From IMG/VR virus record IMGVR_UViG_3300008113_005150, positions 1-29,034 of that record: a stretch of 29,034 bases of DNA; one strand, given 5' to 3'. The notes below the pieces were generated by a model. It did no database searches and was not told where the DNA came from. It worked only from the letters and a program-made list of their open reading frames with translations. Below are positions 1 to 29,034 of the stretch, piece by piece. Made by a program: the position numbers and the translations under genes. How positions within the stretch are numbered: position 1 is the stretch's first letter; each line of letters begins with the position of its first letter. Origin of the DNA: a virus.

Positions 1-399
1 ACAGGTGGCATGGCAGTCAAGTTCTTTTCTTCCACTGTCATTAAGCTCTGGTCGTCTGAGGCTGAAGCGAATGCTATTAAGGCTGGCGTTAAAGTTGGCG
101 ACAAAATCATTGAGCAAAGAGTCGGACGGCCAGTTAACTGGATTATTGATTACAACAAACTCGGCCCCCCAAATCTATCGGGACAATACGACTTTTACTA
201 CCAAGGGGAAACTCTTGGTGTAGATAGCGTTGGAGAAACCCTAGATGTTGCAGAGATGTGTGGCATTGTAGAAAAGGGTGGCGCTTGGTATACAGTAGAT
301 GGAGAAAGATTACAGGGACGTGCCAAGGCAGTGCAGTACCTTAAAGACAATCCAGAGGTTGTAGAAAAGATTAGAGAGGCAATCGATGCCAAATATTAA
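1..399 (+). CDS. recA: RecA recombinase, C-terminal part (5' end outside window)
   Basis: Frame 1 is open from the window edge and reads TGGMAVKFFSS, matching the RecA core segment TTTGGNALKFYAS, then the RecA C-terminal region (VGDKIIEQRVGRPVNW, EMCGIVEKGGAWYTVDGERL, AVQYLKDNPEVVEKI). An ATG at 10 is therefore internal, not the start. RecA is the ATP-dependent strand-exchange protein of homologous recombination and SOS. The Walker A/B core lies outside the window, so activity cannot be judged. The stop overlaps the next gene by 14 nt, and the genes that follow (PD-(D/E)XK protein, RecB-like exonuclease, RuvC) make a recombination operon. Confidence 0.93.
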   Translation, partial: TGGMAVKFFSSTVIKLWSSEAEANAIKAGVKVGDKIIEQRVGRPVNWIIDYNKLGPPNLSGQYDFYYQGETLGVDSVGETLDVAEMCGIVEKGGAWYTVDGERLQGRAKAVQYLKDNPEVVEKIREAIDAKY

Positions 400-574
400 T
401 GAGTTTTTTCATAAGCCAGAAAAGTTGGGCAAACCAGAGCTTCAAAGAATGACTGGCATGAAGCCATGCTCTAAATGTGACAAGGATGCAGATGAAGGAT
501 TTTGGGATCCAACAACATTTCAATTGACATGGACCTGCCCAGACGGTCATGTTACTCAACACAAGGTGGGCTAA
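386..574 (+). CDS. small zinc-ribbon-like protein
   Basis: 62 residues beginning inside the end of recA and ending at an ATGA-style junction with the next gene. A CSKC pair at residues 28-31, followed by C50 and H55/H59 (TCPDGHVTQH), could bind one zinc. No enzyme family is recognised. Its place between recA and a nuclease-like gene suggests an accessory role in DNA recombination, but that is only context. Confidence 0.7.
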   Translation: MPNINEFFHKPEKLGKPELQRMTGMKPCSKCDKDADEGFWDPTTFQLTWTCPDGHVTQHKVG

Positions 575-882
575 TGTCAGAAAGATCTGAGGTTAAAAGA
601 GACGGTGCTAAGGCACAAAAGAATTCTGGCAGGGGAGATTATCAAAAAGGCGATGCTCAATGGTGGTCTTTTGTTGTAGACTATAAAGAGGCTTCAAAAA
701 GCTTTACTTTAAACAAAGATGTTTGGGCTAAGATATGCACAGACACATTTAGGGTAAATAGAAATATGCATCCCTGTTTAAAAATTATTATTGGTGAAGA
801 AGCAAAGGTAAGATTAGGTATTATAGAATGGTCTAGGCTAGAAGAGCTAGTTGAGTTCTGGGAAGAGAATCATATTAAATGA
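574..882 (+). CDS. PD-(D/E)XK-like protein, possible Holliday junction resolvase
   Basis: 102 residues. I chose the ATG at 574 because it overlaps the upstream stop in an ATGA junction; the same frame is open further upstream without a sensible start. After a basic N-terminus (KNSGRGDYQKGDA, residues about 17-29) comes FVVDYKEASKSF, giving a G-D...D-x-K arrangement like the core of small archaeal-type resolvases and other PD-(D/E)XK nucleases, followed by strand segments LKIIIG and VRLGIIEW. The match is by motif only. Neighbouring recA, RecB-like and RuvC genes support a recombination role. It could instead be an unrelated DNA-binding protein. Confidence 0.6.
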   Translation: MSERSEVKRDGAKAQKNSGRGDYQKGDAQWWSFVVDYKEASKSFTLNKDVWAKICTDTFRVNRNMHPCLKIIIGEEAKVRLGIIEWSRLEELVEFWEENHIK

Positions 883-977
883 TAGCATTTCTATTTGGAT
901 TACTTATCGGGTTTATTGTTGGATACCCACTAGGACTTTGGGCAATTGACTACACAAGGAGACACAATGACAGATAA
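879..977 (+). CDS. 32-residue single-span membrane peptide
   Basis: ATG at 879 overlaps the upstream stop (ATGA) and the peptide ends inside the next gene. Residues 2-22 (IAFLFGLLIGFIVGYPLGLW) form one hydrophobic helix with a small-residue GxxxG-like face, followed by a polar basic tail (DYTRRHNDR). The reading-frame overlap on both sides is the pattern of a real operon gene. The tail also carries the Shine-Dalgarno of the next gene. Function unknown. Confidence 0.5.
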   Translation: MIAFLFGLLIGFIVGYPLGLWAIDYTRRHNDR

Positions 978-1302
978 AAATACTCTTGAGCTAATTAGTG
1001 ATATCACAGAATTTAATGATCTTCATGAGTACATGAAAGACGAACACCTTGATAGAGCGATGGGAATTGTTATTAAGATGCTAATGACCCCAGATGTTCC
1101 CGCTGCAAAAGCTCCACAATTAATTATAGAGCTACAGGCAATGTCTGCTAAGTTTGGTATGCTTGCTGCATACTATACTACTGTAGGCAAAGATAAGGCT
1201 GGTAGTGTAAACAACAACAAAAAGAATGTATATTATTCGGTAAAGGAGTCAATCGATAAACTTGTGGATGCCCTCAAGTATATTGTAAGATATAATGGCT
1301 AG
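967..1302 (+). CDS. conserved phage-type hypothetical protein before the RecB-like exonuclease
   Basis: 111 residues, mostly helical. The ATG at 967 is preceded by AAGGAG (956-961) at good spacing, so it is preferred over the TTG at 946. The segment from about residue 45 to 75 (MTPDVPAAKAPQLIIELQAMSAKFGMLAAYY) is a helix pair, and the C-terminus (SVKESIDKLVDALKYIVRYNG) another. It overlaps the exonuclease start by 8 nt, so the two are probably translated together. It may be a partner of the exonuclease; no family recognised. Confidence 0.75.
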   Translation: MTDKNTLELISDITEFNDLHEYMKDEHLDRAMGIVIKMLMTPDVPAAKAPQLIIELQAMSAKFGMLAAYYTTVGKDKAGSVNNNKKNVYYSVKESIDKLVDALKYIVRYNG

Positions 1303-2080
1303 AGATATTGTAAAAAATTTAAAGTTTAAGAAGTACGAAGGCAAGTTTGATCCAAAAGAATTTGCAAGTCTTCTTGATGAGTCATATCTGTCTACTAAAC
1401 GTGGTGATGGAGATATGACTAAGTATTCTTTTAGCCCAAGTAGTTTTGGATACGGACACGGTAACTGCCCTAGGTATTGGTACATGGCATTTAATGGTGC
1501 TTATTTTATTGATAATAACGATGCACAAGCTGTAGCAAACATGGCCCAAGGAACTCAAGCTCACGAAAGATTGCAGGGTTTGATTAGCAAGATGGGTGGA
1601 AAAACAAAATCAGTAACTACCGAATTAGAAATTAAAAATGAATATCCTCCTATTAGAGGCTTCATCGACTTAGTAATTGACTGGGACGGAGAAGAGGTTA
1701 TTGGAGAAATTAAAACAGCTAAGCAAGAAGTTTGGGATAGTAGGCAAGCAGAAATGTCTCCTTCAACAAACCACTTACTTCAGCTACTTACGTATATGAA
1801 ATTAAGAAATGCTAAAGAAGCTTTCTTTCTATATGAAAACAAAAATACACAAGAGCTTTTAATTATGCCTATTCAGATGACAGATAAGAACCAAGACATT
1901 ATTGACAACCTGTTCTTATGGCTATCAGAAGTTTATGATAACTTTAAGGATGGCGGTCTTCCAATGAGACCATTTACAAAAACAGCTTATGCCTGTAAGG
2001 GTTGCCCTATTAAGAAAGAATGTTGGGCTGGAGATACTGGAGAAGTACAGATAGAAGCTTACGAGGTTCCTAAGATATGA
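1295..2080 (+). CDS. Cas4/RecB-like PD-(D/E)XK exonuclease with Fe-S cysteines
   Basis: 261 residues. The nuclease motifs are in order: H90 (QAHERL), D125 (GFIDLVIDW), E138-x-K140 (GEIKT) and Q163/Y167 (LLQLLTY). One cysteine before the nuclease core (C58, GNCPRYWY) and three at the C-terminus (C234, C237, C243 in ACKGCPIKKEC) are the spacing used by the Cas4/AddB class for a [4Fe-4S] cluster that staples the domain. Known members are exonucleases that make single-stranded DNA for recombination, which fits RecA and RuvC in the same operon. No cas genes or CRISPR repeats are nearby, so a phage recombination exonuclease is the likelier reading. Confidence 0.9.
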   Translation: MARDIVKNLKFKKYEGKFDPKEFASLLDESYLSTKRGDGDMTKYSFSPSSFGYGHGNCPRYWYMAFNGAYFIDNNDAQAVANMAQGTQAHERLQGLISKMGGKTKSVTTELEIKNEYPPIRGFIDLVIDWDGEEVIGEIKTAKQEVWDSRQAEMSPSTNHLLQLLTYMKLRNAKEAFFLYENKNTQELLIMPIQMTDKNQDIIDNLFLWLSEVYDNFKDGGLPMRPFTKTAYACKGCPIKKECWAGDTGEVQIEAYEVPKI

Positions 2081-2358
2081 TCTGTGGCAACTCAGAATGT
2101 GCAAAGGAATTTGATTCACGTACTCATAACCAAAAGTATTGCTCAGATGAATGTTGCCGTGTTGCCACAAATAAGCGTATTATGGAAAAGTATTATGAAA
2201 AGAAAGCAATACGAAAAGGAAATATTGTAAAGAAGTGTAAGCATTGTAAGTCACCACTTAGCAAGTATCAGATGGAAGATCTTTGCGCCTCATGTATTAA
2301 AAATAGAAATAAAAGAAGTAAAGATAAGTTGCTAAGGATGCTAGATGAAATTGAGTGA
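2077..2358 (+). CDS. double zinc-finger protein
   Basis: 93 residues, starting in an ATGA overlap with the exonuclease stop. Two metal-binding modules are visible: C3/C8 with C22/C26 (ICGNSECAKEFDSRTHNQKYCSDEC split across the first 26 residues) and C54/C57 with C70/C73 (CKHC ... CASC). The N-terminal one resembles the NQKYCS-type zinc finger found in many phage and bacterial small proteins. The intervening stretch is very basic. Nucleic-acid binding is likely by composition; the target is unknown. Confidence 0.75.
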   Translation: MICGNSECAKEFDSRTHNQKYCSDECCRVATNKRIMEKYYEKKAIRKGNIVKKCKHCKSPLSKYQMEDLCASCIKNRNKRSKDKLLRMLDEIE

Positions 2359-2911
2359 TCTTGTTAAGACGAAGGCAAACAGGGTTTTAGGCATAGATGC
2401 TTCTACAAACTCTGTTGCATTTTGTCTTATGGAAAACAATACTCCAATCAAGTGGGGCAAAGTAGAGTTCAAAGGCGCAGACATATACGAAAAAATTTAC
2501 GATGCAAAAGTAAAAGTACATGCAATGTTAGATGAATTAAAGAGTGATTATATTGTTATTGAAGGAGCAGTACTTGTCAGATCCCCAGATGCTGTGATAA
2601 AATTGTCTTATGTCTATGGAGTTGTTATTGCTGAGCTTATGTCTACTGGTGCTAAGGTTATTACAATTAGCCCTACCGCATGGCAGGCGCACATTGGCAA
2701 CAAAAATCCGACGAAAGATGAGAAGTCTGCAATAAGATTAAAGAACCCTGGGTATGCAGAGTCTTGGTATAAAAATCAATTAAGAAATATGCGTAAACAA
2801 AGAACTGTAGATTACTTTAATAAAAAGTACAATCTTATCCTAGATGATTTTGATGTAGCAGATGCATTTGGTATTGCACATTATTCTAATACGGTGTTGA
2901 CTGAACGATGA
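2345..2911 (+). CDS. ruvC: RuvC-like Holliday junction resolvase
   Basis: 188 residues. RNase H-fold catalytic acids are visible: D18 (VLGIDASTNS), E73 (YIVIEGAV) and the C-terminal DxxDAxG pair D170/D173 (DFDVADAFGIA). RuvC-family enzymes nick four-way DNA junctions symmetrically; phages use them to resolve recombination and debranch DNA before packaging. The central insertion KNPGYAESWYKNQLRNMRKQ is basic and may contact DNA. The start overlaps the previous gene by 14 nt and the stop overlaps the next start (ATGA). No RuvA or RuvB is present in the window. Confidence 0.9.
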   Translation: MKLSDLVKTKANRVLGIDASTNSVAFCLMENNTPIKWGKVEFKGADIYEKIYDAKVKVHAMLDELKSDYIVIEGAVLVRSPDAVIKLSYVYGVVIAELMSTGAKVITISPTAWQAHIGNKNPTKDEKSAIRLKNPGYAESWYKNQLRNMRKQRTVDYFNKKYNLILDDFDVADAFGIAHYSNTVLTER

Positions 2912-3054
2912 AGTTATATCAAAGCAAAGATTGGCTGTACAGAAGATATGTTGTACAAAAGAAAACTATTACAGAAATAGGCAAGGAATGCAATGTCTCT
3001 GCTATGACCATACAGAGGTACCTAGAGAAGTTTGGGCTAATTAAAAAAAGATGA
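2908..3054 (+). CDS. 48-residue helix-turn-helix DNA-binding protein
   Basis: ATG at 2908 and stop at 3052-3054 make ATGA overlaps on both sides. The whole protein is one homeodomain-like HTH: WLYRRYVVQKKTITEIGKE, then CNVSAMTIQRYLEKFGL as turn and recognition helix, with a basic end (KKR). Such single-domain HTH proteins are frequent in phages and resemble resolvase/transposase C-terminal HTHs. Target and role are unknown; it could be a local regulator or a subunit that guides a neighbouring enzyme. Confidence 0.7.
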   Translation: MKLYQSKDWLYRRYVVQKKTITEIGKECNVSAMTIQRYLEKFGLIKKR

Positions 3055-3608
3055 AGATTTATGAAGGAAGTTTTAGTCAGGCAGGACAAGAGTCATTTGT
3101 CTTAAATACTTTAAATGAAAAAAGAAATGGCGTATATGTAGAAATAGGAGCCATGCATTCAAAAAAAATTAGTAACACATACTTGCTAGAAACACAGTAT
3201 GGCTGGACTGGCGTAGGACTAGAGATTGTTAAAGCAAGATCAGAAGAGTACAATGCAAACAGGTCTAATCCATGTTTAAATGTTGATGGAACAAACTTTG
3301 ACTACCTTGATTATTTTGAAAAAAATAATTTTCCTAAAACAATAGATTATCTACAGATTGACATTGATCCAGCATTTCAATCTTTAAAAGCTCTTAAGTC
3401 TTTACCGCTAGACAAATACAGATTTTCAGTTATAACATTTGAGCATGACTTATATGTTGATCGCAAAAACATTTATATTAAAAAAGAAGCAAATAGAATA
3501 CTGTCAAAGTTTAATTATGTTCTTGCTGTAGATAATGTTACTTGTGAAAATGCAATATTTGAGGACTGGTACGTAGATGCAGAACTATATAGTAAATTGG
3601 AGAGATAA
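3051..3608 (+). CDS. FkbM-family methyltransferase
   Basis: 185 residues. The N-terminus SQAGQESFVLNTLNEKRNG then VYVEIGAMHSKKISNTYLLE (E31-I-G, SAM motif I) and GWTGVGLEI (57-60, acidic motif II) are the FkbM/Methyltransf_21 signature. YLQIDIDP follows at about residue 115-122. FkbM-type enzymes O-methylate sugars and polyketides and are common in polysaccharide clusters. It is followed with a 1-nt overlap by a second methyltransferase and stands upstream of the glycosyltransferase block, so glycan methylation is the reasonable role (inference). Confidence 0.82.
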   Translation: MKIYEGSFSQAGQESFVLNTLNEKRNGVYVEIGAMHSKKISNTYLLETQYGWTGVGLEIVKARSEEYNANRSNPCLNVDGTNFDYLDYFEKNNFPKTIDYLQIDIDPAFQSLKALKSLPLDKYRFSVITFEHDLYVDRKNIYIKKEANRILSKFNYVLAVDNVTCENAIFEDWYVDAELYSKLER

Positions 3609-4156
3609 TGGCTAAAGATCTTTGGCTAAGCGCTACAAAAGAAACAGCAGGCGATTTAATTTTAACAGGATATACAGGAGAGCTAAAAGATATGCCTGTA
3701 TATGATGAAGTTATAGAATTATGTAAAGGCGGAAAGAAAGCTTTAGATTTTGGATGTGGGGTAGGAAGAAATTCTTTTGCTTTATCTAAAAACTATAATC
3801 ATGTAATTGGATATGATTTGCCAAACATGATTGACTTAGTCCCAGATTCTAATAAGCCAGACAACGTAGACTACACCTCAGACTGGGGTTCATTAAAAGA
3901 TTTAAGGTTTGATCTTATTTTAGCAAGCCTAGTCTTACAGCATATTGAAGATCAAGAATTAAATAATTATTTACATGATATATCATTAATGACTGATAGA
4001 TTAGTTCTTCATAGCAGAACTTGGATTGATCATTCTAATAGTTTGGTCTTGCCAATTGTTGAGAAATATTTTATAATAGACCAAATTGATTATACAAAAG
4101 ACCCTAACAATCCAACACATGATCACTTTATTGGATCATTTAAAAAGAAAGGCTAG
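3608..4156 (+). CDS. class I SAM-dependent methyltransferase
   Basis: 182 residues. Motif I is ALDFGCGVGRNS (residues 45-56), motif II acidic residue D69 or nearby (VIGYDLPNM), and motif IV/post is FDLILASLVLQHIED, all typical of the Methyltransf_11/25 Rossmann fold. The substrate cannot be read from sequence. It shares a junction with the FkbM gene, which suggests the two modify the same type of molecule, probably a sugar or surface glycan; a role in nucleotide modification with the next gene is an alternative. Confidence 0.82.
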   Translation: MAKDLWLSATKETAGDLILTGYTGELKDMPVYDEVIELCKGGKKALDFGCGVGRNSFALSKNYNHVIGYDLPNMIDLVPDSNKPDNVDYTSDWGSLKDLRFDLILASLVLQHIEDQELNNYLHDISLMTDRLVLHSRTWIDHSNSLVLPIVEKYFIIDQIDYTKDPNNPTHDHFIGSFKKKG

Positions 4157-4158
4157 AT

Positions 4159-4482
4159 ATGTCAGAGCCAGTTTTCCCAGACGTAAAAGAATTTAGGTGT
4201 CAAGACTTATATTTGCATTCAGTTTCTGCCCCTTCAGGTAAGAAAATATTTGACTCATGTCATGAAATAGCAAAGATGTTAATTGATAAGAATATCTCAT
4301 ACGGAGATTCTGCTTTAGCCCCTGTTAGAATTTTTAGTAAGGCGGATCCTAAAGAGCAACTATATGTTCGAATTGATGACAAGCTCAGCAGACTCATGAA
4401 GGGTACAGATTACGTAGGAGATAACGATATTGATGATTTAATTGGATACCTAATTTTACTGAAAATAGCCAAGTCCAGTTGA
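4159..4482 (+). CDS. nucleotide-modification-associated domain 1-like protein
   Basis: 107 residues. The stretch CHEIAKMLIDKNISYGDSAL, PVRIFSKADPKEQLYVRIDDKLSRL and DDLIGYLILLKIA matches the phage family described as nucleotide modification associated domain 1 (DUF1599), seen here from memory of its K-x-x-x-YGDSAL and R-I-D-D-K-L-S-R motifs. The conserved acidic helices resemble all-alpha NTP pyrophosphatases, but no reaction is established for this family as far as I know. The stop codon lies inside the inverted repeat of the terminase promoter. Confidence 0.7.
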   Translation: MSEPVFPDVKEFRCQDLYLHSVSAPSGKKIFDSCHEIAKMLIDKNISYGDSALAPVRIFSKADPKEQLYVRIDDKLSRLMKGTDYVGDNDIDDLIGYLILLKIAKSS

Positions 4483-4515
4483 TGTTTTAGTCAACTAAGA
4501 TGGTATAATGGATAT
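4477..4515 (+). promoter_or_regulatory. leaderless promoter of the terminase genes with inverted repeat
   Basis: Extended -10 TGG-TATAAT, with the hexamer at 4504-4509; exactly 6 nt later is the ATG at 4516, so the mRNA should begin at the start codon. A weak -35 TTGATG lies at 4479-4484 (19 nt spacing). A perfect inverted repeat AGTTGA-N8-TCAACT (4477-4496) covers the -35 region and is a plausible operator. Confidence 0.72.
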
Positions 4516-5055
4516 ATGGAATTAGAATTAGCTGATCATTATGATCGCATGAATAGAGTCGTTGAGGAATTACTCAAGGGCAATTCAGCAACTCAAATTG
4601 CCTCTTTAACGGGCTTTAAAAGAGCAGAGGTTATAAGTTATATAGACGAGTGGAAAGAGGTCGTTAGAAACGATTCTACGACTCGTGATAGAGCAAAAGA
4701 AGCTGTGTCAGGTGCAGACCAACACTATGCTATGCTCATCAAAGAAGCATGGAAGACGGTAGAAGATGCAGATCAAGCAGGTCAACTTAATGTAAAGGCA
4801 ACTGCTTTAAAGCTTATTGCTGATATTGAGGGCAAAAGAATTGGTATGCTGCAAGAGGTCGGGCTCCTAGACAATGCAGAGTTAGCCACACAAATAGCAG
4901 ACACAGAACGTAAGCAAGATATTTTAGTAAAGATTTTAAAAGAAGTAACTGCGGTGTGTCCAAAGTGCAAGTTGGATGTTGCAAAAAGGCTTTCACAGAT
5001 TACAGGAGTTGTAGAGCCAGTTATATTAGATCCAGAGGAAGCTCGTGGATCTTAA
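4516..5055 (+). CDS. terS: terminase small subunit (probable)
   Basis: 179 residues. An N-terminal HTH (VVEELLKGNSATQIASLTGFKRAEVISYIDEW, about residues 13-46) would bind the packaging site; the middle is a long helical region suited to ring oligomerisation; a CPKC pair lies near the C-terminus. It directly precedes and overlaps the large subunit by 11 nt, which is the usual order. Family similarity of small terminases is weak, so the call rests on the HTH plus helical layout and position. Predicted to be translated from a leaderless mRNA (no Shine-Dalgarno upstream). Confidence 0.75.
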   Translation: MELELADHYDRMNRVVEELLKGNSATQIASLTGFKRAEVISYIDEWKEVVRNDSTTRDRAKEAVSGADQHYAMLIKEAWKTVEDADQAGQLNVKATALKLIADIEGKRIGMLQEVGLLDNAELATQIADTERKQDILVKILKEVTAVCPKCKLDVAKRLSQITGVVEPVILDPEEARGS

Positions 5056-6838
5056 CTTTAATGATCTCATAGATATACTAGACGGTGAAGAATTTGAAGA
5101 GCGTCCAGTAGATCTTCGTACATTTGTAACAAGCCCAGATTATCTTGGGTTGCCACCATTGTCTGAATATCAGTATACATTAATTGAAAAATCTTCTCAA
5201 ATTTATAAAGAGTCTACTTTAATTAAATTGTTTGGAGAAGAAGAAGGCAAAAGAATTTTTAAGCAAACCTGTAATGAGGTTATTGCACAGCTTGGAAAAG
5301 GTAGCGGTAAAGATTATTGCTCGACTATCTCAGTTTCCTATATAGTATATTTACTATTGTGCTTAAAGGATCCAGCATCTTATTACGGAAAACCTCCAGG
5401 AGATACAATTGATATCCTTAACATTGCTGTTAACGCACAGCAAGCAAATAATGTTTTCTTTAAAGGATTTAAAACAAGAATTGAAAGAAGTCCATGGTTT
5501 GCTGGAAAGTTTGATCCCAAAGCTTCCGAGGTACGTTTTGACAAGAATGTAAACGTATACTCAGGCCACTCAGAGCGTGAAGCATTTGAGGGATATAACG
5601 TAATTGCTGTAATTCTTGACGAAATTTCTGGCTTTGCTACAGAAAATACAACTGGTCATGACCAAGCAAAGACGGCAGACGCTATATACGATATGTATCG
5701 TGGTTCTGTTGTGTCACGTTTTCCAGAGTACGGTAAAGTAATTTTACTTTCTTTCCCTCGTTTTAAGAATGACCCTATTCAAAAGTTTTATGATTCAGTT
5801 ATTGCAGAAAAAGAAACTGTAATTAGAAGCAAGACATTAAAGATGGACAACGAATTGCCAGACGGAACAGAAGGAAACGAAGTTACTGTCGAGTGGGAAG
5901 AAGACCACATCATATCATACAGCATCCCAAATGTATATGCTTTAAAAAGACCAACATGGGAAATTAATCCTACAAAAACATTGGAAAATTTTAAAGTCGA
6001 GTTTTACAAGAATATGCAGGATGCGCTAGGAAGATTTGCATGCATGCCTCCAGAAGCCGTAGACGCATTCTTTAAATCAAGAGATAAGATAGAAAAAGCT
6101 TTTAATAATATGGCTTTAGCGGTAGACAAATTTGGCAGACTTGAATCCTGGTTTGCACCTGACCCAGACAAAGAATATTTTATACACGTTGACCTTGCAC
6201 AAAAACATGACCACTGTGCTGTTGCTATGGCGCATGTTAACAAGTGGGTTAATGTAAGAGTAACTGATACCTACTCACAGCCAGCCCCAATAGTAGAAGT
6301 AGATGCAGTTAGATACTGGACTCCTACTGCAGATAAGTCTGTTGATTTTACAGAAGTTAAAGACTATATTCTTTCTTTAAGGTCTGCTGGATTTAAAATT
6401 AGAGTATGTACTTTTGACCGATGGAATTCTCACGACATGATGCAACAGCTAAAGCAATACGGCATTAGCACAGAAACTTTATCTGTAGCAAAAAAGCATT
6501 ATGATGATATGGCTATGGTAGTGCTAGAAGAAAGATTAACTGGTCCACACATTCCTTTGCTTATAGACGAACTTTTACAGTTAAGAATCATGAGAGATAG
6601 AGTTGATCACCCAAGAAAAGGTTCTAAGGATCTAGCGGATGCGGTGTGCGGTTCAATCTATAATGCAATTAGTTTGACAAGGCCTGGAAGAACTGATGAA
6701 ATAAAGATTCATACATATGAATCAATGAGTTATGATAATGATTTTGAAACGGATAAAGAAGAAACATTTAATTTAATTAAGGCGCCAAAGATGCCACCAG
6801 ACTTAAAGGAAGCTATGGATAGGATGATGATCATATGA
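5045..6838 (+). CDS. terL: terminase large subunit
   Basis: 597 residues. ATPase: Walker A GKGSGKD (84-90), Walker B VIAVILDE (186-193, D192/E193). C-terminal RNase H-like nuclease: D383 (FIHVDLAQ), D458 (CTFDRWNSH), D529/D532 (KDLADAVCG). This motor pumps DNA into proheads and cuts the concatemer. The start is GTG at 5045, preceded by AGAGGAAG and overlapping the small-subunit stop; this frame has no earlier usable ATG. Unusually, no portal, protease or capsid gene follows; instead a small Cys protein and glycosyltransferases do. Confidence 0.95.
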   Translation: MDLNFNDLIDILDGEEFEERPVDLRTFVTSPDYLGLPPLSEYQYTLIEKSSQIYKESTLIKLFGEEEGKRIFKQTCNEVIAQLGKGSGKDYCSTISVSYIVYLLLCLKDPASYYGKPPGDTIDILNIAVNAQQANNVFFKGFKTRIERSPWFAGKFDPKASEVRFDKNVNVYSGHSEREAFEGYNVIAVILDEISGFATENTTGHDQAKTADAIYDMYRGSVVSRFPEYGKVILLSFPRFKNDPIQKFYDSVIAEKETVIRSKTLKMDNELPDGTEGNEVTVEWEEDHIISYSIPNVYALKRPTWEINPTKTLENFKVEFYKNMQDALGRFACMPPEAVDAFFKSRDKIEKAFNNMALAVDKFGRLESWFAPDPDKEYFIHVDLAQKHDHCAVAMAHVNKWVNVRVTDTYSQPAPIVEVDAVRYWTPTADKSVDFTEVKDYILSLRSAGFKIRVCTFDRWNSHDMMQQLKQYGISTETLSVAKKHYDDMAMVVLEERLTGPHIPLLIDELLQLRIMRDRVDHPRKGSKDLADAVCGSIYNAISLTRPGRTDEIKIHTYESMSYDNDFETDKEETFNLIKAPKMPPDLKEAMDRMMII

Positions 6839-7071
6839 GTACGTATCAAGAACTTGCAAAACAATGTAAATGCTGTGGTAAGCATGTGCCTTTGCCAACT
6901 GTCCTTAAAGAGTTTGAAGGGATAACATTATGTCCTACAACCTTTTCCAACGTCATAGAGTATAAGCGTATGTGGCTTTCTTTAGGGGCAAGACCTTCAG
7001 GTAATGTTAGAAAACATTTTTCCGAATATGTTCAAGAAATAGTGGAGAAGAGCTTTTCTCAAAATGTTTGA
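6835..7071 (+). CDS. small cysteine-containing phage protein
   Basis: 78 residues, starting in an ATGA overlap with the terminase stop and overlapping the next start by 8 nt. The N-terminal CKCCGKHVPLPTVL segment with a later Cys (TLCPTTF) may bind metal. The conserved look of LPTVLKEFEGITLCPTTFSNVIEY suggests a phage protein family often found near terminases, but I cannot name a function. Confidence 0.7.
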   Translation: MSTYQELAKQCKCCGKHVPLPTVLKEFEGITLCPTTFSNVIEYKRMWLSLGARPSGNVRKHFSEYVQEIVEKSFSQNV

Positions 7072-8098
7072 AGCAAAATGTGAAACTATTGAAGAGTTTG
7101 ACTACGATGAAAATTTTAAATACTACAAATATAGTAATTTTAAAAATCATAAAGCAACAGAAAACCCACAATATTTTTCTGGTAAATATTTTGTTATAAC
7201 AAGTCACGGCAGACTATGGCATTCTTTATCAGAAGAATTTGCTCAGTACGAGCTCCTCTCAAAGAAGATACCAGACCTAAAGATATTTTTTATTAATCTA
7301 ACTGAAAATGTACAAGATCCAGTATTGAGTATAGAGGATTTTTGTAAATTAGCTGTGCCGTCTTCCCCTAATAGACAGCTTGCATTTTTTAAAGATTTGG
7401 TGGCATCTTATATTGGTGAAGATAATTTAAGCACTACTAACATATATAGCGCAGACAACTCAGATTTTGTTTTAGAAGAGTGTTATTTTATTTGTGATAC
7501 TAGAATACTAATTGACCCAGTAGCATATAAACAGCATTCTCTAAAGCCATATTGGGCAGAACAATTTGGAATAAGAGAAGGTAAACGAGTTTACAACCAT
7601 CAGCCATGGTGTAGCAGAGAAAATACAAAAGAAAATCCATATGCAAAATGGTCCCTATATGGCATGAAAATGACCAGAGAAAGATTTTTAGCTATATTAA
7701 AAGAAGATTTTGCTTTGCCCAAAAAGATATACATAGATAGAACAAAAGACTCTGACAGAAAATTTGATAAAGAGTATTTAATTAAAGAATACTTTGTGTC
7801 TAAAGGCTATACACCAATAACGTTAACGGATTACGGATACTTAAAACAATTGTCTTATTTTTATAATGCTAGCGATATTGTTGGAATCTGTGGTACAGGG
7901 ATACTAAACTCTTTTGTTTGTCAGCCAAATACAAATGTAATACAAATTTTTACGGAACCAAAATTAAAAATTAATGAATATAGTTTAGAATATGATAGAG
8001 GGTATACTTACCTTGAAGATATAGCACCAATTAAAGTTAAGTCAATAGACTTAAGGTTGTCTGATGATTTAGAGAGGATACTTATCAATAATGTATGA
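7064..8098 (+). CDS. GT61-like (DUF563) glycosyltransferase, copy 1
   Basis: 344 residues. The N-terminal half carries GRLWHSLSEEFAQYELL; the C-terminal half has the family pattern KKIYIDR (sugar-nucleotide side), GYTPITLTDYGYLKQLSYFY, then DIVGICGTGILNSF (G277-T-G) and NVIQIF. These match glycosyltransferase family 61 / DUF563, where the motif is usually GxHGAGLxN; here the His-Gly is replaced by Cys-Gly-Thr-Gly. GT61 enzymes add pentoses or N-acetylhexosamines to glycans. The next gene is a clear paralogue. All arginine codons I checked here are AGA or CGA. Target could be the virion or the host envelope. Confidence 0.8.
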   Translation: MFEAKCETIEEFDYDENFKYYKYSNFKNHKATENPQYFSGKYFVITSHGRLWHSLSEEFAQYELLSKKIPDLKIFFINLTENVQDPVLSIEDFCKLAVPSSPNRQLAFFKDLVASYIGEDNLSTTNIYSADNSDFVLEECYFICDTRILIDPVAYKQHSLKPYWAEQFGIREGKRVYNHQPWCSRENTKENPYAKWSLYGMKMTRERFLAILKEDFALPKKIYIDRTKDSDRKFDKEYLIKEYFVSKGYTPITLTDYGYLKQLSYFYNASDIVGICGTGILNSFVCQPNTNVIQIFTEPKLKINEYSLEYDRGYTYLEDIAPIKVKSIDLRLSDDLERILINNV

Positions 8099-9155
8099 GT
8101 TTACATTCGATAATGCAGAAGAGTTTCTAATAAATGAAAATTTAAAATATTACAAAATAACAAATTTTAGAGGAACTTCTGCAAGCAAAACAGAAAAAGA
8201 TATATTTATGCCTGGTAAATATTTTATTCTTCCGACAGACGACAACTTCTGGCATTTAATCTCTGAGCAAACTACACAGTATGAGATATTAAAAGACCAT
8301 GTTCCAGACCTAAAGATTTTTGTTTTAAATATGTATAATCATGACATAGGTAAAGATCCCATTGATATAAAATCTTTTTGTTCTAAGGAATCAAAAAGGG
8401 ACTCATTTAAAAATTTAGCATACTTTGAGGACTTTGCTTTAGCTTTTACAGATTCTCCAATGGTTTATCACTTAAGAGGAAATAATTATATTTTAGAAGA
8501 AGTTTATTTAATTTTAGATTTAAGATCTATGTTTAAGCATAATATGTTTAGAAGACATGGTGTGTTTCCATATTGGACAAAAATAGAATATCAACGAAAT
8601 GACGGCTCAATGCAGTATGAAAACTATCCATGGACTGGACAAGATGATAAGAGATCAATATGGCAAAGAGACGGCCTAATAAAGACTAGGGAAAGATTTT
8701 CTAAGATAGTAGAGAGAGATGAATCATTTCCAAAAAAGATATATATATCTAGATCGGACGCTACAAGAAAATGGCTTTCGAGGCCACACGATAAAGAAAT
8801 ATTTATGAGAGCATTTACTGAAGAGCCAAAGCTAAAAGAATACTTTTTGTCAAAAGGATATACAGAAGTGATTATGTCAGATCATAGCTATAAAGACCAA
8901 TTAAAGTTTTTTTATAATGCTACACACATAGTAGGACTTTGTGGAACAGGCCTTGTAAACTCTTTTATATGCCAAGAAGGTACCCAGGTCGTAGAGATTT
9001 TAGCTAATGGCAAGTATCAATTTAGCTACAGATATATGACACAGATTGCTCCAATCAAATTTGAAACAATTGAATTAAGGCCTGATCCTAAGATCACAGC
9101 AAAAATAGATGAAAAAGCAATAGAAAAACTAGAAAGGTATAACGGAATATACTAA
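8091..9155 (+). CDS. GT61-like (DUF563) glycosyltransferase, copy 2
   Basis: 354 residues, overlapping copy 1 by 8 nt. It aligns with copy 1 along its length: FYILPTDDNFWHLISEQ-type N-terminus, shared DLKIFVLN, FPKKIYISR, YKDQLKFFYNATHIVGLCGTGLVNSF (G285-T-G) and VVEIL. An extra basic segment (KWLSRPHDKEIFMRAFTEE) makes it about ten residues longer. Tandem duplication and divergence suggests the two act on different acceptors or donors. No signal peptide or membrane segment, so cytoplasmic. Confidence 0.8.
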   Translation: MYEFTFDNAEEFLINENLKYYKITNFRGTSASKTEKDIFMPGKYFILPTDDNFWHLISEQTTQYEILKDHVPDLKIFVLNMYNHDIGKDPIDIKSFCSKESKRDSFKNLAYFEDFALAFTDSPMVYHLRGNNYILEEVYLILDLRSMFKHNMFRRHGVFPYWTKIEYQRNDGSMQYENYPWTGQDDKRSIWQRDGLIKTRERFSKIVERDESFPKKIYISRSDATRKWLSRPHDKEIFMRAFTEEPKLKEYFLSKGYTEVIMSDHSYKDQLKFFYNATHIVGLCGTGLVNSFICQEGTQVVEILANGKYQFSYRYMTQIAPIKFETIELRPDPKITAKIDEKAIEKLERYNGIY

Positions 9156-9469
9156 TGGAAGACGAAGAATACTCAGAATTATTGTCGTATTACCTAGAGA
9201 TAGGCGTAGTTACTCTTGAAGGTTTAGATGAAAATGGAGAGCCTATCTACCAGATACAAGATTCTGCACAGGAGTTAGCTCCAGATTTGTGGGAATCGCA
9301 TATGGAGCATGTTGATAGTGCTATGACAAAGCTTTACGAAGAGGGGCTAGTTGAGGTAGAATATGATGAGGACCTAGAGCCCATGTTTAGAATTTCTAAA
9401 GAAGGCTACGAAAGAGCAAAAGAGTACGGACTTATAGAGTTCCCAGAAGGAGAAATACCAAATGATTAA
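9155..9469 (+). CDS. acidic winged-helix-like phage protein
   Basis: 104 residues, very acidic. EHVDSAMTKLYEEGLVEVEY followed by EPMFRISKEGYERAKEYGLIE looks like helix-helix-wing of a small winged-helix protein; an earlier GLDENGEPIYQI strand pair repeats the wing pattern. The acidity argues against simple DNA binding. It overlaps its neighbours by 1 and 8 nt and sits inside the glycan block. Function not recognised. Confidence 0.7.
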   Translation: MEDEEYSELLSYYLEIGVVTLEGLDENGEPIYQIQDSAQELAPDLWESHMEHVDSAMTKLYEEGLVEVEYDEDLEPMFRISKEGYERAKEYGLIEFPEGEIPND

Positions 9470-10556
9470 CATTGTTATACCATTAGCTGGAGAAGGAAAA
9501 AGATTTTCCTCTAAAGGTATAGATATCCCTAAGCCTTTAATAAAGGTTGATGGGAAGGCTTTAATCCAACATTCGGTAGAAAGTTTAGGCATTGAAGGTA
9601 GATTTATTTTTATAACAAAAAAGTATAAAAATAAAGAATATAATAATGAGCTTACTGCCTTATTAAGATCCTTACAGCCAGATTCTATAGAGATTCAAGT
9701 AGAGCAAAAGCAACGTGGTGCCTCAGATGCAGCCATGTATGCATCCAAGTATATAGATACTGAAGATAGTCTTATTATAGCTAACTGCGATCAAAGAATG
9801 TCTTGGGACTCAAAGAGATTCACACAGTTTATAGAAGATTCTCATTGTGATGGATCTGTTGTTTTATTCAAAGCTACAGACCCTAAGCATAGCTACGCAG
9901 AAATAATTAATGACGAAATTGTAAGGATAGTTGAAAAGAATCCAATATCAAACGATGCTTTAATTGGAATACATTATTGGCGTAAAGGAAAAGATTTTGT
10001 AAGATCAGCTAAAAGATTACTTGAAGATGACCTAGCCGATGAGGTTTATATATCTCAAACATATCAGATGTTAATTGATGAAGGCTTAAGTATTCTTCCT
10101 TACTTTATCCCAAACAATGAATATATAAACCTGGGAACTCCTGAAGATGTTGATTTATACATTGGCAAGGTTAAAGAATTCTACACAGAAAAACCAAAAA
10201 CTATATTTTGTGACATAGATGGAACATTAATCAGGCATGTACATAGGTTTAGTGATTTGCATAAATATGAGACAGAGATCTTGCCAGGAGTTGTAAAGAA
10301 ATTTAATGAGTGGGATTCAAAAGGGCATAAGATTATTTTGACAACCGCAAGAAAAGAGTCTTCAAGGCACTTTACTGAGAAGCAGCTTAGCGAGATGTGT
10401 TTGCCTTGGGACATATTGATTATGGGAATCACCAGTGGAACCAGAGTTTTGATTAACGATAAACTTACCCATGCAGATCCAGATAGAGCAAGAGCTTTGA
10501 ATGTTATAACAAACGAGGGCTTTGAAAATCAATACTGGGAGGATTACGGTCTATGA
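9462..10556 (+). CDS. sugar-phosphate nucleotidyltransferase fused to HAD phosphatase
   Basis: 364 residues. Residues 1-235 are a nucleotidyltransferase: IPLAGEGKRFSS (GxGxR loop, 6-17), IPKPLIKVDGKALI (23-36), metal-binding IIANCDQR (about 107-113) and NLGTPEDVDLYI at the domain end. Residues 245-364 are a HAD hydrolase: motif I FCDIDGTLI (D251/D253), motif II ILTTARKE, and motif III/IV around LINDKLTHADPDRA. Thus one chain may dephosphorylate a sugar phosphate and make a nucleotide-sugar, the donor for the neighbouring glycosyltransferases. The actual sugar cannot be read. Confidence 0.88.
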   Translation: MINIVIPLAGEGKRFSSKGIDIPKPLIKVDGKALIQHSVESLGIEGRFIFITKKYKNKEYNNELTALLRSLQPDSIEIQVEQKQRGASDAAMYASKYIDTEDSLIIANCDQRMSWDSKRFTQFIEDSHCDGSVVLFKATDPKHSYAEIINDEIVRIVEKNPISNDALIGIHYWRKGKDFVRSAKRLLEDDLADEVYISQTYQMLIDEGLSILPYFIPNNEYINLGTPEDVDLYIGKVKEFYTEKPKTIFCDIDGTLIRHVHRFSDLHKYETEILPGVVKKFNEWDSKGHKIILTTARKESSRHFTEKQLSEMCLPWDILIMGITSGTRVLINDKLTHADPDRARALNVITNEGFENQYWEDYGL

Positions 10557-10882
10557 GACTTTCAAAACTAAATGATACAATTGGAGGGTGGTTCGTAGGT
10601 AATTTTGAGAAAGCAGCTTTTCAAACTGATGCTTGCGAAGTGTCTTATAAATATCACGCAAAAGGAGAAGTCTGGCCAGTACATTATCAGGAAAAGATAA
10701 TCGAGGTTAATCTAATGGTGCGTGGTAAGATGAAGATGCACGATAAAATATTGGTAGAGGGAGATATCTTTATCCTATATCCTTACGAGATAGCAGACCC
10801 AGAGTTCTTAGAAGACTGTGAGGTTGTTTGCGTTAAGGTACCAGGAATTACAAATGATAAGGTCGTTGTAGTAAAACAATGA
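10553..10882 (+). CDS. cupin-fold protein
   Basis: 109 residues, ATGA overlap with the upstream gene. VWPVHYQEKIIEVNLMVRGKMKMHDKILVEGDIFILYPYE has the cupin motif-1 order (H44...E47/E51...G58) and motif-2 like GDIFILYP. Small cupins in sugar clusters are often isomerases, epimerases or dehydratases of nucleotide sugars. Being between the nucleotidyltransferase-HAD fusion and the GDPD-like gene, it probably acts on the same sugar. The metal ligand set is incomplete by eye, so catalysis is uncertain. Confidence 0.72.
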   Translation: MRLSKLNDTIGGWFVGNFEKAAFQTDACEVSYKYHAKGEVWPVHYQEKIIEVNLMVRGKMKMHDKILVEGDIFILYPYEIADPEFLEDCEVVCVKVPGITNDKVVVVKQ

Positions 10883-11349
10883 AAGTAATTGCACACAGAG
10901 GTAATACTAAAGGGCCTCAGCCAGAAAAAGAAAACTCTCTATTGCACATTACAGATGCAATTAGAAAAGGGTTTGATGTAGAGATTGATATCTGGATGTA
11001 TGAAAACAATATAGTTTTCTTTGGTCACGACTTTCCACAATATGAGACCGATCTAGATGTTGTGAAGAGCTTAAAAACAAAGGCTTGGTTTCATTGCAAG
11101 AACGTTGAGGCAATGTACTACTTCAGCAACTCCACAGAATATTATAAATATTTTTGGCACCAGAACGATGACTTCACACTAACTAGTAATAATTATATTT
11201 GGACGTACCCAGGCAGACCACTAACGCCATATTCAATATCTGTAATGCCTGAGCTCAACGAGTTTAGGGATATTGGAGGAGAAATCTACGGAGTCTGTAC
11301 TGATTACGCTGAAAAGGTTAGTAAATCTTTGAAGGCTATATCTGAATGA
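10879..11349 (+). CDS. glycerophosphodiester phosphodiesterase-like protein
   Basis: 156 residues, ATGA overlap with the cupin gene. Active-site pattern of GDPD/PI-PLC-like enzymes is complete at the N-terminus: H6-R7-G-N (VIAHRGN), E18-N19 (EKENS), E35-x-D37 (VEIDIW) and H50-D51 (FFGHDF). It is clearly shorter than the usual 230-250 residues; the C-terminal barrel strands are compressed. Known members cleave glycerophosphodiesters. In this block it could trim or build a glycerophosphate-type decoration on a glycan (inference). No signal peptide, so cytoplasmic. Confidence 0.8.
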   Translation: MKVIAHRGNTKGPQPEKENSLLHITDAIRKGFDVEIDIWMYENNIVFFGHDFPQYETDLDVVKSLKTKAWFHCKNVEAMYYFSNSTEYYKYFWHQNDDFTLTSNNYIWTYPGRPLTPYSISVMPELNEFRDIGGEIYGVCTDYAEKVSKSLKAISE

Positions 11350-12193
11350 GAGTTCTAGATACTATCCCATTAGATAAAGACCATTTTGTTAGCAGGTATT
11401 CTAATGTCGCCTATCACCAAAGACAGCAGTACATAAACTCTATTAATCTTCCATATCCAATTTTTTCTGATAAGGAAGTAACCTTTCCAAAAGATGTTTT
11501 AGTTATTCCGTATATTGAAAAATATTTTCATAATTTTTTAGAATTTATTCCAAAGATACTTTTTCTTTTGCAGCAACACCAAAAGTTTACGGTTATAGTT
11601 GTTGTTGACAAAGACATGGACTACAGTGATGAATTAAAAATCCCATATGGCTGGATTAAATCAGATGATGGCCAGGACAGCTCATACTTTAAAGAGATGC
11701 TAGACAATCTTAAGGTTGATTATATGTGTGTCAAATCTAGTTCTGATTTTTATAAAAATTTAGTTGCAAGATCGGCATATATATTTTTTGATAGAAAAGA
11801 ATTTTTATTTGATAAAAAATTAAATAGAAACTACCCAGAAGAAATGTACTTTAAAACCTTTTCTCCATTTGAAGCATGCGTCACTCAAACAATAGACTTG
11901 TTAGTAGGCCATGTTGAGATATTAAGGTCTTGGTTTCCAAGATACAAGTCAAAGGGCAAGAAGATATATATATCTAGAAAAAATTTTTCTGACAGGAAGA
12001 TAAAAAATGAAGAGTTTGTATGTTTGCCAATCCCGAATCAAAAATACTAGAGATTGGAACAGAAAATTACGAAGTGGGTATTTACTCCAAGATGTTTTCC
12101 GTGTATAATATAGGCTGGACTAAAAAAATATTTAAGTCTCAAGACGGAGAAAGTATAGTAAAAGAAATTATGTCTGACCCGTTTTTAACAAAT
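11346..12193 (+). pseudogene. third GT61-like gene, internally deleted and frameshifted
   Basis: The first 234 codons (ATG 11346, stop 12048-12050) carry a GT61-like N-terminus (EKYFHNFLEFIPKILFLL) and the motif KKIYISRKNFSDRKIKNEE. In the intact copies this is followed by about 45-50 residues ending in CGTG..NSF. Here that part is absent: right after KNEE the +1-shifted frame resumes with MFANPESKILEIGTENYE (from 12020), which matches the segment just after the GTG motif (F-C-Q-P-N-T-N-V-I-Q-I). The second frame then runs into the tRNA gene. So it has lost the motif loop and frame and is probably dead; a 234-residue truncated product is still possible. Confidence 0.7.
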
Positions 12194-12266
12194 GCCTTCG
12201 TAGCTCAGAGGACAGAGCAGGACTCTTCTAAGGTCTTGGTCGTAGGTTCGACTCCTACCGAAGGCG
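12194..12266 (+). tRNA. tRNA-Arg (anticodon UCU)
   Basis: Complete 73-nt cloverleaf: acceptor GCCTTCG (12194-12200) pairs perfectly with CGAAGGC (12259-12265); D arm GCTC/GAGC; anticodon stem GGACT/GGTCT (two G-U pairs) around loop CTTCTAA with anticodon TCT at 12227-12229; five-base variable loop; T arm GTAGG-TTCGACT-CCTAC; discriminator G at 12266. CCA is not encoded. It reads AGA (and AGG by wobble), the favourite arginine codon of many genes in this window. It sits immediately after the decayed glycosyltransferase. Confidence 0.95.
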
Positions 12267-12271
12267 CAAAG

Positions 12272-12280
12272 TGATATAAT
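12272..12280 (+). promoter_or_regulatory. extended -10 promoter of the histone-tail gene
   Basis: TGA-TATAAT with the hexamer at 12275-12280, right behind the tRNA. No -35 match is seen at 17 nt, where the tRNA T arm lies. The predicted start near 12287 falls within the AAGGAGG at 12285-12291, so transcription read through from the tRNA may be needed for a full Shine-Dalgarno. Confidence 0.5.
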
Positions 12281-12296
12281 AAGAAAGGAGGTTAAA

Positions 12297-12518
12297 ATGA
12301 CACTGAGAAAGAAATTTAAGAAGTGGTTTGGATTTCCATCAAACATTTTGGACGTAGATGCGTTCGTTGAAAATATTGATAAGGAGGAAGATATGGTATT
12401 AAAGAAGGCCCCAGCTAAGAAGGCACCTGTAAAGAAGGCTCCAGATAAGAAGACAACAGCGAAGAAGACAACAGCCAAGAAGACAGTAGCTAAGAAGACA
12501 GCGCCAAAGAAGAAGTAA
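12297..12518 (+). CDS. Lys/Ala/Pro-rich histone-H1/HU-tail-like protein with two start sites
   Basis: 73 residues. Residues 1-32 are a mixed segment (RKKFKKWFGF, then acidic VDAFVENIDKEED); residues 36-73 are seven near-identical five-residue units, KKAPA to KKTAP, ending KKK, like histone H1 tails and the C-terminal tail of actinobacterial HU. It should coat or condense DNA by charge. The full ORF has AAGGAGG at 12285-12291 (5 nt to ATG). A second perfect AAGGAGG (12381-12387) sits 5 nt before an in-frame ATG at 12393, giving a tail-only 41-residue form. Confidence 0.8.
   Translation: MTLRKKFKKWFGFPSNILDVDAFVENIDKEEDMVLKKAPAKKAPVKKAPDKKTTAKKTTAKKTVAKKTAPKKK
12393..12518 (+). CDS. nested in-frame start: tail-only 41-residue form
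   Basis: ATG 12393 is in frame with the 12297 gene (codon 33) and has its own consensus AAGGAGG (12381-12387, 5-nt spacer). Its product would be only the basic repeat array. The ED codons that precede it are written as GAGGAA-like sequence, so chance is possible given the EED coding need, but match and spacing are ideal. Listed as an alternative product, not a separate locus. Confidence 0.5.
   Translation: MVLKKAPAKKAPVKKAPDKKTTAKKTTAKKTVAKKTAPKKK
12402..12506 (+). repeat. 15-nt tandem coding repeats (KK-x-x-x units)
   Basis: Seven 15-nt units inside the histone-tail gene, each AAGAAG followed by three codons (APA, APV, APD, TTA, TTA, TVA, TAP). Copy-number change by slippage would keep the frame. 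Confidence 0.75.
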
Positions 12519-12524
12519 TTTTGT

Positions 12525-12553
12525 TTGTCAAATATATTTAAATTTGATATAAT
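12525..12553 (+). promoter_or_regulatory. hsp20 promoter
   Basis: -35 TTGTCA (12525-12530), 17-nt spacer, extended -10 TGA-TATAAT (hexamer 12548-12553). This is among the best consensus promoters in the window. The predicted start is near 12560, at the base of the leader hairpin. TCAAAT-N8-ATTTGA (12528-12547) forms an inverted repeat over the spacer. Confidence 0.75.
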
Positions 12554-12554
12554 A

Positions 12555-12587
12555 ATATACGGGTCGTCCAACAGGAGGCCCGTATAT
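12555..12587 (+). promoter_or_regulatory. 5'-end hairpin in the hsp20 leader
   Basis: ATATACGGG (12555-12563) pairs with CCCGTATAT (12579-12587); inside the 15-nt loop TCC and GGA can pair further. The hairpin lies at the 5' end of the predicted mRNA, upstream of the real Shine-Dalgarno AAAGGAGG (about 12601-12608), and is not followed by a U tract, so it looks like an mRNA-stabilising or regulatory hairpin rather than a terminator. Confidence 0.6.
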
Positions 12588-12615
12588 TAATTTATTCGCT
12601 TAAAGGAGGAATAAA

Positions 12616-13035
12616 ATGGTACTAACTCGTACTCTGGATCTTTTTAATGATCCTTTCTTTATTGGTTTCAATCATACATTGGACCGCTTAAATTCAGTTC
12701 ATACAGCAGCAATTCATCAATCTTATCCACCTTATAATATTTTTAAGGTAGAAGAAGATGTATTTCGTGTCGACCTAGCATTAGCTGGGTTTGACAAGAA
12801 AGATGTGGATGTAACTGTAGATAATGGAACTCTTATTGTTAAGGGTGAAATTTCTACAGAAGATAATGTTGAAGCACTGCATAAAGGAATTGCTACCCGT
12901 AAATTCACACGCACATTTGCGCTTGGGGAATACATGGAAGTAACTTCGGCTGAATTTAAGAATGGTATGCTCGGAATTACAGTAGAGCGTATTGTCCCTG
13001 AAGATAAGAAGCCAAAGACAATCAAGATCAAATAA
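12616..13035 (+). CDS. hsp20: small heat shock protein (Hsp20/alpha-crystallin)
   Basis: 139 residues. After a short hydrophobic N-terminus (LFNDPFFIGFNHTLDRL) the alpha-crystallin domain runs from about residue 42 to 130: FRVDLALAGFDKKDVDVTVD, LIVKGE, and the hallmark AEFKNGMLGITVERI; the tail PKTIKIK contains an I-x-I motif for oligomer contacts. sHsps are ATP-independent holdases. Hsp20 genes are known cargo of aquatic phages. All six arginine codons are CGT or CGC, unlike most of the window, hinting at high expression or different origin. Strong Shine-Dalgarno AAAGGAGG. Confidence 0.93.
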   Translation: MVLTRTLDLFNDPFFIGFNHTLDRLNSVHTAAIHQSYPPYNIFKVEEDVFRVDLALAGFDKKDVDVTVDNGTLIVKGEISTEDNVEALHKGIATRKFTRTFALGEYMEVTSAEFKNGMLGITVERIVPEDKKPKTIKIK

Positions 13036-13043
13036 GGTATAAT
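13015..13043 (+). promoter_or_regulatory. promoter of the structured leader / luciferase-like gene
   Basis: -10 TATAAT at 13038-13043 just after the hsp20 stop, with a partial -35 AAGACA at 13015-13020 (17-nt spacing). It would start an RNA near 13050, exactly where the first leader hairpin begins. Confidence 0.55.
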
Positions 13044-13047
13044 ATAA

Positions 13048-13156
13048 GTCTGCACCCTTTCATCGGGGAGTCGCAGATATACGGGCCATTCGTGGCTGCC
13101 GTAGGATCCACCTGAGCATGTGGATAAACTGCTCACCAAATAGATAAGAGAATGTT
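13048..13156 (+). ncRNA. structured RNA leader with probable H-type pseudoknot
   Basis: Three elements lie in about 90 nt. (1) TCTGC (13049-13053) pairs GCAGA (13073-13077), with inner CCC/GGG. (2) ACGG+GCCA (13081-13088) and TGGC..CCGT (13093-13102) close a TTCG tetraloop. (3) ATCCAC (13106-13111) pairs GTGGAT (13120-13125), while TGAGCA in its loop (13113-13118) pairs TGCTCA downstream (13130-13135): 1-nt, 1-nt and 4-nt loops, ideal H-type geometry. The RNA has its own promoter and ends about 20 nt before the TTG start of the monooxygenase gene, so a riboswitch-like or translational control element is plausible. I do not recognise a known riboswitch class. Confidence 0.6.
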
Positions 13157-13948
13157 TTGAACTTTCATTGGATGGCTAGACAACCTGAGATGTCTATAGA
13201 AGTTTTAGACGCCATGATTAAAAAATTAGATTCTATTGGCTACGAGTCTGTTTTATTGTTGTATGGAAGTAAAATACCAGACTATTGGATTAAAGTAGCA
13301 AGGACATTAGATCCTAGCCATAAAATAAAATATATGTTTGCAATGAGGCCGTACGCTGTAAGCCCAGATCATTTATACATAATGACAAAATCTTTTAATG
13401 AAATACAAGAAGATAGGCTTATGATTAATTTTGTTTCTGGTGAATTCTACCCAGAAGAAATTGATCCAACAGACGCAGATGGAATAGATATTAGCATAGA
13501 AGATAAAGAAAAAAGAAGGTTATACGTTAAAAAATTTGTTAAAAAATATGTAGGCTTATTTGAAGATATAGATGTCAAGCCTATTGTTTTGGTTAGTGGT
13601 GGCGCACCTACTGCAGTTAAAACAGCAAGAGACTATGCAGACTACTCTCTAGTTATGTATAAAGATTTTCTATTTAAACCTGAGACTTTTCATGGTATAG
13701 ATAAAGTAATGATTAATTTTTCTGTACTTATGAGGCCAACTATGCAAGAAGCTGAAGAGGCGGTGGCTAAATTAAGCGACATTGATAAGATGAATACTGT
13801 ATACGGCACCCAATCTGACATAATCGATGCCATTAACATATTGAAAGATTATGGAATTAATGATATCCTTATAGATAGAGCACACTGCGAAGAAGATGCA
13901 GACTACATACATGATTTTGTAAAGGAGCTAATAGATGCCAGCGTATGA
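13157..13948 (+). CDS. luciferase-like flavin-dependent monooxygenase (SsuD-type)
   Basis: 263 residues. Start taken as TTG at 13157 because NFHWMARQPE is the first barrel strand; an ATG at 13152 stops after two codons. Features of the LLM fold: AMIKKLDSIGYESVLLLYG, PWIVA-like YWIKVARTLDPSHKIKYMFAMRPYAVSPD, and the strand FNEIQEDRLMINFVSGE, closely paralleling alkanesulfonate monooxygenase. It is shorter than SsuD (about 380 residues), lacking part of the C-terminal barrel. These enzymes use FMNH2 and O2 to oxidise substrates such as sulfonates; no flavin reductase is seen here. The next gene (FmdB-like) overlaps by 14 nt. Confidence 0.78.
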   Translation: MNFHWMARQPEMSIEVLDAMIKKLDSIGYESVLLLYGSKIPDYWIKVARTLDPSHKIKYMFAMRPYAVSPDHLYIMTKSFNEIQEDRLMINFVSGEFYPEEIDPTDADGIDISIEDKEKRRLYVKKFVKKYVGLFEDIDVKPIVLVSGGAPTAVKTARDYADYSLVMYKDFLFKPETFHGIDKVMINFSVLMRPTMQEAEEAVAKLSDIDKMNTVYGTQSDIIDAINILKDYGINDILIDRAHCEEDADYIHDFVKELIDASV

Positions 13949-14117
13949 TTTTTCTTGTATAGAATGTGATTACACAAAAGAAGTTACCAGGCCAATATCT
14001 AAAGCATCAGAGCCAGAACGATGTGAAAAGTGTGGTTATGAAATGGTAAAAGTTTTTGGCACATTTGGCATTCAGTTTAAAGGTACTGGGTTTTACAAAA
14101 CAGACAATGCTAAGTAG
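13935..14117 (+). CDS. FmdB-family zinc ribbon protein
   Basis: 60 residues beginning MPAYDFSCIECDY with the matching pair CEKCG (C8, C11, C30, C33) and the tail GTFGIQFKGTGFYKTD, the classic FmdB/CxxC_CXXC zinc ribbon with its conserved GxGFYxTD end. In bacteria the family was first noted as a putative regulator of formamidase/amidase genes; the true role is unclear. Here it overlaps the monooxygenase gene, suggesting they form one unit under the structured leader. Confidence 0.9.
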   Translation: MPAYDFSCIECDYTKEVTRPISKASEPERCEKCGYEMVKVFGTFGIQFKGTGFYKTDNAK

Positions 14118-14132
14118 TTTAAACTAACATTC

Positions 14133-14173
14133 TGGTATAATTACTAAGTAAGCAAAAATATTGCATTACTTAG
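14133..14173 (+). promoter_or_regulatory. promoter and leader hairpin partly covering the ribosome site of the PA14 gene
   Basis: Extended -10 TGG-TATAAT (hexamer 14136-14141). It is followed by CTAAGTAA-GCAA (14144-14155) pairing with TTGC-A-TTACTTAG (14161-14173), a 12-bp stem with one bulged A. The 3' strand contains the first two bases of the Shine-Dalgarno AGGAG (14172-14176), so the hairpin can limit ribosome access to the TTG start at 14185. Confidence 0.6.
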
Positions 14174-14184
14174 GAGATACCTAG

Positions 14185-16527
14185 TTGACTAGAAAGTTAC
14201 AGTATTTTTTAACCAGCCTTTTTATAATGGGCTGGCTTTTCCTTTTTGGGCCTAGCATAGCAAATGCTGATGAGCCAACAGTTCAAGTAACTCCAGCTAC
14301 ACCTTCTTCGGATACCGCCACAGCAACCACTCCTATTACAGTTGAGATAGTTGCAGATAAGGTCGAAGCAGCAGCAGATACACTACAAGCAGCAGCTCAG
14401 GCTCAAGGTAATGCGATCATAGCAACAGTTCAAGCCAATGTTCCTGACACAACACCTCAACAAGCAGCATCAATTGCTACAACACAAGAGCCCATTGCAA
14501 CTGCAGTTGCCGAGGCCACAGTAAAAGTACAAGAAGCCACAACAGCTATTCAGTCTGCAGAGACAGCAGTATCTATTGCTACAACGGCACAGGCAGCAGT
14601 AGAATCACAAACTGCAGTAGTTGCACAAGCAACAATAGTTGTTGAGTCAGCTACAGCAACAGTTACTACAGCAACCGCAGCAGTAGAATCACAAACTGCA
14701 ATTGTTGCTACAGATCAGTCAAATGTAAATGCGGCTCAATCAGCAATAAATGAAGTCTCTCAGCCTGGATTAAAAGTAGAGGTTTATGATGTACAGGGCC
14801 AAAATAATGCCCCAGTCTTATCAGAAAATGCAACACCAATACACACAACAACTGACACTAATGGGATTAGCGAACAATGGGGCGGTGGAGCCGTTGCTGG
14901 ATCTAATAAGTCTGAAGATGTAATTGTTAAATACACAGGAACTTGGACTCCATCAATTGATGTTAACTATATTTATGCTCCAGCAGATGATGGTGTAAAA
15001 GTATATCTTGATGGTCAACTTGTTATTAATGATTGGTATGACAAGGGTGGTGGAGGAAGCGTTGCTACAACTCCTATATCTGCTGGGACAAGTAAAGCGT
15101 TTGAGTTGTGGTATTACGAAAATGGTGGTGGTGCTGCCGTTTGGTTTTATCGTTGGGCCACTAACACTGGTTGGGTTGTAGCTCCTGGATCTGAATTTAC
15201 TCAAGTTTCTGCTACTCCAGAACAAATAGCAGCATTAAATGTTGCACAACAAACATTATCAGCAGATACAGCAACACTAAGTATACTTCAGCAAAACCTA
15301 ACAAATGCAAATGAAAACCTAACAGCTGCTAACCAAAACCTAACAACTGAGCAGCAAAACCTAACAACTGCAAATCAAAACCTAACAACTGCAGTTCAAG
15401 CAGCAGATACCCTTGCTAATACAGCAACTACTAAAGTAAATGAAGCGGTGTCTGCTATGACTAGTGCTGCTCAAGTTGCAGTTAGTTATTACGATGAGCA
15501 AAGAGCCATCGCTGCAGAAAATGCAAGAATAGCTGCAGAGCAAGCTGCTGCACAAGCAGCATTAGAACGTGCCTACGCAGAAGCGCAAGCAAGAGTAGCA
15601 GAACAAGCAGCAGCTCAGGCTGCTGCAGAAGCAAAGGCAGCTGCAGAAGCAGCAGCAAAAGCAGAAGCAGAAGCAAAGGCAGCTGCAGAAGCAGCAGCAA
15701 AAGCAGAAGCAGACAGAATTGCTGCTGAGGAAGCTGCAGCAAAAGCAGAGGCAGATCGTATAGCAGCAGAAGAATCTGCAGCAAAAGCAGAACAAGAAGC
15801 TAAAGAGCAGGCAGAGGCAGACGCAAAAGCAGAAGCAGAAAGACTAGAAGCAGAAGCAGAGGCTGCAAGACAAGCAGAAGAGCAAGCAAAGGCAGAAGCA
15901 GAAGCTAAAGCACAAGAAGAGGCAAATGCTAAAGCAGAAGCGGAAGCTAAGCAAGCAGAGGCAGATAAATTAAAGGCTGAGGCGGAAGCAAAAGAAGCAG
16001 AAAAAGAAGCTCTTGATAAAGCAATAGAAGATGCTAAGGAAGGCAAAGAATTAACTGAAGAGCAAAAAGATGCAGTAGTTGCCACATTGGTTGAAGATTT
16101 AAAGCCAGGAGAAGCAGTAAGCTCTGCAGACATCAAGGCATCTGGAATATCATACTCAGACCTTCCGCCAGCAACACCAGTAGATGTTCGAACAGATGAA
16201 AATGGAAATGCTGTTGTAATTACTGCAGAAGTTGCAGCACAGGTAGAATTACTACAAAATCCTTCTGAGCTTCTATCAACTGCATTAGAAAATCCAGCAG
16301 CAGCCATCGCAGCGTTAGGAGCAATTGGTGCAGACATGTCAGATGAAGAAAGAGAAGAGGCAACAAATATGGTTGTTGCTACAGTAGTTGCAGCAGGAGC
16401 TGCAATTAATGCAGCAGCAGTTGCTACAGGAGGAGCCACTGGAGGTGGCACAGGAGGCGGAGGAAGTTCTGGCGGAGGCTCTTCAGGAGCAAATTCACCA
16501 GGTTCACGAGGAGGTAGAAAATGGTAA
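14185..16527 (+). CDS. secreted PA14-domain / alanine-rich coiled-coil protein
   Basis: 780 residues, TTG start after AGGAG. Residues 1-28 form a signal peptide ending ANA. Residues about 30-190 are Ala/Thr/Val-rich. Residues about 195-335 are a PA14 domain (NYIYAPADDGVKVYLDGQLV, NDWYDKGG, FELWYYENGGGAAVWFYRW), a carbohydrate-binding fold of adhesins and glycosidases. Residues 370-404 are five QNLTTAN-type heptads and about 435-628 a long AEAK-rich coiled coil, then a conserved globular part (GEAVSSADIKASGISYSDLPPATP) and a Gly/Ser tail. It could be a tail adhesin, or a protein displayed on the infected cell since it carries a signal peptide. Confidence 0.8.
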   Translation: MTRKLQYFLTSLFIMGWLFLFGPSIANADEPTVQVTPATPSSDTATATTPITVEIVADKVEAAADTLQAAAQAQGNAIIATVQANVPDTTPQQAASIATTQEPIATAVAEATVKVQEATTAIQSAETAVSIATTAQAAVESQTAVVAQATIVVESATATVTTATAAVESQTAIVATDQSNVNAAQSAINEVSQPGLKVEVYDVQGQNNAPVLSENATPIHTTTDTNGISEQWGGGAVAGSNKSEDVIVKYTGTWTPSIDVNYIYAPADDGVKVYLDGQLVINDWYDKGGGGSVATTPISAGTSKAFELWYYENGGGAAVWFYRWATNTGWVVAPGSEFTQVSATPEQIAALNVAQQTLSADTATLSILQQNLTNANENLTAANQNLTTEQQNLTTANQNLTTAVQAADTLANTATTKVNEAVSAMTSAAQVAVSYYDEQRAIAAENARIAAEQAAAQAALERAYAEAQARVAEQAAAQAAAEAKAAAEAAAKAEAEAKAAAEAAAKAEADRIAAEEAAAKAEADRIAAEESAAKAEQEAKEQAEADAKAEAERLEAEAEAARQAEEQAKAEAEAKAQEEANAKAEAEAKQAEADKLKAEAEAKEAEKEALDKAIEDAKEGKELTEEQKDAVVATLVEDLKPGEAVSSADIKASGISYSDLPPATPVDVRTDENGNAVVITAEVAAQVELLQNPSELLSTALENPAAAIAALGAIGADMSDEEREEATNMVVATVVAAGAAINAAAVATGGATGGGTGGGGSSGGGSSGANSPGSRGGRKW
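15292..15396 (+). repeat. five 21-nt tandem repeats (heptads)
   Basis: Units begin CAAAACCTAACA (one begins GAAAACC) and encode QNLTNAN, ENLTAAN, QNLTTEQ, QNLTTAN, QNLTTAV. They code for a coiled coil and have no spacer sequences, so this is not a CRISPR array. Confidence 0.85.
15625..15712 (+). repeat. 42-nt direct repeat in the Ala-rich coiled coil
   Basis: A roughly 45-bp block starting GCAGAAGCAAAGGCAGCTGC recurs exactly at 15667, a 42-nt (14-residue) period. Imperfect 14-residue units (ADRIAAEEAAAKAE) continue after it. Identity at DNA level suggests recent expansion. Confidence 0.75.
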
Positions 16528-16703
16528 GAATACTTAAAAATATAATAAAAGACCTAATAGACCAGGCATGGACCCTTCTTGGAATGTTTATTGCATGGGT
16601 AGTCCTAGATGGTAGCGCTAAAACTGTTGTAGGATATGGAATTATAGCCACAACAGGTCTTTGGATAATTACAAGCCCAGCTAGAAATAAAGAATCAGAT
16701 TAG
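16521..16703 (+). CDS. small membrane protein, holin candidate 1
   Basis: 60 residues overlapping the PA14 gene stop. An amphipathic basic N-terminus (VRILKNIIKDLIDQ) is followed by two hydrophobic spans, WTLLGMFIAWVVLDG and VVGYGIIATTGLWIITS, and a charged tail. Size, topology and position about 650 nt upstream of the endolysin suit a class II holin, but holins share no diagnostic motif. Confidence 0.6.
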   Translation: MVRILKNIIKDLIDQAWTLLGMFIAWVVLDGSAKTVVGYGIIATTGLWIITSPARNKESD

Positions 16704-16705
16704 GG

Positions 16706-16717
16706 TATAATAGGACT
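16706..16717 (+). promoter_or_regulatory. leaderless promoter of the lipoprotein gene
   Basis: GGG-TATAAT, hexamer 16706-16711, ends 6 nt before the ATG at 16718. No convincing -35 at 17 nt. The predicted transcript starts at or next to the start codon. Confidence 0.58.
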
Positions 16718-16942
16718 ATGAGAAAACTGATCTCTATTGCCCTAGCTGGGCTATTAATGGTATCATTGACTTCGTGTGGATATAGCGGATTCTATAGATA
16801 TCCATGCCAAGATCCAAAAAATTGGAAGAATGCAGAGTGCAATCCTCCAGTTTGTGAGGCATCTGGCACATGTACAAAAGATGTAATTGGAAATATCCAG
16901 ACAACAGAACAAACAACCACAGAAGGAAATAATAATGGCTAA
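16718..16942 (+). CDS. secreted lipoprotein
   Basis: 74 residues with a lipoprotein signal: MRK basic start, hydrophobic core LISIALAGLLMVS and lipobox LTSC with C20 as lipidation site. The mature part is short and Cys-rich (YRYPCQDPKNWKNAECNPPVCEASGTCTKD), then a Thr/Gln tail. The same CQDP-W-x-x-x-x-C-x-P-P-x-C pattern recurs in lipoproteins of T4-like aquatic phages as far as I recall. Located between two holin-like genes and the endolysin, it might act in lysis or superinfection exclusion. Confidence 0.72.
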   Translation: MRKLISIALAGLLMVSLTSCGYSGFYRYPCQDPKNWKNAECNPPVCEASGTCTKDVIGNIQTTEQTTTEGNNNG

Positions 16943-17345
16943 AGATAGATTATCACCACAAGACCTAGACGCTAGACTAAAGTTTATTTTAGGAATCACT
17001 CTTGGAACAATTTTATTGGCAACATCATTAGGAATTTTATACGCCCTAATTTTTGTTACACAGCCAATTGGAGCACAATCAGAAAACGATAAAATGTTTT
17101 TTAATGTTCTAGGTAGCGTAGCAACATTTATCACAGGAACTCTTGCTGGATTATTAATTGGTAATTCTGGAGCTAAGGACATCATGTCTGCACAGTTAGC
17201 CAACAAAGAAATGGACGCAAAGAATACACAGGCGGATAAAAAATTAGAAGCAGAAATCGATGCAACTGCTGCACGTCTTGCTGCAAAGCCAGACGGTGCA
17301 ATGCCTGAACAACAGCCAGTTGACACAGATTGGGATAAGGATTAA
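16935..17345 (+). CDS. two-span membrane protein, holin candidate 2
   Basis: 136 residues. ATG 16935 has AAGGAA upstream and overlaps the lipoprotein stop; an earlier in-frame ATG at 16887 would lengthen the overlap and lacks such a site. Spans are FILGITLGTILLATSLGILYALIF (about 18-41) and VLGSVATFITGTLAGLLIG (about 57-76); the remainder is a charged Ala-rich helix. It ends 2 nt before the endolysin, the usual spot for a holin, so this is the likelier holin of the two. Confidence 0.68.
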   Translation: MAKDRLSPQDLDARLKFILGITLGTILLATSLGILYALIFVTQPIGAQSENDKMFFNVLGSVATFITGTLAGLLIGNSGAKDIMSAQLANKEMDAKNTQADKKLEAEIDATAARLAAKPDGAMPEQQPVDTDWDKD

Positions 17346-17347
17346 TC

Positions 17348-17914
17348 ATGGCAGAACAAGGTACAGCAGCACGTTTAATTGAAGTTGCAACAGCAGAACT
17401 AGGAACCATCGAAGGTCCTAAAGACAATGAAACTAAATACGGTGCGTACACAAAAGCAAACTTCCAGCCATGGTGTGGTTCTTTTGTTAACTGGTGCGCT
17501 AATGAAGCAGGAGTAAAAGTTCCAAACACTGTTTATACTCCAGGCGGAGCGCAAGCATTTAAGAAAGCTGGTGCATGGATTGATGGGGACATTGCAGATC
17601 CAGAACCAGGAGATATTGCCTATTTTGATTTCCCCTCAGATGGCGTCGATAGGATTTCTCACGTAGGAATTGTTATCAAAGACAACGAGGACGGAACAGT
17701 CTGGTGCATTGAAGGAAACACTAGCCCAGATAAAAAGGGAAGCCAAAGAAATGGCGGACAGGTTTCAAAAAAGCTTCGTGCATTCAAGAAGAATAAACAA
17801 GGTGAAATGATTTCAATCGTGGGCTTTGGTCGTCCAAAGTTTAAAGGTGCTGGTAAGGTTAGCAAGCCAGAAGAAGCAGCTGAGAAGAAAGTTTGCCCAA
17901 CCTGCGGTAAGTAG
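17348..17914 (+). CDS. CHAP-domain endolysin
   Basis: 188 residues. CHAP amidase/endopeptidase motifs: C43 (FQPWCGSFVNWC), H105 (RISHVGIV), E122 (CIEGNTS). The N-terminus ARLIEVATAELGTIEGPKDN is the usual lead-in helix. There is no signal peptide, so export needs the holin. The C-terminus, after a Lys-rich linker, ends in CPTCGK, a possible small metal or cell-wall contact, and no larger binding domain is present. It would cut peptidoglycan peptide bonds at lysis. Confidence 0.92.
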   Translation: MAEQGTAARLIEVATAELGTIEGPKDNETKYGAYTKANFQPWCGSFVNWCANEAGVKVPNTVYTPGGAQAFKKAGAWIDGDIADPEPGDIAYFDFPSDGVDRISHVGIVIKDNEDGTVWCIEGNTSPDKKGSQRNGGQVSKKLRAFKKNKQGEMISIVGFGRPKFKGAGKVSKPEEAAEKKVCPTCGK

Positions 17915-17915
17915 T

Positions 17916-18062
17916 ATGAATACGTACAAAATAAAGCTAGAAGTTGATACAGAGATTCAAGCATTTAATTTTGATGACGCAGTTGATTATGTTAAAGACA
18001 TATTTGCTACTGGCGATGAAATTAAAAAAATACAGTTCATAAGTGTTAAGGAGAAAGAATAG
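17916..18062 (+). CDS. 48-residue hypothetical protein
   Basis: ATG 17916 is 1 nt behind the endolysin stop. Sequence MNTYKIKLEVDTEIQAFNFDDAVDYVKDIFA reads as strand-strand-helix-strand and resembles small phage proteins that begin with YK(I/V)..EV.A...DDA. It overlaps the next GTG start by 1 nt. No function recognised. Confidence 0.65.
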   Translation: MNTYKIKLEVDTEIQAFNFDDAVDYVKDIFATGDEIKKIQFISVKEKE

Positions 18063-18937
18063 TGGCAAAAGAGGGATACAAGCCAACATCTGGTATGCAG
18101 TCTGCAGCACGTCGTGCCATTAAGCTAAAAGAGCAAGGTAAGGCAAAAGGTGCTGGTACAGCTGTAGGATGGACTAGAGCAGGTCAACTTGCTCGTGGAG
18201 AAACATTAAGTCTTTCTACTGTTAAGCGCATGTATTCTTTCTTTTCACGTCATGAAGTAGATAAGAAGGGCAAAGACTGGGATAACGCAGAAAATCCTTC
18301 AAACGGAAAAATTATGTGGTTAGCATGGGGTGGCGACGCAGGCTTCTCATGGTCAAGAAAAATTGTTGAAAGAGAGAAGAATATGAAAAAGTCGTACACA
18401 CAAGAAGCTTTAATTGAAGAGATTAAAGATATATTAGATGATGTAGTTAATCCAATCGATACAGTTATTGAGATCGATGACGATGCAGATATTAAGAAGG
18501 CTATTAGATCTGAAATTACAAAAGAACAACTTGCAATGGTTGTTGAGCATTTGATGGAAGCAATTGAAGGTATGATTGAAGTTCCAGAAGAAGATGACAT
18601 GGAAGAAGAGCCAGAGGCACCAGAAGATAATGGCGTAGCTCCAGTAGGAGACCCAGATAAAAATTCTGTAAATTGGCCAGTAGTTAAGGCATATGAAGAT
18701 TGTGGTTGTGAAACATGTAAAGCAAACGGAACCTCTTGCGAGGAATGTGATGACTGTGTTTCTAAGTCGTACGATTCAGACAATGAAGACGAAGACAAGT
18801 GGGATAATATTCAGAAGGCATGCTGGTCAGGTTATAAGCAGGTTGGTATGAAAGAAAAGAATGGTCGCAAAGTTCCAAATTGTGTACCAGTTAATAAAGT
18901 TCAAAAGTCTATTTGGGACGGAACATTTATTAAATAA
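18062..18937 (+). CDS. phage structural/prohead-associated candidate protein
   Basis: 291 residues, GTG start after AAGGAG. The N-terminal domain (AARRAIKLKEQGKAKGAGTAVGWTRAGQLARGE, STVKRMYSFFSRHEVDK, NGKIMWLAWGGDAGFSWSRK) is a conserved module found in phage proteins near portal/prohead proteases (XkdF-like proteins, from memory). The middle is a helical, very acidic linker; then a Cys cluster CGCETCKANGTSCEECDDC and the C-terminal CWSGYKQVGMKEKNGRKVPNCVP, another module common in phage head proteins. Both modules argue for a virion or assembly role, but no catalytic residues can be assigned. Confidence 0.6.
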   Translation: MAKEGYKPTSGMQSAARRAIKLKEQGKAKGAGTAVGWTRAGQLARGETLSLSTVKRMYSFFSRHEVDKKGKDWDNAENPSNGKIMWLAWGGDAGFSWSRKIVEREKNMKKSYTQEALIEEIKDILDDVVNPIDTVIEIDDDADIKKAIRSEITKEQLAMVVEHLMEAIEGMIEVPEEDDMEEEPEAPEDNGVAPVGDPDKNSVNWPVVKAYEDCGCETCKANGTSCEECDDCVSKSYDSDNEDEDKWDNIQKACWSGYKQVGMKEKNGRKVPNCVPVNKVQKSIWDGTFIK

Positions 18938-18940
18938 CCA

Positions 18941-18970
18941 TTGACACGTACTGCTTAATTGCTGTATAAT
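18941..18970 (+). promoter_or_regulatory. consensus promoter before the 19005-20239 operon
   Basis: -35 TTGACA (18941-18946), 18-nt spacer, -10 TATAAT (18965-18970), both perfect hexamers. The leader is about 28 nt and carries AGGAT before the GTG at 19005. It starts a run of tightly packed genes that includes the WhiB protein. Confidence 0.75.
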
Positions 18971-19004
18971 ATATATCAAGTGGCGGAAGAGCGATAGGAT
19001 AAAA

Positions 19005-19238
19005 GTGATATCTCTTACACAAAAAGGTGTGGATATATTTATTTCAAGATATAAAACTGCTAACCAAAAATCATATTGGGAAAACTATGATTTAGTAATT
19101 TGGAAGAAAAACAATAACGGATATACTAGCACAAAGGGATTATACCAAGATAACTCTTGGGGAATATCAGACAGAGTGTCTGTGAGCAACCAAGGAATGT
19201 GGAAGATACCAACTAAGTATGTCAAGTATTTTAAATGA
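19005..19238 (+). CDS. 77-residue hypothetical protein
   Basis: GTG start with AGGAT 5 nt upstream. MISLTQKGVDIFISRYKT suggests a short helix, followed by a beta-rich, Trp/Tyr-rich part (DLVIWKKNNNGYTSTKGLYQDNSWG, MWKIPTKYVKYFK). It overlaps the WhiB gene by 20 nt. No family recognised. Confidence 0.6.
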   Translation: MISLTQKGVDIFISRYKTANQKSYWENYDLVIWKKNNNGYTSTKGLYQDNSWGISDRVSVSNQGMWKIPTKYVKYFK

Positions 19239-19530
19239 TCTAGGAGTAGATCAGGATGATTTTGAGTGGTACCACCTCTCAGTTTGTAGAGGAATGGACA
19301 CAAATTTATTTTATGATAAGTATGAGTCAGATGTAAATATATCTAAAAATATAGATCAGGCATGCATGTCCTGCCCAGTAATATCAATGTGCTATCAATC
19401 TGGTACTGATAATAATGAGTATGGAGTTTGGGGAGGCGTTTATTTAAATGCTGGATCACCAGATAAATCTAGAAATGTGCATAAGACTCCAGAAGTCTGG
19501 AAGATTTTGAGCCAAAAACATGGAGAATAA
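19219..19530 (+). CDS. whiB: WhiB-family Fe-S transcription regulator
   Basis: 103 residues. Four cysteines in Wbl order: C23 (VCRG), C49-x-x-C52 (ACMSCPV), C58 (SMCYQS), then the beta-turn GVWGG (69-73) that contacts sigma factor. Wbl proteins hold a [4Fe-4S] cluster and bind region 4 of the primary sigma factor, altering promoter choice. Phage Wbl proteins are known in mycobacteriophages. The DNA-binding tail is reduced (KSRNVHKTPEVWK rather than a strong Arg/Lys patch). Strong marker of an actinobacterial host. Confidence 0.92.
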   Translation: MSSILNDLGVDQDDFEWYHLSVCRGMDTNLFYDKYESDVNISKNIDQACMSCPVISMCYQSGTDNNEYGVWGGVYLNAGSPDKSRNVHKTPEVWKILSQKHGE

Positions 19531-19825
19531 TCATTTCAAACATGGTATAAATTTATGGACTGGTGAGCCAAACAAGCCAGTATTTTATACCAAAGAAATG
19601 GCTAAAAGAGTTAGAGAGATTCAAAAGCCAGCTCACGATTTACAAATAGATATAGTTAAATATCCAGAGTTTTTAGCAATACGATTATATGAAGACAATT
19701 TTATTCAATACCATGGAACAAAAAAAGAGATGGTAATTGAATATGTAAGCAAAGTTAAAAAGCTTATTGAGTCATATGGAGTAAGATGTGTTTTGGAGGG
19801 CAAGCCAAGTGAAAGAGTCTTATGA
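19520..19825 (+). CDS. hypothetical protein, 101 residues
   Basis: Overlaps the WhiB stop by 11 nt. INLWTGEPNKPVFYTKEMAKRVREI, then PEFLAIRLYEDNFIQYHGTKKEMVIEYVSKVKKLIESYGVRCVLEG, an alpha/beta pattern with a conserved look. No catalytic motif recognised. Confidence 0.68.
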   Translation: MENNHFKHGINLWTGEPNKPVFYTKEMAKRVREIQKPAHDLQIDIVKYPEFLAIRLYEDNFIQYHGTKKEMVIEYVSKVKKLIESYGVRCVLEGKPSERVL

Positions 19826-20003
19826 GCGCATACTAGTTGTATATATTCAGAGCCTTAAGATTTGTGGTACAATAGATTCTCTAGGCGCTTTTGCATCTGT
19901 AATTAAATACAAACTAGACGGGAAAGATTACGAAGAAGTGATTGACAATGAAGATTTTACAATTTTAGATGAAATTGTTTTAACTCACATAGAGGAAAAT
20001 TAA
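19809..20003 (+). CDS. hypothetical acidic protein, 64 residues
   Basis: Start chosen as GTG 19809, since GGAGGG (19795-19800) lies 8 nt upstream; a GTG at 19788 has no such site. Mostly helical (YERILVVYIQSLKICGTIDSLGAFASVIKYKL), acidic C-terminus. It overlaps the previous gene by 17 nt and the next by 1 nt. Function unknown. Confidence 0.62.
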   Translation: MKESYERILVVYIQSLKICGTIDSLGAFASVIKYKLDGKDYEEVIDNEDFTILDEIVLTHIEEN

Positions 20004-20239
20004 TGGACAAAATAACATGTTATTCATGTAATAAATCAAAGCACAAGTTAAATGTAAAGATGTCAAGTATTCTACCCATCAGCCTATTAATGTGCGAAAG
20101 CTGTATAAATTCTAAATACGAGCCAAGATGGACAATCATTTTGGCTGGCCGACAAAATGGTCCAGAATCTGTAAGAGAGTTTATATTGAAAAAGAGATAT
20201 GTCGGCAATGATATTTCAGCCTTTGAATTGATTGTCTAG
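20003..20239 (+). CDS. small zinc-binding protein
   Basis: 78 residues with two CxxC pairs, C6/C9 (ITCYSCNKSKHKL) and C31/C34 (LMCESCINSK), then a region EPRWTIILAGRQNGPESVREFILKKRYVG that occurs in many actinophage small proteins as I recall. Probably structural zinc; function unknown. Confidence 0.72.
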   Translation: MDKITCYSCNKSKHKLNVKMSSILPISLLMCESCINSKYEPRWTIILAGRQNGPESVREFILKKRYVGNDISAFELIV

Positions 20240-20271
20240 ACTCTGAATTTAAACAATAGTATACTGTTGCT
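20237..20271 (+). promoter_or_regulatory. leaderless promoter of the Ntn-hydrolase gene with palindrome over the -10
   Basis: -35 TAGACT (20237-20242), 17-nt spacer, -10 TATACT (20260-20265), 6 nt, ATG 20272. The sequence CAATAGTATACTGTTG (20254-20269) is a palindrome with one mismatched pair centred on the -10, a good repressor site. Confidence 0.68.
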
Positions 20272-20829
20272 ATGACCTGTATCGCTGCAATTGCTCAAAA
20301 TGGAATAGTTTATATGGCTGCTGATTCTGCTGCTTCCGACGAGAAGAGTGGATGGATTGTAACCAGAAAAGATCCTAAAGTATTTAAGGTAGGACAGTAC
20401 GGTATTGCATTCACAGATTCTTTTAGAATGGGTCAGATACTTCAATACAATTGGACGCCACCCAAATATACACCAACAAAAACTAATTCAGGACTAACTA
20501 AGTTTATGCAAACTAAATTTGTAGATTCAGTTAAAGATGCATTTCGTGCTAATGGTTTTGGATCTGTTGCTGTTCCAGGCTCTGAAGATGAAGGAGGAAT
20601 ATTCATCATCGGCGTTGAAGGAAGAATATTTGTAATGGAAGATGACTTTCATATTGGAGAGAATACAATAAACTATATGGCAGAAGGGTCTGGCGGAGCA
20701 TTTGCTTTAGGATCATTACATACGACTAAGAAGCAAAAGAATCCTAAGATAAGACTAAAAGCTGCCTTGGAAGCTGCATCAGAGTTTACAATGAGCGTGT
20801 CTCCACCCTTTACTTATTTGCAGGTTTAG
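20272..20829 (+). CDS. proteasome/HslV-like Ntn hydrolase
   Basis: 185 residues. MTCIAAIAQNGIVYMAADSAAS places Thr2 directly after Met, with D18 and a Lys at 36 or 39 (KVFKV) as in beta-type proteasome and HslV peptidases, and GSGGAFALG (139-147) resembling the conserved GSG..A.G strand. No propeptide, so removal of Met alone would free the nucleophile. HslV needs an HslU ATPase, which is not in the window. Role could be a phage peptidase against host proteins or a non-proteolytic Ntn amidase. Confidence 0.82.
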   Translation: MTCIAAIAQNGIVYMAADSAASDEKSGWIVTRKDPKVFKVGQYGIAFTDSFRMGQILQYNWTPPKYTPTKTNSGLTKFMQTKFVDSVKDAFRANGFGSVAVPGSEDEGGIFIIGVEGRIFVMEDDFHIGENTINYMAEGSGGAFALGSLHTTKKQKNPKIRLKAALEAASEFTMSVSPPFTYLQV

Positions 20830-20843
20830 AGTATAATAAGAAT
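20809..20843 (+). promoter_or_regulatory. leaderless promoter of the 20844 gene
   Basis: -35 TTTACT (20809-20814) inside the end of the Ntn gene, 17-nt spacer, -10 TATAAT (20832-20837), 6 nt, ATG 20844. Confidence 0.68.
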
Positions 20844-21191
20844 ATGACGTGGCTCTATTATTCTGCTGCCACCCTATTAGGATTAATAGGTGTTAAAGAG
20901 ATCATGAGATTTTTTGGAAACAATGTCTTAGTGATTGTTAACAAAGAAGACATAGTTAAAGAAGACGACATGGACCCAAGACACATATCTGAACTGAAAC
21001 CAGATGGATATGATAACTCTATGGATTTAAGAGGAACCCCCACACATGTTTGCGTATGTGGATGTAATGTATTTAATTTAAAAGTCATTTTTGATGATTT
21101 TGAAATAGCTCAATACTTTTTGGACATGGAATGCTCTTCATGCGGTAGTCTAGCGACTGCTCCTACCCCAGTAGACAAAGGAATAGAATGA
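20844..21191 (+). CDS. membrane-anchored zinc-ribbon protein
   Basis: 115 residues. An N-terminal span WLYYSAATLLGLIGVKEIMRFFG, then a soluble part with CVCGCN (C69, C71, C73 region) and CSSCG, a zinc ribbon of the type GTPTHVCVCGCNVFNLKVIFDD..IAQYFLDMECSSCGS common in actinophage proteins. Function unknown. The stop overlaps the next ATG. Confidence 0.7.
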   Translation: MTWLYYSAATLLGLIGVKEIMRFFGNNVLVIVNKEDIVKEDDMDPRHISELKPDGYDNSMDLRGTPTHVCVCGCNVFNLKVIFDDFEIAQYFLDMECSSCGSLATAPTPVDKGIE

Positions 21192-21343
21192 GAAATTCTA
21201 AAAGAATAAAGGACCTTGAGCTTCAGGTTGTTGTCCTGCAACAGGATATAGAAATGATAGCTTCTATACTTCAGATCCTAATTGATGATGGAGTAGATCT
21301 CCCAGACATTGAGTCTGGAAAGTGGTATAAGAAAAATAATTAA
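21188..21343 (+). CDS. 51-residue coiled-coil protein
   Basis: ATG 21188 makes an ATGA overlap. RIKDLELQVVVLQQDIEMIASILQILI is a clear leucine-heptad helix, followed by DDGVDLPDIESGKWYKKNN. Probably an oligomeric partner of a neighbour; no function known. Confidence 0.6.
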   Translation: MRNSKRIKDLELQVVVLQQDIEMIASILQILIDDGVDLPDIESGKWYKKNN

Positions 21344-21348
21344 TGCTA

Positions 21349-21383
21349 TTGACAACAATGAGTCAATTTAGTATTATTACTTT
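21349..21383 (+). promoter_or_regulatory. leaderless promoter of the subtilase gene
   Basis: -35 TTGACA (21349-21354, perfect), 17-nt spacer, -10 TATTAT (21372-21377), 6 nt, ATG 21384. TTGAC-N8-GTCAA (21349-21366) is an inverted repeat starting in the -35, similar in plan to the one at the terminase promoter. Confidence 0.78.
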
Positions 21384-22310
21384 ATGAATAAAAAACTACT
21401 AGCAATCGTATTATCAGCGCTTGTCGCTGCACCGCTGGCTTCTGCGGAAGCATCAGTCAAAAATAAGACTGTTCTGCCTACATTGGCAATTATGGATACA
21501 GCAATTGATACATCTATTCCATCTTTAAAGAATCGTGTTGTTTATGAGGTATGTATTCTTGCTTGGAATACATGTCCAAATGGAACTAATTTTCAAGAAG
21601 GAGCTGGATCAGCCTCTCTTCCTTCCAGCATAATTACTCGTAATGGGTTTGATCATGGAACACAAATGGCATCTGTTGCAGCACAATCTAATCTAAATAT
21701 GAATATTTTGTTTGTACGAATCATTGGTAACACAAGAGACGGCAGACGACAATTAACACCAGAAGCATCTATTGCTAATGCTTTAAGCTGGATTATTGCT
21801 AACAAGGATAAGTACAATGTTCAAGCAGTAACAATGGCTCAAGGAAATACAAACTATAATAAAACTGGAGATTACTGCCCAGCATCAGGACCTCTTACTC
21901 AGGTAGTTAACAATGCTATTGCATCGAACCTCCCAGTATTTTTTCCAGCAGGCAATGATAGAAACTATACAAGAATTAACTGGCCAGCTTGTATCCCAGC
22001 AGCAATTGCTGTAGGAGGAACAGACACGACTGGTGCAGTTGCTACTTGGTCTAATCATGACCCACAAAGATTAGACTTTTATTCATTGGGTCAAACACGA
22101 GCAGAGGTTCCAGGCGGAGCAACAATTAATGTTGCTGGAACATCTGTTGCTATCCAGACAGCAGCAGCAAATTGGTTAAAGCTAAAGTCAGTAAAGCCTG
22201 CGCTAAGTGTTGGAGATATAAATGCTCTTATCGCAAAAACTGCTACTCCAACCAGTAACTCAAAAGTTACTAGCATATTGTTTAACCTAGGGGCTGCTAT
22301 CAATGGCTAA
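21384..22310 (+). CDS. secreted subtilisin-like (S8) serine protease
   Basis: 308 residues. Signal peptide MNKKLLAIVLSALVAAPLASA, cut near residue 21. Catalytic triad: D38 (LAIMDTAID), H91 (GFDHGTQMASV), S254 (NVAGTSVAIQTAA), with the oxyanion Asn in FFPAGNDRN. No long propeptide, so folding may be unassisted. It would be exported to the cell envelope or outside. Subtilases occur in some aquatic phages; possible roles are virion protein processing, cell-surface alteration or lysis. Predicted to be translated from a leaderless mRNA. Confidence 0.9.
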   Translation: MNKKLLAIVLSALVAAPLASAEASVKNKTVLPTLAIMDTAIDTSIPSLKNRVVYEVCILAWNTCPNGTNFQEGAGSASLPSSIITRNGFDHGTQMASVAAQSNLNMNILFVRIIGNTRDGRRQLTPEASIANALSWIIANKDKYNVQAVTMAQGNTNYNKTGDYCPASGPLTQVVNNAIASNLPVFFPAGNDRNYTRINWPACIPAAIAVGGTDTTGAVATWSNHDPQRLDFYSLGQTRAEVPGGATINVAGTSVAIQTAAANWLKLKSVKPALSVGDINALIAKTATPTSNSKVTSILFNLGAAING

Positions 22311-22539
22311 TCAGATTAGTTTATTAGAAGCTATCATCGAAGATTGTGGCAGAGCGTTATTCCAGAAATGGGCTAATGCTTTGCCTGAATCTGAAAGAAC
22401 AGAAGAGAACTTACATGCAGTAAGCCTAAATGCTTCTGAGTCTGCTATCTTTGTTATTAAAATGTTTATGGACAAATTTAATGAAGAGGCGGAAGCTTTA
22501 AAGGGTATTGACGACAACCCACCAACAATAGTAGAATAA
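22303..22539 (+). CDS. hypothetical protein, 78 residues
   Basis: Overlaps the subtilase stop by 8 nt. Helical: LLEAIIEDCGRALFQKWANAL then NASESAIFVIKMFMDKFNEEAEALK. No motif recognised. Confidence 0.65.
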   Translation: MANQISLLEAIIEDCGRALFQKWANALPESERTEENLHAVSLNASESAIFVIKMFMDKFNEEAEALKGIDDNPPTIVE

Positions 22540-22545
22540 GGCTAT
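22508..22545 (+). promoter_or_regulatory. possible near-leaderless promoter of the 22546 gene
   Basis: -35 TTGACG (22508-22513), 18-nt spacer, -10 TAGAAT (22532-22537), then 8 nt to ATG 22546, so a leader of 1-2 nt at most. Lies in the end of the previous gene, so the match may partly be coding chance. Confidence 0.5.
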
Positions 22546-23019
22546 ATGCAAACATTTCTCCCAGAGGCGGACTTTCAAGAGACAGCAAAGGCTCTTGATC
22601 GCCAACGCTTAATTAAACAAAGTGTAGAAAATCTACAGGTTCTAAAATCATTAGCTGGTCTTTATGATGAATCGGGGGCTTGGAAAAATCATCCAGCAGT
22701 CAAAATGTGGCGTGGACATGAAGATTGGTTATTCCTTTATAATGAGGCCATAATTCGTGATATAATTCTACGTGGGTACAAGAATAGTACTCAGTCAACA
22801 TTTGACAATATTTATTCTGAGCATTTTATTGGTCTTGAATCAGATAGACCATGGTGGCTTGGAGATGAAAAACTTCATTACTCTCACAAGGGGAGACTTT
22901 ATGAAAAGGATTCAGAAAAATATTATTTCTACAATGAGTATTCGGATTATAGAGAACTTGGCTACACATGCTGCTCAACATGCAGTTACTATTGGCCAAC
23001 ACATGTCGAGGCATCATGA
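22546..23019 (+). CDS. MSMEG_6728-type protein (pyrimidine-dimer-glycosylase-like annotation)
   Basis: 157 residues. MQTFLPEADFQETAKALDRQRLIKQSVENLQVLKSL, then W-x-x-HPAVKMWRGHEDWLFLYNEAIIRDIILRGY matches the conserved actinobacterial/phage family often labelled MSMEG_6728 and related to pyrimidine dimer DNA glycosylases. The repeated RL-x-KQ..E..Q and HPAVxMWRG motifs are unmistakable for that family; the biochemical role is not firmly established. The C-terminus adds TCCSTCSYYW, a Cys cluster. The stop overlaps thioredoxin (ATGA). Confidence 0.72.
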   Translation: MQTFLPEADFQETAKALDRQRLIKQSVENLQVLKSLAGLYDESGAWKNHPAVKMWRGHEDWLFLYNEAIIRDIILRGYKNSTQSTFDNIYSEHFIGLESDRPWWLGDEKLHYSHKGRLYEKDSEKYYFYNEYSDYRELGYTCCSTCSYYWPTHVEAS

Positions 23020-23318
23020 TAGTAACTGATAATAACTTTGAAGACACAATTAATAATCATAAATTGGTTTTAATGGATTTTTGGGCACCATGGTGCGGTC
23101 CATGTAAATTAATTTCCCCAATATTAGACGAGATATCAGAAGAAAAAGGTTTATGGGTTGGTAAGTTAAATGTAGATGAAAATGAGGTAAAGCCTCAAGA
23201 GTACTCTGTACAATCTATTCCAACTATGATACTATTTGTTGATGGAAAACCAGTTAAAAGAATTGAGGGAGCAATGCCAAAGCACAAATTGCTAAAGGAG
23301 CTTGATCAATGGATTTAG
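23016..23318 (+). CDS. trxA: thioredoxin
   Basis: 100 residues; ATG 23016 in an ATGA overlap is preferred over an upstream in-frame ATG at 22968. Redox motif WCGPC (C27/C30) within LMDFWAPWCGPCKLISPILDEI, cis-proline P69 (QSIPTMILF), and DGKPVKRIEGAMPK. It reduces disulfides of target proteins; in phages it can serve ribonucleotide reductase or act as a processivity factor. No thioredoxin reductase is in the window, so it would rely on the host's. Confidence 0.94.
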   Translation: MIVTDNNFEDTINNHKLVLMDFWAPWCGPCKLISPILDEISEEKGLWVGKLNVDENEVKPQEYSVQSIPTMILFVDGKPVKRIEGAMPKHKLLKELDQWI

Positions 23319-23479
23319 ATTTTAATGACTGGATGAAGTACGGTTATGAAAAAGGCTGGATATCAGATGTGTTTTGTAACACACATGATGGTGGGCCTAT
23401 GACCGAAGAAGAAGCAAAAGAGTGGGACGAAGGAAACGATCCTTGCTCATTCCATGTTAAAATATGGGAACTACATTAA
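23309..23479 (+). CDS. 56-residue conserved phage-type protein
   Basis: ATG 23309, AAGGAG at 23295-23300, overlapping thioredoxin by 10 nt. WMKYGYEKGWISDVFCNTHDGGPMTEEEAKEWDEGNDPCSFHVKIW has the pattern H-D-G-x-P-M-T-x-E-E...D-P-C of small proteins frequent in actinophages. One Cys in each half. Function unknown. Confidence 0.72.
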   Translation: MDLDFNDWMKYGYEKGWISDVFCNTHDGGPMTEEEAKEWDEGNDPCSFHVKIWELH

Positions 23480-23530
23480 TATTCCACTGTCGTTAGAGGT
23501 GGATAAACTAAATAAGGAGAAATACAAAGA

Positions 23531-24565
23531 ATGAACTCATTCAAGAAAGTATCGCTAATCATCGCTGCAGCCCTGACTAGCACAATGCTTGTATCGCCAG
23601 CAGCTCAGGCTAATGCTGGAACTGTCACGCTTACAGTGGCGGGATCTGCAGCAACAGGTGGAACAGCAGTAGCAACACCTGTAGCACTACCAGTGCCAGC
23701 AGATAATAGTATCGATGCAGCAGATGCATTGAAGATTGCTGTAACATCAGTAGACACTGGAACAGTAGTAACAGCAGTTGCAACAAACGCAACGATTGTT
23801 CCTGCTCTAGCAACAGCATCAGCACCAGTAACTGCGTCAAGCGGTTCATCAACTCTTTCAGTTTCAACAGGAACTGGAAATTCAGCAGACTTTTTTGTAT
23901 ATACTAAGTCTACAGCGGTAGGAACAGTAGCAATTACTCGTGCTGGAACTACAACAGTTTATTATGTACAGGGTACAGCAGGTGCCCTAAACTCAATCGC
24001 AATTACAGCACCAGCATCTGGAGCAGCAGGAACGATTGTGACACTTAAGGTAGCAGGATACGATGTATTCGGAAACCCAAAGGGTGGATCAACAATTAAT
24101 ACTCTTGTAAGCTCAAATGGTACAGCAGTTGCAACAGCTCTTACAACAGATACAGCAGCAGCAACACTTGGAACCAAGGAACAGACAGTCACACTTCCTG
24201 CTTCAGGTCAGGTTGTAGTTACAGCGTATGCAACAGTAGCAGCAGCCGTAACAGGACTTACAACACCAGTAGGCTCTGTAGTTGCAACAGTAGCAGTTCG
24301 TGATCTTGCAGGAGAACTTGCAGCAGCAAATGCTGCTCTTGCAGTAGCAAATGCTGCTCTTGCAGCAGAAAAGGCTGGACGTGCATCAGACAAGGTTGCT
24401 TCTGATAAGGCACTTGCAGATGCATCAGCAAAGCTTGCAGCAGACGCAGCAACAGCGAAGGCAGCAGCGGATCTTGCTAAGGCCACATATATTGCAGAGT
24501 ATAATGCTCTAGCAAAGAAGTGGAATGCAAAGAACCCAAAAGCTAAGGTTAAGCTAAAGAAGTAA
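23531..24565 (+). CDS. secreted Ig-like surface protein resembling a host surface-layer protein
   Basis: 344 residues. Signal peptide MNSFKKVSLIIAAALTSTMLVSPAAQANA. Then Ala/Thr/Val-rich beta domains, including an Ig-like stretch SIAITAPASGAAGTIVTLKV..YDVFGNPKG as in Big/invasin domains. Residues about 260-320 are an Ala coiled coil (LAAANAALAVANAALAAEKAGRASDKVASDKAL), and the end AEYNALAKKWNAKNPKAKVKLKK is a basic tail of a kind I associate with surface proteins of planktonic actinobacteria. Its few Arg codons are all CGT. It probably was taken from the host and may mask or change the cell surface or virion. AAGGAG lies 11 nt upstream. Confidence 0.72.
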   Translation: MNSFKKVSLIIAAALTSTMLVSPAAQANAGTVTLTVAGSAATGGTAVATPVALPVPADNSIDAADALKIAVTSVDTGTVVTAVATNATIVPALATASAPVTASSGSSTLSVSTGTGNSADFFVYTKSTAVGTVAITRAGTTTVYYVQGTAGALNSIAITAPASGAAGTIVTLKVAGYDVFGNPKGGSTINTLVSSNGTAVATALTTDTAAATLGTKEQTVTLPASGQVVVTAYATVAAAVTGLTTPVGSVVATVAVRDLAGELAAANAALAVANAALAAEKAGRASDKVASDKALADASAKLAADAATAKAAADLAKATYIAEYNALAKKWNAKNPKAKVKLKK

Positions 24566-24571
24566 TTTAGT

Positions 24572-24600
24572 AGCAGTGGGGCATAACTTGCCCCACTGCT
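24572..24600 (+). terminator. strong hairpin terminator after the surface-protein gene
   Basis: AGCAGTGGGGC (24572-24582) pairs perfectly with GCCCCACTGCT (24590-24600), 11 bp, 7-nt loop. No U tract follows on the plus strand (CTATAAATG), as in many actinobacterial hairpin terminators. The loop and 3' arm contain the -35 of the next gene. Confidence 0.75.
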
Positions 24601-24623
24601 CTATAAATGATAGAATAGAAACT
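24588..24623 (+). promoter_or_regulatory. leaderless promoter embedded in the terminator
   Basis: -35 TTGCCC (24588-24593) lies across loop and 3' arm of the hairpin, 17-nt spacer, -10 TAGAAT (24611-24616), 7 nt, ATG 24624. Confidence 0.6.
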
Positions 24624-24773
24624 ATGGACAAAGACCAAATAGAATCAGAAGTAAGGCAAAGAATTATTCAAGGCCTTTTAAGTTTAACTATCCCACCTAA
24701 CTGGGATTCATCAACAACATTGAGATATATAATTAATTACGTAGACAGAAGCGGTAATGATAAGAATAGTTAA
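24624..24773 (+). CDS. 49-residue hypothetical protein
   Basis: ATG 24624 sits 7 nt behind a -10 element; an in-frame ATG at 24576 lies inside the terminator hairpin and is unlikely. MDKDQIESEVRQRIIQGLLSLTIPPNWDSSTTLRYIINYV is helical. It overlaps the oxygenase by 17 nt. Unknown role. Confidence 0.55.
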   Translation: MDKDQIESEVRQRIIQGLLSLTIPPNWDSSTTLRYIINYVDRSGNDKNS

Positions 24774-25482
24774 AGACAAGATTTTTATTATAGAAAATTA
24801 TCTTGGAGCAGATTCCTGCAAGTTTTTAACAAACGCTTTTCATGAAAGAATGGAAGAAACTGGACGTGGTGGCATAGTCGGTGGCCCATCATTTAGCAGA
24901 AGCAATTACAATAAAGGCTTAAGCAGCGCAAATGATATGTTTGAATATGATCAATTTGAAAGATTTAACATAGGACTAGACCTAATGAGCGGTCTAGGGT
25001 ATCGTATGCAAAAGACCATATCAGATCATTACAAGAACGATTACTACGTAAAAAGCATGTTCTTTAGCAAGATGGTTGAAGGTGGAAGAAACACTCTTCA
25101 TATGGATAATTGGTACCAAACCTTTGATGGCAAACTAAAGCCGAGACCATTCAATAGAGACGATAGATCAGGACTATTGTATTTAAATGATGACTATGAA
25201 GGTGGAGAGCTATATTTTCCTTTGCAGGATTTTGAGTACAAACCAAAAGCAGGAACGTTTATATTTTTTGAGGGAAATCAAGAAGTTCCTCATGAAGTAA
25301 ACTTAGTTAAATCAGGAACTAGATATAACATAATCTCTTTTTATGGAGATAGCTCAAATTTTACTGTTGACACAAATCCAAGTATTGAGGCTTTAAATGT
25401 TATGGAGACTCAAGCAACAGTCGACAGCCTAAAAAATATCAAAGAAATAGTATGGGAGTATGACGATTATGGAATCAACTAA
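24757..25482 (+). CDS. 2-oxoglutarate/Fe(II) oxygenase (prolyl-4-hydroxylase type)
   Basis: 241 residues. Iron ligands H115-x-D117 (TLHMDNW) and H179 (EVPHEVN), with R189 (GTRYNIISFYG) for 2-oxoglutarate, and the strand LLYLNDDYEGGELYFP, KAGTFIFFEGN before the distal His: the 2OG-FeII_Oxy_3/P4H core. The N-terminal IIENYLGADSCKFL is the typical entry. Such enzymes hydroxylate proline or other side chains; they are common in aquatic phages. Substrate unknown. Confidence 0.9.
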   Translation: MIRIVKDKIFIIENYLGADSCKFLTNAFHERMEETGRGGIVGGPSFSRSNYNKGLSSANDMFEYDQFERFNIGLDLMSGLGYRMQKTISDHYKNDYYVKSMFFSKMVEGGRNTLHMDNWYQTFDGKLKPRPFNRDDRSGLLYLNDDYEGGELYFPLQDFEYKPKAGTFIFFEGNQEVPHEVNLVKSGTRYNIISFYGDSSNFTVDTNPSIEALNVMETQATVDSLKNIKEIVWEYDDYGIN

Positions 25483-25687
25483 AAGAACATTGCTAAAAAC
25501 ACTAAGCTGGGAAATATTTCATCTTGTAGGTGTTGCTGGAATAATTGCAATAGTTACATATGCATTAACTGGAGAAATTGAGTACGAGTATACTACCCTG
25601 GGTGCTTTGGGTTATATTCTTTGGGAAGCTTTAGGATACTTTCTTCATGAAAGAGTCTGGGCTAGATTTGGAAGCAAGGTTAAGTAA
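25469..25687 (+). CDS. DUF2061 small membrane protein
   Basis: 72 residues. ATG 25469 is 10 nt from GGGAG (25454-25458); the ATG at 25460 is too close to it. ESTKRTLLKTLSWEIFHLVGVAGIIAIVTYALTGEIEYEYTT then ALGYILWEALGYFLHERVW matches DUF2061 (K-x-x-SW..TG..., then YFLHERVW). Two membrane spans. Function of the family is unknown. Overlaps the oxygenase by 14 nt. Confidence 0.85.
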   Translation: MESTKRTLLKTLSWEIFHLVGVAGIIAIVTYALTGEIEYEYTTLGALGYILWEALGYFLHERVWARFGSKVK

Positions 25688-25830
25688 TGGGAAAGCATCA
25701 CGATAAAATTAAAAAGGCTTTAGAGCAAAGAATTGCAGCAACTCCAAGCGGTCCAGCATTTAAGAAGCCAGGATCAATGAATAAAAAGAAAACAGGCTAT
25801 AGGGGCCAGAAGGCAAAAGGTCCTAAGTAG
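25687..25830 (+). CDS. 47-residue lysine-rich protein
   Basis: ATG 25687 overlaps the DUF2061 stop. Sequence is basic throughout (KHHDKIKKALEQRIAATPSG, MNKKKTGYRGQKAKGPK), likely disordered and nucleic-acid or acidic-partner binding. Overlap on both ends supports a real gene. Confidence 0.6.
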   Translation: MGKHHDKIKKALEQRIAATPSGPAFKKPGSMNKKKTGYRGQKAKGPK

Positions 25831-25952
25831 TGTTTAATGATTTATGTGAAATAAAAGACTGTAAAAACAAGGCAACAAGAATAGCAGCCAAGCCAGAAGG
25901 CGGAATCATAGATATATGTAATGACTGCTGGCACCAGAAATACAAGTCTTAA
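25830..25952 (+). CDS. 40-residue zinc-finger-like protein
   Basis: GTG 25830 shares its first base with the upstream stop. C6, C11, C30, C33 with H35 (DLCEIKDCKNKATRIA, DICNDCWHQK) make one zinc site. No family name recognised. Confidence 0.55.
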   Translation: MFNDLCEIKDCKNKATRIAAKPEGGIIDICNDCWHQKYKS

Positions 25953-25957
25953 TCAAC

Positions 25958-26001
25958 TAAATGCTATAATAGAGGTATAGATGGAGATCTAGACCCATCT
26001 A
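25958..26001 (+). promoter_or_regulatory. extended -10 promoter with 5'-end leader hairpin (26028 gene)
   Basis: TGC-TATAAT, hexamer 25965-25970, inside the 14-mer TAAATGCTATAATA that also occurs at 27563. The start near 25977 is followed by TAGATGG (25978-25984) pairing CCATCTA (25995-26001). The Shine-Dalgarno TAGGAG lies just before the ATG at 26028. Confidence 0.65.
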
Positions 26002-26027
26002 AATAAACAACCTATAGGAGAAATAAA

Positions 26028-26183
26028 ATGTCAGACGGATTAAACTTAGACGGCTTTACTTCAACAAAGCCATCAGCAACAACACCTTGGAACAACAATG
26101 AGCAGTACGCTGCAGATCCAAAGGCTGCATTCCCAGCACAGGACAAGTCATCACAGGGTCCAGCAGGAACAACAAAGAAGTAA
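26028..26183 (+). CDS. 51-residue polar protein with hairpin leader
   Basis: ATG 26028 with TAGGAG upstream. MSDGLNLDGFTSTKPSATTP, then WNNNEQYAADPKAAFPAQDKSSQGPAGTTKK: low complexity, Pro/Ala/Lys-rich, no hydrophobic core, likely disordered. Its own well-formed promoter, leader hairpin and Shine-Dalgarno suggest strong expression, perhaps as a small virion or scaffold component. Function unknown. Confidence 0.65.
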   Translation: MSDGLNLDGFTSTKPSATTPWNNNEQYAADPKAAFPAQDKSSQGPAGTTKK

Positions 26184-26185
26184 TT

Positions 26186-26335
26186 ATGTGCGTAGAATGT
26201 GGATGCGAAAGCGTCGGTAGCGAAACAGGAGTTGTAGGAGTTTCGATTAACGATGCATCAAGAAGTGGTGAAGCTGGCTTAACACTAGGCATGACAGCAA
26301 CACCAGAACAAAGAGAAAGATTTATAAATGAGTGA
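26186..26335 (+). CDS. 49-residue protein with CxxCxC motif
   Basis: ATG 26186, 2 nt after the previous stop. MCVECGCESVGSETGVVG begins with C2-x-x-C5-x-C7, a metal-binding-like knuckle, then a helical end (TPEQRERFINE). It overlaps the next gene by 8 nt. The same MC-x-x-CG start recurs in two later small genes. Unknown role. Confidence 0.58.
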   Translation: MCVECGCESVGSETGVVGVSINDASRSGEAGLTLGMTATPEQRERFINE

Positions 26336-26528
26336 TAACGGTACGGGCATGCAAACCCCTCCAAACAATCAACCATCAGGTGCAGTAACTTCAAGAGAAG
26401 CTGGAAAAAAGAATCCTTCACAGGGAAAGTTTAGATCTGGTTTAAAGGTAGACACCAACAAGCATGGGATTCGTAGAGAGACTTCAACAGCACCAAAACC
26501 AAAGAAAACAAGACCAAAGAAAGTGTAA
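26328..26528 (+). CDS. 66-residue basic disordered protein
   Basis: MSDNGTGMQTPPNNQPSGAV followed by SREAGKKNPSQGKFRSGLKVDTNKHGIRRETS and a Lys/Pro tail KPKKTRPKKV. Rich in polar and basic residues, no fold evident. Followed by a terminator. Could bind nucleic acid; unknown. Confidence 0.6.
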   Translation: MSDNGTGMQTPPNNQPSGAVTSREAGKKNPSQGKFRSGLKVDTNKHGIRRETSTAPKPKKTRPKKV

Positions 26529-26530
26529 AG

Positions 26531-26555
26531 GTAATGCCCCCGAAAGGGGGCTTAC
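26531..26555 (+). terminator. rho-independent-type terminator
   Basis: GCCCCC-GAAA-GGGGGC (26536-26551) with outer GTAA/TTAC pairs across one bulged T, followed by TTATTTATT. A very stable GNRA-loop hairpin 3 nt after the stop of the 26328 gene. Confidence 0.85.
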
Positions 26556-26564
26556 TTATTTATT

Positions 26565-26651
26565 ATGTGTAAACAATGCGGTAATTGCAGCAAAGAACAT
26601 CAATCATCAATAGATGATTCAATTGATATTACTTTAGATCTTCCTTTTTGA
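26565..26651 (+). CDS. 28-residue Cys-rich mini-protein
   Basis: MCKQCGNCSKEH followed by an acidic tail (SIDDSIDITLDLPF). C2, C5 and C8 with H12 could hold a metal, as in the MCVECGC and MCNKCG proteins nearby. It lies beyond a terminator and overlaps the end of the minus-strand gene by 23 nt, so it may not be expressed. Confidence 0.35.
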   Translation: MCKQCGNCSKEHQSSIDDSIDITLDLPF

Positions 26652-26931
26652 CAACTGCTTTTTCAATTCGATTAATTGAATCACGCAAGCTAGATCCGCC
26701 ATTGGTAAATAACTCAGCTTTAACTAAAGCAATTTCTTTTTCAATTGAATCAAATCTTTCATCACCAATCTGTAGTCTTTTTACAATGCCAGGATGCTCT
26801 GGAGTTCCGTCACCATTCCAATCGTTAATGAACGTAAACCAAGTTCTAAAAAGCTTAAATAGATTAATAATAAATACTGAAATGACACCACCTGCAGCGC
26901 CAATTAAAACGATCATTTCTAAAGTATTCAT
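26629..26931 (-). CDS. membrane-anchored coiled-coil protein (DUF2746-like)
   Basis: 100 residues, the only convincing minus-strand gene. Span LEMIVLIGAAGGVISVFIINLF (residues 4-25), then WFTFINDWNGDGTPEHPGIVKRL and an amphipathic helix to the end (DSIEKEIALVKAELFTNGGSSLRDSINRIEKAVVKK). The F-x-x-D-W-x-G-x-x-x-x-PG-x-x-x-RL pattern after one membrane span is that of DUF2746-type actinophage proteins, found near lysis genes. It could be a holin-like or virion membrane factor. Its own -10 lies 6 nt upstream. Confidence 0.78.
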   Translation of the reverse strand: MNTLEMIVLIGAAGGVISVFIINLFKLFRTWFTFINDWNGDGTPEHPGIVKRLQIGDERFDSIEKEIALVKAELFTNGGSSLRDSINRIEKAVVKKEDLK

Positions 26932-26943
26932 TTATATATTATA
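26932..26943 (-). promoter_or_regulatory. leaderless -10 of the minus-strand gene
   Basis: On the minus strand TATAAT (26943-26938) ends 6 nt before the ATG at 26931-26929. No clear -35 at 16-18 nt. Divergent from the promoter at 26967. Confidence 0.58.
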
Positions 26944-26966
26944 TTCCTAGTTGCTTTAAAATGCTA

Positions 26967-27001
26967 TTGACAATCATATCTATTTATTGTAAACTAGGTC
27001 T
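26967..27001 (+). promoter_or_regulatory. leaderless promoter of the 27002 gene
   Basis: -35 TTGACA (26967-26972), 17-nt spacer, -10 TAAACT (26990-26995), 6 nt, ATG 27002. The -35 lies in TGCTATTGACAA, a 12-mer also present at the subtilase promoter. Confidence 0.7.
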
Positions 27002-27133
27002 ATGTTTAGTCGACTAATATGTTTAATTAAATCACACAATTTTGTTCCAGCAGGTAAATGTCCATTTACTGGTTCAACTTATGATTTTTGCAAAAGATGC
27101 AAAACAATGGTTCCAAGAGAGCTGGCAGAATAA
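27002..27133 (+). CDS. 43-residue zinc-binding protein
   Basis: ATG 27002 placed by the promoter. MFSRLICLIKSHNFVPAGKCPFTGSTYDFCKRCKTMVPRELAE: C20 with C30/C33 and C7 or H12 may bind zinc. The K-S-H..C-P..G..YDFCKRC pattern is like one-module Zn proteins frequent in phages. The stop shares a base with the next ATG. Confidence 0.62.
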   Translation: MFSRLICLIKSHNFVPAGKCPFTGSTYDFCKRCKTMVPRELAE

Positions 27134-27423
27134 TGGACATAGAAGCAGCAGAAAATGCTTTTAAAGATATGGAAGACCCTAGGAACAAAGTTTCTTATGT
27201 TAAAACACAGTGGGCTTGCCCTTGTAACGGATGTAAAAAGGCTGCTAAGCATGAGCGTGAAAGAATAGCAGGGTTAATTCAAGAACAGCACCTACTTGCA
27301 GCATCTGGAGAGCTTAGGCGGTATGGATTAAGAATGATAGAGTGTAGGTATGGAGGCTGTGACTGCTACGCAATTATAGATATGATCATTGAAGGGACAG
27401 ATAGTGCCCCGAAAAAGAAATAG
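27133..27423 (+). CDS. hypothetical Cys-containing protein, 96 residues
   Basis: ATG 27133 overlaps the upstream stop by 1 nt, and is preferred over an in-frame ATG at 27088. YVKTQWACPCNGCKKAAKHERERI shows C-x-C-x-x-C, and later CRYGGCDCYAIIDMIIE another Cys group. A middle helix (ERERIAGLIQEQHLLAASGELRRYG) separates them. Unknown. Confidence 0.65.
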   Translation: MDIEAAENAFKDMEDPRNKVSYVKTQWACPCNGCKKAAKHERERIAGLIQEQHLLAASGELRRYGLRMIECRYGGCDCYAIIDMIIEGTDSAPKKK

Positions 27424-27427
27424 CAGC

Positions 27428-27565
27428 ATGCATTATGATTTCTTTGAGCGTGTTTGGCTCGGAGAACTTAGTTGCTGTGGTCTATCCATGATAGCCAAAA
27501 GCAAAAAAGAGTTTCAAAGAAACAGATTAAATCACACTAGAAAGTATTGCCTTGGCGGTTATTAA
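27428..27565 (+). CDS. 45-residue hypothetical protein
   Basis: ATG 27428, 4 nt after the previous stop. MHYDFFERVWLGELSCCGLSMIAKSKKEFQRNRLNHTRKYCLGGY, basic with three Cys. No strong Shine-Dalgarno. Its stop codon is part of the promoter of the next gene. Confidence 0.45.
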   Translation: MHYDFFERVWLGELSCCGLSMIAKSKKEFQRNRLNHTRKYCLGGY

Positions 27566-27601
27566 ATGCTATAATAATATAGCATGCAAGGCGTAAGCCT
27601 T
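27563..27601 (+). promoter_or_regulatory. extended -10 promoter with GTAA-loop leader hairpin (27625 gene)
   Basis: TAAATGCTATAATA (27563-27576) contains TGC-TATAAT (hexamer 27570-27575) and is identical to the element at 25958. Start near 27582; hairpin AAGGC-GTAA-GCCTT (27588-27601); TAGGAGA precedes the ATG at 27625. Confidence 0.65.
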
Positions 27602-27624
27602 AATATATATATTAGGAGAAAACA

Positions 27625-27795
27625 ATGAGCACTTTTACAGATTCAATCGGCACATGGGAGCTTGACGAAGCTAACAGCCGTTTCGTTCGCAAGAATGAAG
27701 AGGGACAAGAAGTAGGCGAAGCAACATTTGATTATGTTCGCAACACCCCAGATGCGCCACAGTGGTTCCACGAAAACCTACCAGCAGCAGAGTAA
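27625..27795 (+). CDS. 56-residue acidic protein, probably highly expressed
   Basis: ATG 27625 with TAGGAGA. MSTFTDSIGTWELDEANSRF, then VRKNEEGQEVGEATFDYVRN and TPDAPQWFHENLPAAE: a small beta-type fold is possible. All Arg codons are CGT or CGC and Phe codons include TTC, unlike the neighbours. With its own promoter, hairpin leader and strong terminator it is a single-gene unit, as expected for an abundant small virion protein. No family recognised. Confidence 0.7.
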   Translation: MSTFTDSIGTWELDEANSRFVRKNEEGQEVGEATFDYVRNTPDAPQWFHENLPAAE

Positions 27796-27806
27796 TTAAT
27801 TAAACA

Positions 27807-27844
27807 TACAATATGGGTATAGACAAATCTATACCCATATTGTA
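27807..27844 (+). terminator. 17-bp perfect hairpin terminator, possibly bidirectional
   Basis: 27807-27823 pairs with 27828-27844 without mismatch around a CAAA loop; the stem includes TATGGGTATAGA and its complement. TTATTA follows. The -35 and -10 of the next gene are built into it. Confidence 0.82.
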
Positions 27845-27854
27845 TTATTAGACC
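27820..27854 (+). promoter_or_regulatory. leaderless promoter inside the terminator
   Basis: -35 TAGACA (27820-27825) spans stem top and loop; 17-nt spacer is the 3' arm; -10 TATTAT (27843-27848) is the terminator tail; 6 nt later comes ATG 27855. Confidence 0.65.
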
Positions 27855-27977
27855 ATGTTTAGAAAACTTAAATTGCGCTGGCATTTGAGAAAGATTATAA
27901 AACAAAATCATGAGCTTTTAAAGAGGCTAGACGACTACGATGAAAACGGAATTCCATACTGGGAGAAAAATGTGTAA
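27855..27977 (+). CDS. 40-residue basic helical protein
   Basis: MFRKLKLRWHLRKIIKQNHE is an amphipathic basic helix, continuing into LLKRLDDYDENGIPYWEKNV. No fold beyond a helix. It overlaps the next mini-gene by 8 nt. Predicted leaderless. Confidence 0.5.
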   Translation: MFRKLKLRWHLRKIIKQNHELLKRLDDYDENGIPYWEKNV

Positions 27978-28068
27978 CAAATGCGGGATAGACAAAGAAA
28001 ACATAGAATACTGGGACACTCATCAGACTATGAGCGATTATAAAGTTTGGTGTGCAAATAATGGCTAA
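27970..28068 (+). CDS. 32-residue CxxC mini-protein
   Basis: ATG 27970 follows GGGAG. MCNKCGIDKENIEYWDTHQT with a later single Cys (VWCANNG). Third small protein in this part that starts MC-x-x-CG. Overlaps the next gene by 8 nt. Confidence 0.45.
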   Translation: MCNKCGIDKENIEYWDTHQTMSDYKVWCANNG

Positions 28069-28471
28069 TCTTGAATTAGGGCAGATGCTGCTAAGCAACA
28101 CGCCAGCGCAGTTTTATGATGCTGATTGGGCTACTGATGGACTAAATATGATCGCAGAAGTTATTGCTGAATTGCGTGGCGAAGAGCATGGCGTATATGG
28201 ATGGAACAGCTTGCTTACATCAAATTCAGGTAATGATGAGTTTGTAAATGATATATTTGAGATGCGTTCGTATTGCTGGTGTGATAGTGGGTGGGAAGAT
28301 TATGAAGGCCCTCATCCAGATGGATGCCCGCCAAACTTTATATACAAGCCAACTGGATTAGTTATAACTTGGTATAAGCATGCTAGCCGTGGCATTACTG
28401 CAAATAAAAAGTATCCAGGAGCACGTACTTGGTTTGAAATAATTAAGCATTGTATTGGAAGTATAGAATGA
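28061..28471 (+). CDS. conserved actinophage-type protein, 136 residues
   Basis: ATG 28061 (ANLELGQMLL) is preferred over an ATG at 28052 by overlap with the upstream stop. The core EMRSYCWCDSGWEDYEGPHPDGCPPNFIYKP.GLVITWYKHASRGITANKKYP has a C-x-C..C Cys group and W-Y-K..G-R-G-like segment repeatedly seen in actinophage hypothetical proteins as I recall. Likely metal binding; function unknown. Confidence 0.7.
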   Translation: MANLELGQMLLSNTPAQFYDADWATDGLNMIAEVIAELRGEEHGVYGWNSLLTSNSGNDEFVNDIFEMRSYCWCDSGWEDYEGPHPDGCPPNFIYKPTGLVITWYKHASRGITANKKYPGARTWFEIIKHCIGSIE

Positions 28472-28653
28472 CTAAGACTGATGAGATCGTAGACATGCTA
28501 TTTTCTATTGTGGGAGACAACACATGGCATGCATTACAATGGCTATACGGTCAAAACACAGCTCTTAAGGGTATACCAATGGAATTAATTAACTCAGGTG
28601 AAGTAGACAGAGTTCATTCGTACCTTCATTTTAACTGTTACGGACCTTATTAA
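28468..28653 (+). CDS. ParS/MbcA (DUF2384)-like small protein
   Basis: 61 residues, ATGA overlap (ATG 28468). WHALQWLYGQNTALKGIPMELINSGEVDRVHSYL resembles the C-terminal domain of Xre/MbcA/ParS antitoxins (pattern W-L-x-x-x-N-x-A-L-G-G-x-x-P-x-E-L-L). The N-terminal Xre HTH and a RES-type toxin partner are both missing, so it is a stand-alone domain; an inhibitor against host toxins is one possibility. Confidence 0.55.
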   Translation: MTKTDEIVDMLFSIVGDNTWHALQWLYGQNTALKGIPMELINSGEVDRVHSYLHFNCYGPY

Positions 28654-28874
28654 TGAATGAAGAATTAATTATTAAAATTACTAAAGCTAAGTATAATGAA
28701 AAATTTTCACATTGGGAAGTTGATGTTAATTCAAATACAGCAGATGTATTTTTAGAAGGAACAGCCCCTACAATTTGGGGAGTATTAGACATGGCCTCAG
28801 AATATATCTGGGATCAAAGACAAACAGAGGAATGGTTTAAAGATGACGCAAACAAGTCCAATTATAGTATTTAA
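28653..28874 (+). CDS. hypothetical protein, 73 residues
   Basis: ATG 28653 shares a base with the upstream stop. ELIIKITKAKYNEKFSHWEVDVNSNTADVFLEGTAP reads as paired strands followed by a helix (LDMASEYIWDQRQTEEWF). No motif recognised. It overlaps the last gene by 32 nt. Confidence 0.62.
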   Translation: MNEELIIKITKAKYNEKFSHWEVDVNSNTADVFLEGTAPTIWGVLDMASEYIWDQRQTEEWFKDDANKSNYSI

Positions 28875-29034
28875 TCCAGAAGGATTATCGGAAGACCAAG
28901 TTGCTATGATTAAGAAAGCATTAGATGAAGCATACCGTGTAGGATATGAAACGGCTAAGGAATTTTATCAGCTAAAGCTAAACACAACAACTTCAACTAG
29001 TCCATCAACTAGTTGGACTGGAACATATCCACCA
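28843..29034 (+). CDS. partial open frame at the window end
   Basis: ATG 28843, open for 64 codons to the edge without a stop. MTQTSPIIVFNPEGLSEDQV then AMIKKALDEAYRVGYETAKEFYQLKL and a Thr/Ser-rich stretch (NTTTSTSPSTSWTGTYPP), as in small phage proteins with a C-terminal Ser/Thr/Pro tail. The start overlaps the upstream gene deeply, so the true start could be internal. Confidence 0.58.
   Translation, partial: MTQTSPIIVFNPEGLSEDQVAMIKKALDEAYRVGYETAKEFYQLKLNTTTSTSPSTSWTGTYPP

Follow-up and report, generated by a model that had tools for sequence, protein, structure and literature searches.

The window analysed here is the 29-kb stretch of DNA (29,034 nt) of the IMG/VR phage record IMGVR_UViG_3300008113_005150. 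In it, an Hsp20/alpha-crystallin gene (12616–13035, plus strand; Pfam PF00011, E = 3.3e-18; phrog_432, E = 4.2e-39) is followed on the same strand by a gene for an SsuD-like protein of the luciferase family, which starts with TTG at 13157 and runs to 13948. This gene had been called SsuD-type in an earlier note on the locus, and phmmer bears this out with a match to alkanesulfonate monooxygenase (E = 1.5e-7); the L001 homologue matches Pfam Bac_luciferase with E = 2.2e-6, slightly short of the curated cut-off. The region between the two genes is headed, on the plus strand, by a promoter-like pair, with a −35 AAGACA (13015–13020) and a −10 TATAAT (13038–13043) separated by 17 nt, which overlaps the end of the HSP20 gene and whose TATAAT is kept in relatives. 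Downstream of it are a hairpin, module A (CTGCACCC...GGGGAGTCGCAG, CTGC...GCAG, 13050–13076), a UUCG-capped hairpin, module B (TACGGGCCATTCGTGGCTGCCGTA, followed by GGAT, 13080–13103), and an H-type pseudoknot (13108–13135), all on the plus strand. The earlier note had placed the promoter-like pair, a first stem, the UUCG hairpin, the pseudoknot, and the TTG start in this region, and in the sequence they are all where it claimed. The leader is genuine; the pseudoknot is its widespread part, and the remainder is lineage-specific.

The leaders of the freshwater HSP20 lineage, in the window (13050–13103) and in 13 relatives, carry swappable structured modules between the TATAAT and the pseudoknot. 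Module A recurs in L048, L089, L105, L108, L299, L313, L328, L344, L345, L397, L411, L468, and L487, while module B is found in relatives in both shorter and longer versions. The exchangeable modules are CTGCACCcc..GGGGAGTCGCAG, GTCGGGGGAGACAGCGAC..TAAATAACTGG, and GTCC..GGACACGGGC.AATAGTTACGCC, and the L345 leader combines several of them. The leader modules of the window have no match in Rfam. A separate structure is present in the leader of the HSP20 gene itself (12549–12590), where a strong hairpin, ATACGGG..CCCGTAT, directly follows a TTGTCA/TATAAT promoter-like pair; this hairpin is perhaps heat-sensing or regulatory.

The pseudoknot, delimited by a structure scan and by covariation, is 28 nt long. 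Stem S1 is formed by CCAC (13108–13111) and GTGG (13120–13123), and stem S2 by TGAGCA (13113–13118) and TGCTCA (13130–13135). L1 is a single C (13112) across the deep groove of S2, L2 is the single base at the stem junction (13119), which is T here and T, A, C, or G elsewhere, and L3 is ATAAAC (13124–13129), which passes over S1 and of which AAAC is conserved. The stretch immediately 3′ of the pseudoknot (13136–13142) is free of G. We define the family by a covarying S1 of 4 bp, C at L1, an S2 of 6 bp with the form T....A, one nucleotide of any kind at L2, and nnAAAC at L3. The window sequence matches this definition at every position, and we have very little doubt about the structure of the window pseudoknot or its membership of the family. 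The earlier note had described two stems of 6 bp with loops of 1, 1, and 4 nt. The 6-bp S2 and the single-nucleotide L1 and L2 stand, but the conserved S1 is only 4 bp and L3 is 6 nt, since a fifth S1 pair is formed in 146 of 385 instances, at the shuffle level (mean, 153). Positions 13106–13107 can pair with 13124–13125 to give two additional A–U pairs, which are lineage-specific and optional.

Both stems covary, as expected for an RNA H-type pseudoknot, which is what the earlier note had proposed. The S1 pairs are kept in 380, 383, and 308 of 385 instances, compared with shuffle means of 148, 178, and 180. When the inner bases of S2 were left free and the original sequence was excluded, all four inner pairs were kept in 59 of 70 distinct matches, with many different sequences. 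Across 110 distinct sequences, 96.3% of the cells pair and covariation scores 0.507, where shuffles reach 0.149 and slid controls no more than 0.122. A structural scan gave 512 instances in 3.6 Mb of fetched sequence, a count that is biased because the loci were fetched with the motif, and 0 in a Markov null of the same size; the covariation at pattern-free positions is unbiased. These results exclude chance more firmly than did the argument of the earlier note, that two interlocked 6-bp complements within 30 nt are unlikely to arise by chance.

The loops are constrained very differently from each other. A base other than C at L1 was found in 1 IMG/VR contig, compared with at least 119–120 contigs with C per scan, while a base other than T at L2 was found in at least 120 IMG/VR contigs (A in 97, C in 20, and G in 4 of 121 distinct sequences). 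The middle A of the AAAC in L3 is changed in 13 IMG/VR contigs, and 0 of these 13 has a complete S1. The pattern scans are skewed to the TGAGCA form, so that all such counts are lower bounds and the consensus at fixed positions is partly imposed. In luteovirus-type triplex pseudoknots, the L1 cytosine and the L3 adenines are conserved and L2 is free. Constraint on L1 and L3 together with a free L2 is thus the pattern expected of a triplex-stabilised H-type pseudoknot, and we infer that the conserved loops stabilise the knot through base triples, as in the luteoviral pseudoknots; a knot so stabilised would resist mechanical unfolding.

The window pseudoknot is one of at least 500 instances of a hitherto undescribed phage RNA family. 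When the window leader was compared with phage records by blastn, only the pseudoknot was matched, in the roseophages SIO1, P12053L, and ICBM1-3, where it is located between the genes for class II ribonucleotide reductase and glutaredoxin. The exact core pattern occurs in at least 119 IMG/VR contigs, and the range was widened by relaxing one stem at a time and by BLAST with other S1 sequences. The carriers are phages of Roseobacter-type bacteria, cyanobacteria (Nostoc, Synechococcus), mycobacteria, arthrobacters, staphylococci (the phiETA group), lactobacilli, bacilli, and gut Bacteroidales; by name, they also include crAss-like phages and phages of Anoxybacillus, a deep-sea thermophile, and Moorella, besides those of Lactobacillus, Staphylococcus, Bacillus, Mycobacterium, and Arthrobacter. 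Mycobacterium phage Labelle and Arthrobacter phage Molivia are two of the carriers. The window record has a single copy, and the records as a whole have 1–5, widely spaced. The earlier note had not recognised a known class, and Rfam yields none. Rfam 15 has no match in the window leader at E ≤ 5, with covariance models that ignore pseudoknots and for which a 28-nt knot is hard; at the gathering threshold, these models leave the motif unmatched in L226 and L230 and give no match in seven loci. Relaxed thresholds likewise yielded no convincing match to the motif. The fold type is familiar, but no earlier description of the motif was found in the open-access PMC literature, nor any counterpart of the family and its placement. 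Its small size and its pseudoknotted fold may be why the family has so far gone unnoticed.

The position of the pseudoknot relative to the genes is informative. In a non-redundant set of 362 instances, S1 begins 0–3 nt past the upstream stop codon in 0, 4 nt past it in 4, exactly 5 nt in 54, and 6 nt in 18, followed by a tail of larger distances. The 54 instances at the mode of 5 nt are out of 211 within 40 nt of the upstream stop, and the mode accounts for 37 of 141 when only distinct upstream proteins are counted; 112 of the 362, about a third, lie 40 nt or more past the stop. A hold-out set of 94 later-fetched instances, in which L2 is not T, repeats the edge, with 15 at 5 nt, 18 at 6 nt, and 0 at 0–4 nt. 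In three instances, the distance is −8, and the gene ends at a TGA inside S2. When a stop codon occupies the A site, a first base pair 5 nt further on lies immediately beyond the point at which the ribosome unwinds mRNA. Downstream start codons are spread broadly, over 10–39 nt, and the position of the knot is fixed more sharply by the upstream stop than by the downstream start. In the window, 72 nt separate the knot from the HSP20 stop, a promoter-like pair of its own precedes it, and the TTG start comes 21 nt past its end; it is therefore a 5′ leader element there as well.

The flanking genes, identified by simple open-frame calls, are diverse. Upstream are genes for head morphogenesis and minor head proteins, ribonucleotide reductase, Hsp20, Gp2.5-like single-stranded DNA-binding protein (SSB; 5 of 101 sampled cases), and many unknowns; downstream are genes for thioredoxin or glutaredoxin, scaffold, PhoH, helicase, kinase, and zinc-ribbon proteins, unknowns, and, directly, tRNAs. 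In several phages of Gram-positive bacteria, the knot is at the junction before the scaffold and capsid genes. A tRNA starts 3–12 nt past the knot in 13 of 362 instances and 3–13 nt past it in 11 of 94 in the hold-out set, mostly tRNA-Asp. Of 1810 control windows, 2 contain a tRNA within 60 nt. The knot end is 3–8 nt before a tRNA-Asp gene in L306, L331, L337, L314, L401, L405, L431, L446, L469, and L473. In the window, a small FmdB-like zinc-ribbon gene lies past the SsuD-like gene (13935–14117); a gene of this kind is found directly after the knot in many relatives.

The knots are inside co-directional operons, with co-directional neighbours at the usual rate. No intrinsic terminator-like hairpin was found within 100 nt past the knot in the phage contigs, all 6 that were found being in GTDB contigs, which indicates that the knot is usually internal to operons. 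Across the family, G is scarce 3′ of the knot, at 2–9% at positions +1 to +7. A G at +1 would be expected to pair with L1 and spoil the knot, and G at +1 or +2 could likewise pair with L1 or S1; such misfolding would explain much of the G depletion. A run of five or more T's occurs within 12 nt past the knot in 46 of 361 instances, compared with 7 of 361 further downstream.

What is the function of this pseudoknot? The knot sits in co-directional phage operons, at a distance that keeps it free of the ribosome terminating on the upstream gene, and what we observe points to a device that has to remain folded beside that ribosome and for which the following sequence is immaterial. Since the family recurs in phages of very different bacteria, usually just past a stop codon, its role is probably that of an all-purpose boundary in phage mRNAs and not that of a switch dedicated to the adjacent enzyme gene. 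Of the possible roles, we tentatively favour that of a compact mechanical barrier, which would set off one segment of a phage mRNA from the next and block exonuclease decay. One small triplex pseudoknot common to tailed phages of many bacterial phyla may then be a general exonuclease-proof, or ribosome-proof, mRNA boundary and correspond, in viruses of bacteria, to the exonuclease-resistant RNAs known from RNA viruses; we regard this as plausible, if short of probable.

In the proposed mechanism, the knot would act in cis in a polycistronic mRNA. The terminating ribosome and the knot would be edge to edge, leaving little naked RNA past the reading frame. Cutting or processing of the transcript would follow immediately downstream of the knot, either within the G-poor stretch or, where a tRNA comes next, by RNase P, which would leave so short a tail that few 3′ exonucleases could engage it. 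With only a short tail behind it, the knot might then block 3′-to-5′ exonucleases, protecting the upstream RNA, and the two sides of the junction would thereby have separate fates. In the window, where the knot ends the promoter-led structured leader between the HSP20 and SsuD-like genes, it would shield that RNA segment. We count in favour of an mRNA boundary the covariation of the stems, the constrained L1 and L3, the hard edge at 4–5 nt, the closely following tRNAs, the diversity of flanking genes, and the operon-internal sites; against it, the window knot is also a 5′ leader element, and about a third of the instances are 40 nt or more from the upstream stop. Furthermore, the frequent site between portal or minor-head genes and scaffold genes could equally reflect a benefit to the downstream gene, and placement immediately beyond the terminating ribosome would also fit a role in translation.

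Such a role would be that of an insulator of translation, in which the knot meets a ribosome with the stop codon in the A site and either helps it to terminate or be recycled, or keeps ribosomes that have terminated from slipping on into the next cistron or a tRNA. The mode at 5 nt and the hard edge are consistent with this, recoding pseudoknots being in contact with the ribosome at this spacing, and so is the placement before tRNAs and independent ribosome-binding sites. However, about a third of the knots lie 40 nt or more beyond the stop, a few instances have a gene end inside the knot, and classical readthrough is unlikely; we consider this role rather unlikely, though not negligible. Readthrough recoding as a general role is itself unlikely, as there is no spacer consensus, the stops are mainly TAA, and in-frame extensions are barely longer (median, 9 codons) than those in the other frames (5 codons). 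Alternatively, the nascent knot may modify host RNA polymerase, enabling it to transcribe through untranslated stretches, tRNAs, and terminators, by analogy with HK022 put and the Bacillus EAR RNAs. Host RNA polymerase is a target common to all these hosts, and processive antitermination would accord with knots that are operon-internal, precede tRNAs, occur in 1–5 copies per record, and, in the window lineage, lie near a promoter-like pair. However, a purely cotranscriptional role needs no hard exclusion from the footprint of the terminating ribosome, and 13% of the knots have a T-run directly behind them, making antitermination unlikely in our estimation. The T-runs and the G-poor 3′ flank might instead point to a transcription pause site or a terminator in which S2 replaces the terminator hairpin. 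This is very improbable, since 87% of the knots lack the T-run, the sites are operon-internal among genes that are co-directional at the usual rate, S2 is only 6 bp, and misfolding would account for much of the G depletion; an intrinsic terminator as the general role was rejected on the first two of these grounds.

The earlier note had proposed a metabolite riboswitch for the SsuD-like gene, with flavin, sulfur, or SAM-related sensing. A compact pseudoknot with invariant loop bases, 17–39 nt ahead of many start codons, would be in keeping with a riboswitch. However, the same knot precedes varied genes that share no pathway, and often a tRNA, its position is tied to the upstream stop, it is rare outside phages, and no Rfam riboswitch matches it, although these models ignore pseudoknots. 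We therefore give the riboswitch hardly any credence; nor do the downstream genes show any theme toward flavin, sulfur, or SAM. A docking site for a phage or host protein, whether a gp32-type translational operator, an RNA chaperone site, or a type III toxin decoy, is a somewhat better candidate, but still a doubtful one. The operator of gene 32 in T4, T2, and RB69 resembles the family as a phage mRNA H-type knot with coaxial stems and an unstructured A+U-rich 3′ side (PMC3014915), comparable to the G-poor 3′ flank here, and Gp2.5-like SSB genes are among the upstream neighbours. However, the gene 32 knot is 67 nt ahead of gene 32, is reported absent from RB49, and serves autoregulation by the SSB gp32 (PMC3014915), whereas the knots of the family are spread over many phages, have varied neighbouring genes, and take their position from upstream stop codons; no SSB-type gene, in whose 5′ leader the operator lies, is among the listed downstream families. 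Pseudoknot antitoxin mimics are also known in phages: the ToxI type III antitoxin RNAs and the pseudo-ToxI of PhiTE are small triplex pseudoknots carried by some phages (PMC3475682). ToxI, however, consists of 36-nt tandem repeats beside a toxin gene, from which the RNAs are cleaved out, while the copies here are single or widely spaced, one in the window and 1–5 per record, and do not form such a tandem array with a toxN-type gene at its side. Against docking in general, the S1 sequence is free, no gene is common to all carriers, and the flanking genes are too varied.

Other known systems share one feature or another with the proposed mRNA boundary. The luteovirus-type (BWYV) pseudoknots have the same L1 cytosine, free single junction base, and A-rich L3, with the triplex in the present family being putative, but they stimulate −1 frameshifting inside genes, whereas the family knots follow stop codons. 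The STAXI motif is a pseudoknot, often with UUCG loops, near DNA-handling genes (PMC2864571), but it consists of two to three tandem knots, while the family knots are not tandem and are unmatched by Rfam at the tested loci. The L17 downstream element and other 3′ UTR elements are, like the family, structured RNAs past a stop codon (PMC2864571), but the L17 element is linked to one ribosomal protein gene in a narrow bacterial group. With the exoribonuclease-resistant RNAs of flaviviruses and plant viruses, the likeness is in the proposed work only, as a mechanical barrier to an exonuclease; these stop a 5′-to-3′ exonuclease with a ring fold, whereas the family is proposed to act against 3′-to-5′ exonucleases. 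A palindrome acting at the DNA level, as an operator or phage promoter, is disfavoured by the covariation of two interlocked stems, the constrained L1 and L3, and the rarity of long open frames covering the knot (5 of 362 on one strand and 5 of 362 on the other). CTGAGC...AAACT presumably resembles the complement of the 16S 5′ end, and CTGA/GAAAC the hammerhead core, by chance; both resemblances were dropped because the S1 and S2 sequences vary.

An element that is kept across phages of Gram-positive bacteria, Gram-negative bacteria, and cyanobacteria, with a free S1 and near-invariant loops, must serve something common to all these infections. If it is an exonuclease boundary, it would explain the different lifetimes of neighbouring genes on one phage transcript, and it would offer synthetic biology a 28-nt stabiliser. 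Whatever its role, the family is a large addition to the RNA catalogue, and as its carriers include the long-studied phages phiETA and SIO1, experiments on that role could begin immediately.

In 84,980 prokaryote genomes, the roseophage form was never matched exactly and the general form gave 33 matches. Two of the 33 have CRISPR-repeat flanks, a third (L234) is alike by eye, and several are beside portal, scaffold, or head genes; a plasmid search gave 9 weak records. This rarity, and the CRISPR spacers and phage head genes among the matches, led us to reject a host gene element. The CRISPR-type repeats around knot copies in host contigs (L263, L245, and L234) show that hosts have acquired spacers from the knot. 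However, only part of the 33 matches is assigned and six GTDB contigs have a terminator behind the knot, so some copies may have a host-side use. In the bacterial contigs L239, L244, L257, and L260, the knot follows an apparent gene whose end is zinc-ribbon-like (HCSACGSIR) and precedes an intrinsic terminator. Finally, copies in Chaseviridae phages of Erwinia and E. coli (L228 and L229, near 3001) have only two S1 pairs followed by a G·A mismatch and may be divergent members of the family.
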